Shown in pieces: positions 1 through 64,000 of a stretch of 64,000 bases of DNA. The notes under the pieces were generated by a model. It saw nothing but the letters and a program-made list of their open reading frames with translations, was not told the origin of the DNA and made no database searches. The position numbers were made by a program, and so were the translations under genes. How positions within the stretch are numbered: position 1 is the stretch's first letter; each line of letters begins with the position of its first letter. Location: assembly GCF_030252345.1 (NCBI RefSeq), contig NZ_CP126980.1, forward strand, positions 9,185,501-9,249,500, read 5' to 3'. The DNA is from Actinoplanes oblitus (GTDB lineage Bacteria > Actinomycetota > Actinomycetes > Mycobacteriales > Micromonosporaceae).

Positions 1-263
1 TCCGCCTCCGCCACCGCGCCACCGGCGACCAGGTCACCGGCCGGGATCGGCTCGTCGAAGGCGCGGCGCAGGTAGGCCAGGGCGAGGTACTCCCCGGCTT
101 TCTCCACCCGGCCCAGGGCCACCACGTGGTCGTCGGCGATCAGCAGCGCCTCGTCGCCGGGCGACACGCCGGCCGGGCCGCCCTTCACCACCACGACGTC
201 CTGCTGGAACAACCGCTCCGTCGCCCACTGCTCCGACGGGATGACCACCGACCATCGCACCAT
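1..263 (-). CDS. Hypothetical protein, 3' part cut by the window edge
   Basis: The minus-strand frame starts with ATG at 263 and stays open to the first base of the window, so only the N-terminal 87 residues are visible. The start lies 5 bases after the stop of the upstream tag gene, so it is probably the last known member of the DivIVA-SRPBCC-tag operon. The peptide begins MVRWSVVIPSEQW and has a small beta-rich pattern (GDEALLIADDHVVALGRV) that could be a PUA/EVE-like fold, but I do not recognise the family and assign no function. Confidence 0.6.
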   Translation of the reverse strand, partial: MVRWSVVIPSEQWATERLFQQDVVVVKGGPAGVSPGDEALLIADDHVVALGRVEKAGEYLALAYLRRAFDEPIPAGDLVAGGAVAEA

Positions 264-267
264 GGCC

Positions 268-846
268 CTATCCCATCACGGGAACCCAGCAGCCGATGAG
301 GTGGTCGTCAACCATGCCGGTGGCCTGCATCAACGCGTACGCCGTGGTGGGCCCGACGAACTTGAAACCGCGCTTCTTCAGCGTCTTGGCCAGCGCGGTG
401 GACTCCGGTGTCACGGCCGGGATGTCGGAGCGTCGCGCCGGCCGGGGGCGGGGTGCCGGCGCGAAGGACCAGAGCAACTCGGTCAGCTCGCCGGGCGCCA
501 GCTCGGCGGCGACGCGGGCGTTGTGCAGCGCGGCGTCGACCTTCATCCGGTTCCGCACGATGCCCGGGTCGGCCATCAGCCGGGCCGCGTCGGCCTCGCC
601 GAACGAGGCGACCTTGGCGATCGCGAAATCCTGGAAGGCCGCCCGGAACGCCGGGCGCTTGCGCAGGATGGTGATCCAGGACAGCCCGGACTGGAACGCC
701 TCCAGGGTGAGCCGCTCGAACAGCGCGTCGTCGCCGCGGACCGGCTTGCCCCACTCCTCGTCGTGGTACACCGAGTAGTCCGGCGAGCCGGCGCCCCAGA
801 AACAGCGGGCCCTGCCGTCGTCGCCGATCGCCAGGTCGCCGGTCAC
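268..846 (-). CDS. tag: DNA-3-methyladenine glycosylase I
   Basis: Excises 3-methyladenine from alkylated DNA at the start of base excision repair. The 192-residue product is close to the usual Tag size (about 190). The four zinc ligands of the family are visible as Cys15, His28 (in YHDEEWG), and His182 and Cys186 (in VDDHLIGCW). The substrate-pocket segment FERLTLEAFQSGLSW and the motif KKRGFKFVGPTTAYALMQATG are also present. The GTG start at 846 overlaps the stop of the upstream SRPBCC gene in a GTGA junction, which argues for this start and for translational coupling. A longer reading upstream would run through the SRPBCC gene and is not credible. Confidence 0.93.
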   Translation of the reverse strand: MTGDLAIGDDGRARCFWGAGSPDYSVYHDEEWGKPVRGDDALFERLTLEAFQSGLSWITILRKRPAFRAAFQDFAIAKVASFGEADAARLMADPGIVRNRMKVDAALHNARVAAELAPGELTELLWSFAPAPRPRPARRSDIPAVTPESTALAKTLKKRGFKFVGPTTAYALMQATGMVDDHLIGCWVPVMG

Positions 847-1316
847 GGCAGCCGGCCCTGCTCGACCAGGCGGCCGAAGCGCTTCAGGGCGCCGGTGAAG
901 CTGAGCTTGGAGCCCGGCCAGAGGACCGGCCAGGCGATCTTGCCGACCGGGCCGGGTGGCAGGTGGAACCACTCGTGCAGGACCACCTGGGTGCGGTCGC
1001 CGGACATCGCGGTGCAGCGCATCGAGCCGGGGCCACGCAGCACCTTGCCGCAGTGCACGACGCGGACCTCGTACGGCGCGTTCACCTTCACCACGCGCAG
1101 CTCGTCCCGCAGCACCGCCGGGCCGAGCGCGGTGACCGCCTCGACCAGGCTGCCCTCGCCACCGTCGCCCTCGACCACCCGGACCCGGGTGAACGGGATC
1201 CACTCGGACTGTTTCTCCCAGTCCATGAACGCGGCGAAGACCTTCGCGGCCGGGGCGTTCACGATCACCGTGGCGGTGACCTCCCCGGTACCCGGTTCGG
1301 CGGCGTCGTCGCTCAT
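843..1316 (-). CDS. SRPBCC (START/polyketide-cyclase-like) family protein
   Basis: A 157-residue protein with the helix-grip pattern of the SRPBCC superfamily: an N-terminal strand (VTATVIVNAPAAKVFAAFMDWEKQSEWIPFTRVRVVEG), central strands, and a C-terminal long helix (SKLSFTGALKRFGRLVEQG). Such proteins bind hydrophobic ligands in a cavity; no ligand or reaction can be read from the sequence. It overlaps the DivIVA-domain gene upstream and tag downstream by 4 bases each, so the three are translationally coupled. The link with tag and DivIVA suggests a housekeeping role, but this is inference. Confidence 0.85.
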   Translation of the reverse strand: MSDDAAEPGTGEVTATVIVNAPAAKVFAAFMDWEKQSEWIPFTRVRVVEGDGGEGSLVEAVTALGPAVLRDELRVVKVNAPYEVRVVHCGKVLRGPGSMRCTAMSGDRTQVVLHEWFHLPPGPVGKIAWPVLWPGSKLSFTGALKRFGRLVEQGRLP

Positions 1317-1789
1317 CGGCTCTCCGCCGGCTCCTCGTCGGCCTTCTCCTCGACCTGGTCCGCCGCGACCTCGTCGGCCGGCACCTCGTCCGCCGGGACC
1401 TCCGCCACGACGGGCTCGGCGGAGCCCGGCGCGACGGCTGCCTCGCGGGCCGCCCGCAGCGCGTCGGCGTCCGCCGTCCGGCCCTCGCGCAACGCCGTCA
1501 CCTCGGCCTCCAGCACCCCGATCAGTTCACCCTTGTAGCCGATGTCGTACGCCGCCCGCTGCAGCGCCTGATCGACCTGGGACATCCGGTACCCACGCCA
1601 GGCGGTGTCGAACTTCGTCCTGGCGATGTCGTCCTCGCCGAGCGGCCGGTCCCCGGGCAGCGGCACCGACTTGCCGTCCGGCTCGACCGGGGTGAGCCCG
1701 GAGTCGCCTCCGCTCAGAAGAACGGTCACGCCGAAGACGATCGTCCCGACGACCAGTGCTACGACAATGAAGAGCAGAAGCTGACTCAT
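1313..1789 (-). CDS. DivIVA domain-containing membrane protein
   Basis: A 158-residue protein with one N-terminal membrane segment (about residues 4-25, LLLFIVVALVVGTIVFGVTV), a short linker, then a DivIVA-type motif (FDTAWRGYRMSQVDQALQ, about 56-75) and a charged, Ala/Glu-rich coiled-coil tail ending in repeated PADEV units. DivIVA domains of this type bind curved membrane or act as scaffolds for polar growth. The ATG at 1789 is chosen because the membrane segment follows directly; a GTG at 1834 would add 15 residues and has a purine-rich stretch close upstream, so it cannot be excluded. First gene of the operon with the SRPBCC gene and tag. Confidence 0.8.
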   Translation of the reverse strand: MSQLLLFIVVALVVGTIVFGVTVLLSGGDSGLTPVEPDGKSVPLPGDRPLGEDDIARTKFDTAWRGYRMSQVDQALQRAAYDIGYKGELIGVLEAEVTALREGRTADADALRAAREAAVAPGSAEPVVAEVPADEVPADEVAADQVEEKADEEPAESR

Positions 1790-1969
1790 GCGCACGATGT
1801 TGACATGTCGGCTTTCCGTAGGCGAGTCCGCCACCCACCCTCAGCGCCCGGTGCGTCTCTCCGGACGCGGACCGGAAGCCGGTGATCATGGCAGTCGGTC
1901 CGCCGGCCGGTGGTCCGGATGGTGGCCGCGGTCCGGCCCGGTGCGCGGCCTGCCTTCCGGGCAGGCGCT

Positions 1970-2347
1970 TCAGCTCCAGGTCAGCACGCGCTTGCGCCAG
2001 GCGTAGAGGATGCCGAGCGCCAGGACGGCCACGAAGACACCCATCTCGGCGATCGCGGCGCCACCGAAGCCGGGCCGATCGAAGATCACCGCCCACGGGA
2101 AGAGGAAAACGGCTTCCACCGCGAAAAGCACGTAAAGGTACGCATAGACGTAGTACCTGATCTGGACCTGCGCCCAGTCCCCGCCGACCGGATCGATGCC
2201 GCTCTCATAGGGGATGCGCTTGCCGACCGGCTCGGCGGGCCGGGCCGGACGCAGCAGACGGTTCGCGCCGAACGCTGCCACGAACAGCAAAACCCCAGCT
2301 AGCAGGACCAGCCCGAGGGTGGCGTAGGAGCCGAGATAACCGTCCAC
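1970..2347 (-). CDS. nuoA: NADH-quinone oxidoreductase subunit A, orphan copy
   Basis: A 125-residue membrane protein with three predicted helices (about 8-30, 63-85 and 95-116). The loop signature RIPYESGIDPVGGDWAQVQIRYYVYAYLYVLFAVEAVFLFPWA is that of NuoA/ND3, with Ser in place of the Cys seen in many homologues (YECG). NuoA is a proton-channel subunit of complex I, yet no other nuo gene is next to it. It diverges from korA across a 176-base gap. In S. coelicolor a second nuo cluster lies beside kor genes (from memory), so this may be a remnant of such a cluster, or a replacement subunit for a main nuo operon elsewhere. Confidence 0.92.
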   Translation of the reverse strand: MDGYLGSYATLGLVLLAGVLLFVAAFGANRLLRPARPAEPVGKRIPYESGIDPVGGDWAQVQIRYYVYAYLYVLFAVEAVFLFPWAVIFDRPGFGGAAIAEMGVFVAVLALGILYAWRKRVLTWS

Positions 2348-2523
2348 GATCGTGCAGCCTACCCAAGACCACTAGCTCGGGGGAGCACCGGATGGCTACT
2401 GTGGGCAACGGTCCGCGGCGGCTCAGGTAAGGGGCGGCGAAGTAGTGTGGAAGTGACGATTGTGCGGGCCGGCTCATCGACGTGCGTACACAAGATCGGC
2501 CCGCGCTCTTTGGAGGTTGAAAC

Positions 2524-4377
2524 GTGGCCGCTCCCGCGAAACGAGTCGAACAGCTGGACCGGGTGGTCATCCGGTTCGCCGGTGACTCGGGCGATGGCAT
2601 GCAGCTCACCGGTGACCGGTTCACCTCGGAGACCGCGCAGCTCGGCAACGACATCTCGACGCTGCCGAACTTCCCCGCCGAGATCCGCGCGCCCGCCGGC
2701 ACCCTGCCGGGCGTCTCGAGTTTCCAGGTCCATTTCGCCGACTACGACATCCTGACCCCCGGCGACTCGCCGAACGTGCTGGTCGCGATGAACCCGGCCG
2801 CGCTGCGGGCGAACCTGTCCGAGCTGCCGGCCGGCGCCGATCTGATCATCAACACCGACGAGTTCACCAAGCGCAACCTGGCCAAGGTGGGCTATGCGAC
2901 CAGCCCGCTGGACGACGGGTCGCTCGCCGACTACGCGGTGCACCCGGTCGCGCTGACCTCGATGACCGTCGGCGCGCTGGCCGGCCTCGGCATCGCGAAG
3001 AAGGACGCCGAGCGGGCCAAGAACATGTTCGCCCTCGGCCTGCTCTGCTGGATGTACTCGCGACCATTCGAGTCCACCCTGCGCTTCCTGGAGCGCAAGT
3101 TCGCCAAGCGACCGGAGCTGGTCGAGGCGAACAAGACGGCCTTCCAGGCGGGGTGGAACTACGGCGAGACCACCGAGGCCTTCTCGGTGCGCTACGAGAT
3201 CAAGCCGGCCCGGATGCGCCCGGGGACGTACAAGAACATCACCGGCAACCAGGCGCTCGCGCTCGGCCTGGTCGCCGCGGCGGTGCGGTCCAAGCTGCCG
3301 CTCTTCCTCGGGGCGTACCCGATCACCCCGGCCTCGGACATCCTGCACGAGCTCGCCAAGCACAAGCGGTTCGGCGTCACCACCATGCAGGCCGAGGACG
3401 AGATCGCGGCGGTCGGTGCGGCGCTCGGGGCGTCCTACGGCGGCGCGCTCGGCGTCACCACCACCTCCGGGCCGGGCGTGGCGCTCAAGGGCGAGACCAT
3501 CTCCCTCGCGATCGCGCTGGAGCTGCCGCTGGTCATCGTCGACGTGCAGCGGGCCGGGCCGTCCACCGGCATGCCGACCAAGACCGAGCAGGCCGACCTC
3601 AACATGGCTCTGTACGGCCGGCACGGTGAGGCACCCCTGGCCGTGATCGCGCCCCAGTCCCCGTCGGACTGCTTCCACGCCGCGTTGGAGGCGGCGCGGA
3701 TCGCTCTGACCTACCGGACGCCCGTCATCCTGCTCTCCGACAACTACGTGGCGAACGGGTCCGAGCCGTGGCTGCTGCCGTCGGTGGACGAGTTGCCGGA
3801 CCTGTCGGTGGAGTTCACCACGGCGCCCAACTCCCCGGACGGGAAGTTCCTGCCGTACCTGCGAGATCCGCAGACGCTCGCCCGGCCGTGGGCGGTCCCC
3901 GGCACGCCCGGCCTGGAGCACCGCATCGGCGGCCTGGAAAAGGCGGACAAGACCGGCGACATCTCCTACGATCCCGCCAATCACGAGTTCATGGTGCGTA
4001 CCCGGGCCGCGCGGATCGAGGCGATCCAGGTCCCGGACGTCGACGTCGAGGATCCCGAGGAGAACGCCCGGGTGCTGGTGCTGGGCTGGGGCTCGACCTA
4101 CGGCCCGATCGGCGCGGCCTGCCGGGCGCTGCGGCAGCGCGGCCTGACCATCGCGCAGGCGCACCTGAGGCACCTGTCGCCCCTCCCCGACAACCTGGGC
4201 GAGGTCCTGAAATCCTATGACAGGGTGGTGATCCCGGAGATGAACCTCGGCCAGCTCGCCCACGTGATCCGGGCCAGATACCTTGTCGACGCGGTGCCGT
4301 TCAACCAGGTCAGCGGCCTGCCGTTCACCGCGGCCACGCTGGAGAGCATGCTGGAGGACGTGGTCAAGAATGGCTAG
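2524..4377 (+). CDS. korA: 2-oxoacid:ferredoxin oxidoreductase, fused gamma/alpha subunit
   Basis: Forms with KorB a CoA-dependent 2-oxoacid (probably 2-oxoglutarate) ferredoxin oxidoreductase that gives an acyl-CoA, CO2 and reduced ferredoxin. The 617 residues hold a gamma domain first (about 12-190, starting VVIRFAGDSGDGMQLTGDRF), then the alpha domain with YPITPASDILHELA, the thiamine-activating Glu region (MQAEDEIAAVGAALGASYGG) and a C-terminal transketolase-like domain. The GTG start at 2524 has a good ribosome-binding site (GGAGG, 7 bases upstream). The stop overlaps the start of korB by 8 bases, typical of coupled korAB. Confidence 0.95.
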   Translation: MAAPAKRVEQLDRVVIRFAGDSGDGMQLTGDRFTSETAQLGNDISTLPNFPAEIRAPAGTLPGVSSFQVHFADYDILTPGDSPNVLVAMNPAALRANLSELPAGADLIINTDEFTKRNLAKVGYATSPLDDGSLADYAVHPVALTSMTVGALAGLGIAKKDAERAKNMFALGLLCWMYSRPFESTLRFLERKFAKRPELVEANKTAFQAGWNYGETTEAFSVRYEIKPARMRPGTYKNITGNQALALGLVAAAVRSKLPLFLGAYPITPASDILHELAKHKRFGVTTMQAEDEIAAVGAALGASYGGALGVTTTSGPGVALKGETISLAIALELPLVIVDVQRAGPSTGMPTKTEQADLNMALYGRHGEAPLAVIAPQSPSDCFHAALEAARIALTYRTPVILLSDNYVANGSEPWLLPSVDELPDLSVEFTTAPNSPDGKFLPYLRDPQTLARPWAVPGTPGLEHRIGGLEKADKTGDISYDPANHEFMVRTRAARIEAIQVPDVDVEDPEENARVLVLGWGSTYGPIGAACRALRQRGLTIAQAHLRHLSPLPDNLGEVLKSYDRVVIPEMNLGQLAHVIRARYLVDAVPFNQVSGLPFTAATLESMLEDVVKNG

Positions 4378-5386
4378 CCCGACGATCCCGTTGAAGCTGA
4401 CCGCCAAGGACTTCAAGTCCGATCAGGAAGTCCGCTGGTGCCCCGGCTGCGGTGACTACGCCATCCTGGCCGCGGTGCAGGGCTTCATGCCGGAGCTGGG
4501 CATCCCCCGGGAGAACATCGTCTTCGTCTCCGGGATCGGCTGCTCGTCGCGATTCCCGTACTACATGAACACCTACGGGATGCACTCGATCCACGGACGC
4601 GCGCCGGCGATCGCCACCGGCCTGTCCGCGTCCCGCCCCGACCTCAGCGTCTGGGTGGTGACCGGCGACGGCGACGCGCTCTCGATCGGCGGCAACCACC
4701 TCATCCACGCGCTGCGCCGCAACGTCAACCTGAAGATCCTGCTGTTCAACAACCGGATCTACGGCCTGACCAAGGGGCAGTACTCGCCCACCTCCGAGCT
4801 CGGCAAAATCACCAAGTCGACGCCGGCCGGCTCGGCGGACTCGCCGTTCAACCCGCTCTCGCTCGCGCTGGGCGCCGAGGCGACGTTCGTGGCTCGCACC
4901 ATCGACTCGGACCGCAAGCACCTGCAGTCGGTGCTGCGGGCCGCCGCGGCCCACGAGGGCTCCGCGTTCGTCGAGATCTACCAGAACTGCAACATCTTCA
5001 ACGACGGCGCCTTCGACCTGATCAAGGACGCCGACACCCGCGACGAGCACCTGATCCGCCTGGAGCAGGGCCAGCCGATCACCTTCGGCGCCGACGGCCA
5101 GTATTCCGTCGTACACCCGGAGGGCAGCTTCGGCCTCCAGGTCCAGCAGGGCGGCCAGGCCATCGTCCACGACGCGACGGTCGACGACCCGGCCTACGCG
5201 TTCGCCCTGAGCCGCCTCTCCGGCTCCGACCTGCACACCACCCCGATCGGCGTCTTCCGCGACGTCAAGCGGCCGTCCTACGACGAGATCGTCCGCAAAC
5301 AGCTCCTGGACGCCACGACCACCGGCACCCCCGAGGAGATGCTCACCGACCTCCTCAACAGCGGCGACACCTGGACCATCATGTAA
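4370..5386 (+). CDS. korB: 2-oxoacid:ferredoxin oxidoreductase, beta subunit
   Basis: The thiamine-diphosphate-binding partner of KorA. The 338 residues include CPGCGDYAIL near residue 24 and GIGCSSRFPYYMNTYG, whose cysteines are expected to ligate the 4Fe-4S cluster of this subunit, and the cofactor motif GDGDALSIGGNH followed by NNRIYGLTKGQYSPTS. The ATG at 4370 lies inside the 3' end of korA; starts further upstream would lie deep inside korA. A strong hairpin at 5455-5481 follows, so the transcript probably ends here. The oxygen-tolerant KorAB of actinobacteria can bypass 2-oxoglutarate dehydrogenase in the TCA cycle (family knowledge). Confidence 0.95.
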   Translation: MASPTIPLKLTAKDFKSDQEVRWCPGCGDYAILAAVQGFMPELGIPRENIVFVSGIGCSSRFPYYMNTYGMHSIHGRAPAIATGLSASRPDLSVWVVTGDGDALSIGGNHLIHALRRNVNLKILLFNNRIYGLTKGQYSPTSELGKITKSTPAGSADSPFNPLSLALGAEATFVARTIDSDRKHLQSVLRAAAAHEGSAFVEIYQNCNIFNDGAFDLIKDADTRDEHLIRLEQGQPITFGADGQYSVVHPEGSFGLQVQQGGQAIVHDATVDDPAYAFALSRLSGSDLHTTPIGVFRDVKRPSYDEIVRKQLLDATTTGTPEEMLTDLLNSGDTWTIM

Positions 5387-5454
5387 ACCCCACGCTCCCC
5401 GAGACGTCTGATCCGGCGCCTCCGGCAGTCCCGGGGTCCCCCGACCGCGCGAAA

Positions 5455-5481
5455 GGTCCGGCACCGCTTCGGTGCCGGACC
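5455..5481 (+). terminator. Hairpin terminator after korB
   Basis: Perfect 11-bp arms (GGTCCGGCACC and its complement) enclose a GCTTC loop, followed by a short pyrimidine run (GTCCTTTCC). It is 69 bases after the korB stop. Confidence 0.75.
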
Positions 5482-5656
5482 GTCCTTTCCGGTACGCCCT
5501 TCCCGTCCCCACCCGCACAGCCCCGTCCCGTGCCTCGGCGCCAGGCCGCCCCCACCTCACGACCGCGAGGCCGCATCCGGGCCAAGCCGCCCCTTCCGGT
5601 GGTCCGCCCAAACCCCAACCCCGTCGGCTGGTGCTCACGGTGCTCTCCGACCCGCC

Positions 5657-6300
5657 GACACCACCATGCGCGCCAGCCCGCCCGACTCGTGGGCCCCGGC
5701 TGGCCGTGACGGTGGCCTCCGAACCCGCGACACCACCATGAGCACCAGCCCACCAGTCACGGCTGGCCGTCACGGTGGTCTCGGGGCCCGGGACACCACC
5801 GCCAGCACCAGCCCACCCGGTCACGCCGGTCGCGGCTGGCCGTGACGGTGGCCTCCGAACCCGCGACACCACCATGAGCACCAGCCCACCGGCCACGGCT
5901 GGCCGTCACGGTGGTCTCGGGGCCCGGGACACCACCGTGAGCACCAGCCCACCCGGTCGCGGCGGTTGCGGCTGGTCGTGACGGTGGTCTCCGGGGACGG
6001 GACACCACCGTGAGCACCAGCCCACCCGACTCGTGGGTTGCGGCTGGCCGTCACGGTGGTCTCCGGGGACGGGACACCACCGTGAGCACCAGCCCACCCG
6101 GCCGCGGCGGTTGCGGCTGACCGTGACGGTGGTCTCCGGGGACGGGACACCACCGTGAGCACCAGCCCACCCGGTCACGGCGGTTGCGGCTGGCCGTGAC
6201 GGTGGTCTCCGGGGGCGGGACACCACCGTGAGTGGCAGCTCACCCGACTCGTGGGAGCGGCTGGTCGTGACGGTGGGGTCTGGGGCGGGGGACCACGGTG
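5657..6300. repeat. Tandem array of 63/72-73-bp hairpin-bearing units
   Basis: Units begin with GACACCACC at 5657, 5729, 5792, 5865, 5928, 6001, 6073, 6146 and 6219, with a degenerate last start at 6291. The spacing is 72, 63, 73, 63, 73, 72, 73, 73 and 72 bases; the short units lack about 10 bases in the middle. At every junction CACGGTGGT (or ACGGTGGT) is followed about 15 bases later by its complement ACCACCGTG, and outer GCTGG/CCAGC arms extend the stem. The region therefore encodes a row of imperfect hairpins. All frames give low-complexity peptides without a convincing start, so I regard it as non-coding. It fills most of the gap between korB and the channel gene. Confidence 0.9.
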
Positions 6301-6320
6301 CATGGCAGCCGGGGTGGGAG

Positions 6321-6459
6321 GGGCCGGGGTTGGCGGTCGTGGGCGGCGGCGGGCGTCGCCCTGGAGGGGTGGGCGTTTTGGACGCGCCAGCGTCCTGCCC
6401 GGCCCGGAAGGGTCCCTGGCGGGAGCGACGATCAGTGATCAGCGCGGATCCGAGTCAGC
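6321..6459. repeat. Dispersed repeat element, copy A
   Basis: The last 50 bases (6410-6459, ending GATCCGAGTCAGC) are identical to 36412-36461. Upstream similarity continues in patches: GGGGTTGGCG at 6326, GGGCGTCGCC at 6351, TGGACGCGC at 6379. The element is thus at least 110-140 bp long. It contains the sub-palindrome GATCAGTGATC. Confidence 0.85.
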
Positions 6460-6494
6460 GAGATCTTGAATTTGATCTTGCTGACTCGGATCCG
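6445..6494 (-). terminator. Stem-loop after the potassium channel gene, partly inside the dispersed repeat
   Basis: Perfect 15-bp arms (CGGATCCGAGTCAGC at 6445-6459 and its complement at 6480-6494) enclose a 20-base AT-rich loop. It begins 5 bases beyond the stop of the channel gene. There is no long T run, so terminator activity is inferred from position. The left arm is the end of the dispersed repeat. Confidence 0.6.
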
Positions 6495-6499
6495 GCGAC

Positions 6500-7516
6500 T
6501 CAGACCGACACCCCTGTCGACGTGCTGTCCTCGTCGCGGATGTAGACCAGCAGGTCGCCGGTTTCGATGGTGACGGCCTGCTCGCCGCCGAGCGGGAGCA
6601 CCTTGCCGCGCCGGATCAAGGCCACCACCAGCGTCGGCAGCTCGCGCGGGTTGCGGCCGACCTCGGCGCGTTCCGCCGAGCGCATCGCCAGCGCCATCCC
6701 CTGGCCCGGGGTGAGCAGGTCCTCCACGACGTCGATCAGCGGCGGCGCGGTGGTGGTCAGGCCGAGCAGCCGGCCCGCCGTGGACGACGAGACGATCACG
6801 TGGTGCGCGCCGGACTGTTTGAGCAGCGCCGCGTTCTCCTGCTCGCGGACCGCCGCGATGATCCGCACCTGGCCGGCGGTCAGCTGTCGCACGGTCAGAG
6901 TGATCAGCACCGACGCCTCGTCCTGGTCGGTCGCGATGATCACCGACTTGCAGTTCTTCACGTCGGCGTCGAGCAGCACCGCGGAACGGGTGGCGTTGCC
7001 CTCGATCACCGCGAAGCCGTTCGCCGCGGCCTGCCGGACGGCCGACTCCCGGTTCTCCACGATCACGATGCGGGACTTGTCGTAACCGGTCTCCAGCAGC
7101 GCGTCGACAGCGGCCCGGCCCTTGGTGCCGTAACCGCAGATGATCACGTGGTCCTTCAACTTGCGCCTCCACCGGGCGATCCGCAGGCCCCTGCGGTACT
7201 GGTCGGTCAGCACTTCCAGCGTGGTACCGACCAGGATGATCAGGAAGAGCACCCGAGCGGGGGTGATGAACAGGACGTTGATCAGCCGGGCGCTCTGGGT
7301 GGCCGGGGTGATGTCGCCGTACCCGGTGGTGGAGAGCGAGACGACCGCGTAGTAGAAGCAGTCGAGCAGGCTGAGCCCGTCCCCGTTGACGTCGCGGTAC
7401 CCGTCGCGGTCCGCGTAGACGATCGCCACCGCGGTGACCACGAGGGTGAACGCCATCACCAGCCGGACGGCGAGGGCTCTCAGCGGTCCCTGTCGGACCA
7501 GTGGGAGGTGAATCAT
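6500..7516 (-). CDS. Two-helix potassium channel with RCK (TrkA-N/TrkA-C) domain
   Basis: A 338-residue ion channel. The first helix is about residues 15-35 (VRLVMAFTLVVTAVAIVYAD). The pore loop carries the potassium selectivity filter TTGYGD (YYAVVSLSTTGYGDITP), and a second helix follows (VLFLIILVGTTLEVL). The cytoplasmic RCK domain begins with a Rossmann motif (HVIICGYGTKGRAAVDALL) and ends with a TrkA-C-like module (LPLGGEQAVTIETGDLLVYIRD). It resembles MthK/Kch channels gated by ligands bound to RCK. The gene is monocistronic, with a stem-loop directly downstream. The ATG at 7516 gives a short N-terminus before the first helix, as in homologues. Confidence 0.92.
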   Translation of the reverse strand: MIHLPLVRQGPLRALAVRLVMAFTLVVTAVAIVYADRDGYRDVNGDGLSLLDCFYYAVVSLSTTGYGDITPATQSARLINVLFITPARVLFLIILVGTTLEVLTDQYRRGLRIARWRRKLKDHVIICGYGTKGRAAVDALLETGYDKSRIVIVENRESAVRQAAANGFAVIEGNATRSAVLLDADVKNCKSVIIATDQDEASVLITLTVRQLTAGQVRIIAAVREQENAALLKQSGAHHVIVSSSTAGRLLGLTTTAPPLIDVVEDLLTPGQGMALAMRSAERAEVGRNPRELPTLVVALIRRGKVLPLGGEQAVTIETGDLLVYIRDEDSTSTGVSV

Positions 7517-7591
7517 GGGGCCGCCTGCACGGACAACACCCTAACGGCATCGGGCGCAATGATCCGCATCACCCGCCCGGCGCGGCACCGG

Positions 7592-10219
7592 TCAGCGAAC
7601 TATCTGCGCGAACCGGGCGGCGTCGCCCTCCAGATCCGGGTGCTCGACGGCCAGCGCCATCGCCACGATGCGGTCGAAGCCCAGCCCGGCCCCGTCGGCG
7701 TAGGCGGCGTCGAACGCGGCGTCACCCAGCGCGGTACGCACCTCGGCCTGCCGCGCCGACCAGAACGCGCCGAACGACTCGGTCCGCCGGGCGCCGCGCG
7801 CCGCCTCGGCCCCGCCGAACAGCACGGCCGCCGTGGCCGGGTCCCCGCCCAGCGCGCACCGGACCGCGATGGCCGCCACCGCGTCCGCGGCAGCGCCCCG
7901 GAACCCGTGCCGCAGCCGGGACCGCAACGCCACCACCAGGTGGTCGTGCGCGGCCACCAGGTCACCGCGGCACAGCGCGACCATGCCGAGCATCCAGTCC
8001 ACCGCCCGCCGGCCGCGGTCCGCCGGGCGCGCCGCCTCCATCTGCCGGGCCGAGCCGAGCAGCTCGGACGCCTCGGTCAGCGCACCCCGGCGCCAGCACA
8101 GCTCGGCCAGCGCCAGCACGGCCGGCAGCGACTCGGCCGCCACCCCGGCCCGCTCGGCCTGGGCGATCACCGATCGGCACGACTGTTCGGCGTCCTCGGT
8201 GCCGCGCTCGTCCAGCCGGATCCGCCGGCTACCCAGCGCCCGCACCAGCAGGGCCGGGTCACCGGCCGCCCGCGCGGCCCGCTCGGCCCGGCGCAGGAAG
8301 TCGTCCCGTTCCGTACGGTCGTCGGTGAGGTCGGCCTGGATCAGGTACGCCCGGGCCAGCTCGGCCGGTCCGGTCTCGGCGCCGACCCGTTCGCAGAGCC
8401 GGCTGAGCAGGCCACGGCCCTCGCCGGTGCCGCCATGCTCGTGCCACCACGGGTTCAGCGCGCCGGCCAGGCGCAGCCCGGCCCGGACGTCACCGTCGGC
8501 GGACGCCCAGCGCAGCGCGGCCTGCCACTCGTCGACGTACGGGCCGAGGTCGGTCAGCGAGACGGTCCGCTCCTGCCCGTCGGTGTCCACCGCGACGGTC
8601 TCCAGCACGTTCAGCGACCAGGCCAGGTGCCGGGCCCGCACGGCGGCCTCGTCACCGGCGGCGGTGAGCTGGCGCAGGGCGTACGACCGGACGTGCCCGG
8701 ACATCCGGTACCGCGGCCCGGGCACCACCTCGATCAGCGACTTCTCGGCCAGCTCGGAGAGCGCGCTGAGCGCACCCTCACCGCACCAGTCGACGGTGGC
8801 CAGGTCCACCGGCCCGGCGAAGACCGCGAGCCGGCGCAGCAGCTCGGCGGCCCGGCTGCCCAGGGTCCGGTACGACCAGTCCAGGTTGTTGCGCAGGCTG
8901 TCGTGCCGCCCGTCGCCGCACGCGTCGTGGTCCAGCGCGCCGATCGGGTCGTCCAGCCGGCGGGCCAGCAGGTCGGCCGGCATCAGCCGGAGCCGGGCGG
9001 CGGCCAGCTCGATGGCCAGCGGCGAGCCCTCCAGCCGGGCGGCCAGCTCGGCGAGCTGCTCGTCGTCGTCACCGCGCCGCCCGCCCCGGGCCGCCGTGGC
9101 CCGGTCGCTGAGCAGCGCGAACGCGTCGGCCGGCGCCATCGGCGGGATCCGCCACACGGTTTCCCCGGCCAGCCCCAGCGGGGCCCGGCCGGTGGTCAGC
9201 ACGTCCAGCCGGCGGCAGCGGGCCAGCAGCCGGTGCGCCAGCGCCGCGGTCAAGCCGGGCGCCGCGTCGCAGGTCTGCAGGATGACCAGCATCCGGCGCT
9301 CGGCGCACTGCTCGACCAGGGTCTCGATCATCGGCCGGCCCGGCTCCGGCCGCAGGCCGAGGGCCGTGGCGAGGGCGGTGGGCAAGCCACCGGACGCGGT
9401 GGCCGCGTCGATCGTCCACACGCCACCGGGGTACGCGGCGAGCACCTGCTCGGCCACCGCCAGGCTGAGCCGCGTCTTGCCGGCACCGCCCGGACCGACC
9501 ACGCTGACCAGCCGGTGCCCGCTGAGCAGCTCGGCCAGCTCGGCCAGCTCGGCCTGCCGCCCGACGAACGTGGTGTGCTCGGCCGGCAGGTTGTGCCGGG
9601 GCGCCTCGGCGGTGCGCGGCCGCGGGAACTCGCGTTCCAGGCCGGGCGCGACCACCTGGTAGAGCTGCTCGTCGTCGTCGAAGCCGCGCAGCCGGAACGC
9701 GCCGAGCGCCTGCAGGTCCACGGTGGCCAGGGTGGCCGCCGCGGCGGCGGCGGTCCGGCTGTGCCCGGCGGTGGCGTAGGTGGCGGTCACCGCCAGCGCG
9801 GTGGCCGCCGAGCAGAGCACCTGGCCGCCGTGCGCGGCGGCGGACACCCGGGCGGCCCGGTGCACCTCGGCGCTGGCGTACTCGGTGCCGACCGGGGTGG
9901 CGCGCCCGGTGTGCAATCCCATCCGGACCTTCGGGACGGCGTCGGCGCGCGGCCAGGGATAGCCGGCCAGCCGGCGCTGTGCCTCCACACAGGCCGCCAC
10001 CGCGGCGTCGGCGTTGTCGAAGGCCACGAAGAAGGAATCACCCTCGGTGAGAAGTTCGACGCCACCGAAGTCGCTCAGCGCGCCACGTAACAGAGAGCGA
10101 TGCGCGTTCAGCACAGCGCGATAGCCGTCACCGAGCATCCGGGCCAACCGTGTCGAGCCCTCTATGTCAGTGAACATAAAGGTCACGAGGCCACTGGGTA
10201 GCTCGATCCGTCCCGACAC
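7592..10219 (-). CDS. Class III nucleotide cyclase-like domain fused to NB-ARC-type ATPase and helical repeats
   Basis: An 875-residue signalling protein. Residues about 8-170 are a class III cyclase domain (FTDIEGST with metal ligand Asp18; EGDSFFVAF with Asp61). Then comes an AAA/NB-ARC ATPase with Walker A GPGGAGKT near residue 243 and downstream winged-helix-like motifs, then Ala/Leu/Arg-rich helical repeats to the end. Two cyclase residues look changed: the position of the transition-state Asn is His120 (VHRAARVS), and no Lys is seen before TEGD at the purine-specifying position. Arg124 is kept. It may be inactive or a ligand sensor. Start: GTG at 10219 with GGAGG 7 bases upstream. Confidence 0.85.
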   Translation of the reverse strand: MSGRIELPSGLVTFMFTDIEGSTRLARMLGDGYRAVLNAHRSLLRGALSDFGGVELLTEGDSFFVAFDNADAAVAACVEAQRRLAGYPWPRADAVPKVRMGLHTGRATPVGTEYASAEVHRAARVSAAAHGGQVLCSAATALAVTATYATAGHSRTAAAAAATLATVDLQALGAFRLRGFDDDEQLYQVVAPGLEREFPRPRTAEAPRHNLPAEHTTFVGRQAELAELAELLSGHRLVSVVGPGGAGKTRLSLAVAEQVLAAYPGGVWTIDAATASGGLPTALATALGLRPEPGRPMIETLVEQCAERRMLVILQTCDAAPGLTAALAHRLLARCRRLDVLTTGRAPLGLAGETVWRIPPMAPADAFALLSDRATAARGGRRGDDDEQLAELAARLEGSPLAIELAAARLRLMPADLLARRLDDPIGALDHDACGDGRHDSLRNNLDWSYRTLGSRAAELLRRLAVFAGPVDLATVDWCGEGALSALSELAEKSLIEVVPGPRYRMSGHVRSYALRQLTAAGDEAAVRARHLAWSLNVLETVAVDTDGQERTVSLTDLGPYVDEWQAALRWASADGDVRAGLRLAGALNPWWHEHGGTGEGRGLLSRLCERVGAETGPAELARAYLIQADLTDDRTERDDFLRRAERAARAAGDPALLVRALGSRRIRLDERGTEDAEQSCRSVIAQAERAGVAAESLPAVLALAELCWRRGALTEASELLGSARQMEAARPADRGRRAVDWMLGMVALCRGDLVAAHDHLVVALRSRLRHGFRGAAADAVAAIAVRCALGGDPATAAVLFGGAEAARGARRTESFGAFWSARQAEVRTALGDAAFDAAYADGAGLGFDRIVAMALAVEHPDLEGDAARFAQIVR

Positions 10220-10637
10220 GGTGGAACCTCCGCCCCCTTTGGAAGTCGCGACTCATGCTGCCGTATCTCTGAGTCACCGCCCATCGTAGAAACGGACGGT
10301 AACCGTCTGCCCGCCACGGCCGACCCCTTACGGAGGACATCCCTCATCCCGGGATCGACGTCGGCATACCGGACTACGCGTGTCGTAACGAAAGAGATCG
10401 AACGCGGAAACGACGCGGTCGGCCAAAACCGCCGGGCCGTTCGGGTGTACCCGTACGTGTCATCCCAGGACCTGGGACACCAGGCCTGAGCAGGGCGAAT
10501 TTTATCGGCAACCGGTTCAGAGGCAAGCACGTACGGTGAGATTGGACGGCCAGTTGACCACCAATGTCGACGCACGACCGGAATCTTGGGTTTTGCGGTA
10601 AGGAGTGGTGTGGATCACTCGGTCGAGTGATCGTCGA
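10220..10637. other. Intergenic gap, 418 bp
   Basis: Between the divergently placed start of the cyclase-ATPase gene and the end of the FmdB gene. It must hold the promoter of the cyclase gene, but I see no motif clear enough to name. The only structured element is the 20-bp palindrome at 10613-10632. GC is lower than in the flanking genes and no frame looks coding. Confidence 0.5.
10613..10632. other. 20-bp palindrome after the fmdB-like gene
   Basis: GATCACTCG and CGAGTGATC flank a central GT, starting 6 bases beyond the fmdB-like stop. It could be a weak terminator stem or an operator; there is no T run. Confidence 0.4.
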
Positions 10638-10853
10638 TCAGCAGCCGCATCCCCCGCCACAGCAACCGCCGCCACCACCGGACGGCCCGGCCGGAGCGGC
10701 GCCACCGCGACCGGTGACGGCGACAGTGGACAGCAGCTTGACCGTGTCGCCGTGACCCTGCGGGCAGGTGGCCGGCTCGGCGGCCTCCCGCATCGGGCGG
10801 CTGACCTCGAAGGTGGCGCCGCAGGCGCGGCAGCGGTAGTCATAACGTGGCAT
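10638..10853 (-). CDS. FmdB-family zinc ribbon protein
   Basis: A 71-residue protein starting MPRYDYRCRACGATFEV, the hallmark of FmdB regulatory/zinc ribbon proteins, with a second Cys pair position in ATCPQGHG. The C-terminus is a Gly/Cys tail (GGGGGCCGGGCGC), common in actinobacterial members. Its role is not established; the family was named after a putative regulator of formamidase. The ATG at 10853 is the natural start because the conserved motif follows at once. It diverges from the transglycosylase-like gene across 79 bases, which must contain both promoters. Confidence 0.9.
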   Translation of the reverse strand: MPRYDYRCRACGATFEVSRPMREAAEPATCPQGHGDTVKLLSTVAVTGRGGAAPAGPSGGGGGCCGGGCGC

Positions 10854-10932
10854 CGCACCAGCGTAGGGCCCCTCGCCGGGACCGGCGTCCGCGACCTCCC
10901 GCCGGTGGTCCCGGCCCGGTAGGGTCGAGCCC

Positions 10933-12171
10933 GTGGCGGAGGCACCGAAGATCCCAGCAGAGCGGCCGGAGTTGCGGGCGGCGGCGCCGAAGGGCGGGCC
11001 GCTGGGCGGTTCCGGGGCCGCATCGGCCGGTGCCGCGCCGGCGGACCCCGGCAGCGCGCCGGCGGTCAAGGATCCGGTCACCCCCGCGAAGAAGTCCGAG
11101 GAACCCGTGCCGCCCGCCGAGAAATCGGCCGAACCGGCGACGCCCGCCAAGAAGTCCGAGGAACCGGCGCCGCCCGCGAAGGACGCCAAGCCCAGCCTGC
11201 TCCGCCGCTCCGCGGGTGCCCTGGGGCGCGGCGGTCGCGGCGTCGTCACCTGGTCGAAAGGTCCCAGCGGCCGAGTCGTCCTGCCCAGCGCCGTGGTGGT
11301 CGCGCTGATCGCCGGTGCCGGCACGGCGGGCGCCTACCTGGTCCCCCGCGCCCTCGACGCGGCACCCACCCCGAGCGCCACCCCGGCCTTCGGCGGCGCC
11401 CCGCTGCCCTCGGCGGGCGACCCGAACGCGCTGCCCACCGGCGGTTTCCCGACCGATCCAGGCATCGGCACGCTGCCGGGCGCCACGTTCCCGACCGCCG
11501 CGCTCCCGGCGACCACGCTGCCCGCGACCACCGTGCCCGGCGCGCTGCCGACCACCGCCGCCACCGGCGCGGCCGGCGGCCGCCCGGCTGACACCCTGGC
11601 CGCCTGGGCCCAGACGATCGGCGGCAAGGTCGGCATCCCGGTGGTCGCGGTGCAGGCTTACGGGTACGCCGAGCTGGTCACCAGTCGCACCACCCCGAGC
11701 TGCCACCTGACCTGGACCACGCTCGCCGCGATCGGCAAGGTGGCCTCCGCGCACGGCAGCGCGAACGGCGCGGTGCTCGGCGTCGACGGGGTGGCCCGGC
11801 CGGGCATCATCGGCCTGCCGCTGAACGGGCAGGGCGGCCGGCCCCTGGTCCCGGACACCGATCAGGGCACGCTCGACCAGGACCGCAGCTTCGACCGCGA
11901 GGTCGGCCCGATGAAACTGACCCCGGGCACCTGGCAGGCGAACGCGGTGGACGCCGACCGCAACGGCGCCTCGGAGATCAACGACATCGACGACGCCGCG
12001 CTGGCCACCGCCACCGCGCTCTGCAAGGACCCGAAAGGCACGCCGCGCGACCTGTCCCGGGCCGATTCCTGGTGGGACGCGGTGCTCACGCTGAACAACG
12101 GCGCCGTCCGCCCGTCCGCGCAGAAGGTCTTCGAGGCCGCCAACGACTACGGCCGCACCAGCCGCCAGTGA
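10933..12171 (+). CDS. Membrane-anchored lytic-transglycosylase-like protein without the catalytic Glu
   Basis: A 412-residue protein. The cytoplasmic N-terminus is Pro/Lys/Glu-rich with repeats of TPAKKSEEPxPP (about 48-85). One membrane helix follows (about 115-138), then a Pro/Thr linker and a C-terminal domain (about 218-412) similar to MltB-type murein transglycosylases (GPMKLTPGTWQANAVDADRNG, INDIDDAALATATALC). In active enzymes the segment after LAxIG carries a catalytic Glu (ESxHG); here it reads IGKVASAHGS, with Ala271 at that position (codon 11743-11745). The protein may bind rather than cleave peptidoglycan. Start: GTG at 10933. Confidence 0.82.
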   Translation: MAEAPKIPAERPELRAAAPKGGPLGGSGAASAGAAPADPGSAPAVKDPVTPAKKSEEPVPPAEKSAEPATPAKKSEEPAPPAKDAKPSLLRRSAGALGRGGRGVVTWSKGPSGRVVLPSAVVVALIAGAGTAGAYLVPRALDAAPTPSATPAFGGAPLPSAGDPNALPTGGFPTDPGIGTLPGATFPTAALPATTLPATTVPGALPTTAATGAAGGRPADTLAAWAQTIGGKVGIPVVAVQAYGYAELVTSRTTPSCHLTWTTLAAIGKVASAHGSANGAVLGVDGVARPGIIGLPLNGQGGRPLVPDTDQGTLDQDRSFDREVGPMKLTPGTWQANAVDADRNGASEINDIDDAALATATALCKDPKGTPRDLSRADSWWDAVLTLNNGAVRPSAQKVFEAANDYGRTSRQ

Positions 12172-12258
12172 CGCATGCTCGCGACGCTCGGTGAGTGCGC
12201 GCGTACTTTTGCGTGGTCAGCACTTCCCTGAAGGTCGGGTAAACGGCACGATGTACGG

Positions 12259-13275
12259 GTGAGGGTGCGTGAATGGGATCCCCGCTCCGCGTCCCCGGCT
12301 GAGGTCCGCTCGCTGGTGGAGACGGTCAACGCGGTGCTGGCGGCCGACCTCCCCGACGATCCACCCTGGCGGGACGTGCAGGTCCGGGAGTACCTCGCGG
12401 AGACCATGCCCGGCGAGCGCCGGATCTGCTGGGTAGCCGAGGACGACCGCCTCGCGGAGGGGGAGAGCGAGATCTACGCCCTGGTCAGCATTCTGCTGCT
12501 GGGCGACATCGGCGTGCTCGAGATCCTGGTCAAGCCGCACCTGCGCCGCCGTGGCCTGGGGCGCGAGCTGCTCGCCGTGGCCGCTCGCCGGGCGTACCTC
12601 GAAGGCTTCTCCTCGATCGGCGTGGAAGCGATCGGCGGCACCCCGGCCATCGGCTTCTACGAGGCGCTCGGCTTCGAGCGGGAGTATGTGGAGACGCGCA
12701 GCGTTCTCGGTCTGGACACCGTCGACTGGGCCGCGCTCGGCACCATGGCCAGCGGCATCAGCAGCGGGTACCGGGTGGAGTACCACCCCGGCGGCCCGCC
12801 CGCCGAGCTGCTGGAGGCCTATGCCCGGGCCAAGGCGGAGGCGCAGACCGACGACGACGATCTCGACCTGACGCCGCGCTCGTCCGACCCGCAGCGGCTC
12901 CGCGAGTCACTGGAGACGCTGCACCGGCGGGGCCTGAAGCCGTACATCGTGCTGGCCATCCACGAGGCGACCGGGGCGGTGGCCGGCCTGACCGAGCTGG
13001 TGGTCCCGGCCCAGCATCCGGAACGCGCCGACCAGTACGACACGATTGTGGTCCGCGAGCACCGCGGTTACGGCATCGACCGGGCGATCAAGGCGCGCAT
13101 GCTGTTCGAGCTGCGCGCCGCCGAGCCCGGCCTGAGCCAGGTGCAGACCTGGAACGCGCAGCACAACGAGTCGATGCTGAAGGTCAACGCCGAGCTGGGC
13201 TACCAGTCCGACCGCGACTGGTACGAGTACATCGCGGACGTGGGCCAGCTGGTCCAGCGTCTGGAGCCGCGCTAG
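12259..13275 (+). CDS. Tandem GNAT N-acetyltransferase
   Basis: A 338-residue protein with two GNAT-like halves. The N-terminal half carries the acetyl-CoA-binding motif A (ILVKPHLRRRGLGRELLAVAARRA, about residues 94-118) and a motif B end (GFYEALGFERE). The C-terminal half is more divergent (TIVVREHRGYGIDRAIKARMLFEL, then NAQHNESMLKVNAELGYQ). Such double GNATs in actinomycetes acetylate small amines, and some are mycothiol-synthase-like, but the substrate cannot be told from sequence. GTG start at 12259. It converges on hemB with a 9-base gap. Confidence 0.85.
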   Translation: MRVREWDPRSASPAEVRSLVETVNAVLAADLPDDPPWRDVQVREYLAETMPGERRICWVAEDDRLAEGESEIYALVSILLLGDIGVLEILVKPHLRRRGLGRELLAVAARRAYLEGFSSIGVEAIGGTPAIGFYEALGFEREYVETRSVLGLDTVDWAALGTMASGISSGYRVEYHPGGPPAELLEAYARAKAEAQTDDDDLDLTPRSSDPQRLRESLETLHRRGLKPYIVLAIHEATGAVAGLTELVVPAQHPERADQYDTIVVREHRGYGIDRAIKARMLFELRAAEPGLSQVQTWNAQHNESMLKVNAELGYQSDRDWYEYIADVGQLVQRLEPR

Positions 13276-13284
13276 CCTCCCGGA

Positions 13285-14274
13285 TCAATACCGGGTGCGG
13301 AGCAGCTGCGCGGCTTCCAGGGCCCAGTAGGTGAGGGTGATCTGGGCGCCGGCTCGTTTGATCGAGGTCAGCGTCTCCAGGATGGTGCGCTCGCGGTCGA
13401 TCCAGCCGTTCGCGGCGGCCGCCTCGACCATCGCGTACTCGCCGGAGACCTGGTACGCGGCGACCGGGACGTTCACCCGGTCGCGGACCGCGGCGATCAC
13501 GTCGAGGTAGGGCAGGGCCGGCTTCACCATCACCATGTCCGCGCCCTCGGCCACGTCCAGGTCGACCTCGCGCAGCGCGTCCCGCAGGTTCGACGGGTCC
13601 TGCTGGTACTGCCGCCGGTCACCCTTCAGCGTCGACTCCACGGCCTCCCGGAACGGGCCGTAGAACGCGCCGGCGTACTTCACGGCGTACGCGAGCACCG
13701 CCACGTCCTGGTACCCGGCCCGGTCGAGCGCCTTGCGGATCACACCGACCTGGCCGTCCATCATCCCGGACGGACCGACCACGTGCGCACCGGCGGCGGC
13801 CTGGGCCACCGCCATCTCGGCGTAGATCTCGAGGGTCGCGTCGTTGTCCACCGAGCCGTCCGCGGCGAGCACCCCGCAGTGCCCGTGCGAGGTGAACTCG
13901 TCGATGCAGAGATCGCCCATGATCACCGTGGCGTCGCCGACCTCGGCCCTGAGGTCGCGCAGGCCGACGTTGAGGATGCCGTCCGGGTCCAGGCCGGCCG
14001 AGCCGGTCTCGTCCTTGCTCATGTTGTCCGGCACGCCGAACAGCATCAGCCCGCCGATGCCGGCGCTGACCGCCTCGTGGGCGACCTTGCGCAGCGACTC
14101 GCGGGAGTGCTGGACGACGCCCGGCAGGGAGCTGATCGGCCGCGGCTCGGTCAGCCCCTCCTTGACGAAGAGCGGCAGGACCAGCTCGGCCGGGGAGAGC
14201 CGGGTCTCCTCGACCAGGCGGCGGATCGCCGGGGTGCGCCGCAGGCGGCGCGGGCGGATGTCGGGGAAGGACAT
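13285..14274 (-). CDS. hemB: Delta-aminolevulinic acid dehydratase (porphobilinogen synthase)
   Basis: Condenses two 5-aminolevulinate molecules to porphobilinogen in heme/corrinoid synthesis. The 329 residues include the two Schiff-base lysine regions ([16 protein letters not shown] and [12 protein letters not shown]). The metal-binding loop reads [15 protein letters not shown]. The ATG at 14274 is chosen for GAGGAG 7 bases upstream; a GTG 12 codons earlier lacks this support. It follows hemD in the same direction, but a strong terminator lies in the 55-base gap, so hemB may be expressed partly on its own. Confidence 0.96.
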
Positions 14275-14294
14275 CGAACGCTCCTCAGGAAAAA

Positions 14295-14322
14295 GCGCGC
14301 CGGGGGACATCCCCCGGCGCGC
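14295..14322 (-). terminator. Intrinsic terminator between hemD and hemB
   Basis: Perfect 12-bp GC arms (GCGCGCCGGGGG and complement) with a 4-base loop, flanked by A/T runs so that the minus-strand transcript ends in TTTTT. It begins 8 bases after the hemD stop. Confidence 0.85.
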
Positions 14323-14329
14323 GAAAAGA

Positions 14330-15916
14330 TCAGCGGAAGCGGAGCGCCGTCGGCCCCTGCACCTTGGAACCGCGGCGCTGCTTGGCGGGCATCGCCGCCA
14401 GCTTCTCGCGCAGCTCCATGGCGTACTCGGCGAGCGCCTCGACCAGGTCGGGTACCGAGGCGTTCTGCGGCTGGGTGTCCACCCGCAGACCGAACTCGAC
14501 AGCGGTCTCCGCGGTCTTCGGGCCGATCACCGCGACCACCGTACGGGCGTGCGGCTTGCCGGCGATGCCGACCAGGTTCCGGACGGTCGAGGACGAGGTG
14601 AACAGCACCGCGTCGAAGCCACCCGACTTGATCGCGTCACGGATCTCGGCCGGCGGCGGCGCGGCCCGCACCGTCCGGTACGCGGTCACGTCGTCCACCT
14701 CCCAGCCCCGCTCGATCAGGCCGGCCGCGAGGGTCTCGGTGGCGATGTCGGCGCGCGGCAGCAGCACCCGGCCGACCGGGTCGAGGATCTCGTCGTGCGG
14801 TGAGAACTCGGCCAGCAGGCCCTCGCTGGACTGCTCGCCGGCCGGGATCAGCTCCGGCTGGATGCCGAACGCGCGGACCGCCTCGGCGGTGGCCTCACCG
14901 ATGCAGGCGATCTTCACGCCACCGAAGTGGCGGGCGTCCAGGCCGTGCTCGGCGAACTTCTCCCAGACCGCGCGGACCGCGTTGACCGAGGTGAAGACGA
15001 CCCAGGCGTACCGGCCGTCGACCAGGCCCTTGACCGCGCGCTCCATCTGCGCCGGGGTGCGCGGCGGCTCGACCGCGATGGTCGGCACCTCGCACGGGAT
15101 GGCGCCGTACGCCCGCAGCCGCGCGCTCATCGCCCCGGCCTGCTCCTTGGTGCGCGGGACCAGCACCTTCCAGCCGTACAGCGGGCGGTTCTCCCACCAG
15201 CTCAGCGGGTCGCGCTCGGCCACCTCGGCGCCGACGGTGAGCACCACCCGGCCGGTGAAGCCGAGCGCGGCGGCGACGAAGCTGTCCACCGTCGAGGTGG
15301 TGGTGTACTGCGTCTCGCCGGTGCCGTCGCCGGTCACGCCGACCGGGACACCCGGCTCGACGCCGGCCGCGAGCAGCCCGTCGCGGACCGCGGCCAGGTC
15401 ACCGGCGTCCACGGCGACCGCGAACGAGCCCTTCTGGGCCGCGCCGGCCAGCGCGTCGAAGTCCAGCGTGGTGACGTCGTCGACGTCGGCGGCGATGCGC
15501 ACGCCGGGCAGCGGCACACCGGCGTACGCGGCGACGCCCTCGGCCTGCCCGATGCCCGGGATCACCTCGAAGTGCACGGCGGTACGCGCGACCGCCTGCA
15601 CCTCCTTGACCACCGACTCGTGGCCGAACGGGTCACCGGCCACCAGGTGGACGGCGGCCAGGCCGGACTTGGCGGCGGAGAGCAGCACCTTGGCCACGTC
15701 GCCGGGGGCGCCCTCGGCGGGGCTGAACTGGGCGTCCTCCTTGGCGTCCGCACGGACCGCGGCCAGCAGGGACTCGGGCACGCCGCGGTCGTAGACCACC
15801 TGGTCGGCATCGGTCAGCGCGGCATAGGCGCGGCGGGTCAACAGCTCCGGGTCGCCGGGTCCGGCGCCGATGAACGCGATGCGTCCGGCTGGCTTGCGGG
15901 CGGTGCGGGTGGTCAT
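14330..15916 (-). CDS. hemD: Fused uroporphyrinogen-III C-methyltransferase / uroporphyrinogen-III synthase
   Basis: A 528-residue fusion. The N-terminal domain (about 12-250) is a SAM-dependent tetrapyrrole methylase ([24 protein letters not shown], then [20 protein letters not shown]) that would make precorrin-2. The C-terminal domain (about 265-515) is HemD ([50 protein letters not shown]), which cyclises hydroxymethylbilane to uroporphyrinogen III. The fusion is usual in actinobacteria. The ATG at 15916 overlaps the hemC stop (ATGA), showing coupling. The short tail ends in basic residues. Confidence 0.94.
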
Positions 15917-16875
15917 TCTGTGCTCCCCATCAGGGTATCGGCGCCGGCGTCGAGGAGATCGGCGGCAAGTGCCTTGCCGATCTCCGCCGCCCCGGCGGGC
16001 GTTCCGGTGCGCGACAGCCGGATGGCTCGAACCCCATCCGGGCTGATCACCGCACCGCGCAGGTGAATCATCTCCTCGCCGCGCCCGTCCCCGAGGACAG
16101 AGCCGGCATGCCCACCCCGGACGAGGCGGGCGTAAGCGGCGACCGGGGCGGCACACCCGGCCTCCAGCGTGGCCAGCAACGCCCGTTCCGCCAGCACGGC
16201 GGCCCGGGTCGGTGCGTGGTCGAGCGTGGCCAGCAGCTCGACCAGGTCGGTGTCGCCGGACCGGCACTCGACAGCCAGCGCACCCTGGGCCGGGGCGGGC
16301 AGCATGAGCGTCGGGTCCAGCGTCTCGGTGATCTCGTCGGCACGGCCGATGCGGGACACCCCGGCCCGGGCCAGGATGACCGCGTCGAGGTCGGCCTCCG
16401 GACCGAGCACCCGCGCCATGCGGGTGTCGATGTTGCCTCGGATCGGCGTGACCTGCAACTCCAGGCCGAGAGCCCGGAGCTGGGCGATCCGCCGGACGGC
16501 GCCGGTGCCGACCACCGAGCCGGGCGGCAGGTCGGCCAGGGCGCGCCCGTCCCGGGCGATCAGGACGTCCCGCGGGTCCTCCCGCCGGGGCACCGCCGCG
16601 ATGTGCAGCCGGGGGTGCTCGCCGGTGGGCAGGTCCTTGTACGAGTGGACAGCGAAGTCGATCTCGTCGGCCAGCAGCGCGTCCCGCAGCGCGGAGACGA
16701 ACACCCCGACGCCGAGCTGGGCCACCGGCGCGGACGAGGTGTCACCGGGCGTGACGATGCGGACCAGCTCGACGGCACGGCCGGTGGCCGCGGTCAGCTC
16801 GTCGGCGACCATCCGCGACTGGGTGAGCGCGAGTTTGCTGCCCCGGGTACCGAGGCGCAGCGGCTTGACGGTCAT
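15913..16875 (-). CDS. hemC: Hydroxymethylbilane synthase (porphobilinogen deaminase)
   Basis: Polymerises four porphobilinogens to hydroxymethylbilane. The 320 residues show the family N-terminus (LRLGTRGSKLALTQSRMVAD), the active-site loop (HSYKDLPT), and the dipyrromethane-cofactor Cys in ATLEAGCAAPVAAYARL. It lies between hemA (gap 85 bases) and hemD (4-base overlap). The ATG at 16875 puts the conserved start motif six residues in, as in homologues. Confidence 0.95.
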   Translation of the reverse strand: MTVKPLRLGTRGSKLALTQSRMVADELTAATGRAVELVRIVTPGDTSSAPVAQLGVGVFVSALRDALLADEIDFAVHSYKDLPTGEHPRLHIAAVPRREDPRDVLIARDGRALADLPPGSVVGTGAVRRIAQLRALGLELQVTPIRGNIDTRMARVLGPEADLDAVILARAGVSRIGRADEITETLDPTLMLPAPAQGALAVECRSGDTDLVELLATLDHAPTRAAVLAERALLATLEAGCAAPVAAYARLVRGGHAGSVLGDGRGEEMIHLRGAVISPDGVRAIRLSRTGTPAGAAEIGKALAADLLDAGADTLMGSTE

Positions 16876-16960
16876 GCTGTGCCCACCTTTCGCATGCCCT
16901 TCTGGCCCTCACCGGCAAGATCGTCGTCAGGTCCGGCTTGGCGCAGTTCGGTGCAGGCGG

Positions 16961-18274
16961 TCATGCCTTACCTCCGATCTCCGGTACCGCGTCAGCGTGC
17001 GTGGCCAAGGGGACGTCCAGGTCGAACAGCTCGCGGAGCAGAGCGGCGTACTGATCCCCGCCCGGCTCGGCGGCCAGCTGCCGCACCCGCACGGTCGGCG
17101 AGTGCAGGATCTGCTGGACGACCCGGTGCAGGGTACGGGAAACGTCGGCCCGTTGCTCCTCGGTGAATTCCGGCCGCCGGCCCAGAAGCTTGCGCATCTC
17201 GGCGGAGACCACCTCCTCCGCGCGGGTACGCAGCGCGGCCACCGTCGGCGCGATCTCCGCGCCGCGCATCCAGCCGAGGAAGTTGTCCACCTCACTGGTG
17301 ACGATCTGCTCGACCGCGGCCGTCTCGGCGGCGGCCGGGGCGGCCCGGCGACCGGCGGCCAGCCCGTCGATGTCGATCACGATCAGCCCGGGCAGCCCGG
17401 CGGCGTCCGGGGCGACGTCCCGCGGCACCGCGAGGTCGAGCACCACCAGCGGGTTCCCCGCGCCACGGGAGTCGAGCACGGTGCTCAGCAACTCCCGGGT
17501 CAGCACCGGCGTGGTGGACGCGGTCGCGCTGACCACGATGTCCACCTCGGTGAGAACCGTGGCCAGCGAGTCGATCGGCACGGCGACCGCGCCGTACGCC
17601 TCGGCCAGCCGGTCCGCCCGGTCGGCGCTGCGGTTGGTGATCCGCAGCGGGCCGACCCCGGTCCGGGTGAGCGTGGCGACCGACAGCGAGCCCATCGCGC
17701 CGGCGCCGATGACCAGCGCGGGACGGCCGGTCAGGTCGCCACCGAGGTGGTCGGCGGCCATCTCCAGGGCGGCCGTGACGACACTCTGCCCGGCCCGGTC
17801 GATGCCGGTCTCGGCGTGCGCCCGCTTGCCGACCCGCAGCGCCTGCTGCATCAGCTCGTGCAGCAGCCGGCCGGCCGAGTCGGACTCGGTGGCCGAGTGG
17901 TACGCGTCCCGCAGCTGGCCGAGGATCTGCGCCTCGCCGACCACCATCGAGTCGAGCCCGGAGGAGACCCGGAACGAGTGCTGGACCGCCGCCTCGCCGT
18001 AGTGCACGTAGAGGTGACCGGCCAGCTCGTTGGCCGGGATGCCGGAATGCTGGGACAACACGTTGCAGATGTCGCCGAGGCCGCCGTGGAACCCGTTGAC
18101 CGCGGCGTACACCTCGACGCGGTTGCAGGTGGAGACCACCACTGCCTCGCTCACGTACGGCTGCGTGACGAGTTTCTGCAGGATCTCCGGGACCTGGGCC
18201 TCGGGGATGACGAGGCGCTCCAGTACGGAGACGTCGGCGGTGCGGTAGGACGCACCGATGCTGAGGAGATTCAC
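16961..18274 (-). CDS. hemA: Glutamyl-tRNA reductase
   Basis: First committed step of the C5 heme pathway: reduces glutamyl-tRNA to glutamate-1-semialdehyde with NADPH. The 437-residue protein has the catalytic Cys50 in STCNRVEVYAAV, the family motif GLDSMVVGEAQILGQLRDAY, and the NADPH-binding GAGAMGSL. The GTG start at 18274 overlaps the rex stop (GTGA), so the gene is translationally coupled to rex and falls under the Rex operator upstream. This makes heme synthesis respond to the NADH/NAD+ ratio. Confidence 0.95.
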   Translation of the reverse strand: MNLLSIGASYRTADVSVLERLVIPEAQVPEILQKLVTQPYVSEAVVVSTCNRVEVYAAVNGFHGGLGDICNVLSQHSGIPANELAGHLYVHYGEAAVQHSFRVSSGLDSMVVGEAQILGQLRDAYHSATESDSAGRLLHELMQQALRVGKRAHAETGIDRAGQSVVTAALEMAADHLGGDLTGRPALVIGAGAMGSLSVATLTRTGVGPLRITNRSADRADRLAEAYGAVAVPIDSLATVLTEVDIVVSATASTTPVLTRELLSTVLDSRGAGNPLVVLDLAVPRDVAPDAAGLPGLIVIDIDGLAAGRRAAPAAAETAAVEQIVTSEVDNFLGWMRGAEIAPTVAALRTRAEEVVSAEMRKLLGRRPEFTEEQRADVSRTLHRVVQQILHSPTVRVRQLAAEPGGDQYAALLRELFDLDVPLATHADAVPEIGGKA

Positions 18275-19011
18275 GACCCGACTGCCTCCTGGTCACCCGT
18301 GGCGTCGCCGCCCCCGCCGGGGAGGGCGGTCAGGGACGCCTTGCGGTGTTCGTGGAACGAGAGGATCTGCAACTCGATGGCGAGATCCACCTTGCGCACA
18401 TCGACGTTCGGCGGGACGGCCAACACGCAGGGCGCGAAGTTCAGGATGCTGGTCACACCGGCGGCGACCAGCACGTCGGCCACCGCCTGCGCGGAGCCCG
18501 GCGGGGTGGCGATCACGCCGATCGCGATGGACTCCTCGGCGGCGACCCGCTCCAGCTCGCCGATGTGCCGCACGGTCAGCCCGTTGATCACCTCGCCGAC
18601 CTTCTTGCGGTCGGCGTCGAAGAGCGCGACGACCCGGAAGCCCCGGCTGGCGAAACCGGCGTACCCGGCCAGGGCGTGGCCCAGGTTGCCCACGCCGACC
18701 AGGCAGACCGCGCGGTTCTCGTCCAGCCCGAGGATGTACTCGATCTGGTCGACGAGCAGGGCGACGTCGTACCCGACGCCGCGGGTTCCGTACGACCCGA
18801 GATGTGAGAGATCTTTCCGGAGTTTCGCGGAGTTGACCCCGGCTGCGGCGGCCAGACCCTCGCTGGATACCGTTTCCGCGCCGGCCTCGGCCAGATGGTG
18901 AAGGGCGCGCAGGTATTCGGGCAGCCGCGCGATCGTCGCCTCCGGGAGGTCCGGGAAGGCCGGGACGCCACCGGCATCGCCGGGCGTGCTTCCGTGACGC
19001 TGCTGACTCAT
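18271..19011 (-). CDS. rex: Redox-sensing transcriptional repressor Rex
   Basis: A 246-residue NADH-sensing repressor. The N-terminal winged helix (about 25-90: EATIARLPEYLRALHHLAEAG, SSEGLAAAAGVNSAKLRKDLSHLGSYGTRGVGYDV) is followed by a Rossmann NADH-binding domain (VCLVGVGNLGHALAGYAGF) and the C-terminal helix that inserts into the partner subunit (AIELQILSFHEHRK). When NADH/NAD+ is low, Rex binds DNA; NADH releases it. A near-perfect operator lies 114 bases before its ATG. First gene of rex-hemA-hemC-hemD, the same arrangement as in Streptomyces. The ATG at 19011 is preferred; in-frame codons further upstream would run into the operator region. Confidence 0.96.
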   Translation of the reverse strand: MSQQRHGSTPGDAGGVPAFPDLPEATIARLPEYLRALHHLAEAGAETVSSEGLAAAAGVNSAKLRKDLSHLGSYGTRGVGYDVALLVDQIEYILGLDENRAVCLVGVGNLGHALAGYAGFASRGFRVVALFDADRKKVGEVINGLTVRHIGELERVAAEESIAIGVIATPPGSAQAVADVLVAAGVTSILNFAPCVLAVPPNVDVRKVDLAIELQILSFHEHRKASLTALPGGGGDATGDQEAVGS

Positions 19012-19124
19012 CTGACTCCGTGCCGACGAGGCGAACCTGCGGTGAGCCCGTTCTGTGCGATACCGGTGAGACCCTCGTGGGGCGACTGTGGTAGCGGGGC
19101 TCGTCGAAGCCACAGAGTAGGCGC

Positions 19125-19142
19125 TTGTGAAGGCGTGCACAA
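19125..19142. promoter_or_regulatory. Rex operator (ROP) upstream of rex-hemACD
   Basis: TTGTGAAGGCGTGCACAA matches the ROP consensus TTGTGAA-N4-TTCACAA with a single mismatch (G for T in the right half). It lies in the 286-base gap between the HAD gene and rex, 114 bases before the rex start, and implies autoregulation and redox control of heme synthesis. Confidence 0.88.
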
Positions 19143-19297
19143 ATCGCGATCTTGCCGGGACAATTGGACAAGATCGACCCGGCTGTGCTAGCCGAGCCGA
19201 CCTGTCGAGTATTACTTGCCGACCCCCGTCAGGACCACCCAGGCGGTGTTTCGGGACCCAGCCGAGTGCGAGGCGGGGGCCGGAAACACCACCCGGC

Positions 19298-19939
19298 TCA
19301 GAGCGACATGGCCATCTTTACCGCTTCGACGAGCGAATCGGCGACCGGACGGCCCGATTCACGCAGCCGTGCCGGGTGGGTGAACCCGCCGGTGTACAAC
19401 ACCGAGGCGGCGCCCACCGAGTCGGCGGCGGCCGCGTCGTCCAGCGAGTCGCCGATCAGCACCGCGTCGCCGCCGGCCACCCCGAGACCGTCCAAGTGCC
19501 GAGCCAGATGCGCGGCCTTCAGGTCCCCGCCCACCTCGGTACGCAACCCGTCGATCCGGGTGAACACCCCGGCCAGCCCGTACGTCTCCACGGCCGGCAC
19601 CAGCTCGCTGTGGAACCACATGGAGAGCAGCGACTGGGTACCCGGCCAGGTCTTGATCGCGGTCATCGCGTCGTGCGCCAGGGTGATGTCGGTCAGGCCC
19701 AGCCGGTACGCGTCGTGGAAGATCCGGTCGAGCCGGCCGAACTCCTCCTCGTCCACCGCCCGGCCGAGCATCTCGGCGTAGAACTCGGCGACCGGCCGCC
19801 GGAACAGCCGCCGGTGCTCGTCAGCGCCGACGGCCCGGCCGCCGGCGGTGGCGAAGGCCTCGTTGGTCGACGACACCACCAGGTGAAGATCGTCGAGAAG
19901 GGTTCCGTTCCAGTCCCAGACCAGGTGCTTTGCTGTCAC
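19298..19939 (-). CDS. HAD-superfamily hydrolase
   Basis: A 213-residue phosphatase-like protein. Motif I is VWDWNGTLLDD with nucleophile Asp9; the usual general acid two residues later is Asn instead of Asp, a variant I recall from several actinobacterial HAD groups. Motif II/III regions follow (GGDLKAAHLARHLDGLG) with motif IV GDSLDDAAAADSVG. The cap is helical (about 15-90), as in the phosphoglycolate phosphatase subclass. Substrate unknown. GTG at 19939 starts 9 bases after the stop of the glutaredoxin-like gene, so it is the last gene of that operon. Confidence 0.85.
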   Translation of the reverse strand: MTAKHLVWDWNGTLLDDLHLVVSSTNEAFATAGGRAVGADEHRRLFRRPVAEFYAEMLGRAVDEEEFGRLDRIFHDAYRLGLTDITLAHDAMTAIKTWPGTQSLLSMWFHSELVPAVETYGLAGVFTRIDGLRTEVGGDLKAAHLARHLDGLGVAGGDAVLIGDSLDDAAAADSVGAASVLYTGGFTHPARLRESGRPVADSLVEAVKMAMSL

Positions 19940-19948
19940 CCCGAGAAT

Positions 19949-20193
19949 TTACAGGTGCGGCTCACCGGGCTGTCGAGCCAAATCCCGGAGCAGGCGGGCC
20001 TCCTCGACCCGCCAGTACCCGTGCTCCTTGCCGTCCAGCAGGATCACCGGCACCCGGTCGTCGTAGTCGCGCTGCAACTCGATCGACGAGTCCACGTCCA
20101 CCCGGGTCCAGTCGCCGGGCGCGATCCGGTCCAGCGTCTGCTCGGCCACCTCGCACAGGTGGCAGCCGTCCCGGCTGATCAAGGTGATGCGGG

Positions 20194-20197
<4 letters not shown>
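19949..20197 (-). CDS. Glutaredoxin-like (thioredoxin-fold) protein
   Basis: An 82-residue thioredoxin-fold protein (ITLISRDGCHLCEVAEQTLDRI) with a CHLC active site at about residues 12-15 and a cis-Pro motif (RVPVILLDGKE). It belongs to the DUF836/YruB-like glutaredoxin group and could reduce disulfides or carry mycothiol-linked redox functions (inference). The start is TTG at 20197, overlapping the acyl-CoA synthetase stop in TTGA; no ATG/GTG is available in frame before the conserved strand. Small redox proteins of this kind sit near hem genes in mycobacteria too (memory). Confidence 0.85.
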
Positions 20198-21720
<1,523 letters not shown>

Positions 21721-22071
21721 CCGACCGGGATAGCGGACAGCCGGTCCGTTGCCCTGGCGGCCCGGATCGGCGAGGGTGACCTTGATACCGGATGCCGAGT
21801 TCGGACGGATTCGCGGCTTTGCGCGCAGCGCACATGGTGTGCGACTCCCCGTGTCCGAACTCGGTGATACTTCCGGTCTGTGTAACAGACTCCACACGAA
21901 CGGGTGAGGTTACCGGCGATTTCCGCGGGTTGCCCCACCCCTTTTGTATGCGAGTGACCACCCTCATCCCGAGGAGGCCGCTGTGCCACACAAAGGACGG
22001 AATCGCCGTGAATCCCTGCCTGGCGGGGCGGATTCACGGACGCCGCAGGCCCGCCGGGTTGAGGAGGCGCA
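21721..22071. other. Divergent intergenic region before the bldN-like gene, 351 bp
   Basis: Contains promoters for the acyl-CoA synthetase and sigma-factor genes. Visible structure: a 12-bp inverted repeat with 46-base spacing (21795-21864), a 6-bp hairpin inside it (CGCACA-TGG-TGTGCG, 21829-21843), and the palindrome GTCTGT-GTA-ACAGAC (21876-21890). I could not place BldD or other known boxes with confidence. Confidence 0.5.
21795..21864. repeat. Long-span inverted repeat upstream of the bldN-like gene
   Basis: CCGAGTTCGGAC (21795-21806) and its exact complement GTCCGAACTCGG (21853-21864) could pair around a 46-base loop with its own small hairpin at 21829-21843. This lies about 210-280 bases before the sigma-factor start. 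Confidence 0.7.
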
Positions 22072-23016
22072 GTGACCGATGTGTACGCCGGGGACCCGTA
22101 CCACCACGACGGCCTCTCCTCCAGACGAGCGCTCTCCGAGGGCCTGAACGCGATCCGGGAGTCAGTGGACGGAATGATCACCAACGCGATCCGCGGTGAC
22201 GGGCCGAGGCGCACCGGCAACCGCCGTCCGCTGAACAACTCGCCGTCCGTGCCGGCGCCCGGCGCCAACGGCAAGTTCGGCGGGAACCGGCTCGGTGCCC
22301 GGCCGCCCGCCCAGCCGACCGCCGGGCAGCGCTCGAACCTCCCCGAGGGAGAGGCGATCGGCGGCGACCACACGGTGGTGCTGCCCACCCAGAGCAAGAC
22401 CGGCCCGCCCACCGAGACCCAGCCGCCCAAGGCCCGCCCGGACCGGGGCGACCCGGCCGCCGAGGTGTGGGCGCTGGTCGAGCGGGCCCAGGCCGGCGAG
22501 TCCGAGGCGTTCGGCCTGATCTACGACAGGTACGTGGACACCGTCTTCCGGTTCGTCTACTTCCGGGTCGGCAACCGGCAGCTGGCCGAGGACCTCACGT
22601 CGGACACCTTCCTGCGTGCCCTCAAGCGGATCGGCAGCTTCACCTGGCAGGGCCGCGACCTGGGCGCCTGGCTGGTCACCATCGCCCGGAACCTGGTCGC
22701 CGACCACTTCAAGTCGGGCCGTTACCGGCTCGAGGTGACCACCGGCGACGTGCTGGACGCCGACCGCGAGGACCGGGGCCCGGAGGGCAGCCCGGAGTCC
22801 GCGGTGGTCGACCACATCACCAACGTCGCCCTGCTCACCGCGGTCAAGCAGCTCAACCCGGAGCAGCAGGAGTGCATCGTGCTGCGGTTCCTGCAGGGAT
22901 TCTCGGTGGCCGAGACCGCGCAGACCATGGGCAAGAACGAGGGTGCCATCAAGGCCTTGCAGTACCGCGCCGTCCGCGCCCTCAACCGGCTGCTGCCGGA
23001 AGGATTCCAGTCTTGA
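22072..23016 (+). CDS. bldN: ECF RNA polymerase sigma factor, BldN type
   Basis: A 314-residue ECF sigma factor with an unusually long N-terminal extension (about 130 residues, Pro/Gly/Asn-rich) before region 2 (AQAGESEAFGLIYDRYVDTVFRFVYFRVGNRQLAEDLTSDTFLRALKRI) and region 4 (LLTAVKQLNPEQQECIVLRFLQGFSVAETAQTMGKNEGAIKALQYRAVRAL). Streptomyces BldN is made as a pro-sigma with an N-terminal extension and drives genes for aerial hyphae; the extension and the neighbouring DUF5667 gene support the same identity. GTG start at 22072 with GAGGAGG 6 bases upstream. Synteny with rex-hem nearby matches S. coelicolor (memory). Confidence 0.87.
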   Translation: MTDVYAGDPYHHDGLSSRRALSEGLNAIRESVDGMITNAIRGDGPRRTGNRRPLNNSPSVPAPGANGKFGGNRLGARPPAQPTAGQRSNLPEGEAIGGDHTVVLPTQSKTGPPTETQPPKARPDRGDPAAEVWALVERAQAGESEAFGLIYDRYVDTVFRFVYFRVGNRQLAEDLTSDTFLRALKRIGSFTWQGRDLGAWLVTIARNLVADHFKSGRYRLEVTTGDVLDADREDRGPEGSPESAVVDHITNVALLTAVKQLNPEQQECIVLRFLQGFSVAETAQTMGKNEGAIKALQYRAVRALNRLLPEGFQS

Positions 23017-23191
23017 TCGGCCGCTCTCGGATGTCGATCTCCGATACCCGATGGTCCCCCTCCGCACCCGTAACCGGAGCCGCGTGTCGCGCGTTTGTCC
23101 GGTTGCGACCCGTGGCCGCCATCCGTGGCCCGATCGCCGACGCCGGCATACGGACCGGCGGGACACTCACGAGCGAGGGGAGGTGCCCACG

Positions 23192-24346
23192 GTGAAGTTC
23201 CCTTTTCTGGATCGCCGGAGCGCCGAGCGCTTCGCGGAACAGGTCGACGATCCCGGTGGCGCCGGTCGGCACCACACCCGTGGGCACGCCGATGACGAGC
23301 TGATCGAACTGGTGGCGCTCAGCCACCGTCTGGCCGCCACCCGGCCGGCCGGCCAGGTCGACGCCGAGTTCCGCGTCGGTCTGCGCGCCATGCTGGTCGC
23401 CACCGCCGAGCGGGACGGCATCGGCCGGACCGCCGTCGAGGCGGACCCCGAGCCGATCGCCGAGCTGCCGGAACGCGGAGGCCGGGCGATCTTCGGCCGG
23501 CGGATCCGCACCCGCGGCGCGATCGTGCTCGGCGTGGCCGCCGGGGCGATGGCCGTCTCCGGGATCTCCGCGGCGAGCGAGAGCGCGTCGCCGGGCGACG
23601 CCCTGTACAGCGTGAAGCGCTCCACCGAGCGGGCCCAGCTGGCCATCGCCGGCTCGGACGCCAGCCGCGGGCAGCTGTCGCTGGACTTCGCGCGCAACCG
23701 GCTGACCGAGGCCACCACGATGAGTGGCGACGCCGCGGCCTTCCGGGACGTGCTGGACGACATGGACGCGGACACCCGCAAGGGGGTCCGGCTGATCACC
23801 ACGTCCGCGGTGTCCCGCACCGACGCCAAGCAGCTGACCACGCTGGACACGTTCGTCGCCGATCAGCGTTCGACCTTCGAGCCGACATTGCGGGGTCTGT
23901 CCACACCGAACCGCGAGCGCGCGCTGACGTCGCTGGGCCTGCTGTCCGAGGTGGCGCAGCGCACCGAGCAGCTGCGTACCGGGCTGGACTGCGAGAAGGT
24001 CGTGACGGCCGGCTCCGACGACCTGGGCCCGAAGCTGCGCGGCTGCGGAGACGGTGCGGGGCCCGCCGACAAGACGCCGCCGACCGGCACGCACTCCGGC
24101 GGTGACAAGTCGTCGAAGCAGAGCGGCCAGAACGGCACCCAGGGCAAGCCGGCCCGGACCGGCTCGGCCGCTCAGCCGGGCAGCTCCGCGGACGCCACGA
24201 CGCCGGACGCCAAGGCCTCCACGACCCCCACCGCGGCGGTGAAGTCGGCGGGAACCAGCCCGTCACCGGCGCGGACGCCTGCCGGTGACGGCGAGGAGTC
24301 GCAGGACGACGGGGTCCTCGGCGGGGTACTGGGCGATCTGTTCTAG
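23192..24346 (+). CDS. DUF5667-domain membrane protein, RsbN-like anti-sigma factor
   Basis: A 384-residue protein: cytoplasmic N-terminus (about 1-105, with ELIELVALSHRLAATRPAGQVDAEFRVGLRAML, resembling the sigma-binding part of RsbN), one membrane helix (about 113-133, GAIVLGVAAGAMAVSGISAA), an extracellular DUF5667 helical domain (SPGDALYSVKRSTERAQLAI, about 140-275) and a Ser/Thr/Pro-rich tail. In Streptomyces, RsbN is the membrane anti-sigma for BldN and sits directly downstream, as here (175-base gap). The GTG at 23192 has AGGGGAGG about 9 bases upstream; a GTG at 23183 is an alternative. Confidence 0.8.
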   Translation: MKFPFLDRRSAERFAEQVDDPGGAGRHHTRGHADDELIELVALSHRLAATRPAGQVDAEFRVGLRAMLVATAERDGIGRTAVEADPEPIAELPERGGRAIFGRRIRTRGAIVLGVAAGAMAVSGISAASESASPGDALYSVKRSTERAQLAIAGSDASRGQLSLDFARNRLTEATTMSGDAAAFRDVLDDMDADTRKGVRLITTSAVSRTDAKQLTTLDTFVADQRSTFEPTLRGLSTPNRERALTSLGLLSEVAQRTEQLRTGLDCEKVVTAGSDDLGPKLRGCGDGAGPADKTPPTGTHSGGDKSSKQSGQNGTQGKPARTGSAAQPGSSADATTPDAKASTTPTAAVKSAGTSPSPARTPAGDGEESQDDGVLGGVLGDLF

Positions 24347-24433
24347 TTCGCGGTGAGACGTGGCGAGGGGCGGTGCCGGAAGAATCCGGGGCCGCCCCTC
24401 AACAGTCACTATAGGACGATTCGCTGACGCCTG

Positions 24434-25441
24434 TCACCGAGCGAACGGATCCGGCCGTTTCTGCAGCAGCTCGTGCAGAGTCGCCTGAATCGTCTCCCGG
24501 ACCTGATCGGCCAGGTTGTAGACGACCAGCGGGTCGTCCGCGTACTCGGTGAGGTGCGCGGTCGGGATCGGCGGGCAGAACTCGATCAGCCACTTGCTCG
24601 GCAGCGGGACCAGGCCCAGCGGGCCCAGCCACGGGAACGTCGGGGTGACCGGGAAGTAGGGCACGCCGAGCAGCCGGGCCAGCGGTTTCAGGTCGGCCAG
24701 GATCGGATAGATCTCCTCGGCGCCGACGATGGCGACCGGGACGATCGGGGTGCCGGTGCGCAGGGCCGCCGAGACGAACCCGCCGCGCCCGAACCGCTGC
24801 AGTTTGTACCGCTCGGAGAAGCGTTTGCCGATGCCCTTGAAGCCCTCCGGGAAGACGCCGACCAGCTGATCGTTGTGCATCAGGCGCTCGGCGTCCGGGT
24901 TGCAGGCGACGGTGGCGCCGGCCGCCCGGGCCAGCTCGCTCAGGCCCGGCATCCGGAAGACCAGGTCGGCGCCGAGCAGCCGCAGGGCCCGCCGGCGCGG
25001 ATGGTTCTCGCGCAGTGCCACGGTGAGCATCAGCGCGTCCAGGGCCAGCGTGCCGGAGTGGTTGCCGACCACCAGGCCGGGACCGTCGGCCGGCACGTTC
25101 TCGACACCGAACACCTCGGTGCGGAACCAGTCGCGGTAGAGCACCCGCAGCATCGGGTGGAACACCGCGTCGGTCAGCTCGGGGTCGAAGCCGAACTCGT
25201 CCACCTCGTACGCCCCGGCCAGGCGCCGGCGCAAGAAGGCCAGGCCGCCGGCGATCCGCTGGTCCCAGACGTCGATGGTGTCCGGGCCGGCCGAGGCCGC
25301 CGACGACTCCAATTTGGCCACCTGCTCATCCGGTTTCTCCGGGATCGGGCGGCGGCCGTTCAGCTTTCTCGGCGGGGCCGGCTCGGGCAGCCGGAAGTCG
25401 GCGTGCCCGGGAAGCATGTCGCGGAATTCGTCCTGACTCAC
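24434..25441 (-). CDS. 1-acyl-glycerol-3-phosphate acyltransferase-like (PlsC family) protein
   Basis: A 335-residue acyltransferase. The catalytic block reads VVGNHSGTLALDALML (His128, Asp135), followed by VGVFPEGFKG and PIVPVAIVGAEEIYP. The His-Asp spacing is six residues instead of the usual four (HX4D), apparently typical of this actinobacterial subgroup, not a lesion. The N-terminal 90 residues are a poorly conserved extension. The GTG at 25441 overlaps the stop of the epimerase gene (GTGA), so the two are coupled. M. tuberculosis has the same pair order (galE2, Rv0502; memory). Confidence 0.85.
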   Translation of the reverse strand: MSQDEFRDMLPGHADFRLPEPAPPRKLNGRRPIPEKPDEQVAKLESSAASAGPDTIDVWDQRIAGGLAFLRRRLAGAYEVDEFGFDPELTDAVFHPMLRVLYRDWFRTEVFGVENVPADGPGLVVGNHSGTLALDALMLTVALRENHPRRRALRLLGADLVFRMPGLSELARAAGATVACNPDAERLMHNDQLVGVFPEGFKGIGKRFSERYKLQRFGRGGFVSAALRTGTPIVPVAIVGAEEIYPILADLKPLARLLGVPYFPVTPTFPWLGPLGLVPLPSKWLIEFCPPIPTAHLTEYADDPLVVYNLADQVRETIQATLHELLQKRPDPFAR

Positions 25442-26517
25442 GAGCGGTCACTCCCGGCGGGGGTGGCGTCGGCAGTCGCCCGCACCCGCCGGATGCCGTC
25501 CAGGATCGCCTGCTCGGCGGCGGCGAGCCGGTCGGCGGTGAGCGAGGAGCCGGCCGCGTGCGCCTGGATGAACTCCTCGAACGCGACGGCGGTGGTGCGC
25601 GGGGTGAAGCCGAACTCACGGATCAGCCGGCTGGTGTCGACCACCCGGCCGTGCACGAAGAGGTCGATCTGGTCCAGGCCGATCTGCTCGACGCCCAGCT
25701 GACGGGCGAGGGCGGCGGCGGTGGACAGCCCGCTCTCGGGCAGCGGCAGGGCGATCCGGCCGGCCCGGCGAACCGCCTGGGACAGCATCAGGACGCCGGC
25801 GCCGGCGACGTTGTAGGTGCCCGGGTGGTCCTCGGTGACCGACCGGTGCAGCACCTCGAGCGCGTCGTCCACGTGGACGAACTGCAGGCGGGCGTCGCGG
25901 CCGAGCACGGTGGGCACCAGCGGCTGGGCGAAGTAGCGGGTCAGCGACGTCTCGGCGGAGGAGCTGATCATCGGGGCGAACCGGAGCACGGTGGCCGCGA
26001 CCTCGGGACGGCGGCGGCGGAACCCGCGCACGTAACCCTCGATGTCGAGGATGTCCCGGGCGAACGGGCCGCGCGGGACCGCCCGCGGCTCGGTGTCCTC
26101 GGTGAAGACGGCGGGGTCGCGGAACGAGGCGCCGTAGGCGGCAGTCGACGACCGCACCACCAGTTTGCGCAGTCGCGGCGCGGCCTGGGCGGCGGCGAGC
26201 ACCTGCATGGTGCCGATGACGTTCTGTTCTTTCATCCCGGCGCGGCCGCCGTGGGCCTGGTCGGGGACGCTGGCCACGGCCAGGTGCACGACCGCCTCGG
26301 CGCCGAGCTCGGCGATGGCCTCGGTGGCCGCGCGCGCGTCGGCCCGGATTCGCTCCACCCCATCCAGCAAGCCGAGCAGGCGTGCTGGCGGGTCATGCGG
26401 ATCCAGGCCGACGACACGGTCGATCCGGGGATCTGCGGCAAGGCGGGCGGCCACCCGAGCGCCGAGGTATCGGCTGACTCCGGTGACCACGACAACGCTG
26501 GGCGGTGAGGTCACCAC
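25438..26517 (-). CDS. NAD-dependent epimerase/dehydratase-like extended SDR
   Basis: A 359-residue Rossmann protein starting VVTSPPSVVVVTGVSRYLGARVAARLAADPRIDRVVGLD. The nucleotide-binding motif is TGVSRYLG, replacing the usual TGxxGFIG, and I do not see a clear YxxxK catalytic pair, so it belongs to the atypical SDR class and may not be an epimerase. The GTG at 26517 is chosen for AAAGG 7 bases upstream; GTG at 26514 is equally possible. It lies between the bS22-like gene and the acyltransferase, a block conserved across actinobacteria. Confidence 0.83.
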   Translation of the reverse strand: MVTSPPSVVVVTGVSRYLGARVAARLAADPRIDRVVGLDPHDPPARLLGLLDGVERIRADARAATEAIAELGAEAVVHLAVASVPDQAHGGRAGMKEQNVIGTMQVLAAAQAAPRLRKLVVRSSTAAYGASFRDPAVFTEDTEPRAVPRGPFARDILDIEGYVRGFRRRRPEVAATVLRFAPMISSSAETSLTRYFAQPLVPTVLGRDARLQFVHVDDALEVLHRSVTEDHPGTYNVAGAGVLMLSQAVRRAGRIALPLPESGLSTAAALARQLGVEQIGLDQIDLFVHGRVVDTSRLIREFGFTPRTTAVAFEEFIQAHAAGSSLTADRLAAAEQAILDGIRRVRATADATPAGSDRS

Positions 26518-26590
26518 GAGCGCACCTTTCGATGCGGAGCCTGCGGACGGCAAGCGACGGCGTCAGCCGGGTAGTGCACCCGGCCGGCCG

Positions 26591-26692
26591 TCACTTGCCC
26601 AAACGGCGACGCTGGACGCGGGTCTTGCGCAGCAGCTTGCGGTGCTTCTTCTTCGCCATACGCTTGCGGCGCTTCTTGACCACGGAGCCCAT
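26591..26692 (-). CDS. AURKAIP1/COX24-domain ribosomal peptide (bS22-like), 33 aa
   Basis: A 33-residue, extremely basic peptide ([20 protein letters not shown], ending VQRRRLGK) matching the small ribosomal protein bS22 described in mycobacterial 30S subunits, Rv0500B-like. The ATG at 26692 has GAGAGG about 10 bases upstream. It lies between an HTH gene and the epimerase gene, the order Rv0500A-Rv0500B-galE2 of M. tuberculosis (memory). Too short for many gene callers but certainly real. Confidence 0.95.
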
Positions 26693-26861
26693 ACGAAAGC
26701 CTCTCGAACCATGTTTGAGTGGAACCGGCACGCGGCCGGAACCGATCTGGACGGCGCCCGGAACGGCGCCGCTAGGTAGCGGCACGCGTCGGACCGGGAA
26801 CCAACCGGTCCAGCGTACCGGCCCGCTCCGTGTGGGCCAACACGACCCCGGCAGCCCGCTC

Positions 26862-27074
26862 TCAGGCGGTCTGCGAGAACGCGCCGCGCAGATACTCGTG
26901 TACCGCGTGCTCCGGCACCCGGAACGAGCGGCCGACCCGGACGGCGGTGAGGTCACCACCGTGCACGAGCCGGTAGACGGTCATCTTGGAGACCCGCATC
27001 AGCGTGGCCACCTCGGCTACGGTCAGGAAGCGCACTTCCGAGAGGCGTTCCTCGGTCTGGGCTGGACCCGTCAT
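26862..27074 (-). CDS. Excisionase-like helix-turn-helix DNA-binding protein
   Basis: A 70-residue MerR/excisionase-type protein: [47 protein letters not shown] covers almost the whole chain, with the recognition helix in [13 protein letters not shown]. It corresponds to Rv0500A of M. tuberculosis and, probably, BdtA of S. coelicolor (memory). It is a core actinobacterial gene and not a phage excisionase, as the syntenic neighbours show. ATG start at 27074. Confidence 0.92.
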
Positions 27075-27234
27075 CTCGTCGCACCGATCCTTTCGCAGGC
27101 ACGCTCTGCCTGGCGAACGTGCGTGTCATCAGAACCGTATCGATGCGGCTGTGACCAGGGCGTCGCGTTCCGTAATTTGCCCATAAAAAGTCAAGTGCGA
27201 CACGCCTGATCTGTGACCGATTAGCCCGAAAGAA

Positions 27235-28155
27235 TCACTTCCGCGACGAAACGGCCTTCACGAAGAAGGCGACGTTGGCCGGTCGCTCGGCGAGCCGGCG
27301 CATCAGGTAGCCGTACCACTGCCGGCCGTACGGCAGGTACACCCGCACGGTGTGCCCGCCACCGGCGAGCCGGGCCTGCTCCTCCGGCCGCACGCCGTAG
27401 AGCAACTGGAACTCGTACTCCCCGGTGGAGCGGTCGAACCAGCGCGCCCGGTCCTCGGCGATCGCGATCAGCCGCGGGTCGTGGGTCGCCACCATCGGGT
27501 AACCCGCACCGGACATCAGGATGTTCAGGCACCGCACATACGACTTGTCCACGTCCAGCGGCGACTGGAAGGCCACCGACTCCGGCTCCGCGTAGGCGCC
27601 CTTGCAGAGCCGCACCCGGGACCCGGCGACCGCCAGCTCGCGGCAGTCCCCCTCGGTCCGCCGCAGGTACGCCTGCAGCACCGCACCCGTACCGGGGAAG
27701 TCCTTGCGCAGCTCGAGCAGGGTTTCCAGGGTCGCGTCGGTGGTGGTGTGGTCCTCGGCGTCCAGGGTGACGGTGGTGCCCGCCTCGGCCGCCGCGGCGC
27801 AGATCGCCCGGGCGTTCTCCCGGGCCAGCTTCTCGTCGAGGCGCTGGCCCAGGGCGGACAGCTTGACGCTGACCTCGGCGGCCGGGGTCAGCCCGGAGTC
27901 GTGCAGCCGGGTCAGCAGCGACACGTACTCGTCGCGGGCGGCCCGGGCCTGCTCGGCCGTCTCGGTGTCCTCGCCGAGGTGGTCCAGGCTGATCGCCAGC
28001 CCGTCGTCGGCCAGCTCCCGGCTCGCCCGCATCGCCTCCTCGGCGCTGCCGCCGGCGACGAAGCGCCGGACCATCCCTTTGCTGACGGGTGCGGACTCGA
28101 CCAACCGCTCCAGCCGGGCGGAGCCGGCCGCGGCGAGAAACAGGGAACGGAGCAT
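27235..28155 (-). CDS. Proline dehydrogenase
   Basis: FAD-dependent oxidation of L-proline to 1-pyrroline-5-carboxylate. The 306 residues form the TIM barrel of monofunctional PRODH enzymes, with VSVKLSALGQ, VTLDAEDHTTTDATLETL, AVLQAYLRRTEGDC, RLCKGAYAEP and the substrate-contacting YLPYGRQWYGYLMRRLAERP near the end. No P5C dehydrogenase gene is adjacent. ATG start at 28155. It diverges from the CGNR gene. Confidence 0.93.
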   Translation of the reverse strand: MLRSLFLAAAGSARLERLVESAPVSKGMVRRFVAGGSAEEAMRASRELADDGLAISLDHLGEDTETAEQARAARDEYVSLLTRLHDSGLTPAAEVSVKLSALGQRLDEKLARENARAICAAAAEAGTTVTLDAEDHTTTDATLETLLELRKDFPGTGAVLQAYLRRTEGDCRELAVAGSRVRLCKGAYAEPESVAFQSPLDVDKSYVRCLNILMSGAGYPMVATHDPRLIAIAEDRARWFDRSTGEYEFQLLYGVRPEEQARLAGGGHTVRVYLPYGRQWYGYLMRRLAERPANVAFFVKAVSSRK

Positions 28156-28244
28156 GCGTCGAGCGTAATCGCCCGCCCCGGCCGGGGCGCGGCAGTGCGG
28201 GCGAGGAATCGCACCTCGCGGCCGGTTGCGGCTACCGTGGTCGG

Positions 28245-28802
28245 GTGAACTTCGATGCGTACGCCCGGACGGCGGTCGACCTCGTCAACGCCGGCCTGGA
28301 CGATCTCGCCGGGCTGCGGGCTCTGCTCTCCGGCGACCTGGACTACATGCGGGACCAGGTCGTGGAGAAGGACCTGGCCGCCTTCCGCCGGGCCCAGCGC
28401 CGGCTGCGCGAGGTTTTCGAGTACGGCACCGCCGGGCGCGACGCCGACGCCGTGCGGGAGCTGAACTCACTGCTCGAGGCGTACCCGGTGCAGCCACGCA
28501 TCTCCGGTCACGACGCCAGCGACTGGCACATGCACGTGACCAGCCGCGGTTCCTCGGTGAGCGCGGAGTTCCTGGCCGGCGCCGTCTGGGGCCTGGCCGT
28601 CTGGCTGTGCGAGTACGGCAGTGCCCGATTCGGCATCTGCGCCGACGAGCGCTGCGGCAACGTCTACCTGGACACCTCGTCCAACAACTGCCGCCGGTTC
28701 TGCTCGGAGCGCTGCGCCACCCGCTCGCACGTCGCGGCCCACCGCGCCCGCAAGCGTGCCGCCGCGGCTCCGGAGAACTCGGAGACCCTCACGCCCGCCT
28801 GA
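28245..28802 (+). CDS. CGNR zinc finger / ABATE-domain protein
   Basis: A 185-residue putative transcription regulator. N-terminal ABATE-type domain (AYARTAVDLVNAGLDDLAGLRALL), C-terminal zinc finger GICADERCGNVYLDTSSNNCRRFCSERCATRSHVAAHRARKR, where the CGN is followed by tyrosine-valine (CGNVY) and four Cys could bind zinc. GTG start at 28245. Target genes unknown; it diverges from proline dehydrogenase and might control it (inference). Confidence 0.9.
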   Translation: MNFDAYARTAVDLVNAGLDDLAGLRALLSGDLDYMRDQVVEKDLAAFRRAQRRLREVFEYGTAGRDADAVRELNSLLEAYPVQPRISGHDASDWHMHVTSRGSSVSAEFLAGAVWGLAVWLCEYGSARFGICADERCGNVYLDTSSNNCRRFCSERCATRSHVAAHRARKRAAAAPENSETLTPA

Positions 28803-28841
28803 TCCGGGTCCGCCGCCCGGCGCCGCGCACGCCGTTCCGGA

Positions 28842-29654
28842 TCACGCCTTGCTGATCGCGGAGTCGGCGGGCGCCAGGTTCCGCCGCGCGAACTCCAGCG
28901 ACTCGCGCAGGTCGGCCTCGCGGACGGCCCGGCTGGCGGCCTTGCGGGTGTTGATCTCACAGGCCACGGAGCCGGTGAAACCGCGGGCGGCCAGCGACCG
29001 CAGCAGCTCGGCGCAGGGCTGGTTGCCCCGGCCGGGCACCAGGTGCTCGTCGCGGCCCTCGCCGGAGCCGTCGCCGAGGTGCACGTGGCGCAGGCCGGCA
29101 CCCATCCGGTCGGCCATGTCCAGGGAGTCGATCCGGGACGCGGCGCAGTGCGACAGGTCCAGCGTGTACGCGTCGAAGCCGGTCTCGGTGGGGTCCCAGC
29201 CGGGGGTGTAGGGCACGAACCAGCGGCCGGCCATCTTGACCGGAAACATGTTCTCCACGGCGAAGGTGAGGTCCGGGTGCCGGTCGCGGACCTTGGCCAG
29301 GCCGGCCGCGAAATTCTTGGCGTAGTCACGCTGCCAGGTGAACGGCGGGTGCACCACGACGGTGGGGGCGCCCAGCGACTCGGCGAGCTGGGCCGCCCGG
29401 GTCAGCCGCTCCCACGGGTCGGAACTCCACACCCGCTGGGTGACCAGCAGGCAGGGGGCGTGCACCGAGAGGACCGGCACGTCGTAGTGGTCGGCCAGGC
29501 CTTTCAGCGCGCCGGCGTCCTGGCTGACGGCGTCGGTCCAGACCATCACCTCGAGCCCGTCGTAGCCCACCGTGGCCGCCATCTCGAACGCGGCCGCCGT
29601 CGGCTCGGGGAAGACCGAGGAGCTGGAGAGAAGCACGGGAACTCGGGAACTCAC
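28842..29654 (-). CDS. Xylose-isomerase-like TIM-barrel (AP endonuclease family 2 fold) protein
   Basis: A 270-residue TIM barrel of the sugar-phosphate isomerase/epimerase family: VPVLLSSSSVFPEPTAAAFEMAATVGYDGLEVMVW, LSVHAPCLLVT, VVVHPPFTWQRDY, FAVENMFPV, TLDLSHCAAS, VHLGDGSGEGRDEHLVPGRGN and a final Glu (ACEINTR). The His/Glu/Asp residues fit the metal site of the fold. Homologous to Rv0498-type proteins by position and size (memory); reaction unknown. The GTG at 29654 has a GGGGGG stretch just upstream. Confidence 0.85.
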   Translation of the reverse strand: MSSRVPVLLSSSSVFPEPTAAAFEMAATVGYDGLEVMVWTDAVSQDAGALKGLADHYDVPVLSVHAPCLLVTQRVWSSDPWERLTRAAQLAESLGAPTVVVHPPFTWQRDYAKNFAAGLAKVRDRHPDLTFAVENMFPVKMAGRWFVPYTPGWDPTETGFDAYTLDLSHCAASRIDSLDMADRMGAGLRHVHLGDGSGEGRDEHLVPGRGNQPCAELLRSLAARGFTGSVACEINTRKAASRAVREADLRESLEFARRNLAPADSAISKA

Positions 29655-29787
29655 GCCCCCCAGCCTAACCACGTCCGGCACCGCCGGATATATCCGCTCC
29701 AAACGGTCATGATCCATAAGGCCGGTCCGGCCGCGCCACGGCCCGCTTGACCGGCCGGCGGGATCCGGCCCGCGTAGGCTGTTCGGG

Positions 29788-30621
29788 ATGAGCCGCGCAC
29801 GACGCCCCGTGGAAGTGAAGCTCGACTTCCCTCGGGAATGGATCGAGTTCCTCGACCCCGCCGACGAGCAGCACCTGGTCCGCGCCGACCTGACCTGGCT
29901 GCTCTCCCGCTGGACCTGCGTGTTCGGCTCCGCCTGCCGGGGCATTCTGCCCGGTCGCGCCGAGGACGGCTGCTGCTCGCACGGGGCGTTCTTCACCGAC
30001 GCCGACGACGAGAACCGGGTGAAGGCGGCCGCCGCCCGGCTCACCCCGCAGACCTGGCAGCACCACCGGCGCGGGTTCAAGAACTGGACCGAGATGGACA
30101 CCGTGGACGGCACCAAGCCGGCCCGGCGCACCGCCACCCGATCCGGTGACGGCCCGTGCGTGTTCCTCAACGACGCGGACTTTTCGGGCGGCGGCGGATG
30201 CGCCCTGCACGCCCAGGCGCTGCGCGACGGCGTGCACCCGCTGAAGTACAAACCGGACGTCTGCTGGCAGCTCCCGGTCCGCCGGGAGCAGGATTGGATC
30301 ACCAGACCCGACGGTACGAAGGTGCTCCAGTCCACGCTGACCGAGTTCGACAGGCGCGGCTGGGGCCCGGGCGGTCACGACCTGGCCTGGTGGTGCACCT
30401 CGTCCCCGGACGCACACGTGGGCACCGAGCCGATGTACCTGTCCTACGCCCCGGAGCTGACCGAGCTGATCGGCGAGGCGGCGTACCGAAAACTCGCCGA
30501 CCTCTGCACGGCCCGCATCAAGACCGGCCTGATCGCCATCCATCCCGCCACCACGGCGGCAACAACCCCGCCGACCGCACCCAAACGCCAAGGCGGCCGC
30601 GAACCCGCCTCCCCGCCTTAA
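29788..30621 (+). CDS. Conserved cysteine-rich protein of unknown function
   Basis: A 277-residue protein with a cluster of cysteines (Cys44, Cys50 and the pair Cys62-Cys63 in GCCSHGAFF) and more further on ([35 protein letters not shown]). The pattern resembles the DUF3109/YkgJ group, thought to bind zinc or an iron-sulfur cluster, and position matches Rv0495c of M. tuberculosis (memory). The C-terminal 30 residues are Thr/Pro/Lys-rich and probably disordered. ATG at 29788. It runs toward the phoP gene, separated by a large inverted repeat. Confidence 0.8.
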
Positions 30622-30633
30622 CCGCTACCCGGC

Positions 30634-30729
30634 GCATTTCGCCCGTCGTTGCCGAGAGTGCCGGAAAACAACTGCGCTTCGCTGGTTGTTTTCCGGCACT
30701 CTCGGCAACGACTCAAGGGGGCGAAATGC
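30634..30729. repeat. Long inverted repeat, 39-bp arms, between converging genes
   Basis: Inner arms 30645-30672 and 30685-30712 are perfect complements over 28 bp around a 12-base loop. Outer arms 30634-30644 (GCATTTCGCCC) and 30719-30729 add 11 bp after a 6-base bulge on the right side. It lies between the 3' ends of the Cys-rich gene and phoP, so it could work as a bidirectional terminator, but it is much longer than other terminators here and lacks a T run. Confidence 0.9.
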
Positions 30730-30752
30730 CCGCCGAGCGGAGCGAGGCCATG

Positions 30753-31436
30753 TTAGGGCTCGAACTTGTAGCCCAAACCTCGGACGGTGACGATGTAGCG
30801 CGGGGCGCTCGGCTCCGGCTCGACCTTGGAGCGCAGCCGCTTGACGTGCACGTCCAGGGTCTTGGTGTCGCCGACGTAATCGGCTCCCCAGACCCGGTCG
30901 ATCAACTGGCCGCGGGTCAGCACCCGGCCGGCGTTGCGGAGCAGGAGCTCGAGGAGCTCGAACTCCTTCAGCGGCAGCTGCACGCCGGCGCCGTCGACTG
31001 TCACCACGTGCCGTTCGACGTCCATCCGGACCGGGCCGGCGGCCAGCGTCGGCGTGCTCACCTCGGCGGCCTCGCCGCCCTGGCGACGCAGCACGGCGCG
31101 GATCCGGGCGACCAGTTCACGCGGCGAGTACGGCTTGGTGACGTAGTCGTCGGCGCCGATCTCCAGGCCGACCACCTTGTCGATCTCGCTGTCCCGGGCG
31201 GTGACCATGATGATCGGGACTGCGGACCGCTGCCGGAGCTGGCGGCACACCTCGGTGCCGGACATCTCGGGCAGCATCAGGTCGAGGAGCACGATGTCGG
31301 CACCGGTCCGGTCGAACTGCGTGAGGGCCGAGGTTCCGGTCGCGGCGACCGAGACCTCGAAGCCCTCCTTGCGCAGCATGTACGACAGGGCGTCGGAGAA
31401 CGACTCCTCGTCCTCGACCACGAGCACGCGGGCCAA
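30753..31436 (-). CDS. phoP: Two-component response regulator, PhoP/RegX3 type
   Basis: A 227-residue OmpR-family regulator. Receiver domain 1-115 with phospho-acceptor Asp52 (DIVLLDLMLPEMSG) and Lys in VTKPYSPREL; C-terminal winged helix 130-225 (LPLKEFELLELLLRNAGRVLTRGQLIDRVWG, TLDVHVKRLRSKVE, IVTVRGLGYKF). With the adjacent PhoR-like kinase it controls the phosphate-starvation response. The start is TTG at 31436, with AAGGAA 6 bases upstream. The order gpm, kinase/regulator and phoU fits both S. coelicolor phoRP-phoU and M. tuberculosis gpm1-senX3-regX3. Confidence 0.93.
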   Translation of the reverse strand: MARVLVVEDEESFSDALSYMLRKEGFEVSVAATGTSALTQFDRTGADIVLLDLMLPEMSGTEVCRQLRQRSAVPIIMVTARDSEIDKVVGLEIGADDYVTKPYSPRELVARIRAVLRRQGGEAAEVSTPTLAAGPVRMDVERHVVTVDGAGVQLPLKEFELLELLLRNAGRVLTRGQLIDRVWGADYVGDTKTLDVHVKRLRSKVEPEPSAPRYIVTVRGLGYKFEP

Positions 31437-31468
31437 TGAAGTTCCTTCCGTCGTCGGCGACCGGTTCA

Positions 31469-31555
31469 GCGGGGTTGTGCGGGTCCTGCGGCGAAGCCAC
31501 CCGGAAGACTCGGCGGGGTTGTGCGAGTCTCGCGGTGAAGCCGCCCGGCAGACTC
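31469..31555. repeat. Two direct repeats of 43 bp at the 3' end of phoR
   Basis: 31469-31511 and 31513-31555 are near-identical (core GCGGGGTTGTGCG ... CCCGG-AGACTC, period 44). They fill the 117-base gap between phoP and phoR, and the second copy overlaps the phoR stop. Confidence 0.8.
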
Positions 31556-32840
31556 AGCGCCCGGCCACACCGGACTCGATTTCCATTGCCGTCGGTGACG
31601 GCGAGGGGGATTCGGGCGGTCGCGCCGGTAGGCGCAGTGTGAACGTAGAGCCCTCGCCGAGAGCGCTGGTCACGTCCACTCGGCCACCGTGGTTGGTGGC
31701 GATGTGCTTGACGATGGCGAGGCCGAGACCGGTCCCGCCGGTCGCCCGGGACCGAGCCTGATCAGCTCGGTAGAACCGTTCGAAGATCCGGTCCACGTCC
31801 TGCGGGGAGATGCCGATGCCCTGGTCGGCGACATCGATCTCGATCCACTCGGCTTCCTGCCGCATGGTGAGCTCGACCTTGGTGTCCGGTCCGGAGTAGG
31901 CGATGGCGTTCTCCACCAGGTTCGTCACCGCGGTGGCGAACTGGCTGTCGCTGCCGTACGCCATCAGGCCCTTCGGCCCGGAGTAGGCGATCTCGATGTT
32001 CTTCGCCGAGGAGGTCGTCCGGGTGCGGTCCAGCACCTCGGCGATCACCCAGTCCAGGGCCACCGGCTCGGGGTGCGGCAGCGGCTCGGCGCCCTGCAGC
32101 CGGGACAGCTCGAGCAGCTCGCTCACCAGGCGGCCCATCCGGGCCGACTCGTGGTGGATGCGCTCGGCGAACCGGCGGGCGGCCAGCAGGTCCTCGGACT
32201 GCGCCTCGGGCGCCGAGTCGGGCAGCTGGGTGGCGTCCAGCAGTGCCTCGGCCAGCAGTTGGAGGGCACCGATCGGGGTCTTCAGCTCATGGCTCACGTT
32301 GGCCACGAAGTCCCGCCGGACCCGGGCCAGGCGGTGCGACTCGGTGACGTCGGCCGCCTCGACGGCGACGTGCGTCGCGTTCAGCGCGACGGCGCGCAGG
32401 TGCAGGCCGAGTGGCGCCTGCGCCCCACCGGCGCGACCACGCGGAAGATCAAGTTCAACTTCCCGGCGTACGCCGGTCCGGCGCACCTGGCCGGCCAGGG
32501 TCCGCAGGATCGGGTGCGCGGCGATGGTGCCCGGCGCGCCACCCGAGCGCAGCAGGCCCATGGCCCGCGCCGCGGGGTTGACCAGCACGGGGTAGTCGTC
32601 GGCGTCGAGGACGACGACGCCGACTCGCAGCGAGTCGAGACTCTTGCGGCCGAGTCCCTTGAGGCCGTGCTTGCCTGCCGGGCGCTCGTCGTCCGGTTCG
32701 ATGGCGGCTCTCCCCTCCGGCGAACCGGTCCCGGCCATCTCCTCCGACGCCGGTCGGCGGAAACGGGCGAGGACCAGCCCGGCACCGACACCGACGGCCA
32801 GCGCGGCTGAGACCGAGCCGACGGCGTATTCCCACTCCAC
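31554..32840 (-). CDS. phoR: Phosphate-sensing histidine kinase, PhoR/SenX3 type
   Basis: A 428-residue membrane kinase. One N-terminal membrane helix (about 5-25), a degenerate PAS segment (about 72-165, LRVGVVVLDADDYPVLVNPAA), HisKA with His184 (FVANVSHELKTPIGALQLLAEAL), and HATPase_c with the N box (AVTNLVENAIAYS), G1 (DVADQGIGI), F (FERFYRADQARSRATGGTGLGLAIVKH) and G2 boxes. A single membrane helix is unlike typical two-helix kinases and agrees with SenX3/PhoR sensing through PhoU and the Pst system. GTG start at 32840. Its 5' side faces phoU across a PHO box. Confidence 0.93.
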   Translation of the reverse strand: MEWEYAVGSVSAALAVGVGAGLVLARFRRPASEEMAGTGSPEGRAAIEPDDERPAGKHGLKGLGRKSLDSLRVGVVVLDADDYPVLVNPAARAMGLLRSGGAPGTIAAHPILRTLAGQVRRTGVRREVELDLPRGRAGGAQAPLGLHLRAVALNATHVAVEAADVTESHRLARVRRDFVANVSHELKTPIGALQLLAEALLDATQLPDSAPEAQSEDLLAARRFAERIHHESARMGRLVSELLELSRLQGAEPLPHPEPVALDWVIAEVLDRTRTTSSAKNIEIAYSGPKGLMAYGSDSQFATAVTNLVENAIAYSGPDTKVELTMRQEAEWIEIDVADQGIGISPQDVDRIFERFYRADQARSRATGGTGLGLAIVKHIATNHGGRVDVTSALGEGSTFTLRLPARPPESPSPSPTAMEIESGVAGR

Positions 32841-32912
32841 GCTGCGATCGTAGGGTCATTGTTTACCTGGACCACAAGGCCAAAAGGGCAAATCGGGCCC
32901 ACGTTGAATAAT

Positions 32913-32956
32913 GTTCACCACCAGGCCTGGCGTCGTTCACCGGCGTTCATGTCCAG
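32913..32956. promoter_or_regulatory. PHO box (direct GTTCACC repeats) between phoR and phoU
   Basis: GTTCACC occurs at 32913 and 32935, exactly 22 bases (two 11-base units) apart, and GTTCATG follows at 32945. The 11-base repeat G(T)TCAC matches PhoP-binding direct repeat units of Streptomyces. The middle unit (32924) is degenerate. It lies 82 bases before the phoU start and 73 before the phoR start, so PhoP could regulate both directions. Confidence 0.7.
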
Positions 32957-33037
32957 TAAGCCGAACCGACCTAGCGTGAGCTGCACATCGGCCGTCACTG
33001 CGAGGTGGGACGGCCCCGACATTCGGGACTTTAGAAC

Positions 33038-33691
33038 ATGCGCGAGGAGTTTCAGGCCGATCTCATCGAAGTGAGCCGGCTGTTGGTGACCATGGCGGAG
33101 TCGGTCCGCGCCGCGCTGCGCAAGGCGACGACTGCGCTGCTGACCGCCGACCTGGCCGCCGCCGAGTCCGTCATCCAGCGCGACGCCGAGGTGGACGCCG
33201 TGTTCGCCCAGGTGGAGGCGAAGGTGTCGGACATCATCGTCCGGCAGGCGCCGGTCGCCGTCGACCTGCGCCGGGCGATCACCGCCCTGCACATCTCCGC
33301 CGACCTGGAGCGGATGGGCGACCTGGCCGAGCACGTGGCCAAGACCGCCGCCCGGCGGCACCCGTCGCCGGCCGTGCCGGCCGAGCTGCGCCCGGTCTTC
33401 AAGGGCATGGCCGAGATCGCCGACCAGATGGCCGAGAAGATCACCGACGTGCTGGCGCACAGTGACGCCGGTCTCGCCGCCGAGCTGGAGAAGGACGACG
33501 ACGCCATCGACGACCTCGAGCGCCAGCTGTTCAAGATCATGCTGGCCGACGACTGGCCGTACGGCGCGGAGACCGCCATCGACGGCGCGCTACTGGGCCG
33601 GTTCTACGAGCGGTACGCCGACCACGCGGTGAACATCAGCGAGCACACCATCTACCTGGTCACGGGGGAGCCGGTCGCGGGTCAGGACTGA
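33038..33691 (+). CDS. phoU: Phosphate signalling protein PhoU
   Basis: A 217-residue all-helical protein with two PhoU repeats (about 8-100 and 112-205); the acidic metal-binding motifs are visible as ITALHISADLERMGDLAEHVAK and YERYADHAVNISEHTIYLVTGE. PhoU conveys the state of the phosphate transporter to the PhoR-type kinase and limits phosphate uptake. ATG at 33038; divergent from phoR across the PHO box. It converges on gpmA over a strong bidirectional hairpin. Confidence 0.95.
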   Translation: MREEFQADLIEVSRLLVTMAESVRAALRKATTALLTADLAAAESVIQRDAEVDAVFAQVEAKVSDIIVRQAPVAVDLRRAITALHISADLERMGDLAEHVAKTAARRHPSPAVPAELRPVFKGMAEIADQMAEKITDVLAHSDAGLAAELEKDDDAIDDLERQLFKIMLADDWPYGAETAIDGALLGRFYERYADHAVNISEHTIYLVTGEPVAGQD

Positions 33692-33703
33692 CCGCCCGGC
33701 AGT

Positions 33704-33744
33704 GGAACAGGCCGGGACACCACGGGAGTGTCCCGGCCTGTTCC
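33704..33744. terminator. Bidirectional terminator between phoU and gpmA
   Basis: Perfect 16-bp arms (GGAACAGGCCGGGACA and complement) around a 9-base loop, in the 58-base gap between the converging stops of phoU and gpmA. Confidence 0.85.
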
Positions 33745-33749
33745 GTGAC

Positions 33750-34496
33750 TCAGCGGCCCTGGTTCGCGACAGCGGCCGCGGCCTCCTTGGCCGCCTCCGG
33801 GTCCAGGTAGGTGCCGCCCGCGGTGATCGGACGCAGGCTCTCGTCCAGGTCGTAGCGCAGCGGGATGCCGGTCGGGATGTTCAGCTTGGCGATCGCCTCG
33901 TCGGAGATCTGGTCCAGGTGCTTGACGATCGCGCGCAGCGAGTTGCCGTGCGCGGCGACCAGCACCGTCTTGCCGGCCCGCAGGTCCGGGACGATCGCGT
34001 CGTACCAGTACGGCAGGGCGCGCTCCAGCACGTCCTTGAGGCACTCCGCCTTCGGCTTGATCTCCGGCGGCAGGTCCGCGTACCGCGCGTCGGCGGCCTG
34101 CGAGAACTCCGAGTCGTCCTCGATCGGGGGCGGCGGCACGTCGTACGACCGGCGCCAGAGCATGAACTGCTCCTCGCCGTACTCCTCGAGGGTCTGCTTC
34201 TTGTCCTTGCCCTGCAGAGCGCCGTAGTGCCGCTCGTTGAGCCGCCACGAGCGCTTCACCGGGATCCAGTGCCGGTCGGTGATGTGCAGGGCGATCTCGC
34301 TCGTCCGGATCGCGCGGCGCAGCAGGCTGGTGTGCACGACGTCGGGCAGCACGTTCTGTTCTTTGAGCAGCTCTCCACCGCGGCGGGCCTCATCCTCGCC
34401 CTTGGCGTCCAGGTCCACGTCGACCCAGCCGGTGAAGAGGTTCTTGGCGTTCCACTCGCTGTTGCCGTGTCGCAACAGCACCAGGGTTCCAGTCAT
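33750..34496 (-). CDS. gpmA: 2,3-bisphosphoglycerate-dependent phosphoglycerate mutase
   Basis: Interconverts 3- and 2-phosphoglycerate in glycolysis. The 248 residues carry phospho-acceptor His10 ([12 protein letters not shown]), [11 protein letters not shown] and the second His in [15 protein letters not shown]. The ATG at 34496 gives the common [11 protein letters not shown] start; a GTG two codons upstream (34502) is also possible. Its linkage to the phoR-phoP pair is shared with M. tuberculosis gpm1 (memory). Confidence 0.96.
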
Positions 34497-34609
34497 GCCC
34501 ACATCTTCCCCGCCGGATCCGGTGACGGTCCGGGCGGGTGGAAAATCCGTTGCGCGATCCCCTAGGTTGTAAGGGAGCAGAACCGGGTTCAGTGCTTACG
34601 GGGGACGTT

Positions 34610-35872
34610 GTGCGAGGTTGGTTGCGGCAGGCCGCCGGCGGATTGCCCCGGCAGTTCTGGTTCCTCTGGACCGGCACCCTGATCAACCGGCTGGGCTCCT
34701 TCGTGGTGCTGTTCCTGAGCATCTACCTGACCGGCGAGCGGCACCTCAGTCAGAGCCAGGCCGGCCTGGTGCTCGGCCTGTACGGGGTGGGTGGCGCGGT
34801 CGGCACCATGACCGGCGGGGTGCTGGCCGACCGCTGGGGACGCCGGCCGACCATGCTGACCGCCCAGTTCGGTGCGGCGGCGCTGATGCTGACGCTCGGG
34901 TTCGCCGATTCGTACCCGCGGATCCTGGTCGTCACCGCGCTGCTCGGCGTCTTCACCGAGGGGGTGCGACCGGCCTTCTCGGCGATGATGGTGGACGTCG
35001 TGCCGGAGCGGGACCGGGTCCGGGCGTACTCGTTGAACTACTGGGCGGTCAACCTGGGCTTCGCGCTCGCCGCGATCGCCGCCGGTCTCGCCGCGCAGGC
35101 CGACTTCCTGCTGCTGTTCGTGGTCGACGCGGCCACCACCGTGGCCACCGCGACGATCACGCTGATCTTCCTGACGGAGAGCCGGCCGGCGCACCGCCCG
35201 ATCGCCGGTGGCGCCCCGCGCGGCGGCATGCTGACCGTGCTGACCGACCGGGTCTTCCTCGCCTACTGGGTGGTCAACCTGCTGGTCGTGCTGGTCATCA
35301 TGCAGCACATGTCGACCCTGCCGCTCGCCATGCTGGCCGACGGCTTCTCGGCGGCCACCTACGGCTGGGTGATCGCGGTCAACGGCATCATGATCGTGTC
35401 CGGGCAGCTCTTCGTGCCCCGGCTGCTCGACGGGCACCGCGCCCACCGCGTGCTGGCGATCGGCGCGGTGATCATCGGGGCCGGGTTCGGCCTGGTCGCG
35501 GTCGCGCACTCCGCCTGGATGTACGCGGTGACGGTGGTGATCTGGACGCTCGGCGAGATGATCCAGTCCCCGAGCAACGCGGCGACCGTCGCGGACCTGT
35601 CGCCGGCCGCGCTCCGCGGGCGGTACCAGGGACTCACCTCGCTGTCCTGGTCGATCGGGTCGGCGCTGGCCCCGATCCTCGGCGGGCTGGTGCTGCAGGG
35701 GTTCGGCTCGGCGACGCTCTGGGTGGGGTGCTTCGGTCTCTGCGCCCTGGCCGCCGCCGGTCACCTGCTGGCCGGGCCGGCCCGCGAGCGGCGTGCCGCG
35801 CTGCGCCGCGCGGAGGAGGACGCTCTGCTGAACACCGCCGGCACGACTGCGGCACCCGCGCCCGCCTCCTGA
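34610..35872 (+). CDS. Major facilitator superfamily transporter, first of two paralogues
   Basis: A 420-residue membrane protein with 12 hydrophobic segments. The MFS motif between helices 2 and 3 is seen in GGVLADRWGRRPTML. Related to drug-efflux MFS proteins; substrate unknown. The N-terminus (GWLRQAAGGLPRQFWFLWTGTLINRLG) is closely similar to that of the next MFS gene, so the two arose by duplication. GTG at 34610 is chosen for GGGGGA 5 bases upstream; GTG at 34592 is possible. Two 28-base repeats begin right at its stop. Confidence 0.88.
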   Translation: MRGWLRQAAGGLPRQFWFLWTGTLINRLGSFVVLFLSIYLTGERHLSQSQAGLVLGLYGVGGAVGTMTGGVLADRWGRRPTMLTAQFGAAALMLTLGFADSYPRILVVTALLGVFTEGVRPAFSAMMVDVVPERDRVRAYSLNYWAVNLGFALAAIAAGLAAQADFLLLFVVDAATTVATATITLIFLTESRPAHRPIAGGAPRGGMLTVLTDRVFLAYWVVNLLVVLVIMQHMSTLPLAMLADGFSAATYGWVIAVNGIMIVSGQLFVPRLLDGHRAHRVLAIGAVIIGAGFGLVAVAHSAWMYAVTVVIWTLGEMIQSPSNAATVADLSPAALRGRYQGLTSLSWSIGSALAPILGGLVLQGFGSATLWVGCFGLCALAAAGHLLAGPARERRAALRRAEEDALLNTAGTTAAPAPAS

Positions 35873-35926
35873 CCGGCACCCTCCCGAGGTCCGCTCAGGA
35901 CCGGCACCCTCCCGAGGTCCACTCAG
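35871..35926. repeat. Two 28-bp direct repeats after the first MFS gene
   Basis: 35871-35898 and 35899-35926 differ at one base (unit GACCGGCACCCTCCCGAGGT followed by CC[G/A]CTCAG); a third begins at 35927 (GACCGGGAC). The first unit starts inside the TGA stop. Confidence 0.85.
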
Positions 35927-36324
35927 GACCGGGACGACTCGGGATCGCCGCTCGCCGTCGGCGCGACCCCAGAACCCGCCCACCACCGGCATCGGCCGCC
36001 GCAAGCCGACCACACCCCCACTGCCCGCACCGGCGACCCGCTCCTGGCCGCAGGCCTCCACGCTCGCAGCCACCCCCCGCGCCGAGCCCGCCGCACCGGC
36101 CGGCCACAGCCGCACCCGCGGCCCGCTCCCGGGTGGCACATCTCCGCGTTCGCACCCGTCCCGTGCCGGGCCGGCCGCACGAGCGGGCGCGCGGGACCGC
36201 CGGCCGCCGGGGTGGTGCCGACGAGCAAGGCCCATCGAGCCCGGGTGAGAACCCGTCGCGACGATGCGGGGCGCGACTCGCCCGGCGACCCCGGCCAGCT
36301 ACGTTTAGGAAGGTTTGCAGTTGG
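35927..36324. other. Non-coding GC-rich gap between the MFS genes
   Basis: About 400 bases with very high C content and no credible gene in any frame. No promoter motif recognised. The rest of the gap to the next start (36325-36461) is copy B of the dispersed repeat. Confidence 0.5.
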
Positions 36325-36461
36325 GTGTGGGGTTGGCGATCGGGGCCACCTGCGGGCGTCGCCCCGGAGGGTCTCGCGTTCTGGACGCGCAGCGGCCAGC
36401 GAGGCCCGCAGGGGTCCCTGGCGGGAGCGACGATCAGTGATCAGCGCGGATCCGAGTCAGC
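36325..36461. repeat. Dispersed repeat element, copy B
   Basis: 36412-36461 is identical over 50 bases to 6410-6459; patches of similarity continue upstream (GGGGTTGGCG at 36329, GGGCGTCGCC at 36354, TGGACGCGC at 36382). Unlike copy A it lacks the second palindromic arm after GATCCGAGTCAGC. It ends 30 bases before the second MFS start, so it may carry that gene's promoter or leader. Confidence 0.85.
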
Positions 36462-36491
36462 AATCTCTTGATCGTGAAGTTGAGGACAGGC

Positions 36492-37721
36492 ATGCGGTGG
36501 TTGCGCGGGGCGGTCGGCGGGCTGCCGGGGGTCTACTGGTTCCTCTGGACCGGGCTGCTGATCAATCGGGTCGGCGGGTTCGCGGTGCTCTACCTGTCGC
36601 TCTACCTGACCGCCGAACGCGGCGCCGGGGCGGCGCTGGCCGGCTTGGTAGTCGGCACCTACGGGATCGGCGGGGTGATCGGCACCCTGGCCGGCGGCGT
36701 GCTCACCGACCGCTGGGGACGCCGGGCCACGCTGCTCTGGTCACATCTGGCGTGCGCCGCGGTACTGGTGGCGCTCGCCGTCAGCACACCGCTTCCGGTG
36801 ATCGCCGGGCTGTGCCTGCTGCTCGGCCTGACCCAGGCGATGCCCGGACCGGCGTTCGTCGCGGCGATCACCGACGCGGTGCCCGCCGATCACCGGCTGC
36901 GCGCGTTCAACCTGCAGTTCTGGGCCTTCAACCTGGGCACCGCGGGGGCGTCGCTGCTGGCCGGGGCGCTGGCCCGGTGGAGCTATCCCGGGCTGTTCCT
37001 GCTCGACGCGACGAGCACGCTGGTCACCGCGCTGATCATCGCGTGGAAGGTGCCGGAGACACTCACCCGGGCCGGCCGGTCCGAGCCGTCGGCGGGCGGG
37101 ATGCGGACCGTCTTCGCCGACCGGATCTTCCTGGCCTTCGTCGGGCTGACCGTCCTGCAGGCGCTGCTCACCAGCCAGACCAACACCATCGTGCCGCTCG
37201 CCATGCACGGCGACGGGCTGGGGCCGGGCGCCTATGGGCTGGTGACGGCGCTCGGCGGGGCGCTGATCGTGGTGGGGCAGCTGTTCGTGCCCGGGTTCAT
37301 CGACCGGCGGCGCAAGGACCGGGTGCTGGCCCTGTCGATGGCGGTGATGGCGGCCGGGTTCGCGATCCTGGCGGTGGCCGACAGTCTGCCGGTCTACCTG
37401 GTGGCCGCGGCGATCTGGACGGTCGGCGGGATGCTCGCCGCACCACCCAACGCGGCGATCAACTCGGAGCTGGCGCCGGCGCTGCTGCGGGGCCGGTATC
37501 AGGCGGTGTTCTTTCTGAGCTTCCCGGCGGCGTCGTTCGTGGCGCCGGCGCTGGGCGGGGCCGGGCTGGAGTACTTCGGGGCCGGCCACTGGGTGGTCGT
37601 GGCCGGGGTGGGCCTGATCGGGGCCGGCTTGCACCTGGTCGCCGGACCGGCCCGGGAGCGGCGGGTGGCCGGACGGCCGGGCTCCACAGCGGACAGGCGG
37701 CCCGCGGACCGCACATTGTGA
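36492..37721 (+). CDS. Major facilitator superfamily transporter, second paralogue
   Basis: A 409-residue 12-helix MFS protein (MRWLRGAVGGLPGVYWFLWTGLLINRVGGFAVLYLSLYLT; motif GGVLTDRWGRRATLL). Clear paralogue of the gene at 34610, with the same length and motif spacing. The ATG at 36492 has GAGGA 7 bases upstream; an in-frame start at 36468 is less likely. Probably efflux; substrate unknown. The upstream element is the dispersed repeat copy B. Confidence 0.88.
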   Translation: MRWLRGAVGGLPGVYWFLWTGLLINRVGGFAVLYLSLYLTAERGAGAALAGLVVGTYGIGGVIGTLAGGVLTDRWGRRATLLWSHLACAAVLVALAVSTPLPVIAGLCLLLGLTQAMPGPAFVAAITDAVPADHRLRAFNLQFWAFNLGTAGASLLAGALARWSYPGLFLLDATSTLVTALIIAWKVPETLTRAGRSEPSAGGMRTVFADRIFLAFVGLTVLQALLTSQTNTIVPLAMHGDGLGPGAYGLVTALGGALIVVGQLFVPGFIDRRRKDRVLALSMAVMAAGFAILAVADSLPVYLVAAAIWTVGGMLAAPPNAAINSELAPALLRGRYQAVFFLSFPAASFVAPALGGAGLEYFGAGHWVVVAGVGLIGAGLHLVAGPARERRVAGRPGSTADRRPADRTL

Positions 37722-38750
37722 ACAGATCGGACGGCGGAACGGCGAGCGCCGGAATCGACGTGACCGGGCCCTTGCGAATGGCCCGGCGGAATTCGATGAA
37801 CGAAAGATCGTGAGGCGTGTAACAGACGTAACATGCCCGCAAACAAAAGCACCGGCGGCGGCGGGCGACCCCCATCCCCATAGGCGTCGCCCGCACTAAC
37901 CGCCGGTCTCGGGTCGCGCCGTCCCCCAACGGCTCATGCCACCCGTCCCCAAACGCCGAACCGCGGCGATCATTACTGATCGTCCCGTTCCCCGAACTGA
38001 CGGCTCGGCGTCCATCGACCACGCTAGTTGGGGCAGTCAAGCCTCACAAGCCGTATTCGTGTCGACATCTGTCTCAGGCGTCACAATCGCCAACAACCAA
38101 CCGATCGGACGATCCGCCAATCACTCATCCGGCCTCCGCGACACGGCGGAAATTACGACTCTTACCGAGCTGGGGAAATGATGTCCGTCGAATCAGCGGG
38201 ACTCCGGCGGGATCTTGCCGGCGGGTGTCATCCGGATGAATTCACGACTGCCTTGATCACGTTTCCGCACGTCAACGCGATCTTGTCGGATTGCCGGCGA
38301 TGGGTGGATGGCCCGAGGTGGGGCGATCGATCATCTACGCGGGTGGATGGGCGTGCGCGGTGAGCGGCGGACCGGCGTGACGGCGGCGAGCGAGCCACCG
38401 GCGGGATGGCGGCGAGCGAAGCGGCCGACTTGATGGCGGCGAGCGAAGCGGCCGACTTGACGGCGGTGAACGGAGCGGCCGACTTGACGGCGGTGAACGG
38501 AGCGGCCGACTTGACGGCGGTGAACGGAGCGCCGGTGTGATGACAGTCAGCGGAGCGGCGGGCGAGACAGCGACAAGCTCGTGCGTCAGAGGAAGCAACG
38601 GGCGGCTCTCACCTCACGCGCCCGCGACGAGTCCGGTGATCGCCCCACACCGCTTCGGAGTCGACGGCCGGCCTGCCGAAGCCGCGATCCGGACGGCAGT
38701 CTGGGGACCGAGCGCGGACCGCGGCGGATCAGTTCATTGTGGACGAGGAC
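37722..38750. other. Intergenic gap of about 1 kb
   Basis: 37722-38300 is notably poorer in GC than the rest of the window and has only weak frames (for example 38028-38363 on the plus strand) without similarity I recognise. 38379-38540 is a tandem array (listed). The rest shows nothing I can name. A low-GC patch in this genome may mark a regulatory or degraded region. Confidence 0.4.
38379..38540 (+). repeat. 27-bp tandem array with a small open frame
   Basis: Units start at 38406, 38433, 38460, 38487 and 38514, each 27 bases (nine codons); a degraded unit precedes them. The first two are identical, the next two are nearly so. Read from ATG 38406 they encode a 44-residue repeat peptide (MAASEAADL twice, then TAVNGAADL twice, then TAVNGAPV) ending in TGA at 38540. 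No convincing ribosome-binding site is seen, so I call it a repeat, not a gene. Confidence 0.75.
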
Positions 38751-39392
38751 TCAGGGCGTGCCGTCGTCGGCGCCGCCGGACGTGCCGTCGGAGGTGCTGC
38801 CGGACGTGCCATCGGAGGTGCTGCCGGACGCGCCGCCGAAGGTGCTGCGGGACGTGTCGCCGGACGTGCCGTCGGGCGCGGCGAAGTGTTTGAAGGCCTG
38901 CAGATTGGCCAGCGACTCGCCGCGCTTGACCCGCCACTCCCACTCCCGGCGGATCGACGTAGCGAAACCGATCTCCAGCATGGTGTCGAACGACTCGTCG
39001 GCATAGCTCAGCACCGCGCCCAGCAACCGATCCAGCTCGTCCTCGTCGAGGCTGTTGAGCGAGACCCGCCCGGTCAGATAGATGTCGCCGGCCGCGTCGA
39101 TGGAGAAGGCCACGCCGTACATCCGGGCGTTGCGCCGCAGCAGCCAGGCCCACAGCTCCTCGCGGCGCTCGTCCGGCTGGCGCATCACGAACGCCTCGAT
39201 CCGCAGCGCGTGCTCGCCGACGATCAGGTTGCAGGCGGTCTTGAGTTTGTGCGAGCCGGGCAGGCTGACCACATAGGACGACTCACCGGTCGGCTCCCAC
39301 TCCAGCTCGCGGTCGGTGAGCACGCTCTCGATCAGTCCCGCCGGGGTGTTGCTCGCGGCACCGCGAAGCGGTTCGGACGGCTCGGTCACCAT
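38751..39392 (-). CDS. YbjN-domain protein with repeat tail
   Basis: A 213-residue protein. The YbjN fold covers about 15-170 ([101 protein letters not shown]). The C-terminus is low complexity, with the unit SGSTSDGT repeated because of a 24-base DNA repeat. Homologues are thought to be chaperone- or secretion-related, without firm function. The ATG at 39392 overlaps the mshA stop by 7 bases. M. tuberculosis has the same pair (mshA-Rv0487, memory). Confidence 0.9.
38782..38853. repeat. 24-bp repeats in the 3' end of the YbjN gene
   Basis: 38782-38805, 38806-38829 and the more divergent 38830-38853 are direct repeats. They keep the reading frame and encode the [12 protein letters not shown] tail, so copy-number changes would only lengthen or shorten the tail. 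Confidence 0.85.
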
Positions 39393-40675
39393 GCGCAGGT
39401 CGCCCCCTCCAACCGGGCGGTGATCAGCGCCCGGTGCTCACTCACCGCGTCCCGGTAGACCCGGAGCAGGTGGTCCACTGTCCGATCCCAGGAGAACTGG
39501 CTGGCGTGCGCGACAGCCCCGGCCGACAGCCGGCGCAGGTACCCCGGCGCGTCCAGCAGTTTCTCCAGCACTCGTGCCCAGTCGGCCGGATCGTGGCCGT
39601 CGACCAGCACGCCGCTCTCGCCGTCCCGGACCGCGGTGACCAGGCCGCCGACAGCGGCCGCCACCACCGGCGTGCCGCAGGCCTGCGCCTCCAGCGCGAC
39701 CAGTCCGAACGACTCGTTGTAGGAGGGCACCGCGACCAGGTCGGCGGCCCGGTAGAGGGCGGCCAGGTCGGCACCGGTCTGCGGGGGCAGGAAGACCACC
39801 GAGTCGGCGACGCCGAGCGAGGCGGCCAGCTCGATCAGCGAGGAGGGCCGGTCCAGCCCGCTGCCGCTGGGCCCGCCGCAGATCACCACGGTGACGTCCG
39901 CGGCGCCGCGGGCACGCAGCTCGGCGACCGCGGAGATCAGCACGTCGGGGGCCTTGAGCGGCTGGATGCGGCCGACGAAGGCGACGATCCGGCCGTGCTC
40001 GGGCAGCCCGAACCGGGCCCGGTCGGCCGCACCGGGGCGGAACCGGTCCAGGTCGACGCCGGGCTGCACCACGCTGACCCGGCTCGGATCGGCCTGGTAG
40101 TACGTCATCAGGTCCTGAGCCTCGAACCGGGTGTTCGCCACCAGCCGGTCGGACTCGGCGACCACCTGCTCCTCGCCGATCACCCGCGCTTTCGGCTCCG
40201 GGCGGTCACCGGCGGCGATCAACCGGTTCTTCACCTTGGCCAGGGTGTGCGCGGTGTGCACGTGCGGCACGCCCCAGCGCTCCCGGGCCAGCCAGCCGAC
40301 CTGGCCGGAGAGCCAGTAGTGCGAGTGGATCAGGTCGTAGTGGCCCGGCGGGTGCGCCGCCTCGGCCCGCAGCACGCCGGTGGTGAACGCGCAGAGCTGG
40401 GAGGAGAGCTCCTCCTTGTCGAGCCCCTCGTAGGGCCCCGCGGTGACGTGCCGGACGTGCACGCCGGGCAGCATCTCCACCATCGGTGGCAGGTCGCGCG
40501 CGGTGGCCCGGGTGAAGATCTCCACCTCGACACCGGCCGCGGCGAGCCGCTTGGACACCTCGACGATGTAGACGTTCATCCCGCCGGCGTCGCCGGTGCC
40601 CGGCTGCTCCAGCGGCGACGTGTGCACCGAGAGAGTGGCTATCCGCCGGGGTGTGGGCCAGCCGACCTCAGCCAC
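39386..40675 (-). CDS. mshA: D-inositol-3-phosphate glycosyltransferase
   Basis: First enzyme of mycothiol synthesis: transfers GlcNAc from UDP-GlcNAc to 1L-myo-inositol-1-phosphate. The 429-residue GT4 protein shows the MshA N-terminus ([36 protein letters not shown]), [35 protein letters not shown], and the sugar-nucleotide region ([30 protein letters not shown]). The GTG at 40675 is chosen because GGAGGG lies 7 bases upstream; the open frame continues to 40738 but without a comparable site. Translationally coupled to the YbjN gene downstream. Confidence 0.95.
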
Positions 40676-40786
40676 GATAGTTCCCTCCGCTCGGACTCGT
40701 ACTCCAGTCATCTTCCCCATCGGCGTGGGCTGAACCACTACGCAGCGGGGCGAGGGTGACTCAGGTCATGAGGTTAGATCTGAGTC

Positions 40787-41542
40787 ATGCAGAGAATCGC
40801 AGTGGTCACCGGGGCGTCCAGCGGCATCGGCGCGGCGACCGCCCGCAGCCTCGCCGGTGCGGGCTTCCACGTGGTGGCCGCGGCCCGCCGGGTGGACCGG
40901 CTGGACGCGTTGGTCAAGGAGATCGGGCCGGACGCGACAGCGGTGGCGTGCGACGTCACCTCGGACGAGTCGGTGGCCGGGCTGGCCGCCGCGGTGACCG
41001 AGCTGGGCGGTCCGCTCGCCCTGCTGGTGAACAACGCCGGCGGCGCCCGCGGGGTGGACCCGGTCGCGAGCGGTTCGGTCGCCGACTGGCAGTGGATGTA
41101 CGACGTGAACGTGCTCGGCACGCTGCGGGTCACCAAGGCGCTGCTGCCCGCGCTGGAGGCGAGCGGCGCCGGGACGATCGTGACGATCGGCTCGACAGCC
41201 GCCTTCACGCCGTACGAGGGTGGCGGTGGCTACGTCGCTGCCAAGCACGCGCAGACCGCCCTGGTCGGGACGCTGCGCCTGGAGATCGTCGGCAAGCCGG
41301 TCCGGGTGGTGGAGATCGACCCGGGGATGGTGCGCACCGACGAGTTCGCGCTCAACCGCTTCGACGGTGACCGGGACAAGGCGGCCGCCGTCTACGCCGG
41401 GGTGAAGGAGCCGCTGCTGGCCGACGACATCGCGGACATCGTCACGTTCGCCGCGACCCGGCCGCAGCACGTCAACATCGACCGGCTGGTGGTCCGCCCG
41501 ATCGCCCAGGCCGCCCAGCACAAGGTGCACCGAGAGTCATAA
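40787..41542 (+). CDS. Short-chain dehydrogenase/reductase
   Basis: A 251-residue classical SDR: cofactor motif TGASSGIG (8-15), LVNNAGG, active-site Ser in IGSTAAFTPYEGG and the YxxxK pair in GYVAAKHAQ. It resembles YdfG/Rv0484c-type NADP-dependent oxidoreductases, and Rv0484c also lies beside mshA (memory). Substrate unknown. ATG at 40787, divergent from mshA. The methyltransferase gene starts 3 bases after its stop. Confidence 0.92.
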   Translation: MQRIAVVTGASSGIGAATARSLAGAGFHVVAAARRVDRLDALVKEIGPDATAVACDVTSDESVAGLAAAVTELGGPLALLVNNAGGARGVDPVASGSVADWQWMYDVNVLGTLRVTKALLPALEASGAGTIVTIGSTAAFTPYEGGGGYVAAKHAQTALVGTLRLEIVGKPVRVVEIDPGMVRTDEFALNRFDGDRDKAAAVYAGVKEPLLADDIADIVTFAATRPQHVNIDRLVVRPIAQAAQHKVHRES

Positions 41543-41545
41543 CCG

Positions 41546-42298
41546 ATGAAGCCGGTCGGCGCGATCACCCGGGGGACGACGAACCCCAACCGCCTGCGGC
41601 GGGTGGACAACTTCATCGCGTTCCGGTGCGCCGATCGGTTGCTGGCCGCTGCCGCACCGCTGGTGATGGATCTGGGGTACGGCGCCACGCCGGTCACCGC
41701 CGTTGAGCTCCGGGGGCGGCTGGCGGCCACGGTCCGCCCGGACGTCACGGTCGTCGGTGTGGAGATCGACCCGGTACGGGTGGCCGCCGCCCTGCCGTAC
41801 GCCGACCCGCCCCGGCTGGAGTTCCGGCGGGGCGGGTTCGAGCTGGCCGGTCTCGCCCCGGCGGTGGTGCGCGCGTTCAACGTGCTCCGGCAGTACCCGG
41901 AGGACGAGGTGGCGGCGGCCTGGCGGCAGATGACGAGCACCGGCGCGACCCTGATCGAGGGGACCTGTGACGAGCTGGGCCGGATCGCCACCTGGGCGGT
42001 GGTCGAGGACGGCGTGCCGGTGACCCTCACCCTGTCGGCCCGGCTGCCGGTGCTGGCACATCCGGCGGTCTTCGCGGAGCGGCTGCCCAAGGCGCTGATC
42101 CACCACAACGTGCCCGGGCATCCGGTGCACGAGCTGCTACGCGCGCTCGGGCGGGCGTGGGAGACCGAGGCGACGCCGTTCGGGCCGCGGCAGCGGTGGC
42201 TGGCAACGGTCCGCCGGATGCGCGCCGAGGGCTGGCCGGTGCTCGACGGCCCGGCCCGCTGGCGCCTGGGCGAGCTCAGCCTGCCGTGGCCGTCGTGA
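41546..42298 (+). CDS. SAM-dependent methyltransferase-like protein
   Basis: A 250-residue Rossmann protein: motif I VMDLGYGATPVTAVELRGRL, motif II VVGVEIDPVRVAAAL, and EFRRGGFELAGLAPAVVRAFNVLRQYPEDEVAAAWRQM. Later strands agree with a class I methyltransferase, though the motif I glycine pattern (DLGYGATP) is unusual. Substrate unknown. It follows the SDR gene with a 3-base gap and probably shares its transcript. ATG at 41546. Confidence 0.82.
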   Translation: MKPVGAITRGTTNPNRLRRVDNFIAFRCADRLLAAAAPLVMDLGYGATPVTAVELRGRLAATVRPDVTVVGVEIDPVRVAAALPYADPPRLEFRRGGFELAGLAPAVVRAFNVLRQYPEDEVAAAWRQMTSTGATLIEGTCDELGRIATWAVVEDGVPVTLTLSARLPVLAHPAVFAERLPKALIHHNVPGHPVHELLRALGRAWETEATPFGPRQRWLATVRRMRAEGWPVLDGPARWRLGELSLPWPS

Positions 42299-42327
42299 CT
42301 TGCCGCAACCCGGGCGGAGCGAGGTGA

Positions 42328-42729
42328 TCAAGCACTGCCCTCGCCCAGCACGCTGCGCAGCGCCTGGAGGAGGGCGTCGGCGGTGAACGGTTTCTTCACC
42401 AGCAGGGCGTCGTCACCGACCAGGCCCTTGGTGACAGCGATGTCCTTGGGCAGTCCGGAGATGAAGACCACGCCGGTGCCGGGACGCATCTCGATGATCG
42501 CGCCGGCCAGTTCGCCGCCGGACTTGCCGCCCGGCAGGGTCAGGTCGGTGACCAGGACGTCGATGTCGCCCGGGTGGTCACGGCAGACCGAGATGGCCTC
42601 GTCGGGATCGCCGGCCACCAGGGCCGCATACCCTTTGCGCTGCAGCATGCGGCGCATGATGTCGCGGAGATCTTCTTCGTCGTCGACGACCAGGATGGTC
42701 GGCGTTTCGGCGACCGGCGCCTCGGACAT
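42328..42729 (-). CDS. Single-domain response regulator (stand-alone receiver)
   Basis: A 133-residue receiver without output domain: ILVVDDEEDLRDIMRRMLQRKGY, phospho-acceptor Asp62 in VLVTDLTLPGGKSG, and Lys in LLVKKPFTADALLQALRSVLG. The loop after the Asp is PGGKSGGEL, as in receivers paired with hybrid kinases. The PAS kinase at 44584, two genes away, is a possible partner (inference). ATG at 42729. Confidence 0.9.
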   Translation of the reverse strand: MSEAPVAETPTILVVDDEEDLRDIMRRMLQRKGYAALVAGDPDEAISVCRDHPGDIDVLVTDLTLPGGKSGGELAGAIIEMRPGTGVVFISGLPKDIAVTKGLVGDDALLVKKPFTADALLQALRSVLGEGSA

Positions 42730-42807
42730 CGGTCCTCCTCGCGGGCTGGGGTCGATCTCACGCTAGCCGCCGGAGGGCGCCGGGCGGCCACGGTTCGGAG
42801 AAAAGCC

Positions 42808-42840
42808 GAACGCCGCCCTCCCGGCGGGAGAGCGGCGTTC
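42808..42840 (-). terminator. Terminator hairpin after the subtilase gene
   Basis: Arms GAACGCCGC (42808-42816) and its complement (42832-42840) with a nested CTCCCGGCGGGAG stem. It begins 9 bases beyond the subtilase stop on the minus strand. Confidence 0.75.
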
Positions 42841-42848
42841 GTGGTGGG

Positions 42849-44075
<1,227 letters not shown>

Positions 44076-44174
44076 CAAGTATCTCCCTCAGGTAGGTGCC
44101 CCGGCCCGGAAGTGCATGCCGTGGCGACTTGAGGGAAATCCTGAAGAAGAAGAAGTGCTGGTCCAGGTCTCATC

Positions 44175-44192
44175 GGGTTGCGGCGACGTTGC
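44175..44192 (-). promoter_or_regulatory. Weak TcrA-box-like repeat upstream of the subtilase gene
   Basis: On the minus strand GCAACGT-CGCC-GCAACCC gives 11-base direct repeats matching the TcrA box form GCA(A/C)CCG-N4-GCA(A/C)CCG at 11 of 14 positions. It lies 100 bases before the subtilase start and 132 before the DUF7455 gene. Two of the mismatches are in one half, so this is tentative. Confidence 0.3.
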
Positions 44193-44323
44193 ACCTTTCA
44201 CAGCGGATCCCCGGGGTGGAACCACTAAGGCCACCCATCGCAGAACCGATCTAGTCCGCTGTCAGGACCGCTGCACACCGCCGTTGAGCCCCGTTTCATT
44301 CGGCCATGAGCAAGGAGAGCGAT

Positions 44324-44536
44324 ATGACCACCCTGCTGTCGCCCGAGATCGACACCGTCGGCGAACTGTCCGAGCGCTGCGATCGCTGCGGCGCGGCCGC
44401 CAAGCTGGAGGTGACCCTGAGCAGCGGCGGCGACCTGGCCTTCTGCGGCCACCACGCGAACCGGATGCATGCCGAGATCTCGCGAGTGGCCAGCAAGATC
44501 CGCCTGGAGGAAGGGTTCGGCTGGGCGGGTAAGTAA
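44324..44536 (+). CDS. DUF7455 small zinc-binding-type protein
   Basis: A 70-residue protein with CDRCGAAAKLEVTLSSGGDLAFCGHHANRM, the conserved CxxC...CxHH pattern of small actinobacterial proteins (DUF7455), probably a zinc ribbon. Function unknown. The ATG at 44324 has AAGGAG 6 bases upstream, better than the in-frame ATG at 44306, whose codons overlap that site. Confidence 0.9.
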   Translation: MTTLLSPEIDTVGELSERCDRCGAAAKLEVTLSSGGDLAFCGHHANRMHAEISRVASKIRLEEGFGWAGK

Positions 44537-44583
44537 CCGCGCCTGCCGCGATATGCTCATTTCCTCACGTCATGGGGGGATAT

Positions 44584-46185
44584 GTGCGTATCGCGGCACG
44601 CGGCGTGGGCAGGTCGTCCCGGCTGATCGCCGGCTGTGCCGGAGTCACGGTCACCGTGCTCGGCCTCCTGAACACGCACACGTCCGACCTGAACGCGCCG
44701 CCGGAGGGGCTCTCGCCCGCTCCGGCGTTCGTGTTGATGCCGGCCGGTCTGGCCCTGCTGGTGCGGGTGCTGCCGCTGGCCGGCCCGGCGACGCGGTTGC
44801 GCACCGGCGCGGCCGCCGTTCTCGCCCTCTCCGCCGCCGTGCTGGGCGCCGCCGCGATCAGCCGGCACCCGGCCGCCGGGCTGGCCACCGGGCTGGCCGG
44901 TCTCGCGCTGGCCGGCCTCGACGTGCGACTGCTCCGAATCGGCCGGGTCGCCGTGCGGATCACCGACCCGCTGCTGCTCGGTGCCGCCACCATCGCCCTG
45001 GTCGCCCTGGTCGCGCGGCTCTTCACCGCCACCGGGATGATGCCGCTCGACCTGGCCGGCGGCCTGCTCCTGCTGACCGCCGGCGCCGTCCTGGCCCGGC
45101 CCGAGGCCGAGCCGCCGAGCGCCCCCGACACCGCCGACCAGCGCCTGGTCGCGGAGCTGCGGGACCGGCAGGACTTCGCGGACACGCTGCTCCAGTCGAT
45201 GAACGAGGCGGTCATGGTGCTGGACGCCAACTACCGGGTGATCGACGTGAACCGGCGCTGGCGCGAACTCACCGGCCAGCCGGACGACGTGCGGGAGCCG
45301 CCGCCGCTGCCGCCACCGGGTCACGGCGGCGACTGGCTGCTGCCCCGGGCCGACGGCACCGAGGTGCCGGTGCTGGCCACTATGGCCGCCATCCCGGACG
45401 CCGCCGGCGCGCCCCGCGGCTACGTCGCCACCTGCGTCGACATCGGCTCCCGCAAGCAGGCCGAGGAGGCGCTCAGCGAGCACGCCGCCGAGCTGGAGCG
45501 CGGCAACGCCCAACTGGCCGCGGCGAACTCCCAGCTGGCCGCCGCGCTCTCCTTCAAGAACGACCTGACCTCGATGCTCACCCACGACGTGGCGCAGCCG
45601 ATCAGCTCGATCGCCAGCCTGGCCGAGCTGCTCTGCGCGGACTGGGCGGACCTGCCGGAGGACATCCGGCTGGAGCTGTCCCTGAAGATCGACAAGAACA
45701 CCCGCCGCCTGGTCAAGATGATGAACGACCTGCAGCTGCTGTTCCGCCTGGACACCGGCGCGGTGACCGCCCGGCGGGTGCCGGTGCCGCTGCTCGAGGT
45801 GGTCCGCGCGGCTCGCGCCGAGACGGCCGGGGCGGACGAGGTGGAGATCGCGATCGACGAGGACCTGTCCGCGCTGGCCGACCGCGGGCACCTCGCGGTG
45901 GTGGTGGAGAACCTGTTGAAGAACGCCATCGCGCACGGGGCGGCGCCGATCCGGGTGGGCGCCGAGCGGCAGGACGGCACGGTGTTGCTCCGCGTGCAGG
46001 ACAGCGGCGCGGGCATCCCGGAGGACCTGCTGCCCAACCTGTTCGGCAGGTTCATCAGGGGTGCCGGGCTGGGCCTGTTCATCGTCCGGCACCTGGTGGA
46101 GGCGAACGGCGGCTCGGTCCGCTACGAGCACGCGGTGCCCCGGGGCGCCCGCCTGCTGGTGACCCTGGAAGCCGCACCGCGCTGA
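44584..46185 (+). CDS. Membrane histidine kinase with PAS domain
   Basis: About 533 residues. Four to six hydrophobic helices fill residues 12-172, then a PAS domain (about 195-290, LLQSMNEAVMVLDANYRVIDVNRRWRELTG), a short coiled coil, HisKA with His334 (LTSMLTHDVAQPISSIASLAEL) and HATPase_c (VVENLLKNAIAHG, VQDSGAGIPEDLLPNLFGRFIRGAGLGLFIVRHLVEANGG). The stretch between the F and G2 boxes is unusually short. No cognate response regulator is adjacent apart from the stand-alone receiver at 42328. The GTG at 44584 has GGGGGG just upstream; ATG at 44572 is possible. Confidence 0.88.
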   Translation: MRIAARGVGRSSRLIAGCAGVTVTVLGLLNTHTSDLNAPPEGLSPAPAFVLMPAGLALLVRVLPLAGPATRLRTGAAAVLALSAAVLGAAAISRHPAAGLATGLAGLALAGLDVRLLRIGRVAVRITDPLLLGAATIALVALVARLFTATGMMPLDLAGGLLLLTAGAVLARPEAEPPSAPDTADQRLVAELRDRQDFADTLLQSMNEAVMVLDANYRVIDVNRRWRELTGQPDDVREPPPLPPPGHGGDWLLPRADGTEVPVLATMAAIPDAAGAPRGYVATCVDIGSRKQAEEALSEHAAELERGNAQLAAANSQLAAALSFKNDLTSMLTHDVAQPISSIASLAELLCADWADLPEDIRLELSLKIDKNTRRLVKMMNDLQLLFRLDTGAVTARRVPVPLLEVVRAARAETAGADEVEIAIDEDLSALADRGHLAVVVENLLKNAIAHGAAPIRVGAERQDGTVLLRVQDSGAGIPEDLLPNLFGRFIRGAGLGLFIVRHLVEANGGSVRYEHAVPRGARLLVTLEAAPR

Positions 46186-46236
46186 GGTACGACGAAGGCC
46201 GGCCCGCCGGGCCGGCCTCGGTGGTGCCGCCGCGGA

Positions 46237-47115
46237 TCAGCCGATGCCGCGATCCTCTTCGTTGATCATGCCGTTGCCCCAGATGTCGCCGGAACTCGTG
46301 CGGCCGCCCATCCGGGCCGTGCCGGCCGCGCTCCCGCTCGTCCGGCCCGAGCCGCGTTTCGCCGCCGCGGGGCCGCCCGGCCCGGCGACGGCGCCGGGGA
46401 GGTTGCCCGTCGCGGCGGAGGCGCCGGGAAGGTTGCCCGGGCCGGCCGCGTGGTGCAGCGGGTTGTCGGCGAGGCCGGTGCCGGTCGGGTCGGCGTTGCC
46501 GAGGTCGGCGGCGCCGGTGTCCCAGCCCGCACCCGGACCGCCCTCCGGGGCGTGCGGCACGGCCGGGCTGGTCGGCGCGTTCCGGTGCACGCGGGTGGCG
46601 ACCGACGCCGGCGAGGCGTAGTCCGGCTTGGTGAACAGGGTGTGCGAGGGGCCGGGCAGGCGCTTGACGCTGGCTCCGGTCGGGATCGGGCGGCCGCCGA
46701 GCACACCGCTCTCCACCAGCCCCTTGAAGGTGGTCAGGTCGGCCTTGAGACGGCGGTTCAGCGACTCCTGACCGTGCCGGTCGCTGGGCATGAGGAACGC
46801 GATGTCCGCCTCCAGCTGCGCGACGACCTGGGTCTTCGTCTCGCCCATCGGGCGCAGCGTGAGCGTCTCGGCGAGGAGCGGCCCCTCCATGGTCGACCAG
46901 GAGACCCGCTCGTCCGGCGACCGTTCGATGATCTGCGCGTCGAACTCCCGGCGCTTGCCGTCCACGTCCATGATCCAGTGCGTCTGGTCCGCGCCGGTGG
47001 TGGTCACCTGGCGGACCCCGGTCATGAACCTCGGGTAGTTCTCGAACGCGGCGAGTTGCTCGTACACCGTGTGCAGCGGTGCACTCACCTCGATGGCCTG
47101 CTGAACCATACTCAT
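46237..47115 (-). CDS. SRPBCC family protein with Gly/Ala/Pro-rich tail
   Basis: A 292-residue protein. Residues 3-145 form an SRPBCC/cyclase-like domain (MVQQAIEVSAPLHTVYEQLAAFENYPRFMTGVRQVTTTGADQTHWIMDVDGKRREFDAQI, ESLNRRLKADLTTFKGLVES). The last 130 residues are low complexity (Gly, Ala, Pro, Thr) and likely disordered. The family is often called cyclase/dehydrase; the ligand is unknown. The ATG at 47115 has GGGAGAG 6 bases upstream. Between the PHP gene and the kinase gene, with no clear operon partner. Confidence 0.8.
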   Translation of the reverse strand: MSMVQQAIEVSAPLHTVYEQLAAFENYPRFMTGVRQVTTTGADQTHWIMDVDGKRREFDAQIIERSPDERVSWSTMEGPLLAETLTLRPMGETKTQVVAQLEADIAFLMPSDRHGQESLNRRLKADLTTFKGLVESGVLGGRPIPTGASVKRLPGPSHTLFTKPDYASPASVATRVHRNAPTSPAVPHAPEGGPGAGWDTGAADLGNADPTGTGLADNPLHHAAGPGNLPGASAATGNLPGAVAGPGGPAAAKRGSGRTSGSAAGTARMGGRTSSGDIWGNGMINEEDRGIG

Positions 47116-47200
47116 CGCATCTCTCCCATGCTGAAGTGCTGGCATGACAGAGAGTACGGAGGCGAGTGCGACCCGTGTTCGCTTTCGCGGAGACCGGCTT

Positions 47201-47950
47201 TCAGACTCTGCGCAGGTACTGCCAGCCGCCCACCTCGGCGGCGTACCGGGCGTCACTCGCGGGCACCAGCGTCACCGCGGCGTCGCGCAGCAGCGCCACC
47301 AGGCGCGGGGACGGGCTGCGCCACGCCTCACTGATCTCCACCAGGGTGCCGGTGGCCCGGCAGGCGGCGGCCAGGTCGGCGAGCAGGGCCGGCGAGACCG
47401 CCGCGTCGTCGACGCCGGCCTGGGCCAGCAGGGCGAGCGGGCGGGCCAGCTGGGTGGGCACGTAACGGCAGGCTCGCTCCAGGCCCCGTACGGTGGCCTC
47501 GACCAGCCGCTCGGCGACCTGCTCGGCGGTCAGCTCGCCGGCCTCGACCCGGGCGCGCACGGCCCGGGCGTCCAGCAGTTCGTCGCCGAGCGGGAGGGCG
47601 GAGACCGCCACCGACAGCGCGTCCAACTGGGCCAGGTCGGCGGGCAGCGCCAGCCAGCCGTCCGGGCGGACCACCTCCACCTCGGCGGCCACCCGCAGGG
47701 TCATCTCGGTACGGTGCCGGGCCCGGCGCACGGCGTCCGCGTACGCGGTCAGCCAGGTGGTCTCCGGCCCGGCCTGGTCGGCGAAGGTCAGCGAGGTCAG
47801 CCCGGCCCGGTCGGCCGCCGAGGCCACCACGCCGACGGCGTCGCGCCCGGCCGCGAACCCGGTGTGCACGTGGGCATCCACCGTCAGGTCCAGCACGCAT
47901 GCGGTTCCGACCGCACCGCCGCCGATGACTGATTCCCGCTCTGCCGCCAC
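47201..47950 (-). CDS. PHP-domain-like protein with incomplete metal site
   Basis: A 249-residue protein with the first PHP motif HxH (VDAHVHTGFAAGRD) and barrel-like order (TSLTFADQAGPETTW, RVAAEVEVVRP, LVEISEAWRSPSPRLVALLRDAAVTLVPASDARYAAEVGGWQYL). Expected metal ligands are changed at two places: the usual TDH reads ADQ, and the late SDAH reads SDAR. It may have lost phosphoesterase activity. Start: GTG at 47950 with GGGGAG 5 bases upstream; that site lies inside a hairpin. Downstream of csrA, same strand, 118-base gap. Confidence 0.72.
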   Translation of the reverse strand: MAAERESVIGGGAVGTACVLDLTVDAHVHTGFAAGRDAVGVVASAADRAGLTSLTFADQAGPETTWLTAYADAVRRARHRTEMTLRVAAEVEVVRPDGWLALPADLAQLDALSVAVSALPLGDELLDARAVRARVEAGELTAEQVAERLVEATVRGLERACRYVPTQLARPLALLAQAGVDDAAVSPALLADLAAACRATGTLVEISEAWRSPSPRLVALLRDAAVTLVPASDARYAAEVGGWQYLRRV

Positions 47951-47955
47951 GTTCG

Positions 47956-47984
47956 CTCCCCGACTGAAGTTCACCGTCGGGGAG
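47956..47984 (-). promoter_or_regulatory. Hairpin covering the ribosome-binding site of the PHP-like gene
   Basis: On the minus strand CTCCCCGAC pairs with GTCGGGGAG around an 11-base loop. The right arm contains the GGGGAG ribosome-binding site and ends 5 bases before the GTG start. It could block translation or serve as an end for the csrA transcript; no T run follows. Confidence 0.55.
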
Positions 47985-48068
47985 AAGAATGCGGCCCCCG
48001 CGTTGTCTCCGGGGTCAGCAGCCGGTGCAGCTGAGGTGCGCCGCCACGCCCGCCGTGGCGGCCGCCCC

Positions 48069-48302
48069 TCACTCCGGCTTCTCGAGCATCCTGGTGACCG
48101 CCTGCACGGCGTCGTCGCTGGGCGACGCGGCCGCCCGGTTCGCCTCCTGCAGTTCGCGGTACACCTCTTCACGGTGTACGTGCACGTCGCGCGGAGCCTG
48201 GATACCCAGCCGGATGACGTCGCCGCGGGCCTCCAGCACGGTGATCACGATGTCGTCGCCGATCATCACGCTCTCGCCGGCCCGCCTGGTCAGCACAAGC
48301 AT
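48069..48302 (-). CDS. csrA: Carbon storage/flagellin translation regulator CsrA
   Basis: A 77-residue RNA-binding dimer subunit: MLVLTRRAGESVMIGDDIVITVLEARGDVIRLGIQAPRDVHVHREEVYREL, with the RNA-contacting N-terminal strand and the basic PRDVHVHREEV patch. It binds GGA motifs near ribosome-binding sites. The ATG at 48302 has GGAGGAGGAG about 7 bases upstream, itself containing GGA motifs, so CsrA may bind its own message. In B. subtilis CsrA is held by FliW; fliW is directly upstream here (gap 97 bases). Confidence 0.96.
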   Translation of the reverse strand: MLVLTRRAGESVMIGDDIVITVLEARGDVIRLGIQAPRDVHVHREEVYRELQEANRAAASPSDDAVQAVTRMLEKPE

Positions 48303-48399
48303 CGACGTCTCCTCCTCCAGTCGGCATGGCAAAGGCGCGGCCGCGAAGGAACGCGACCGCGCCTGCACTGAGGGTCGTGGACCGCCCCCGGCTGGAGAA

Positions 48400-48837
48400 T
48401 CAGAACGCCCGATTCATGATCGCGCGTACCGGGTAGCCCGAGCCGGTGAGAACCACCTGCTGCGCGCGCATGGTGTCCCGGTCCACCACGATCGGGGCCA
48501 GCAGGTTGGCGGTCGTCTCGTCCTGGCTGGCCGAGATGACCGTCAGCAGCAGCAGCCGGTCGGGGTCCTTGGTGTTCAGAGCCGCGAACGTGCTCTCGTC
48601 GATCTCGGGCGCGTACTCCGGGAAGAACGGCTCCGGCGGTGCGACCAGGAAACGCAGCTCAGGGTTGTCGAGCGACGTCAGGGCGTACAGCAAACCGTCT
48701 TCGTTCAGGCGCACCAGGACGAAATCCCGGTGCGCCGGGAACCCCGGCATGGGCGTCGCCATCGTGATGGTCGGCAGGCCCAGCGACGGGTCGGTCATCG
48801 TGGCCTCGATCGGTCGGGACATGGTGCGAGTAGTCAT
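48400..48837 (-). CDS. fliW: Flagellar assembly factor FliW
   Basis: A 145-residue protein (PTITMATPMPGFPAHRDFVLVRLNEDGLLYALTSLDNPELRFLVAPPEPFFPEYAPEI) typical of FliW, which binds CsrA until released by unexported flagellin. C-terminal part: LLLLTVISASQDETTANLLAPIVVDRDTMRAQQVVLTGSGYPVRAIM. ATG at 48837 is chosen for GAGG 5 bases upstream; a GTG at 48843 overlapping the flgL stop is also possible. Part of flgN-flgK-flgL-fliW-csrA. Confidence 0.94.
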   Translation of the reverse strand: MTTRTMSRPIEATMTDPSLGLPTITMATPMPGFPAHRDFVLVRLNEDGLLYALTSLDNPELRFLVAPPEPFFPEYAPEIDESTFAALNTKDPDRLLLLTVISASQDETTANLLAPIVVDRDTMRAQQVVLTGSGYPVRAIMNRAF

Positions 48838-48839
48838 GG

Positions 48840-49811
48840 TCACCTCAGGAAATCGATGAGCGAGGGCTGGATCACCTTGGCCGTGGCGGCCAGGGCGGCC
48901 TGATACGAGGTCTGCTGGAGCTGCAATTCCATGATCGCCTTGGGCAGGTCGACATCCTCGATATCAGACAACTGCGACGACACGGACATCAAGCGATCCT
49001 CAGCGGACTGCTTCATCTGGGTAACCCGATTGTATCGGGCACCTACGTCCGAAAGAGTGGATTTCAGGAGATCAGACGCTTTGTCAAGGTTCTGCACCGC
49101 CGAGCTCACTGACGCCCCGTCCCCGGACTTCATCGCCGCGGAAAGGTCGTCGAGCACCTTGAAGAGCTGCGCGGGGTTCGGCACCTTGTTGGCGGCGGTG
49201 ACCGGCTGGCCGGCCGCGTCGACGAAGCCGCCGTTCGCGTCGACCAGATAGTCGGACCCGAAGACCTCCGGACCCCGGACGTCGACCCGCACCTTGGCGT
49301 TCGGCCCGATGGCCCGTTCCACCACCCCGGACGCCTCGCCGACATATTTACCGGCCTGATACGCGTCGGCGTCCGGAGTGGCACCGCCGAAGACCGGCCG
49401 GTCCAGATACTTGGTGTTGGCGAACTGCAGGAGCGTGCCCTTGATCTGGTCGATCTCCACCGCGCGGGCGTTGTTCGCCTCCGGTGTGCTCTGGCTGCCT
49501 TCGCTCATCGCCTCCAGCGCCAGCTCACGGACCTTGCTGACCAGAGTGGTGGAGCTCTGCAGGGTGTCCTGCACGGCGCCGAGCCGGCCCACGGCGTCGT
49601 CGGCGTTCGCCGAGTACTTCTTGTTGGCCCGGACCTCGCCGCGCAACTGCAGCGCGGTCACCGTGCCGGTCGGTGAGTCCGACGGCCGGCTGAGCTGCTT
49701 GCCGCTGGAGATCTGGTCCTGCGCCTTCTGACTCGCGCTCAGTCCGCGCTGCAGGCCCGCCATCGCCCGGATGCGGGCGCTGCTCTCGGTCACTCGCGGG
49801 CTACTACTCAT
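48840..49811 (-). CDS. flgL: Flagellar hook-associated protein 3 (hook-filament junction)
   Basis: A 323-residue flagellin-like protein. N-terminal D0/D1 helices (RVTESSARIRAMAGLQRGLSASQKAQDQISSGKQLSRPSDSPTGTVTALQLR) and C-terminal helix (SDIEDVDLPKAIMELQLQQTSYQAALAATAKVIQPSLIDFLR) are typical FlgL. It connects FlgK to the filament. ATG at 49811 with GGGGGAG 6 bases upstream, 11 bases after flgK. Confidence 0.94.
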   Translation of the reverse strand: MSSSPRVTESSARIRAMAGLQRGLSASQKAQDQISSGKQLSRPSDSPTGTVTALQLRGEVRANKKYSANADDAVGRLGAVQDTLQSSTTLVSKVRELALEAMSEGSQSTPEANNARAVEIDQIKGTLLQFANTKYLDRPVFGGATPDADAYQAGKYVGEASGVVERAIGPNAKVRVDVRGPEVFGSDYLVDANGGFVDAAGQPVTAANKVPNPAQLFKVLDDLSAAMKSGDGASVSSAVQNLDKASDLLKSTLSDVGARYNRVTQMKQSAEDRLMSVSSQLSDIEDVDLPKAIMELQLQQTSYQAALAATAKVIQPSLIDFLR

Positions 49812-49822
49812 GAACGCTCCCC

Positions 49823-51262
49823 CTACCTACCGACCATGCCGGTTCGGTTGATCAATTGGTCGAGCATCGAGTCGATGGTGGTCAGCACCCGGGACGCGGC
49901 CTCGTAACCGCGCTGGTAGGTGAGCAGGTTGGTCATCTCCTCGTCGAGGTTGACCCCGGACTCCGCGTCGCGGGAGGCGTCCACCTGGTCGGTCACCGCG
50001 TTCTGCACGTCGCGCCGGCGGATCGAGGACTGCGCGGCGACGCCCAGGTCGCCGATCAGCGACTGGTACTCGGAGTCCGCGCCGCTGCGCGACGTGGCCA
50101 GGTCGGCCAGGGTGTCCGCCACCGTGCCGTCCAGGGCCTTCGCGGTCAGCCGGCCGGTGGGGTCGCCGCTGGAGACGGCCACCTTGGCCGGATCGGTCAC
50201 GCCGACCGAGATGGTCGCCGCGGTCACCGCCGTGCTGGTCGGGTCGTCACTGCGTACGAAGAAATCGAGGTTGGTGCTGCCGTCCGTGCTGTACCCGCCG
50301 TGATGCACCGGGTTGACCGTGTCGGCCAGCGTCTTGGCCACCTTGTCGAGCCGCTTGGCGACCCCGTCGATGGTGCCGCCCGCGGTGAGCGACTCCATCA
50401 TGGAGCCCATCGTGCCGCCCGGCCCGACCGCCGCCTGGGTGTCCGCCCAGCGCAGGTTCACCTTGCTGCTGGCGAGGTCCGCCAGGCGGTTGGCGCTGCC
50501 CGTCTCGATCTCGACCTTGCGGGTGGTGAACTCGGCGACCAGGGGCGAACTCCCGACGTAGACGCTTGTCGCGCCGTTCGGCAGGTCGGTACTGGTGGCG
50601 CCGGTCAGCTCGGAGAGCTTGAGGATCTGCTGCGACCGCTGGTCGATCAGCTCGTTGGCCTGCAACCCGGAGGCCTTGGCGAGGACGATCTCCTTGTTCA
50701 GCTTGGCGACCGACTCGGCCGCCTTGTTGACGTCCCCGACGTAGGTGTCCAGCCCCTTGCGGACCGACTGGAACTGGTTGTCCAGCGCCTTCGCCGCGTC
50801 GTTGAGCGTCGCCGCCACAGTGGTGGCCTGCTCGATCAGCGCGGATTTCGGCGCCGCCTTGTCCGGGTTCATCGAGACCGCGTTGAAGCCGTCCCACATG
50901 TCCTGCATGCGGGCCTGCAGGGCGGTGTCACTGGGCTCGGCGAAGACATCCTCGATCAGCGCGTACGCGCCGGCCTTGTCGTTGAGGTACGCCGAGTTCG
51001 CGTGCTCGGTGTAGGCGCGCTGGTCGAGGGCGGTGTTGCGGAGCTGCTCCACCGAGGAGACGGTGACGCCGTTGCCTACCGCGTCGGTGGTCGCGTACAC
51101 GCCCGCGACCAGGTTGGCGTTCTGGGATTGCATCACCACGCGTTGCCGGGTGTACCCCTCGGTGTTCGCGTTGGCGATGTTCTGGCCCGAGATGTCCAGG
51201 CCGCGGCGCTGCGCGTAGAGCGAGGTCAGCGCGGTGTTGAGTCCACTGAAAGTGCTTCCCAT
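49823..51262 (-). CDS. flgK: Flagellar hook-associated protein 1
   Basis: A 479-residue protein with the FlgK N-terminus (SGLNTALTSLYAQRRGLDISGQNIANANTEGYTRQRVVMQSQ) and C-terminus (ESGVNLDEEMTNLLTYQRGYEAASRVLTTIDSMLDQLINRTGMVGR). It forms the junction between hook and filament. ATG at 51262 overlaps the flgN stop by one base (TGATG), showing that the export chaperone and its client are coupled. Confidence 0.96.
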   Translation of the reverse strand: MGSTFSGLNTALTSLYAQRRGLDISGQNIANANTEGYTRQRVVMQSQNANLVAGVYATTDAVGNGVTVSSVEQLRNTALDQRAYTEHANSAYLNDKAGAYALIEDVFAEPSDTALQARMQDMWDGFNAVSMNPDKAAPKSALIEQATTVAATLNDAAKALDNQFQSVRKGLDTYVGDVNKAAESVAKLNKEIVLAKASGLQANELIDQRSQQILKLSELTGATSTDLPNGATSVYVGSSPLVAEFTTRKVEIETGSANRLADLASSKVNLRWADTQAAVGPGGTMGSMMESLTAGGTIDGVAKRLDKVAKTLADTVNPVHHGGYSTDGSTNLDFFVRSDDPTSTAVTAATISVGVTDPAKVAVSSGDPTGRLTAKALDGTVADTLADLATSRSGADSEYQSLIGDLGVAAQSSIRRRDVQNAVTDQVDASRDAESGVNLDEEMTNLLTYQRGYEAASRVLTTIDSMLDQLINRTGMVGR

Positions 51263-51747
51263 CAGATCGCCTCATCAACGAGGGTGGGGCGGCGCACGCC
51301 GCCGGTGACGGTCTGGCCCTGCGGCCCGTACGTTTCCACAGTCTCGGCGAACACGAGCATGGTTTCGCGAGCCGCGCGTTGCCCCGCGGTGAGCAGGTCA
51401 CGGTTGACGTCGGCCAGGGCCCGGATCTCCGACGTCAGGAGCAGGAACGCCTTACGGTGCTGGTGCAGCAGGTCCGACCAGGGGTCCGGAGCGGCGTCGG
51501 CCAGTTCACCGAGGGACGCTTCCGGGTTCAGGCCGAGCTCGGCGGCGACCTCCTGCGCGTAGGCGGCACGGATGACCTCGGTCTGCCGGATCTGGTCCAG
51601 TACCACCTCGACCTCCCGGGTGGCGTGGCTCAGCCAGCGAGATCGGTTCGCCGCGAGGAGCAGCTGCTCCTCCTCCAGCTTGAAGAGCAGCATCTCCAGC
51701 AGCTCGCGTGAGCGCCACAGGACACTGGCCAGATCGGTCAGGCTCAC
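51262..51747 (-). CDS. flgN: FlgN-type flagellar export chaperone
   Basis: A 161-residue helical protein (LTDLASVLWRSRELLEMLLFKLEEEQLLLAANRSRWLSHATREVEVVLDQIRQTEVIRA ... LADVNRDLLTAGQRAARETMLVFAETVETYGP) of the FlgN family, chaperone for FlgK and FlgL. The GTG at 51747 has GGAGG 6 bases upstream; frames further upstream are not conserved-looking. First gene of the leftward flagellar operon; a TcrA-box-like repeat is 31 bases before its start. Confidence 0.9.
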   Translation of the reverse strand: MSLTDLASVLWRSRELLEMLLFKLEEEQLLLAANRSRWLSHATREVEVVLDQIRQTEVIRAAYAQEVAAELGLNPEASLGELADAAPDPWSDLLHQHRKAFLLLTSEIRALADVNRDLLTAGQRAARETMLVFAETVETYGPQGQTVTGGVRRPTLVDEAI

Positions 51748-51777
51748 CCGGTCCTCCGTCGGTTCGCTGGTCGGGCC

Positions 51778-51795
51778 GCAACCGTTCGGCAACCC
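51778..51795. promoter_or_regulatory. TcrA-box-like direct repeat between flgN and fliC
   Basis: GCAACCG-TTCG-GCAACCC gives two 7-base units 11 bases apart, matching 13 of 14 positions of GCA(A/C)CCG-N4-GCA(A/C)CCG, the box recalled for the response regulator TcrA of A. missouriensis. It is close to flgN (31 bases) and 200 bases before fliC. Confidence 0.6.
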
Positions 51796-51899
51796 GCTCA
51801 TTCGGACAGGTCGGCATGTTCGCGGTGCCGCTGAGCGGTTTCCCCCAATCAGCATTTATCCGGTTCGCCGGAAAAGCCCGAGCGAATTTCGCAGAATCG

Positions 51900-51926
51900 C
51901 TCAGTGCCTCTCGGCCACCCGCCGAA
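51900..51926 (+). promoter_or_regulatory. FliA-type promoter of fliC
   Basis: CTCA (51900-51903), a 17-base spacer and GCCGAA (51921-51926) match CTCA-N15/17-GCCGAA, the FliA-family promoter form recalled for A. missouriensis. It is 69 bases before the fliC ATG, giving a leader of about 60 bases. Confidence 0.85.
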
Positions 51927-51994
51927 GGGAACAGCGCAACACCACGGCTCACGGACGGGCCGGTACCAGACCCCAGTCAAGGAGGAGTTTTTCC

Positions 51995-53230
51995 ATGGGT
52001 CTCCGCATCAACCAGAACATCGCCGCGCAGAACGCCTACCGGAACCTGTCGGTCACCGACAGCCAGATGTCGAAGTCGCTGGAGAAGCTGTCCAGCGGTT
52101 TCCGGATCAACCGGGCGGCGGACGACGCGGCCGGCCTCTCGATCTCCGAGGGCCTGCGGTCGCAGACCGGCGGTCTCAAGGTCGCCGTGCGCAACACCCA
52201 GGACGGCGTCAGCGTCGCGCAGACCGCTGAGGGTTCGCTCAACGAGGTCACCTCGATCCTGCAGCGTATGCGTGACCTGTCGGTGCAGACGTCGAACTCC
52301 GGCTCGATGGACGCCGACGCCAAGGGCGCCGCCGACAAGGAGATGCAGCAGCTCAACCAGGAGCTGGACCGGATCGGCAGCACCACGTCGTTCGGCAAGG
52401 CGAAGCTGCTGGACGGCTCGTTCGGCGCCACCGCCAAGACCACGGGTTCCACCCCGATCACCGCCGGCGCGAACATGACCGCCGCCGCCACCGCGCTCGC
52501 CGCGGGCGGCAGCTTCACCATCGACTCCGTCGACGGGCAGACGGTCTCCGGCGGCGTCTCGGTGAGCATCCCGGCCGGCGCGGTCTCGGCGACCTCCAGT
52601 GGCCAGGACATCGCCAAGGTCGTCAACGACGCGATCTCGACAGCGCTCAAGGGCAAGGGCTTCCAGGGCAACGAGGTCTCGATGTCCGCCAGCACCGCGT
52701 CCAACGGCGACGTCACCTTCAGCATGTCCGGCGTCGGTTCGTTCGGCATGACCGACGGCACCAACACGCCGCTCGGCGCCGTCGGCATGAGCGCCGCCCT
52801 GACCGGCGCCGCCAACTCGGTCTCCGGCGGCAACACCGGCCGGTTCCAGGTGGGCGCGAACGCCAACGCCAACGAGCGGATCGGTGTCGCCATCGGCGCC
52901 GTCAACTCGAACACGCTCGGCACCGCGAACCTCAGCCTGACCAGCTCCAACGGTCCGGCTGACGCGATCACCGCGATCGACAAGGCGATCAAGTCGGTGT
53001 CGGACACCCGGGCGAACCTCGGTGCGGTCCAGAACCGGTTCGAGCACACCATCAACAACCTGAACGTCGCGGTGGAGAACCTCTCCGCGTCCGAGTCCCG
53101 GATCCGGGACACCGACATGGCCCAGGAGATGGTCTCGTTCACCCGGAACCAGATCCTCACCCAGGCCGGCACCTCGATGCTGTCGCAGGCGAACCAGTCG
53201 GCGCAGGGCGTGCTGTCGCTGCTCCGCTAA
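51995..53230 (+). CDS. fliC: Flagellin
   Basis: A 411-residue flagellin, the filament subunit. N-terminal D0/D1 (about 1-140: LRINQNIAAQNAYRNLSVTDSQMSKSLEKLSSGFRINRAADDAAGLSISEGLRSQTGGL) and C-terminal domain (about 335-411: NLNVAVENLSASESRIRDTDMAQEMVSFTRNQILTQAGTSMLSQANQSAQGVLSLLR) frame a variable Ser/Thr/Ala/Gly-rich middle of about 190 residues. The ATG at 51995 has AAGGAGGAG 7 bases upstream, a strong site with GGA motifs that CsrA could cover. FliA-type promoter upstream, terminator at 53284. Back to back with flgN-flgK-flgL-fliW-csrA. Confidence 0.98.
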   Translation: MGLRINQNIAAQNAYRNLSVTDSQMSKSLEKLSSGFRINRAADDAAGLSISEGLRSQTGGLKVAVRNTQDGVSVAQTAEGSLNEVTSILQRMRDLSVQTSNSGSMDADAKGAADKEMQQLNQELDRIGSTTSFGKAKLLDGSFGATAKTTGSTPITAGANMTAAATALAAGGSFTIDSVDGQTVSGGVSVSIPAGAVSATSSGQDIAKVVNDAISTALKGKGFQGNEVSMSASTASNGDVTFSMSGVGSFGMTDGTNTPLGAVGMSAALTGAANSVSGGNTGRFQVGANANANERIGVAIGAVNSNTLGTANLSLTSSNGPADAITAIDKAIKSVSDTRANLGAVQNRFEHTINNLNVAVENLSASESRIRDTDMAQEMVSFTRNQILTQAGTSMLSQANQSAQGVLSLLR

Positions 53231-53283
53231 CCGAACTGAAACCGAGAGCAACTGAATCGGTGGCCTGATCGGCCGAAGAGGTA

Positions 53284-53313
53284 GGGGTAGCCGGCGAAAA
53301 AGTCGGCTACCCC
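53284..53313 (+). terminator. Terminator hairpin after fliC
   Basis: Perfect 10-bp arms (GGGGTAGCCG and complement) around a GCGAAAAAGT loop, 53 bases after the fliC stop and 36 before fliD. It may lower fliD expression relative to flagellin. Confidence 0.8.
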
Positions 53314-53349
53314 TCCCCATTCCAGCCCCTCTACCGAAAGCGAGCTAAC

Positions 53350-54753
53350 GTGAGCAGCTCTGTTGACGGCCTCGTCAGCGGCATGAGCACCTCCAGCATC
53401 ATCAGCCAGCTCATGCAGGTGGAGGCGGCCCCGCAGGACCGGCTCAAGACCAAGGTCAAGACCGCGCAGACGACGGTGGCCTCGTACCAGTCGGTGAACA
53501 GCAAGCTCTCCGCGCTGAAGAGCGCCGGCACCACCCTGGGCGACCTCGCCACCTGGCGCTCGATCAAGGCGACGTCCAGCTCGCCCTCGGTCACCGCGAC
53601 CGCGATGAGCAGCCTCACCAGCGCCGCCGGCTCCACCACGTTCGACGTGGTGCAGACCGCCGCGGCCCAGGTCACCACCACCGAGTACGCCGCCGGCAGC
53701 ACCGACATCACCGACGGCACCGGCGTGCTGACGGTCTCGCTCGGCTCGGGCGACCCGGTGACCGTGAACCTGACCGAGGACCGGACGCCCGCGGGCATCG
53801 CGGCCGCGATCAACAGCACCAGCGGCGTCGGTGTGCGCGCCGGCGTGGTGACCACCGCCTCCGGTGACAGCATCCTGCAGATCAGCAGCGCCAAGACCGG
53901 TGTCGCCAACGCCTTCACCGTCAACGGCCTGAGCGGTACCGGCAACGTCGTCACCGCCGCCTCGGACGCGAAGATCCGGGTCGGCTCGCTGGTCGACCCG
54001 AACGACGAGAACAGCGGCCTGACCCCGGGCAGCTACGAGGTCACCAACAGCAGCAACACCTTCACCAACCTGCTCAGCGGCGTCAACATCACGGTGACCA
54101 AGAAAGAGCAGAACGTCACCATCGACGCGCAGTCCGACGTGGCCGGCATCGCGGACAAGATGCAGGCGCTGGTCGACGCGGCCAACAGCGTGCTGTCCGA
54201 GGTGAGTTCACAGACCGCGTACGACGCCAGCACCAAGAAGGGCTCGCCGCTCACCGGCGACTTCATGGTCCGGAACATGACCCAGACCATCCTGGGCGCG
54301 GTCAGCGGCGGCCTGTCGTACGACAACCCGGACTACGTCAAGCCGACCGACCCCAACGACCCGGTGGAGAGCCCGGAGAACCCGCTGAAGATCGCCTTCG
54401 GCAGCCTCTCCAAGCTGGGTATCCAGCTCGACAGCACCGGCAAGCTGAGCTTCGACGCCACCAAGTTCACCGCCGCTTACAACGAGGACCCGGCCGCCAT
54501 CAAGAAGGCCGGCGTCGGCCTCGGCGACAACTTCGAGGCCCTCGCGAAGAAGCAGTCGGACTCGGTCACCTCGGTCATCACCGGCCGGAACAACGAGATC
54601 GACAACATGAACAGCCAGATCGAGAACTGGGACAGCCGGCTCGCTGCCCGGAAGCTGGCCCTGCAGAAGCAGTACACGGGTCTGGAAACGGCCCTCGGCA
54701 AGTTGAAGAACCAGTCCAACTGGCTCGCCGGGCAGCTCAGCGGTCTGGGATGA
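53350..54753 (+). CDS. fliD: Flagellar filament cap protein
   Basis: A 467-residue FliD. N-terminal region SVDGLVSGMSTSSIISQLMQVEAAPQDRLKTKVKTAQTTVASYQSVNSKLSALKSAGTTL and a C-terminal coiled coil (FEALAKKQSDSVTSVITGRNNEIDNMNSQIENWDSRLAARKLALQKQYTGLETALGKLKNQSNWLAGQLSGLG). It caps the growing filament and helps flagellin fold. The GTG at 53350 lies after the fliC terminator; no separate promoter motif is obvious, so read-through from fliC is likely. Confidence 0.95.
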   Translation: MSSSVDGLVSGMSTSSIISQLMQVEAAPQDRLKTKVKTAQTTVASYQSVNSKLSALKSAGTTLGDLATWRSIKATSSSPSVTATAMSSLTSAAGSTTFDVVQTAAAQVTTTEYAAGSTDITDGTGVLTVSLGSGDPVTVNLTEDRTPAGIAAAINSTSGVGVRAGVVTTASGDSILQISSAKTGVANAFTVNGLSGTGNVVTAASDAKIRVGSLVDPNDENSGLTPGSYEVTNSSNTFTNLLSGVNITVTKKEQNVTIDAQSDVAGIADKMQALVDAANSVLSEVSSQTAYDASTKKGSPLTGDFMVRNMTQTILGAVSGGLSYDNPDYVKPTDPNDPVESPENPLKIAFGSLSKLGIQLDSTGKLSFDATKFTAAYNEDPAAIKKAGVGLGDNFEALAKKQSDSVTSVITGRNNEIDNMNSQIENWDSRLAARKLALQKQYTGLETALGKLKNQSNWLAGQLSGLG

Positions 54754-54811
54754 CCTGACTGACTGACGCCACCCGCACGGACGATCGCCGCCCGCACTAC
54801 CGAGGAGACTC

Positions 54812-55195
54812 ATGACCATGACCGCGCCCAACCTTCGTGACCGCTACCTGCAGGACTCGGTCAACACGGCGTCCCCGGCCAAACTCCTGATCATGCTCTA
54901 CGACCGGCTCATCCTCGACCTGTCGCACGGCGAGGAGGCACTCAGCCAGGGCGACCGCGAGCTGGCCAACGAAAAGATCAGTCACGCTCAGGAAATCGTC
55001 ATGGAGCTGATGGTCACCCTCGACGTGGAGGCCTGGGACGGCGCTCCCGGCCTGGCGAACCTGTACGGCTTCATCCTCACCGAGCTGATCGGCGCGAACG
55101 TCGCCAAGAGCCCGGAGCGGGTGGCCGGCTGCCGGAAACTGCTCGAGCCGCTGCGCGACGCGTGGCGCGAGGCCGCGGCCGCGGCGGCGGGCTGA
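54812..55195 (+). CDS. fliS: Flagellin export chaperone
   Basis: A 127-residue four-helix protein (LRDRYLQDSVNTASPAKLLIMLYDRLILDLSHGEEALSQGDRELANEKISHAQEIVMELMVTLD) of the FliS family, which binds the C-terminus of flagellin before export. ATG at 54812 with GAGGAG 5 bases upstream; ATG at 54818 is also in frame. 58 bases after fliD, 7 bases before the next gene. Confidence 0.95.
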   Translation: MTMTAPNLRDRYLQDSVNTASPAKLLIMLYDRLILDLSHGEEALSQGDRELANEKISHAQEIVMELMVTLDVEAWDGAPGLANLYGFILTELIGANVAKSPERVAGCRKLLEPLRDAWREAAAAAAG

Positions 55196-55202
55196 GCCGG
55201 CC

Positions 55203-55523
55203 ATGACCACGGACTGGCGGGGCGCCTGGACGGCGGCGCTCGACGAGCTGGAGATGGACGTCGCGGCGGTCGAGGCGATGCTCGCCGACGAGCACCGGCA
55301 CGCCGAGACGCCGCCGGCCGACATCTGGAAGCCGCCGACCGACCTGGGCGCGCTGCCGTTGGAACTCAAGCCACGGGCCGACGAGATCCTGACCCGCCAG
55401 CTGGCGGTGGCGGAGGAGCTGGCCCGCCGCCTCACCACCAACCGGCAGCAGAGCGCGATGACCTCGCGGATCGAGACCGGCGAAGCAGTGAAACGTCCGG
55501 TTTATCTAGACTGCGCCATGTAA
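55203..55523 (+). CDS. Small helical protein after fliS, FliT-like candidate
   Basis: A 106-residue protein (WRGAWTAALDELEMDVAAVEAMLADEH ... LTRQLAVAEELARRLTTNRQQSAMTSRIE) with predicted helices at both ends and a Pro-rich middle (PPADIWKPPTDLGALPLEL). It has no family I recognise. Its place directly after fliD-fliS is where fliT, the chaperone for FliD, stands in many flagellated bacteria, so that role is a reasonable guess. ATG at 55203, 7 bases after fliS; a terminator follows its stop. Confidence 0.75.
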   Translation: MTTDWRGAWTAALDELEMDVAAVEAMLADEHRHAETPPADIWKPPTDLGALPLELKPRADEILTRQLAVAEELARRLTTNRQQSAMTSRIETGEAVKRPVYLDCAM

Positions 55524-55532
55524 ATCCCGATG

Positions 55533-55570
55533 AACGTCCCGGAACCCCGGCCAGGGGTCCGGGACGTTTT
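55533..55570 (+). terminator. Intrinsic terminator after the fliC-fliD-fliS operon
   Basis: Arms AACGTCCCGG and CCGGGACGTT, with an inner ACCCC/GGGGT stem and one bulged base, are followed by TTTT. It begins 9 bases after the stop of the fliT-like gene and separates this operon from flgB. Confidence 0.88.
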
Positions 55571-55575
55571 CGTGT

Positions 55576-55593
55576 GCAACCTCGCAGCAACCG
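55576..55593. promoter_or_regulatory. TcrA-box-like direct repeat upstream of flgB
   Basis: GCAACCT-CGCA-GCAACCG, two 7-base units 11 bases apart, 13 of 14 positions matching the recalled TcrA box. It ends 7 bases before the CTCA element of the flgB promoter, a fitting place for an activator. Confidence 0.65.
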
Positions 55594-55600
55594 TCTGGCC

Positions 55601-55626
55601 CTCAGCGGATCGCCGGGCCCGCCGAA
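55601..55626 (+). promoter_or_regulatory. FliA-type promoter of the flgB operon
   Basis: CTCA (55601-55604), 16-base spacer, GCCGAA (55621-55626). It is 78 bases before the flgB start and immediately after the TcrA-like repeat. Confidence 0.83.
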
Positions 55627-55703
55627 CTGCATGGTACGAGCACGGATTGCTCACCGAAGTGCCACGGAACGGCGACCAGACGGATCGATCAGGGAGCTGC
55701 GAA

Positions 55704-56051
55704 GTGTTCGACGACATTTCCACGGCTGCGCTGCGCGTCGCTGTCACCGGCCTGTCGGCCCGGCAGAACGCCATTGCGAACAACATCGCGAACGTCGAGA
55801 CCCCGGGCTTCCATGCCCGTAAGGTCAAGTTCGAGGAGGCTCTTCAGGGCGCCGTCGCCCGCGGCCAGTCGCCGCTGGGCATCAACCCGAGCGTCCAGGA
55901 GTCGCTGGAGCCCACCCGGCTCAACGGCAACAACGTCAACCTCGACGAGGAGACGCTGTCGCACATCGACACCACGATGCGCTACCAGCTCACCCTCCGG
56001 GCCATCGACAGCAAGTACGGCCTGCTGCGCGACGCCATCAAGGGAGCCTGA
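55704..56051 (+). CDS. flgB: Flagellar basal-body rod protein FlgB
   Basis: A 115-residue proximal rod protein: VFDDISTAALRVAVTGLSARQNAIANNIANVETPGFHARKVKFEEAL carries the rod/hook motif ANNIANVETPGF, and VNLDEETLSHIDTTMRYQLTLRAIDSKYGLLRDAIKG is the FlgB C-terminus. GTG at 55704 with GGGAG 8 bases upstream. First gene of flgB-flgC-fliE-fliF-fliG-fliH-fliI, with its own promoter region. Confidence 0.96.
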   Translation: MFDDISTAALRVAVTGLSARQNAIANNIANVETPGFHARKVKFEEALQGAVARGQSPLGINPSVQESLEPTRLNGNNVNLDEETLSHIDTTMRYQLTLRAIDSKYGLLRDAIKGA

Positions 56052-56053
56052 GG

Positions 56054-56446
56054 ATGAGCATCTTCAACGCCATCGGGGTCGCGGGCACCGGCGTCACTGT
56101 CTATCGCAAGTGGCTCGACGCCGTCTCCGACAACATCGCGAACATGAACAACACCAGCCGGACCTCGGAGAACGCCTTCCAGGCCCGGTACGTGCAGGCC
56201 CGCGCCGCGCAGGACGGCAACGGCGCCGAGGTGGCCGGGGTGCAGCTCGGCAACGCCGAGGGCGTCCTCGCCTACGAGCCGGACAACCCGCTCGCCGACG
56301 CCGAGGGCTACGTTCGCCGGCCGGATATCGACATGGGTAGCCAGATGGCTCAGATGATGATGGCGCAGCGCTCCTACCAGGCCAACCTCTCGGTCGTGGA
56401 CCGCGCTCGGGACGCGTACGCGGCCGCCATCAACCTCGGGAAGTGA
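56054..56446 (+). CDS. flgC: Flagellar basal-body rod protein FlgC
   Basis: A 130-residue rod protein: MSIFNAIGVAGTGVTVYRKWLDAVSDNIANMNNTSRTSENAFQARYVQ, with the motif SDNIANMNNT, and the C-terminus IDMGSQMAQMMMAQRSYQANLSVVDRARDAYAAAINLGK. Starts 2 bases after the flgB stop. Its stop overlaps the possible GTG of fliE. Confidence 0.96.
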   Translation: MSIFNAIGVAGTGVTVYRKWLDAVSDNIANMNNTSRTSENAFQARYVQARAAQDGNGAEVAGVQLGNAEGVLAYEPDNPLADAEGYVRRPDIDMGSQMAQMMMAQRSYQANLSVVDRARDAYAAAINLGK

Positions 56447-56448
56447 TC

Positions 56449-56793
56449 ATGATGTCGGCGATCAATCCCATCGGCGGAATCTCCGGCTTCAGCGGAATCT
56501 CCGGAATTTCGGGTATGTCAGGTCTGAGCGACAAGCTCGACCTCGACGAGGCCGCCAAGACCAGCAGCCCCAACACCGACTTCGCCCGCATGTTGTCCAA
56601 GGGCCTGGAGAGCGTCCAGGCCTCCCAGGACAAGGCGAACGACCTCGCGGTCCAGGTGGCCAACGGACAACTGCAGGACCCCGCCCAGTACACGATGGCC
56701 GCCAACGAGGCGTCCCTCGGCCTTCAGATGACGCTGGCGGTCCGCAACAAGGCCGTCGAGGCCTTCCAAGAGATCATGAGGATGCAGGCCTGA
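56449..56793 (+). CDS. fliE: Flagellar hook-basal body complex protein FliE
   Basis: A 114-residue protein. The C-terminal part (DFARMLSKGLESVQASQDKANDLAVQVANGQLQDPAQYTMAANEASLGLQMTLAVRNKAVEAFQEIMRMQ) is FliE, which joins the MS ring to the rod. The N-terminus is unusual: short repeats of G-[IFM]-S-G (GGISGFSGISGISGMSGLS), which look flexible. ATG at 56449 is favoured by GGGAAG 6 bases upstream; GTG at 56443 would overlap the flgC stop (GTGA). Confidence 0.93.
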   Translation: MMSAINPIGGISGFSGISGISGMSGLSDKLDLDEAAKTSSPNTDFARMLSKGLESVQASQDKANDLAVQVANGQLQDPAQYTMAANEASLGLQMTLAVRNKAVEAFQEIMRMQA

Positions 56794-56794
56794 G

Positions 56795-58417
56795 ATGACT
56801 GACCGCCTTCCCGCTCCGGTACGCCGCATAACGGACACCTTCAAGTCCTTCACGCCGGGACAGAAGGCTGTCACGATCTTCGCCGTCATCGCCATCCTCG
56901 TCGGTGGCTACTTCTTCGCGACGTGGGCGGCGAAACCGTCGTACGCGATCCTGTTCAACAACCTCTCGACGAAGGACGCGAGTGCCATCGTCGAGTCGTT
57001 GCAGAAGTCGAACACCTCGTACGAGCTGGCGAACGACGGACAGACCATCATGGTGCCGCGCGACCAGGTGAACGCGCTGCGGCTCCAGCTCTCCGGCGAG
57101 GGCCTGCCCAACGACGAGGGCACCGGTTACTCGCTGCTGGACCAGCAGGGCATCACCACCAGCGACTTCATGCAGCACGCCAACTACCAGCGGGCGCTCG
57201 AGGGCGAGCTCGCCAAGACCATCAAGTCGATCGACGGCGTCGAGGCGGCCACCGTGCACCTGGTGCTGCCGCAGAAGGACGTCTTCGCCGAGAGCGCCGC
57301 CAAGCCGACCGCCTCGGTGCTGGTCGCCTCCAAGTCGACCAGCCCGCTCAGCGGCGACCAGGTGCAGGCGATCGTGCACCTGGTCGCCTCCAGCGTCGAA
57401 GGCCTGGACCCCACCCAGGTCACGGTGGCCGGCGCGGACGGCAAGATCCTCTCCACCGGCGGCGGCGCGGCGATCGCGACCGGCGGGGACAGCGGCTCCG
57501 AGGCGCAGACCGTCGAGTTCCAGAACCGGATGAACGCCGCGCTGCAGACCATGCTGGACCGGCTGGTCGGCCCCGGGCACTCGGTCGTCACCACCACCGC
57601 CGACCTGGACTTCGACCAGACCGAGACGCGGAGCAAGACGTACAGCTCGGATCCGTCACTGCCGTCGCTGTCGGAGACCACCAGCTCGGAGACGTACAGC
57701 GGCAGCGGCACCGGCAACGGCGGCGTGCTGGGCCCGGACAACATCCAGGTACCGAACGGCGCCGGCTCCAACGGCCAGTACGCCAACAAGAACGAGGCCC
57801 GCAACAACGCGCTCAACGAGACGCAGGAGGTCCGGCGGAAGGCGCCCGGCAGCATCCGGCGGCTGAACGTGGCGGTCCTGCTGGACAGCACCACCGCCGC
57901 CTCGGTCGACCCCACCCAGGTGCAGCAGCTGGTCAGCTCGGCGGCCGGCATCGACGCCACCCGCGGCGACACCATCGCGGTCAGCGCCATGCCGTTCGAC
58001 ACCTCGGCGCAGCAGGCGGCCAAGAACGAGCTCGCCGCGGCGGCCGCCGCGGACAAGCAGAACAAGCAGATGACCCTGGTCAAGACCGGCGCGCTGGCCT
58101 TCGTGGTGCTGGCCCTGATCTTCCTGGCCTGGCGGGCCAGCCGGCGGGCCAAGCGCCGCCAGCAGCTCACCGCCGAGGAGAAGGCGCACCTGGAGGAGAT
58201 GCAGGCCGCGCTGGAGGCCCAGCGGCAGGCCGAGCTGGAGGCCACCCAGGCGATGAGCGCCGCCGCGATGATCGAGGGTGGCGCCCCGATGCAGGTGCAC
58301 GACGAGGCCCGCGAGGAGCGGCACCGGGAGATCGAGCAGATGGTCCAGGAGAAGCCGGACGAGATGGCCACTCTCCTGCGCGGCTGGATGTCGGCCGACG
58401 CGACCACGCACCACTAG
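56795..58417 (+). CDS. fliF: Flagellar MS-ring protein FliF
   Basis: A 540-residue membrane protein forming the MS ring. Helix 1 is about 27-47 (KAVTIFAVIAILVGGYFFATW), helix 2 about 428-446 (GALAFVVLALIFLAW). Between them lie ring-building domains (YAILFNNLSTKDASAIVESLQKSNTSYELANDGQTIMVPRDQVNALRLQL, ALEGELAKTIKSIDGVEAATVHLVLPQKDVF). The C-terminal tail that binds FliG is acidic and helical (EIEQMVQEKPDEMATLLRGWM). ATG 56795 lies one base after the fliE stop. Confidence 0.96.
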   Translation: MTDRLPAPVRRITDTFKSFTPGQKAVTIFAVIAILVGGYFFATWAAKPSYAILFNNLSTKDASAIVESLQKSNTSYELANDGQTIMVPRDQVNALRLQLSGEGLPNDEGTGYSLLDQQGITTSDFMQHANYQRALEGELAKTIKSIDGVEAATVHLVLPQKDVFAESAAKPTASVLVASKSTSPLSGDQVQAIVHLVASSVEGLDPTQVTVAGADGKILSTGGGAAIATGGDSGSEAQTVEFQNRMNAALQTMLDRLVGPGHSVVTTTADLDFDQTETRSKTYSSDPSLPSLSETTSSETYSGSGTGNGGVLGPDNIQVPNGAGSNGQYANKNEARNNALNETQEVRRKAPGSIRRLNVAVLLDSTTAASVDPTQVQQLVSSAAGIDATRGDTIAVSAMPFDTSAQQAAKNELAAAAAADKQNKQMTLVKTGALAFVVLALIFLAWRASRRAKRRQQLTAEEKAHLEEMQAALEAQRQAELEATQAMSAAAMIEGGAPMQVHDEAREERHREIEQMVQEKPDEMATLLRGWMSADATTHH

Positions 58418-58429
58418 GAGGAGTAGGCG

Positions 58430-59455
58430 TTGACCACACCCGCGCTCACCACGCTCTCCATGACGGGCGTACGCAAAGCGGCGATAATGCTGATCCAGTT
58501 CGGCAAGGAACAATCCGCGCAGGTGCTGGCGAACATGACCGAGAAGGAGGTCGAGGCGCTCTCCGCCGAGGTGGCGCGGCTGGGCAAGCTCGACCCCGTC
58601 CAGGTCGACGACGTGATGGACGAGTTCTACGCCATGGCGACCACCCGGTTCGCCGGGTCCGGTGGCATGGACTACGCCCGCGAGCTGCTGGAGGCGTCGC
58701 TCGGCAAGGACCGAGCGGCGCTGATCCTGGACCGGCTCGAGGCGTCGATGAACGACATCCCGTTCAACTTCCTCAGCCACGCCGACCCCCGGCAGTTGCT
58801 CTCCTACGTGCAGTACGAGCACCCGCAGACCATCGCGCTGGTGCTCGCCCACATCCCGGCCGGGCTCGCTTCGTCGATCCTGGCCGGTTTGCCGTTGGAG
58901 GTGCAGACCGAGGTCGCGCACCGGATCGCGATCATGGACCGCACCTCGCCGGACATCATCCGGCAGGTGGAGAGCGCGTTGCAGCGCAAGCTGTCCAGCG
59001 TGCTGCAGCCGGACGAACTCTCCACCGTCGGCGGCCTGCAACCCCTGGTGGACATCATCAACCGCGCCGACCGCACCACCGAGCGGCTCATCCTGGAGGC
59101 CCTGGAATCCCGCAGCCCCGAGCTGGCCGAGGAGATCCGGCGCCGGATGTTCATGTTCGAGGACATCGTGAACCTCGAGGACCGGGCGGTACAGCTGATC
59201 CTGCGCCAGGTGGAGCCGGCCGACCTGGCCACCGCGCTCAAGGGCGTGCCGGAGACGGTGCGCGACAAGGTCACCAAGAACCTCTCCGAGCGCGGCCGGG
59301 AGAACCTGCTCGAGGAGATGGACCTGCTCGGCCCGGTGAAGGTCAAGATGGTCGAGGAGGCGCAGGCCAAGATCGTCGGGGTGATCCGCACCCTGGAGGA
59401 CTCCGGCCAGATCGAGATCCAGCGTGGTGGCGAGGCCGATGAGCTCATCGCCTGA
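58430..59455 (+). CDS. fliG: Flagellar motor switch protein FliG
   Basis: A 341-residue FliG, part of the C ring that determines torque and direction. N-terminal region TGVRKAAIMLIQFGKEQSAQVLANMTEKEVEALSAEVARLG, the middle-domain motif EHPQTIALVLAHI (about 126-138), and the C-terminal charged torque helix region (FMFEDIVNLEDRAVQLILRQVEPADLATALKG). Start is TTG at 58430 with AGGAGGAG 7 bases upstream. The 3' end overlaps fliH by 17 bases. Confidence 0.96.
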   Translation: MTTPALTTLSMTGVRKAAIMLIQFGKEQSAQVLANMTEKEVEALSAEVARLGKLDPVQVDDVMDEFYAMATTRFAGSGGMDYARELLEASLGKDRAALILDRLEASMNDIPFNFLSHADPRQLLSYVQYEHPQTIALVLAHIPAGLASSILAGLPLEVQTEVAHRIAIMDRTSPDIIRQVESALQRKLSSVLQPDELSTVGGLQPLVDIINRADRTTERLILEALESRSPELAEEIRRRMFMFEDIVNLEDRAVQLILRQVEPADLATALKGVPETVRDKVTKNLSERGRENLLEEMDLLGPVKVKMVEEAQAKIVGVIRTLEDSGQIEIQRGGEADELIA

Positions 59456-60107
59456 CCGGCCGGTGATCCGCGGGGCGGTGGCCGAGACGGCCACCGCCGC
59501 CCGGTTCGCCACCGACCTGAAGCTGCCCGACCCGAACGACCCGAAGCTGCTGGAGGAGGCCCGGCAGCAGGCCCGGGCCGCCGGCTACGCCGAGGGCTGG
59601 GCGCAGGGCAAGCGGGAGGCCGCGGCCGCCGCCGAGGCCGCCGCGGCGCGCGCGCTGGAGGCCGAGCACCAGCACGACCACCGGCGCTCGGCCGCCCTCG
59701 CGCACGCCGTGAACGCCCTCGGCCGGGCCGTCACCGAGCTGGAGAACCAGCTCATGCCCACCTTCACCGAGCTGCAGGAACTCGTGCTGGCCAGCGCGTT
59801 CGAGCTGGCCGAGGCGATCGTCGGGCGGAATCTGCACGACGATCCGGAGCGCGGCCGGGACGCGCTGCGCCGGGCGATGACCGCCGCGCCGGAGCACGGC
59901 GACGTGCGCCTGCGCCTGCACCCGGACGACTACGCCACGCTGGTCGCCGACGACGGCGCCGAGTTCGACTACCAGGGCCGCCGGATCACCCTGCACCCCG
60001 ACCCCGGGCTGCGGCCCGGTGACGCGGTGGCCGAGACCGGCACCGCCACCGTCGACGCCACCATCGCGGCCGCGGTGGCCCGCGCCCGGGAGGCGCTGCG
60101 GATATGA
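59439..60107 (+). CDS. fliH: Flagellar export ATPase regulator FliH
   Basis: A 222-residue protein with the FliH/V-ATPase E-subunit layout: Ala/Glu/Arg-rich coiled coil (LLEEARQQARAAGYAEGWAQGKREAAAAAEAAAARALEAEHQHDHR) and C-terminal domain (VLASAFELAEAIVGRNLHDDPERGRDALRRAMTAA, VRLRLHPDDYATLV). It controls FliI. The ATG at 59439 has GAGG 4 bases upstream; GTG at 59424 is an alternative. It overlaps fliG (17 bases) and fliI (4 bases). Confidence 0.92.
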   Translation: MSSSPDRPVIRGAVAETATAARFATDLKLPDPNDPKLLEEARQQARAAGYAEGWAQGKREAAAAAEAAAARALEAEHQHDHRRSAALAHAVNALGRAVTELENQLMPTFTELQELVLASAFELAEAIVGRNLHDDPERGRDALRRAMTAAPEHGDVRLRLHPDDYATLVADDGAEFDYQGRRITLHPDPGLRPGDAVAETGTATVDATIAAAVARAREALRI

Positions 60108-61411
60108 CCGACCTCTTCCAGCACCGCATCCAGAGCGCCATCGACGCGGCCCGGCCCACTGTCAGCGGCCGGGTAACCGGCGCCGTCGGCCTGCGGGTCA
60201 CGGTGAGCGGGCTGGAAGCCCGGGTCGGTGAACTGCTGCGGATCGGCACCGGGCCGGACGCGGTGCTGGCCGAGGTCGCGGCCCTGGACGGGCAGCAGCT
60301 CAACTGCCTGCCACTCGGCCCGATCGCCGGGATCGGCGCCGGCACCCCGGCGGTGAGCACCGGCGGGCCGCTGCGCATCGCGGTCGGACCGGACCTGCGC
60401 GGCCGGATCCTGGACGGCCTCGGCCGCCCGATGGACGGCGGCCCACCGCTGCGCGGCGAGCTGGTCGGTATCGAACAGGCCCCGCCGTCGGCGATGGAAC
60501 GCCAGCTGGTCGACCGGCCGATGTCGCTGGGCGTCCGGGTGCTGGACACCCTCGTCCCGTGCGGCCGCGGCCAGCGCATCGGCATCTTCGCCGGCTCCGG
60601 CGTCGGCAAGTCCACCCTGATGAGCATGATCACCCGGGGCACCTCGGCCGAGCTGAACGTGGTCGCCCTGGTCGGTGAGCGCGGCCGGGAGGTGCGCGAG
60701 TTCATCGAGCACGACCTCGGCGAGGAGGGCCTGGCCCGGTCGGTGGTGGTGATCGCCACCTCGGACACGCCGCCGCTGGTCCGGCTGCGGGCCGGCTCGG
60801 TCGCCACCCGGATCGCCGAGTACTACCGCGACGAGGGCGCCGACGTGCTGCTGATGATGGACAGCGTCACGCGCGCCGCGATGGCCCAGCGCGAGGTAGG
60901 CCTCTCGGTCGGCGAGCCGCCGGCCACCCGCGGCTATCCGCCCTCGGTCTTCGCCATGCTGGCCAGCCTGCTGGAACGCGCCGGGCCGGGCGCCCGCGGC
61001 AGCATCACCGGTCTCTACACGGTGCTGGTCGAGGGCGACGACCACAACGAGCCGATCGCCGACGCGGCCCGCTCGATCCTGGACGGCCACATCGTGCTGG
61101 ACCGCAAACTGGCCACGGCCGGGCACTTCCCCAGCATCCAGGCCCTCGACTCGATCTCCCGGGTGGCCAACAAGATCACCAGCCGGGACCAGCGCGCGGA
61201 CGCCACCGAGTTGCGCCGGCTGATGGCCGCGCACCGCGAGGTCCGCGAGCTGGTCGAGATCGGCGCCTACGTCCCGGGCACCAACCCGGAGGCCGACCGG
61301 GCCAACGCCGCCTGGCCGCGGATCAGCGCCTTCCTCCGCCAGGACCTGGACGAACGCATCACCGCAGACGACGCCTGGGCCCAGCTGCGAGCGCTGCTGG
61401 CCACCACCTGA
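60104..61411 (+). CDS. fliI: Flagellar protein export ATPase FliI
   Basis: A 435-residue F1-beta-like ATPase that drives flagellar type III export. Walker A GSGVGKST (164-171), Walker B region VLLMMDSVTRAAMAQREVGLSVGEPPATRGYPPSVFAML, and LVGERGREVREFIEHDLGEEGLARSVVVIATSDTPPLVR. ATG overlaps the fliH stop (ATGA). Last gene of the flgB operon: a 660-base gap without genes follows. Confidence 0.97.
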   Translation: MTDLFQHRIQSAIDAARPTVSGRVTGAVGLRVTVSGLEARVGELLRIGTGPDAVLAEVAALDGQQLNCLPLGPIAGIGAGTPAVSTGGPLRIAVGPDLRGRILDGLGRPMDGGPPLRGELVGIEQAPPSAMERQLVDRPMSLGVRVLDTLVPCGRGQRIGIFAGSGVGKSTLMSMITRGTSAELNVVALVGERGREVREFIEHDLGEEGLARSVVVIATSDTPPLVRLRAGSVATRIAEYYRDEGADVLLMMDSVTRAAMAQREVGLSVGEPPATRGYPPSVFAMLASLLERAGPGARGSITGLYTVLVEGDDHNEPIADAARSILDGHIVLDRKLATAGHFPSIQALDSISRVANKITSRDQRADATELRRLMAAHREVRELVEIGAYVPGTNPEADRANAAWPRISAFLRQDLDERITADDAWAQLRALLATT

Positions 61412-62003
61412 GCCGGTAGCCCGCGCGCCGCTTTCCGGACAAACCACCCTCGCTGCCGCGATGCCGCCGGAACGTCTCCGGATCCTTTTCCGGTACGACT
61501 CGGAGTCCCGTGGCGGTCGGCTCGCGAGGCCCGGCCCCCGCACGACCGCGGCGCGTGTCGTGCGGGTCCGCTGTCCGGCACGGTCACGTCCGGGTCGTCC
61601 GTTGTCCGGCACGGTCACGTCCGGGTCGTCCGTTGTCCGGCACGGTCACATCCGGGTCGTCCGCTGTCCCGCGCTGGCACATCGGGGTCGTGCATGACCT
61701 CCGAGACAACCGTGAGCAGCGGCGGACCCGCATGACACGCGCTGCGATCCGGACCGGGCGCGGTCTCGCGCACTGACCAGCCCTGGAGCGACAAGTCGTA
61801 CAAAATATGTTTTGTTCGGCGGATCGGCCAACCGGCGTGAAGCGGACCGGAAGCGGGCTGAGCAGCGCGCGGCGAGTCGGCGGCGGCGAGCGGGCGAAGT
61901 GCGGGTGTCCGGGCCGAAAACGGGCTGAAGAGGAGGCGCGGAGCGGACCGTGACGCAGCGTGGACCGCGCGGCCGGGCCGGCGCCAAAAGTTGGGTGCAA
62001 CGG
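61412..62003. other. Gap between fliI and the fliJ promoter
   Basis: Holds the 31-base tandem array (61571-61694) and, around 61795-61815, a short AT-rich patch (ACAAAATATGTTTTGTTCGG), rare in this genome. No credible gene. I see no strong terminator directly after fliI. Confidence 0.45.
61571..61694. repeat. 31-bp tandem repeats between fliI and fliJ
   Basis: Units start with TGTCCGGCAC at 61571, 61602 and 61633, and a degenerate fourth (TGTCCCGCGCTGGCAC) at 61664, all exactly 31 bases apart. Each contains GGTCACGTCCGGGTCGTCC with few changes. Confidence 0.9.
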
Positions 62004-62030
62004 CTCAGCGAGTGGCGCGGGTGTGCCGAA
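62004..62030 (+). promoter_or_regulatory. FliA-type promoter of fliJ
   Basis: CTCA (62004-62007), 17-base spacer, GCCGAA (62025-62030), 42 bases before the fliJ start. It makes fliJ and the genes after it a separate transcription unit. Confidence 0.83.
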
Positions 62031-62071
62031 GCGGTCAAGTGAGGGCCCCACGGCCCCGCTAGGAGGCCAGC

Positions 62072-62536
62072 ATGAACCGCCTGTTCCGTCTCACTCCGGT
62101 GCTGCGCGCGCGCAAGGCGCAGGAGGACGCCGCTCGTGGCGAGCTGATCCAGTCCCGCGCCGAGATCCGGGAGGCGCAGGCTCTGGTCAAGCGCCGGCAG
62201 CTCGATCTGGTCGGAGCCGACGCACCGTCCGAGGGTTCGGCCCGGGCGATGGTCGCGGCCCTGGTGGCGCGGCAGTCGCTGGCGTCTGGGGTGTTCAGCG
62301 CGCAGCGGATGGTCACCGACGCCGAGGAGGTCGAGCGGGAGAAGATGGCCGCGCTGACCGACGCGGCGAAGCGCCGGCGGGCCGTGGAGATGCTCTCCGA
62401 GCGGCACGCCGCCATGGTCAAGGCCCACGACCTGCGCACCGACCAGGCGAACCTGGACGAGCTGGCGGTCACCTCGAAGGCCCGTAACGCCGCCCGCGGC
62501 GGCGCACCCGCCGAGGAGAACGGGAGTGACGCATGA
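62072..62536 (+). CDS. fliJ: Flagellar export protein FliJ
   Basis: A 154-residue coiled-coil protein (MNRLFRLTPVLRARKAQEDAARGELIQSRAEIREAQALVKRRQLDLVGA ... VERE, KRRRAVEMLSERHAAMVKAHDLRTDQANLDELAVTSKARN) of the FliJ type, which forms the central stalk with the FliI ATPase. ATG at 62072 with AGGAGG 6 bases upstream. It is followed by a 4-base overlap with the hydrolase gene. FliA-type promoter directly upstream. Confidence 0.9.
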   Translation: MNRLFRLTPVLRARKAQEDAARGELIQSRAEIREAQALVKRRQLDLVGADAPSEGSARAMVAALVARQSLASGVFSAQRMVTDAEEVEREKMAALTDAAKRRRAVEMLSERHAAMVKAHDLRTDQANLDELAVTSKARNAARGGAPAEENGSDA

Positions 62537-63519
62537 GCCTCGGTGTCTCCGGTGTCATGGGGCGCATCGCCGAGCTGCAGGATCAGCTCGGTCTCACCCC
62601 TCCCCCGGCGTCCCTGGACCCGACCGGCAAGTCCGGTGACAAGTTCGCGTCCGCGCTGGCCCGGGCGACCGGCGCGGGCCGGGGCACCGGCACCGCGGCC
62701 GGCCCGTCCGGCGACGACGTGGTGGCGGCCGCGAAGAAGTACCTCGGCACCCCGTACGTCTTCGGCGGCACCGACCCGAAGAAGGGCCTGGACTGCTCCG
62801 GCCTGGTCCAGCAGGTCTACCAGGACCTGGGCGTCAAGGTGCCGCGCAACTCCTGGCAGCAGGCGACGGCGGGCCGCCCGGTGGCCAGCCTGTCCGACGC
62901 CAGGCCGGGCGACGTGCTGGCGTTCGACTCGCCGGTCGACCACGTGGCGATCTACCTCGGTGACAACAAGATGATCGCCGCGCCGAAACCGGGCGACCAC
63001 GTCAAGATCCAATCGGTGTACGAGAAGCCGACCCACATCCGCCGCATCCTCGACGACGTGCCGGTCGCCGCGGTGCAGGACATGTCGTCGCTGCGCCCGG
63101 CCGGCCTGCGCGGGTCGGCGGCCGGCGGGCTGGCCGGGGTGCCGTACGCGGACCTGTTCCTGAAGGCCGGCGCCAAGCACGACGTCCCGCCGAAGCTGCT
63201 GGCCGCGGTGGCGAAGGTGGAGTCCGGGTACAACCCGAAGGCGGTCAGCCCGGCCGGGGCGCGGGGCATGATGCAGCTGATGCCGGCCACCGCGCACGGG
63301 CTCGGGGTGGACGACCCGTTCGATCCGGAGCAGGCCGTGGACGGGGCCGCCCGGATGCTGAAGGGCCTGCTGAAGGAGTTCAAGTCGGTGCCGCTGGCGC
63401 TGGCCGCGTACAACGCGGGCGGCGGAGCCGTGCACAAGTACGGCGGCATCCCGCCGTTCGGCGAGACCCAGGCGTACGTGCCGAAGGTGCAGAAGGCGCT
63501 GGCCGCGCTCGGCGGCTGA
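62533..63519 (+). CDS. Bifunctional peptidoglycan hydrolase: NlpC/P60 plus soluble lytic transglycosylase
   Basis: A 328-residue protein with two wall-cutting domains. NlpC/P60 (about 60-175): Cys88 in KGLDCSGLVQQVYQDLG, His137 in VDHVAIYLG and a third polar residue near His156. SLT (about 203-325): catalytic Glu230 in VAKVESGYNPKAVSPAGARGMMQLMPATAHGLG, and LALAAYNAGGGAVHKYGG. No signal peptide is seen, so export through the flagellar system is likely, as for FlgJ; this protein would open the wall for the rod. Overlaps fliJ by 4 bases. ATG 62533. Confidence 0.92.
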   Translation: MSLGVSGVMGRIAELQDQLGLTPPPASLDPTGKSGDKFASALARATGAGRGTGTAAGPSGDDVVAAAKKYLGTPYVFGGTDPKKGLDCSGLVQQVYQDLGVKVPRNSWQQATAGRPVASLSDARPGDVLAFDSPVDHVAIYLGDNKMIAAPKPGDHVKIQSVYEKPTHIRRILDDVPVAAVQDMSSLRPAGLRGSAAGGLAGVPYADLFLKAGAKHDVPPKLLAAVAKVESGYNPKAVSPAGARGMMQLMPATAHGLGVDDPFDPEQAVDGAARMLKGLLKEFKSVPLALAAYNAGGGAVHKYGGIPPFGETQAYVPKVQKALAALGG

Positions 63520-63560
63520 ACCCGCCACCGAAACACCGGAGCAAGTGAGGAGCCCATCCC

Positions 63561-64000
63561 ATGCCGAGTCCCGTGACCGGACCTGAGCACCGGCCCGTTA
63601 CCGAGGCCACCCGCCGCCCCGGTGCGCGGCGCGACGAGGGGGCGGACTTCGGTTCGGCGCTCTCCGCCGAGCTGAGCCGCCCGGAGCGGGACGAGACCGA
63701 GCGGGACGAACGGCGTACCCAGACGCAGAAGACCGAAGGCCGGTCCGCCGCGGACCGGACCGCCGTGGAGCGGGCCGGAGCCGACCGCGCCCTGGCGGCC
63801 CGGATCGCGACGGAGCGGAGAACAGCGGATCGGGCTTCGCAGCGGACCGCCGAGCAGCGAACCGCCGAGCAGCGCGCCGCGAGCCGGGACATCGCCGACC
63901 GGACCGCGGCGGCTCGAACGGCGGCCCGCCGCGACGCCGCCGCCGGTCGCCCGGCCGCCCGGCCCGCCGTGGATCGCACCGTGGGCGACCGGGACGACCG
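63561..64000 (+). CDS. fliK: Probable flagellar hook-length control protein FliK, cut by the window end
   Basis: The frame from ATG 63561 is open to the last base (146 codons visible). The visible part is disordered-looking, made of Ala, Arg, Asp, Glu and Thr with repeated units such as DRTA, AERR and TAEQRTAEQRAA. An early FGSALSAEL segment resembles the start seen in many FliK proteins. The conserved C-terminal FliK domain would lie beyond the window, so the name rests on place (after fliJ and the hydrolase) and composition. GTGAGGAG lies 8-15 bases upstream. Confidence 0.6.
   Translation, partial: MPSPVTGPEHRPVTEATRRPGARRDEGADFGSALSAELSRPERDETERDERRTQTQKTEGRSAADRTAVERAGADRALAARIATERRTADRASQRTAEQRTAEQRAASRDIADRTAAARTAARRDAAAGRPAARPAVDRTVGDRDD

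Follow-up and report, generated by a model that had tools for sequence, protein, structure and literature searches.

Locus and gene organization

The window, a 64-kb stretch of DNA from Actinoplanes oblitus, a soil bacterium whose spores swim, carries a leftward run of five genes that is headed by flgN and closes with csrA, a divergently transcribed flagellin gene, fliC, and farther to the right the rod-operon run flgB-flgC-fliE-fliF, which serves the flagellar base (Table 1). The layout of csrA, fliW, flgL, flgK and flgN against fliC had been described in a first-pass annotation, and it was confirmed, with exact coordinates and agreeing Pfam calls. csrA scored above the NCBIfam CsrA cut-off, and the genome has no second match at E <= 0.001. 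FliW and flagellin fell below their NCBIfam cut-offs and were both called by Pfam, as were fliE and fliF; flgN had no NCBIfam match, and flgC matched TIGR01395 at 94.7 bits, under the cut-off of 102.1. fliW and csrA are separated by 97 nt with a strong 13-bp hairpin between them. The start of fliW is uncertain, and may be GTG 48843 or an internal start. No Pfam match to FlgM was found in this genome.

Table 1. Genes, predicted promoters and putative CsrA sites, in window coordinates
Feature	Position	Strand	Description
csrA	48069-48302	-	77 aa, R44 and N55, C-terminal extension; PF02599 E 9e-26
csrA Shine-Dalgarno	48309-48318	-	GGAGGAGGAG, without ANGGA context
fliW	48400-48843	-	PF02623 E 4e-31; PDB 5dmb FliW E 2.6e-14
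flgL	48840-49811	-	TIGR02550 189 bits, above cut-off
flgK	49823-51262	-	TIGR02492 308 bits, above cut-off
flgN	51262-51747	-	GTG start; PF05130 E 2e-20
Predicted fliC promoter, sigma-FliA/WhiG-like	51900-51926	+	CTCA (51900-51903), 17 nt, GCCGAA (51921-51926)
fliC putative CsrA site 1	51945-51962	+	hairpin CGGCUC-[ACGGAC]-GGGCCG, hexaloop about 40 nt upstream of start codon
fliC putative CsrA site 2	51977-51987	+	UCAAGGAGGAG, over Shine-Dalgarno
fliC (flagellin)	51995-53230	+	411 aa; PF00669 E 3e-40, PF00700 E 1e-29
Predicted flgB promoter, of the fliC-promoter kind	55601-55626	+	CTCA, 16 nt, GCCGAA
flgB leader putative site A	55638-55652	+	hairpin GAGC-[ACGGAUU]-GCUC, at predicted extreme mRNA 5' end
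flgB leader putative site B	55661-55673	+	hairpin GCC-[ACGGAAC]-GGC, 22 nt after site A
flgB	55704-56051	+	TIGR01396 FlgB 72.3 bits, above cut-off

A two-site element in the fliC leader

The predicted fliC promoter was compared with the consensus TAAA / GCCGATAA (PMC8325347), and a loose form of this motif occurs in 39 of 47 fliC leaders, a raw count given without a chance level. Downstream of it the leader holds a predicted two-site CsrA element, consisting of the loop ACGGAC and of UCAAGGAGG at the Shine-Dalgarno; two sites, one of them overlapping the Shine-Dalgarno, were found in sequence, in predicted structure and in conservation. The first-pass annotation had placed the ribosome-binding site AAGGAGGAG at 51979-51987, which is exact, and had counted two GGA motifs in it; both are there, but only the first lies in an ANGGA context. 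The CGGAC it listed upstream (51952-51956) is now seen as part of the hexaloop of site 1, whose hairpin it had overlooked, as it had those upstream of flgB. Its other leader motif, GGGAA (51927-51931), was rejected as a CsrA site, since it abuts the predicted -10 GCCGAA and so probably lies upstream of the transcription start. The predicted fold of the leader is of ordinary stability (z -0.03), with the Shine-Dalgarno mostly paired. Taken alone, site 2 is weak evidence, because a strong Shine-Dalgarno is itself AAGGAGG.

Conservation was assessed in the leaders of the window and 46 relatives. CANGGAGG was present in 47/47, ANGGA lay in a predicted loop on a stem of at least 5 bp in 43/47, and at the Shine-Dalgarno the A two bases 5' of GGA was kept even where N is C or G. 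In alignment A2, two stem pairs had changed on both sides, a result reached in 0 of 500 shuffles; A2 comprises 32 leaders picked for contiguous stems, with 15 of the 47 omitted, and its 100% pairing is thus due to selection. Three pairs had changed on both sides in A3, a model-fitted set of 52 leaders. RNAalifold on the plain MAFFT alignment A1 missed the stem and instead predicted three pairs in a different register, none of which covaried. No Rfam family matched positions 47000-54000, on the fliC side, at E up to 1.

In a gene-by-gene control, 32 of 44 fliC leaders had a hairpin of 6 bp or more, which was absent from all leaders of csrA (46), fliW (43), flgL (39), flgK (46), flgN (46), fliD (42) and fliS (41); CANGGAGG occurred in 44/44 fliC leaders against 0-2 in seven neighbouring genes. 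The exception was flgB, where one of three leaders had the hairpin, and this pointed to a second element. When both strands of 667,698 bases from 45 sources were scanned for ANGGAN hexaloops on stems of at least 6 bp, 39 were found, 32 of them being those of the fliC leaders. Within the window, fliC was the only start codon preceded by an ANGGAN hexaloop and a Shine-Dalgarno-like site, in a scan (stems of 5 bp or more, 15-75 nt upstream) that excluded 7-nt loops such as those of flgB. Model R1, built on the fliC element, matched its own genome at E 2e-14 with a runner-up at E 0.09, and the next seven places inspected were all within long open frames. Counted as model matches, R1 hits were present in 60/60 genomes of the genus. 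Four additional strong matches (in G415, G431 and G433) lie upstream of flagellin paralogues, and a weak one in G443 (E 0.009), which precedes a non-flagellin frame, was set aside as probable chance.

Across the phylum, 22 of 51 flagellin leaders had an ANGGAN hairpin with a stem of 4 bp or more and 29 had none. For the 22, the expectation was 0.4, a slight underestimate because the hairpin search ran 8 nt past the 3' limit of the shuffled sequence; ANGGA near the start was found in 47/51. These 51 leaders were drawn from 60 flagellin-bearing sampled genomes, with one flagellin copy each, start codons picked by script and one leader truncated by a contig end; the window's own leader was omitted along with G005, G035, G151, G172, G189, G197, G344 and G359, for which only partial or FlgL-like matches were listed.

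A second element in the flgB leader

Both ANGGA hairpins of the flgB leader were found in 22/22 Actinoplanes leaders, a set to which 19 further genomes had been added and which represents 21 genomes, L017 and L223 being seemingly the same record. Five of seven other genomes also had both; Kineococcus had one clear loop only. The N of ANGGA at site B is A, C, G or T among relatives. RNAalifold on the flgB leaders recovered exactly these two hairpins unprompted. Most stem pairs are invariant. Of the 10 leaders in which site A has its closing pair, 6 use G-C and 4 use A-U. Model R2, for flgB, gave a single genome match (E 1e-16) and model matches in 60/60 genomes of the genus. The double-loop arrangement occurred in 15 of 30,896 background stretches, and no other copy of it was found within the window. 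In the lowest-energy fold of the window's whole flgB leader (z 0.28), hairpin A is absent and its arms pair with the Shine-Dalgarno and the start region. Model R3 recovered the element only from its own training genomes; beyond the class, 0/56 flagellated genomes matched at E < 0.05, and G062 was likewise without a match.

The idea of CsrA as a dedicated flagellin regulator was dropped: R1 had matched only fliC, but the flgB leader holds two conserved ANGGA hairpins, which makes a role confined to flagellin improbable. We consider flgB a likely target of CsrA. Both elements adjoin predicted promoters, and inverted repeats may serve as operators; the hairpins and the Shine-Dalgarno might then have been kept as DNA operators, or for mRNA stability or translation strength, unrelated to CsrA. 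Such a role is very unlikely, as the invariant part of the loop is A-N-GGA with N free while the stem letters vary and pairing is retained, and the fliC and flgB elements have the loop in common but not the stem letters. The retained A at the fliC Shine-Dalgarno argues the same way, as do matches that extend to the flagellin leaders of csrA-bearing Firmicutes.

CsrA and FliW in the phylum

The first-pass annotation had called CsrA rare in actinobacteria. It is uncommon, as 73 of the 396 genomes sampled from the phylum have csrA, but the statement misleads for flagellated members, since csrA was found in 58 and fliW in 57 of the 60 that bear flagellin. The R44 of this CsrA, the RNA-binding residue, is present in all 66 actinobacterial CsrAs compared. 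N55, which FliW binding requires in other systems (PMC7829508), occurs here together with an extended C-terminus and an encoded FliW. Among the 66, N55 was present in 50/50 CsrAs with FliW vs 0/16 without FliW or orphan, a count that omits 7 of 57 genomes with both proteins (the window's own, G020, G048, G051, G060, G094 and the partial G129), the partial G135 and second copies in G016 and G080, and that sets aside G293 and G381, which have no FliW match and carry N and R at position 55. This pattern offers a simple rule separating FliW-controlled CsrAs from others in the phylum.

In B. subtilis, FliW is a flagellin-binding protein (PMC6070490), and the FliW encoded here matches solved FliW structures only distantly (E 2.6e-14 at best), which would suit a protein serving as flagellin chaperone only, with CsrA repressing fliC and no homeostatic loop. 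The tracking of N55 with FliW would be difficult to account for without contact between FliW and CsrA, and this makes such an arrangement highly improbable.

Autoregulation of csrA through GGAGGAGGAG had also been suggested, and was rejected for this genome because neither the site nor the leader has ANGGA. ANGGA is found near the start in 40 of 46 csrA leaders, the window being among the six without it, and ACGGAGG is kept at flgN start sites in 39/46. These two counts, the flgB sites and the global role of CsrA in many bacteria (PMC7652899) would fit a broad regulator as in E. coli, with many non-flagellar targets, for which fliC and flgB are merely the clearest sites. We regard this as rather unlikely, since R1 and R2 each gave one convincing genome match, although each depends on the stem letters of its own element, R1 for example having missed flgB, and other targets could escape them, and since csrA tracks flagellin through the phylum.

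A proposed CsrA-FliW switch

What is established here comprises the genes, the RNA elements, their conservation, part of the covariation and the co-conservation of N55 with FliW; each step of binding, repression and partner switching we infer as follows. A CsrA dimer would grip the hairpin loop ACGGAC of the fliC mRNA and bridge to the site over the Shine-Dalgarno, blocking ribosome access. FliW would contact CsrA near Asn55, freeing the mRNA, and cytoplasmic flagellin would capture FliW, so that flagellin would be translated only during export. The same CsrA probably also binds the flgB mRNA through hairpins A and B at its 5' end, where the effect could be repression, protection or activation. 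The switch on fliC, as proposed in the first-pass annotation, is well supported at the level of sequence by the covarying two-site element, by R44 and N55, and by the co-occurrence of csrA, fliW and flagellin, and we hold it with high confidence; the whole explanation, an actinobacterial CsrA-FliW-flagellin partner switch with flgB as a likely further target, we judge to be quite probable. Literature searches yielded no actinobacterial data on CsrA binding, toeprints or mutants.

The flagellar genes of A. missouriensis are transcribed simultaneously, without a transcriptional checkpoint, and the part played by post-transcriptional control "remains unknown" according to a 2021 review (PMC8306008); a 2023 study places the later actinobacterial classes among those without FlgM (PMC10746217). 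The conserved, predicted CsrA-type elements on fliC and flgB give the missing checkpoint concrete candidates that can be tested, and one protein, CsrA, may order the whole of flagellar assembly. More speculatively, and with the odds against it, CsrA-FliW could substitute for the transcriptional checkpoint in FlgM-less Actinomycetia, with fliC held back, the rod operon acted on and the order of assembly set. The flgB mRNA would in that case be protected, as flhDC is, or have its Shine-Dalgarno freed from pairing with an arm of hairpin A, and flagellin export would flip fliC and flgB together through FliW.

Comparison with known systems

The locus resembles the Hag-FliW-CsrA system of B. subtilis in its fliW-csrA pair, in the FliW-contact residue N55 and in the flagellin leader, where one of two CsrA sites, putative here, overlaps the Shine-Dalgarno (PMC7652899, PMC6529632). 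Translational coupling of fliW and csrA as in B. subtilis (PMC6529632) was not found, given the gap and hairpin between the two genes here; it is a detail of B. subtilis and not general to the switch. B. subtilis also has FlgM, unlike this genome as judged by Pfam, and the literature passages available on it contain no counterpart of the flgB leader sites.

In C. jejuni, the flaA leader likewise carries two ANGGA stem-loops, the second over the ribosome site, with compensatory changes in the leaders of relatives, and CsrA binds several flagellar mRNAs, its targets including flgI, flgH and flgE (PMC4894983). FliW there antagonises CsrA through N55, as proposed here (PMC7829508). Unlike the situation suggested here, flgB mRNA was not enriched with CsrA (1.6-fold; PMC4894983), and position 51, where V51 mattered in C. 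jejuni, is Leu in this CsrA. The sites predicted in the FliC-FliW-CsrA system of C. difficile, at -45 to -34 and -20 to -9, are spaced much as those of fliC are here; the Shine-Dalgarno site alone was needed in that system (PMC11898703), while two sites, predicted only, are present here.

Kineococcus radiotolerans, which also forms zoospores, has csrA within a motility island, and a 9/12 match to the Shine-Dalgarno-overlapping site of B. subtilis was predicted in its flagellin leader in 2008 (PMC2587704); the available text of that report contains no hairpin site, no conservation test and no use of the word FliW. In E. coli, the glgC leader has, as proposed for fliC, a site in a hairpin loop that is bridged to one at the Shine-Dalgarno; flhDC, like flgB with its putative sites, has two close to the 5' end of its mRNA, an end that for flgB is predicted. 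E. coli differs in that the antagonists of CsrA are the RNAs CsrB and CsrC and that flhDC is protected by CsrA (PMC7652899). The fliC side of the system proposed here is known in kind, as a CsrA-FliW flagellin brake, and the flgB leader sites appear to be an unexpected addition to it.

Genes and gene order around csrA

The genome is a single contig of 9.8 Mb, and a genome-wide search found a single csrA match. The identities of csrA, fliW, flgL, flgK, flgN and fliC proposed in the first-pass annotation were borne out by Pfam, which also confirmed fliD and fliS, and flgB, the first gene in the run flgB-flgC-fliE-fliF, matched TIGR01396 above cut-off. Forty-six loci were compared: the window and 45 others (L002-L046), which are the nearest named matches to its csrA, at 79-92% identity, and come from Actinoplanes and close relatives. 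The CsrA-type motif ANGGA directly precedes the csrA start in 40 of the 46, and is lacking in the window, L002, L010, L016 and L019; the csrA autoregulation suggested earlier is thus unsupported in this genome, and is possible as a lineage-specific trait among the relatives. The ribosome-binding site of flgN, which heads the leftward run containing csrA, reads ACGGAGG in 39/46 loci, at the same place in L002-L046 as in the window; this is possibly a single weak CsrA site, which would close another loop. The gap separating fliW from csrA contains a perfect stem of 9 bp or more in 34/46 loci (window counted) versus 248/1840 random stretches, and this hairpin may set the FliW:CsrA ratio.

Features of the fliC, flgB, flgN and fliW-csrA regions (window coordinates; flgB loops in parentheses)
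Feature	Position	Strand	Sequence	Remark
fliW-csrA gap hairpin	48333-48364	-		13 bp
flgN ribosome-binding site	51753-51759	-	ACGGAGG	
fliC promoter-like sequence	51900-51926	+	CTCA - 17 nt - GCCGAA	
fliC hairpin (site 1)	51945-51962	+	CGGCUC-ACGGAC-GGGCCG	predicted
fliC site 2	51977-51987	+	UCAAGGAGGAG	over Shine-Dalgarno
flgB promoter-like sequence	55601-55604, 55621-55626	+	CTCA - 16 nt - GCCGAA	resembles fliC promoter
flgB site A	55638-55652	+	GAGC-(ACGGAUU)-GCUC	
flgB site B	55661-55673	+	GCC-(ACGGAAC)-GGC	22 nt beyond site A

The two-site fliC leader

The fliC start could be placed in 46 of 80 csrA loci, giving 47 leaders with the window. The promoter-like sequence resembles the flagellar sigma consensus as described in a section of PMC8325347, and a loose form of it is present in 39 leaders; the transcript would start near 51934. 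According to part of PMC7652899, CsrA favours hexaloops that carry GGA and, two bases upstream of it, a conserved A. The predicted fold of the window's leader leaves the hairpin loop open and most of the Shine-Dalgarno in base pairs, and overall fold stability is not unusually high. CANGGAGG occurs in 47/47 leaders (TCAAGGAGGA in 43, TCAGGGAGGA in three, TCACGGAGGA in one). An uninterrupted 6- or 7-bp stem closes the ANGGAN hexaloop in 33/47, and minimum-energy folding places ANGGA in a loop closed by 5 bp or more in 43/47 (exceptions L020, L045, L046 and L051). Two of the six stem pairs are altered on both sides with pairing preserved, a result reached by 0/500 shuffles, in which relatedness stays, and three of six are so altered in the model-fitted set A3, which is biased toward structure. 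In Actinosynnema and Actinophytocola the arms differ in sequence from those above and are again complementary, apart from an A-A mismatch in Actinophytocola.

Of 2,631 ANGGAN hexamers on the two strands of 667,698 bases from 45 sources, 39 had a stem of at least 6 bp, and 32 of those 39 were fliC leaders; the rates were 0.3-0.7% for three other loop motifs and 0.4% for any hexamer. No ANGGAN stem reached 6 bp in the neighbouring csrA, fliW, flgL, flgK, flgN, fliD or fliS leaders; stems of 4 bp or more were present in csrA (10/46) and flgN (1/46). An RNA model of the fliC leader (R1) gave a top match of 62 bits (E 2e-14) in its own genome and a second of 19.4 bits (E 0.09); the seven next places examined all lay inside long open frames.

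R1 matched 60/60 genus genomes, and four additional strong matches in the genus were all upstream of flagellin paralogues. Some Actinoplanes carry extra flagellin genes, each with its own two-site leader (L211, L212, L213); three lie close together in genome G433, and G415 and G431 have them at separate loci. In one genome, a GGCCC-ACGGAC-GGGCC hairpin upstream of a non-flagellin frame (L214, model E 0.009) is probably chance. Further afield, R1 matched upstream of flagellin genes in two Anaerovibrio loci (L078, E 0.0005; L077, E 0.008) and one from Heliorestis (L064, E 0.002), and a fourth match (L070) stops at a contig end.

A second element in the flgB leader

The exception among neighbouring leaders was flgB, present in only three loci of that control, one of which has an ANGGAN hairpin of that length (6 bp or more), and this led to a second conserved element. 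From the likeness of its promoter to that of fliC, we infer that flgB mRNA starts near 55634, right at hairpin A. Both sites occur in 22/22 leaders (21 genomes), with A and GGA invariant in both loops and N being C or A in site A and any base in site B. Unprompted, RNAalifold returned exactly hairpins A and B. There is little covariation: site A closes with G-C in six leaders and with A-U in four, the pair being absent in 11, and adding other families gave one further pair altered on both sides, with 37/500 shuffles reaching two such pairs. ANGGA lies over the flgB Shine-Dalgarno in 15/22 leaders, so that copy of the motif is not the conserved part of the element.

A scan of 30,896 background stretches for two such loops 15-35 nt apart gave 15 places, of which three were all the flgB leaders in the set, two were fliC leaders and seven were one homologous coding place. 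The flgB-leader model (R2) had a single match in its own genome (E 1e-16) and matched 60/60 genus genomes. Outside the family, seven flgB leaders were compared: two such hairpins are present in five (L236, L237, L239, L240, L241), that of Kineococcus (L235) has one clear hairpin, and none was found in L238, whose start is uncertain. At E <0.001 a further model (R3) matched six of 64 genomes, every one used in building it, and 0/56 flagellated genomes from other classes; the element is either limited to Actinomycetia or too divergent elsewhere.

When the window's flgB leader is folded in full, hairpin A is absent from the lowest-energy structure and its arms pair with the Shine-Dalgarno and start region, which argues against a stable hairpin A or hints at a switch. 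In the predicted fold, the 3' arm GCUC is able to pair with the Shine-Dalgarno region (about 55690-55700), so hairpin A may be coupled to the opening of the ribosome site.

CsrA, FliW and flagellin across the phylum

Searches of 396 sampled genomes of the phylum detected csrA in 73, fliW in 58 and flagellin in 60; 58 of the flagellin-bearing genomes have csrA, 57 fliW and 56 both, and csrA occurs in fifteen genomes that lack flagellin. Of 51 flagellin leaders, 22 have an ANGGAN hairpin with 4 bp or more, versus 0.4 expected, and ANGGA lies near the start in 47; the two-site form is widespread across the phylum, not universal. FlgM (PF04316, a model that may overlook divergent FlgM) was detected in 22/60 flagellin-bearing genomes, in 0/4 flagellated members of the window's class and in 0/20 near relatives, own genome included.

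FliW binding requires V51 and N55 of C. jejuni CsrA and is blocked by N55D in B. subtilis, as summarized in a passage of PMC7829508. N55 is present in 50/50 actinobacterial CsrAs from FliW-bearing genomes versus 0/16 others (three orphan second copies, and 13 whose genomes gave no FliW match); position 51 in the FliW group is I, V, L or M, and R44 is present in 66/66. In the Actinoplanes group, 45/45 CsrAs combine N55 with L51. CsrAs without N55 (L089, L151-L167) occur in Actinobacteria without flagellin, and as a second copy in three flagellated ones. The csrA of L053, recorded as Streptomyces sp. NP160, resembles the query about as closely as the Kineococcus and Quadrisphaera genes do, and the record name may be wrong.

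Comparison with known systems

Our search of the openly licensed literature found no experimental test of the switch in any actinobacterium. Parts of three papers touch on it: the 2008 genome paper on the zoospore former Kineococcus drew attention to csrA and to a sequence matching the Shine-Dalgarno-overlapping site (PMC2587704); another suggested that FliW might regulate CsrA, with Actinobacteria among the groups named (PMC4682653); and an expression table for an Actinosynnema phoP mutant includes fliW (up 4.37-fold) and csrA among flagellar genes (PMC9019756). Together, the fliC and flgB elements offer a candidate checkpoint in a setting reported to have no transcriptional one. The switch is already known in B. 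subtilis, C. jejuni and C. difficile, and sequence comparison gives good support to the fliC switch as a member of this kind. Several flagellar mRNAs are bound by CsrA in C. jejuni, where flgB was not enriched (PMC4894983). The paired hairpins on the rod-operon leader likely make the switch described here a new variant.
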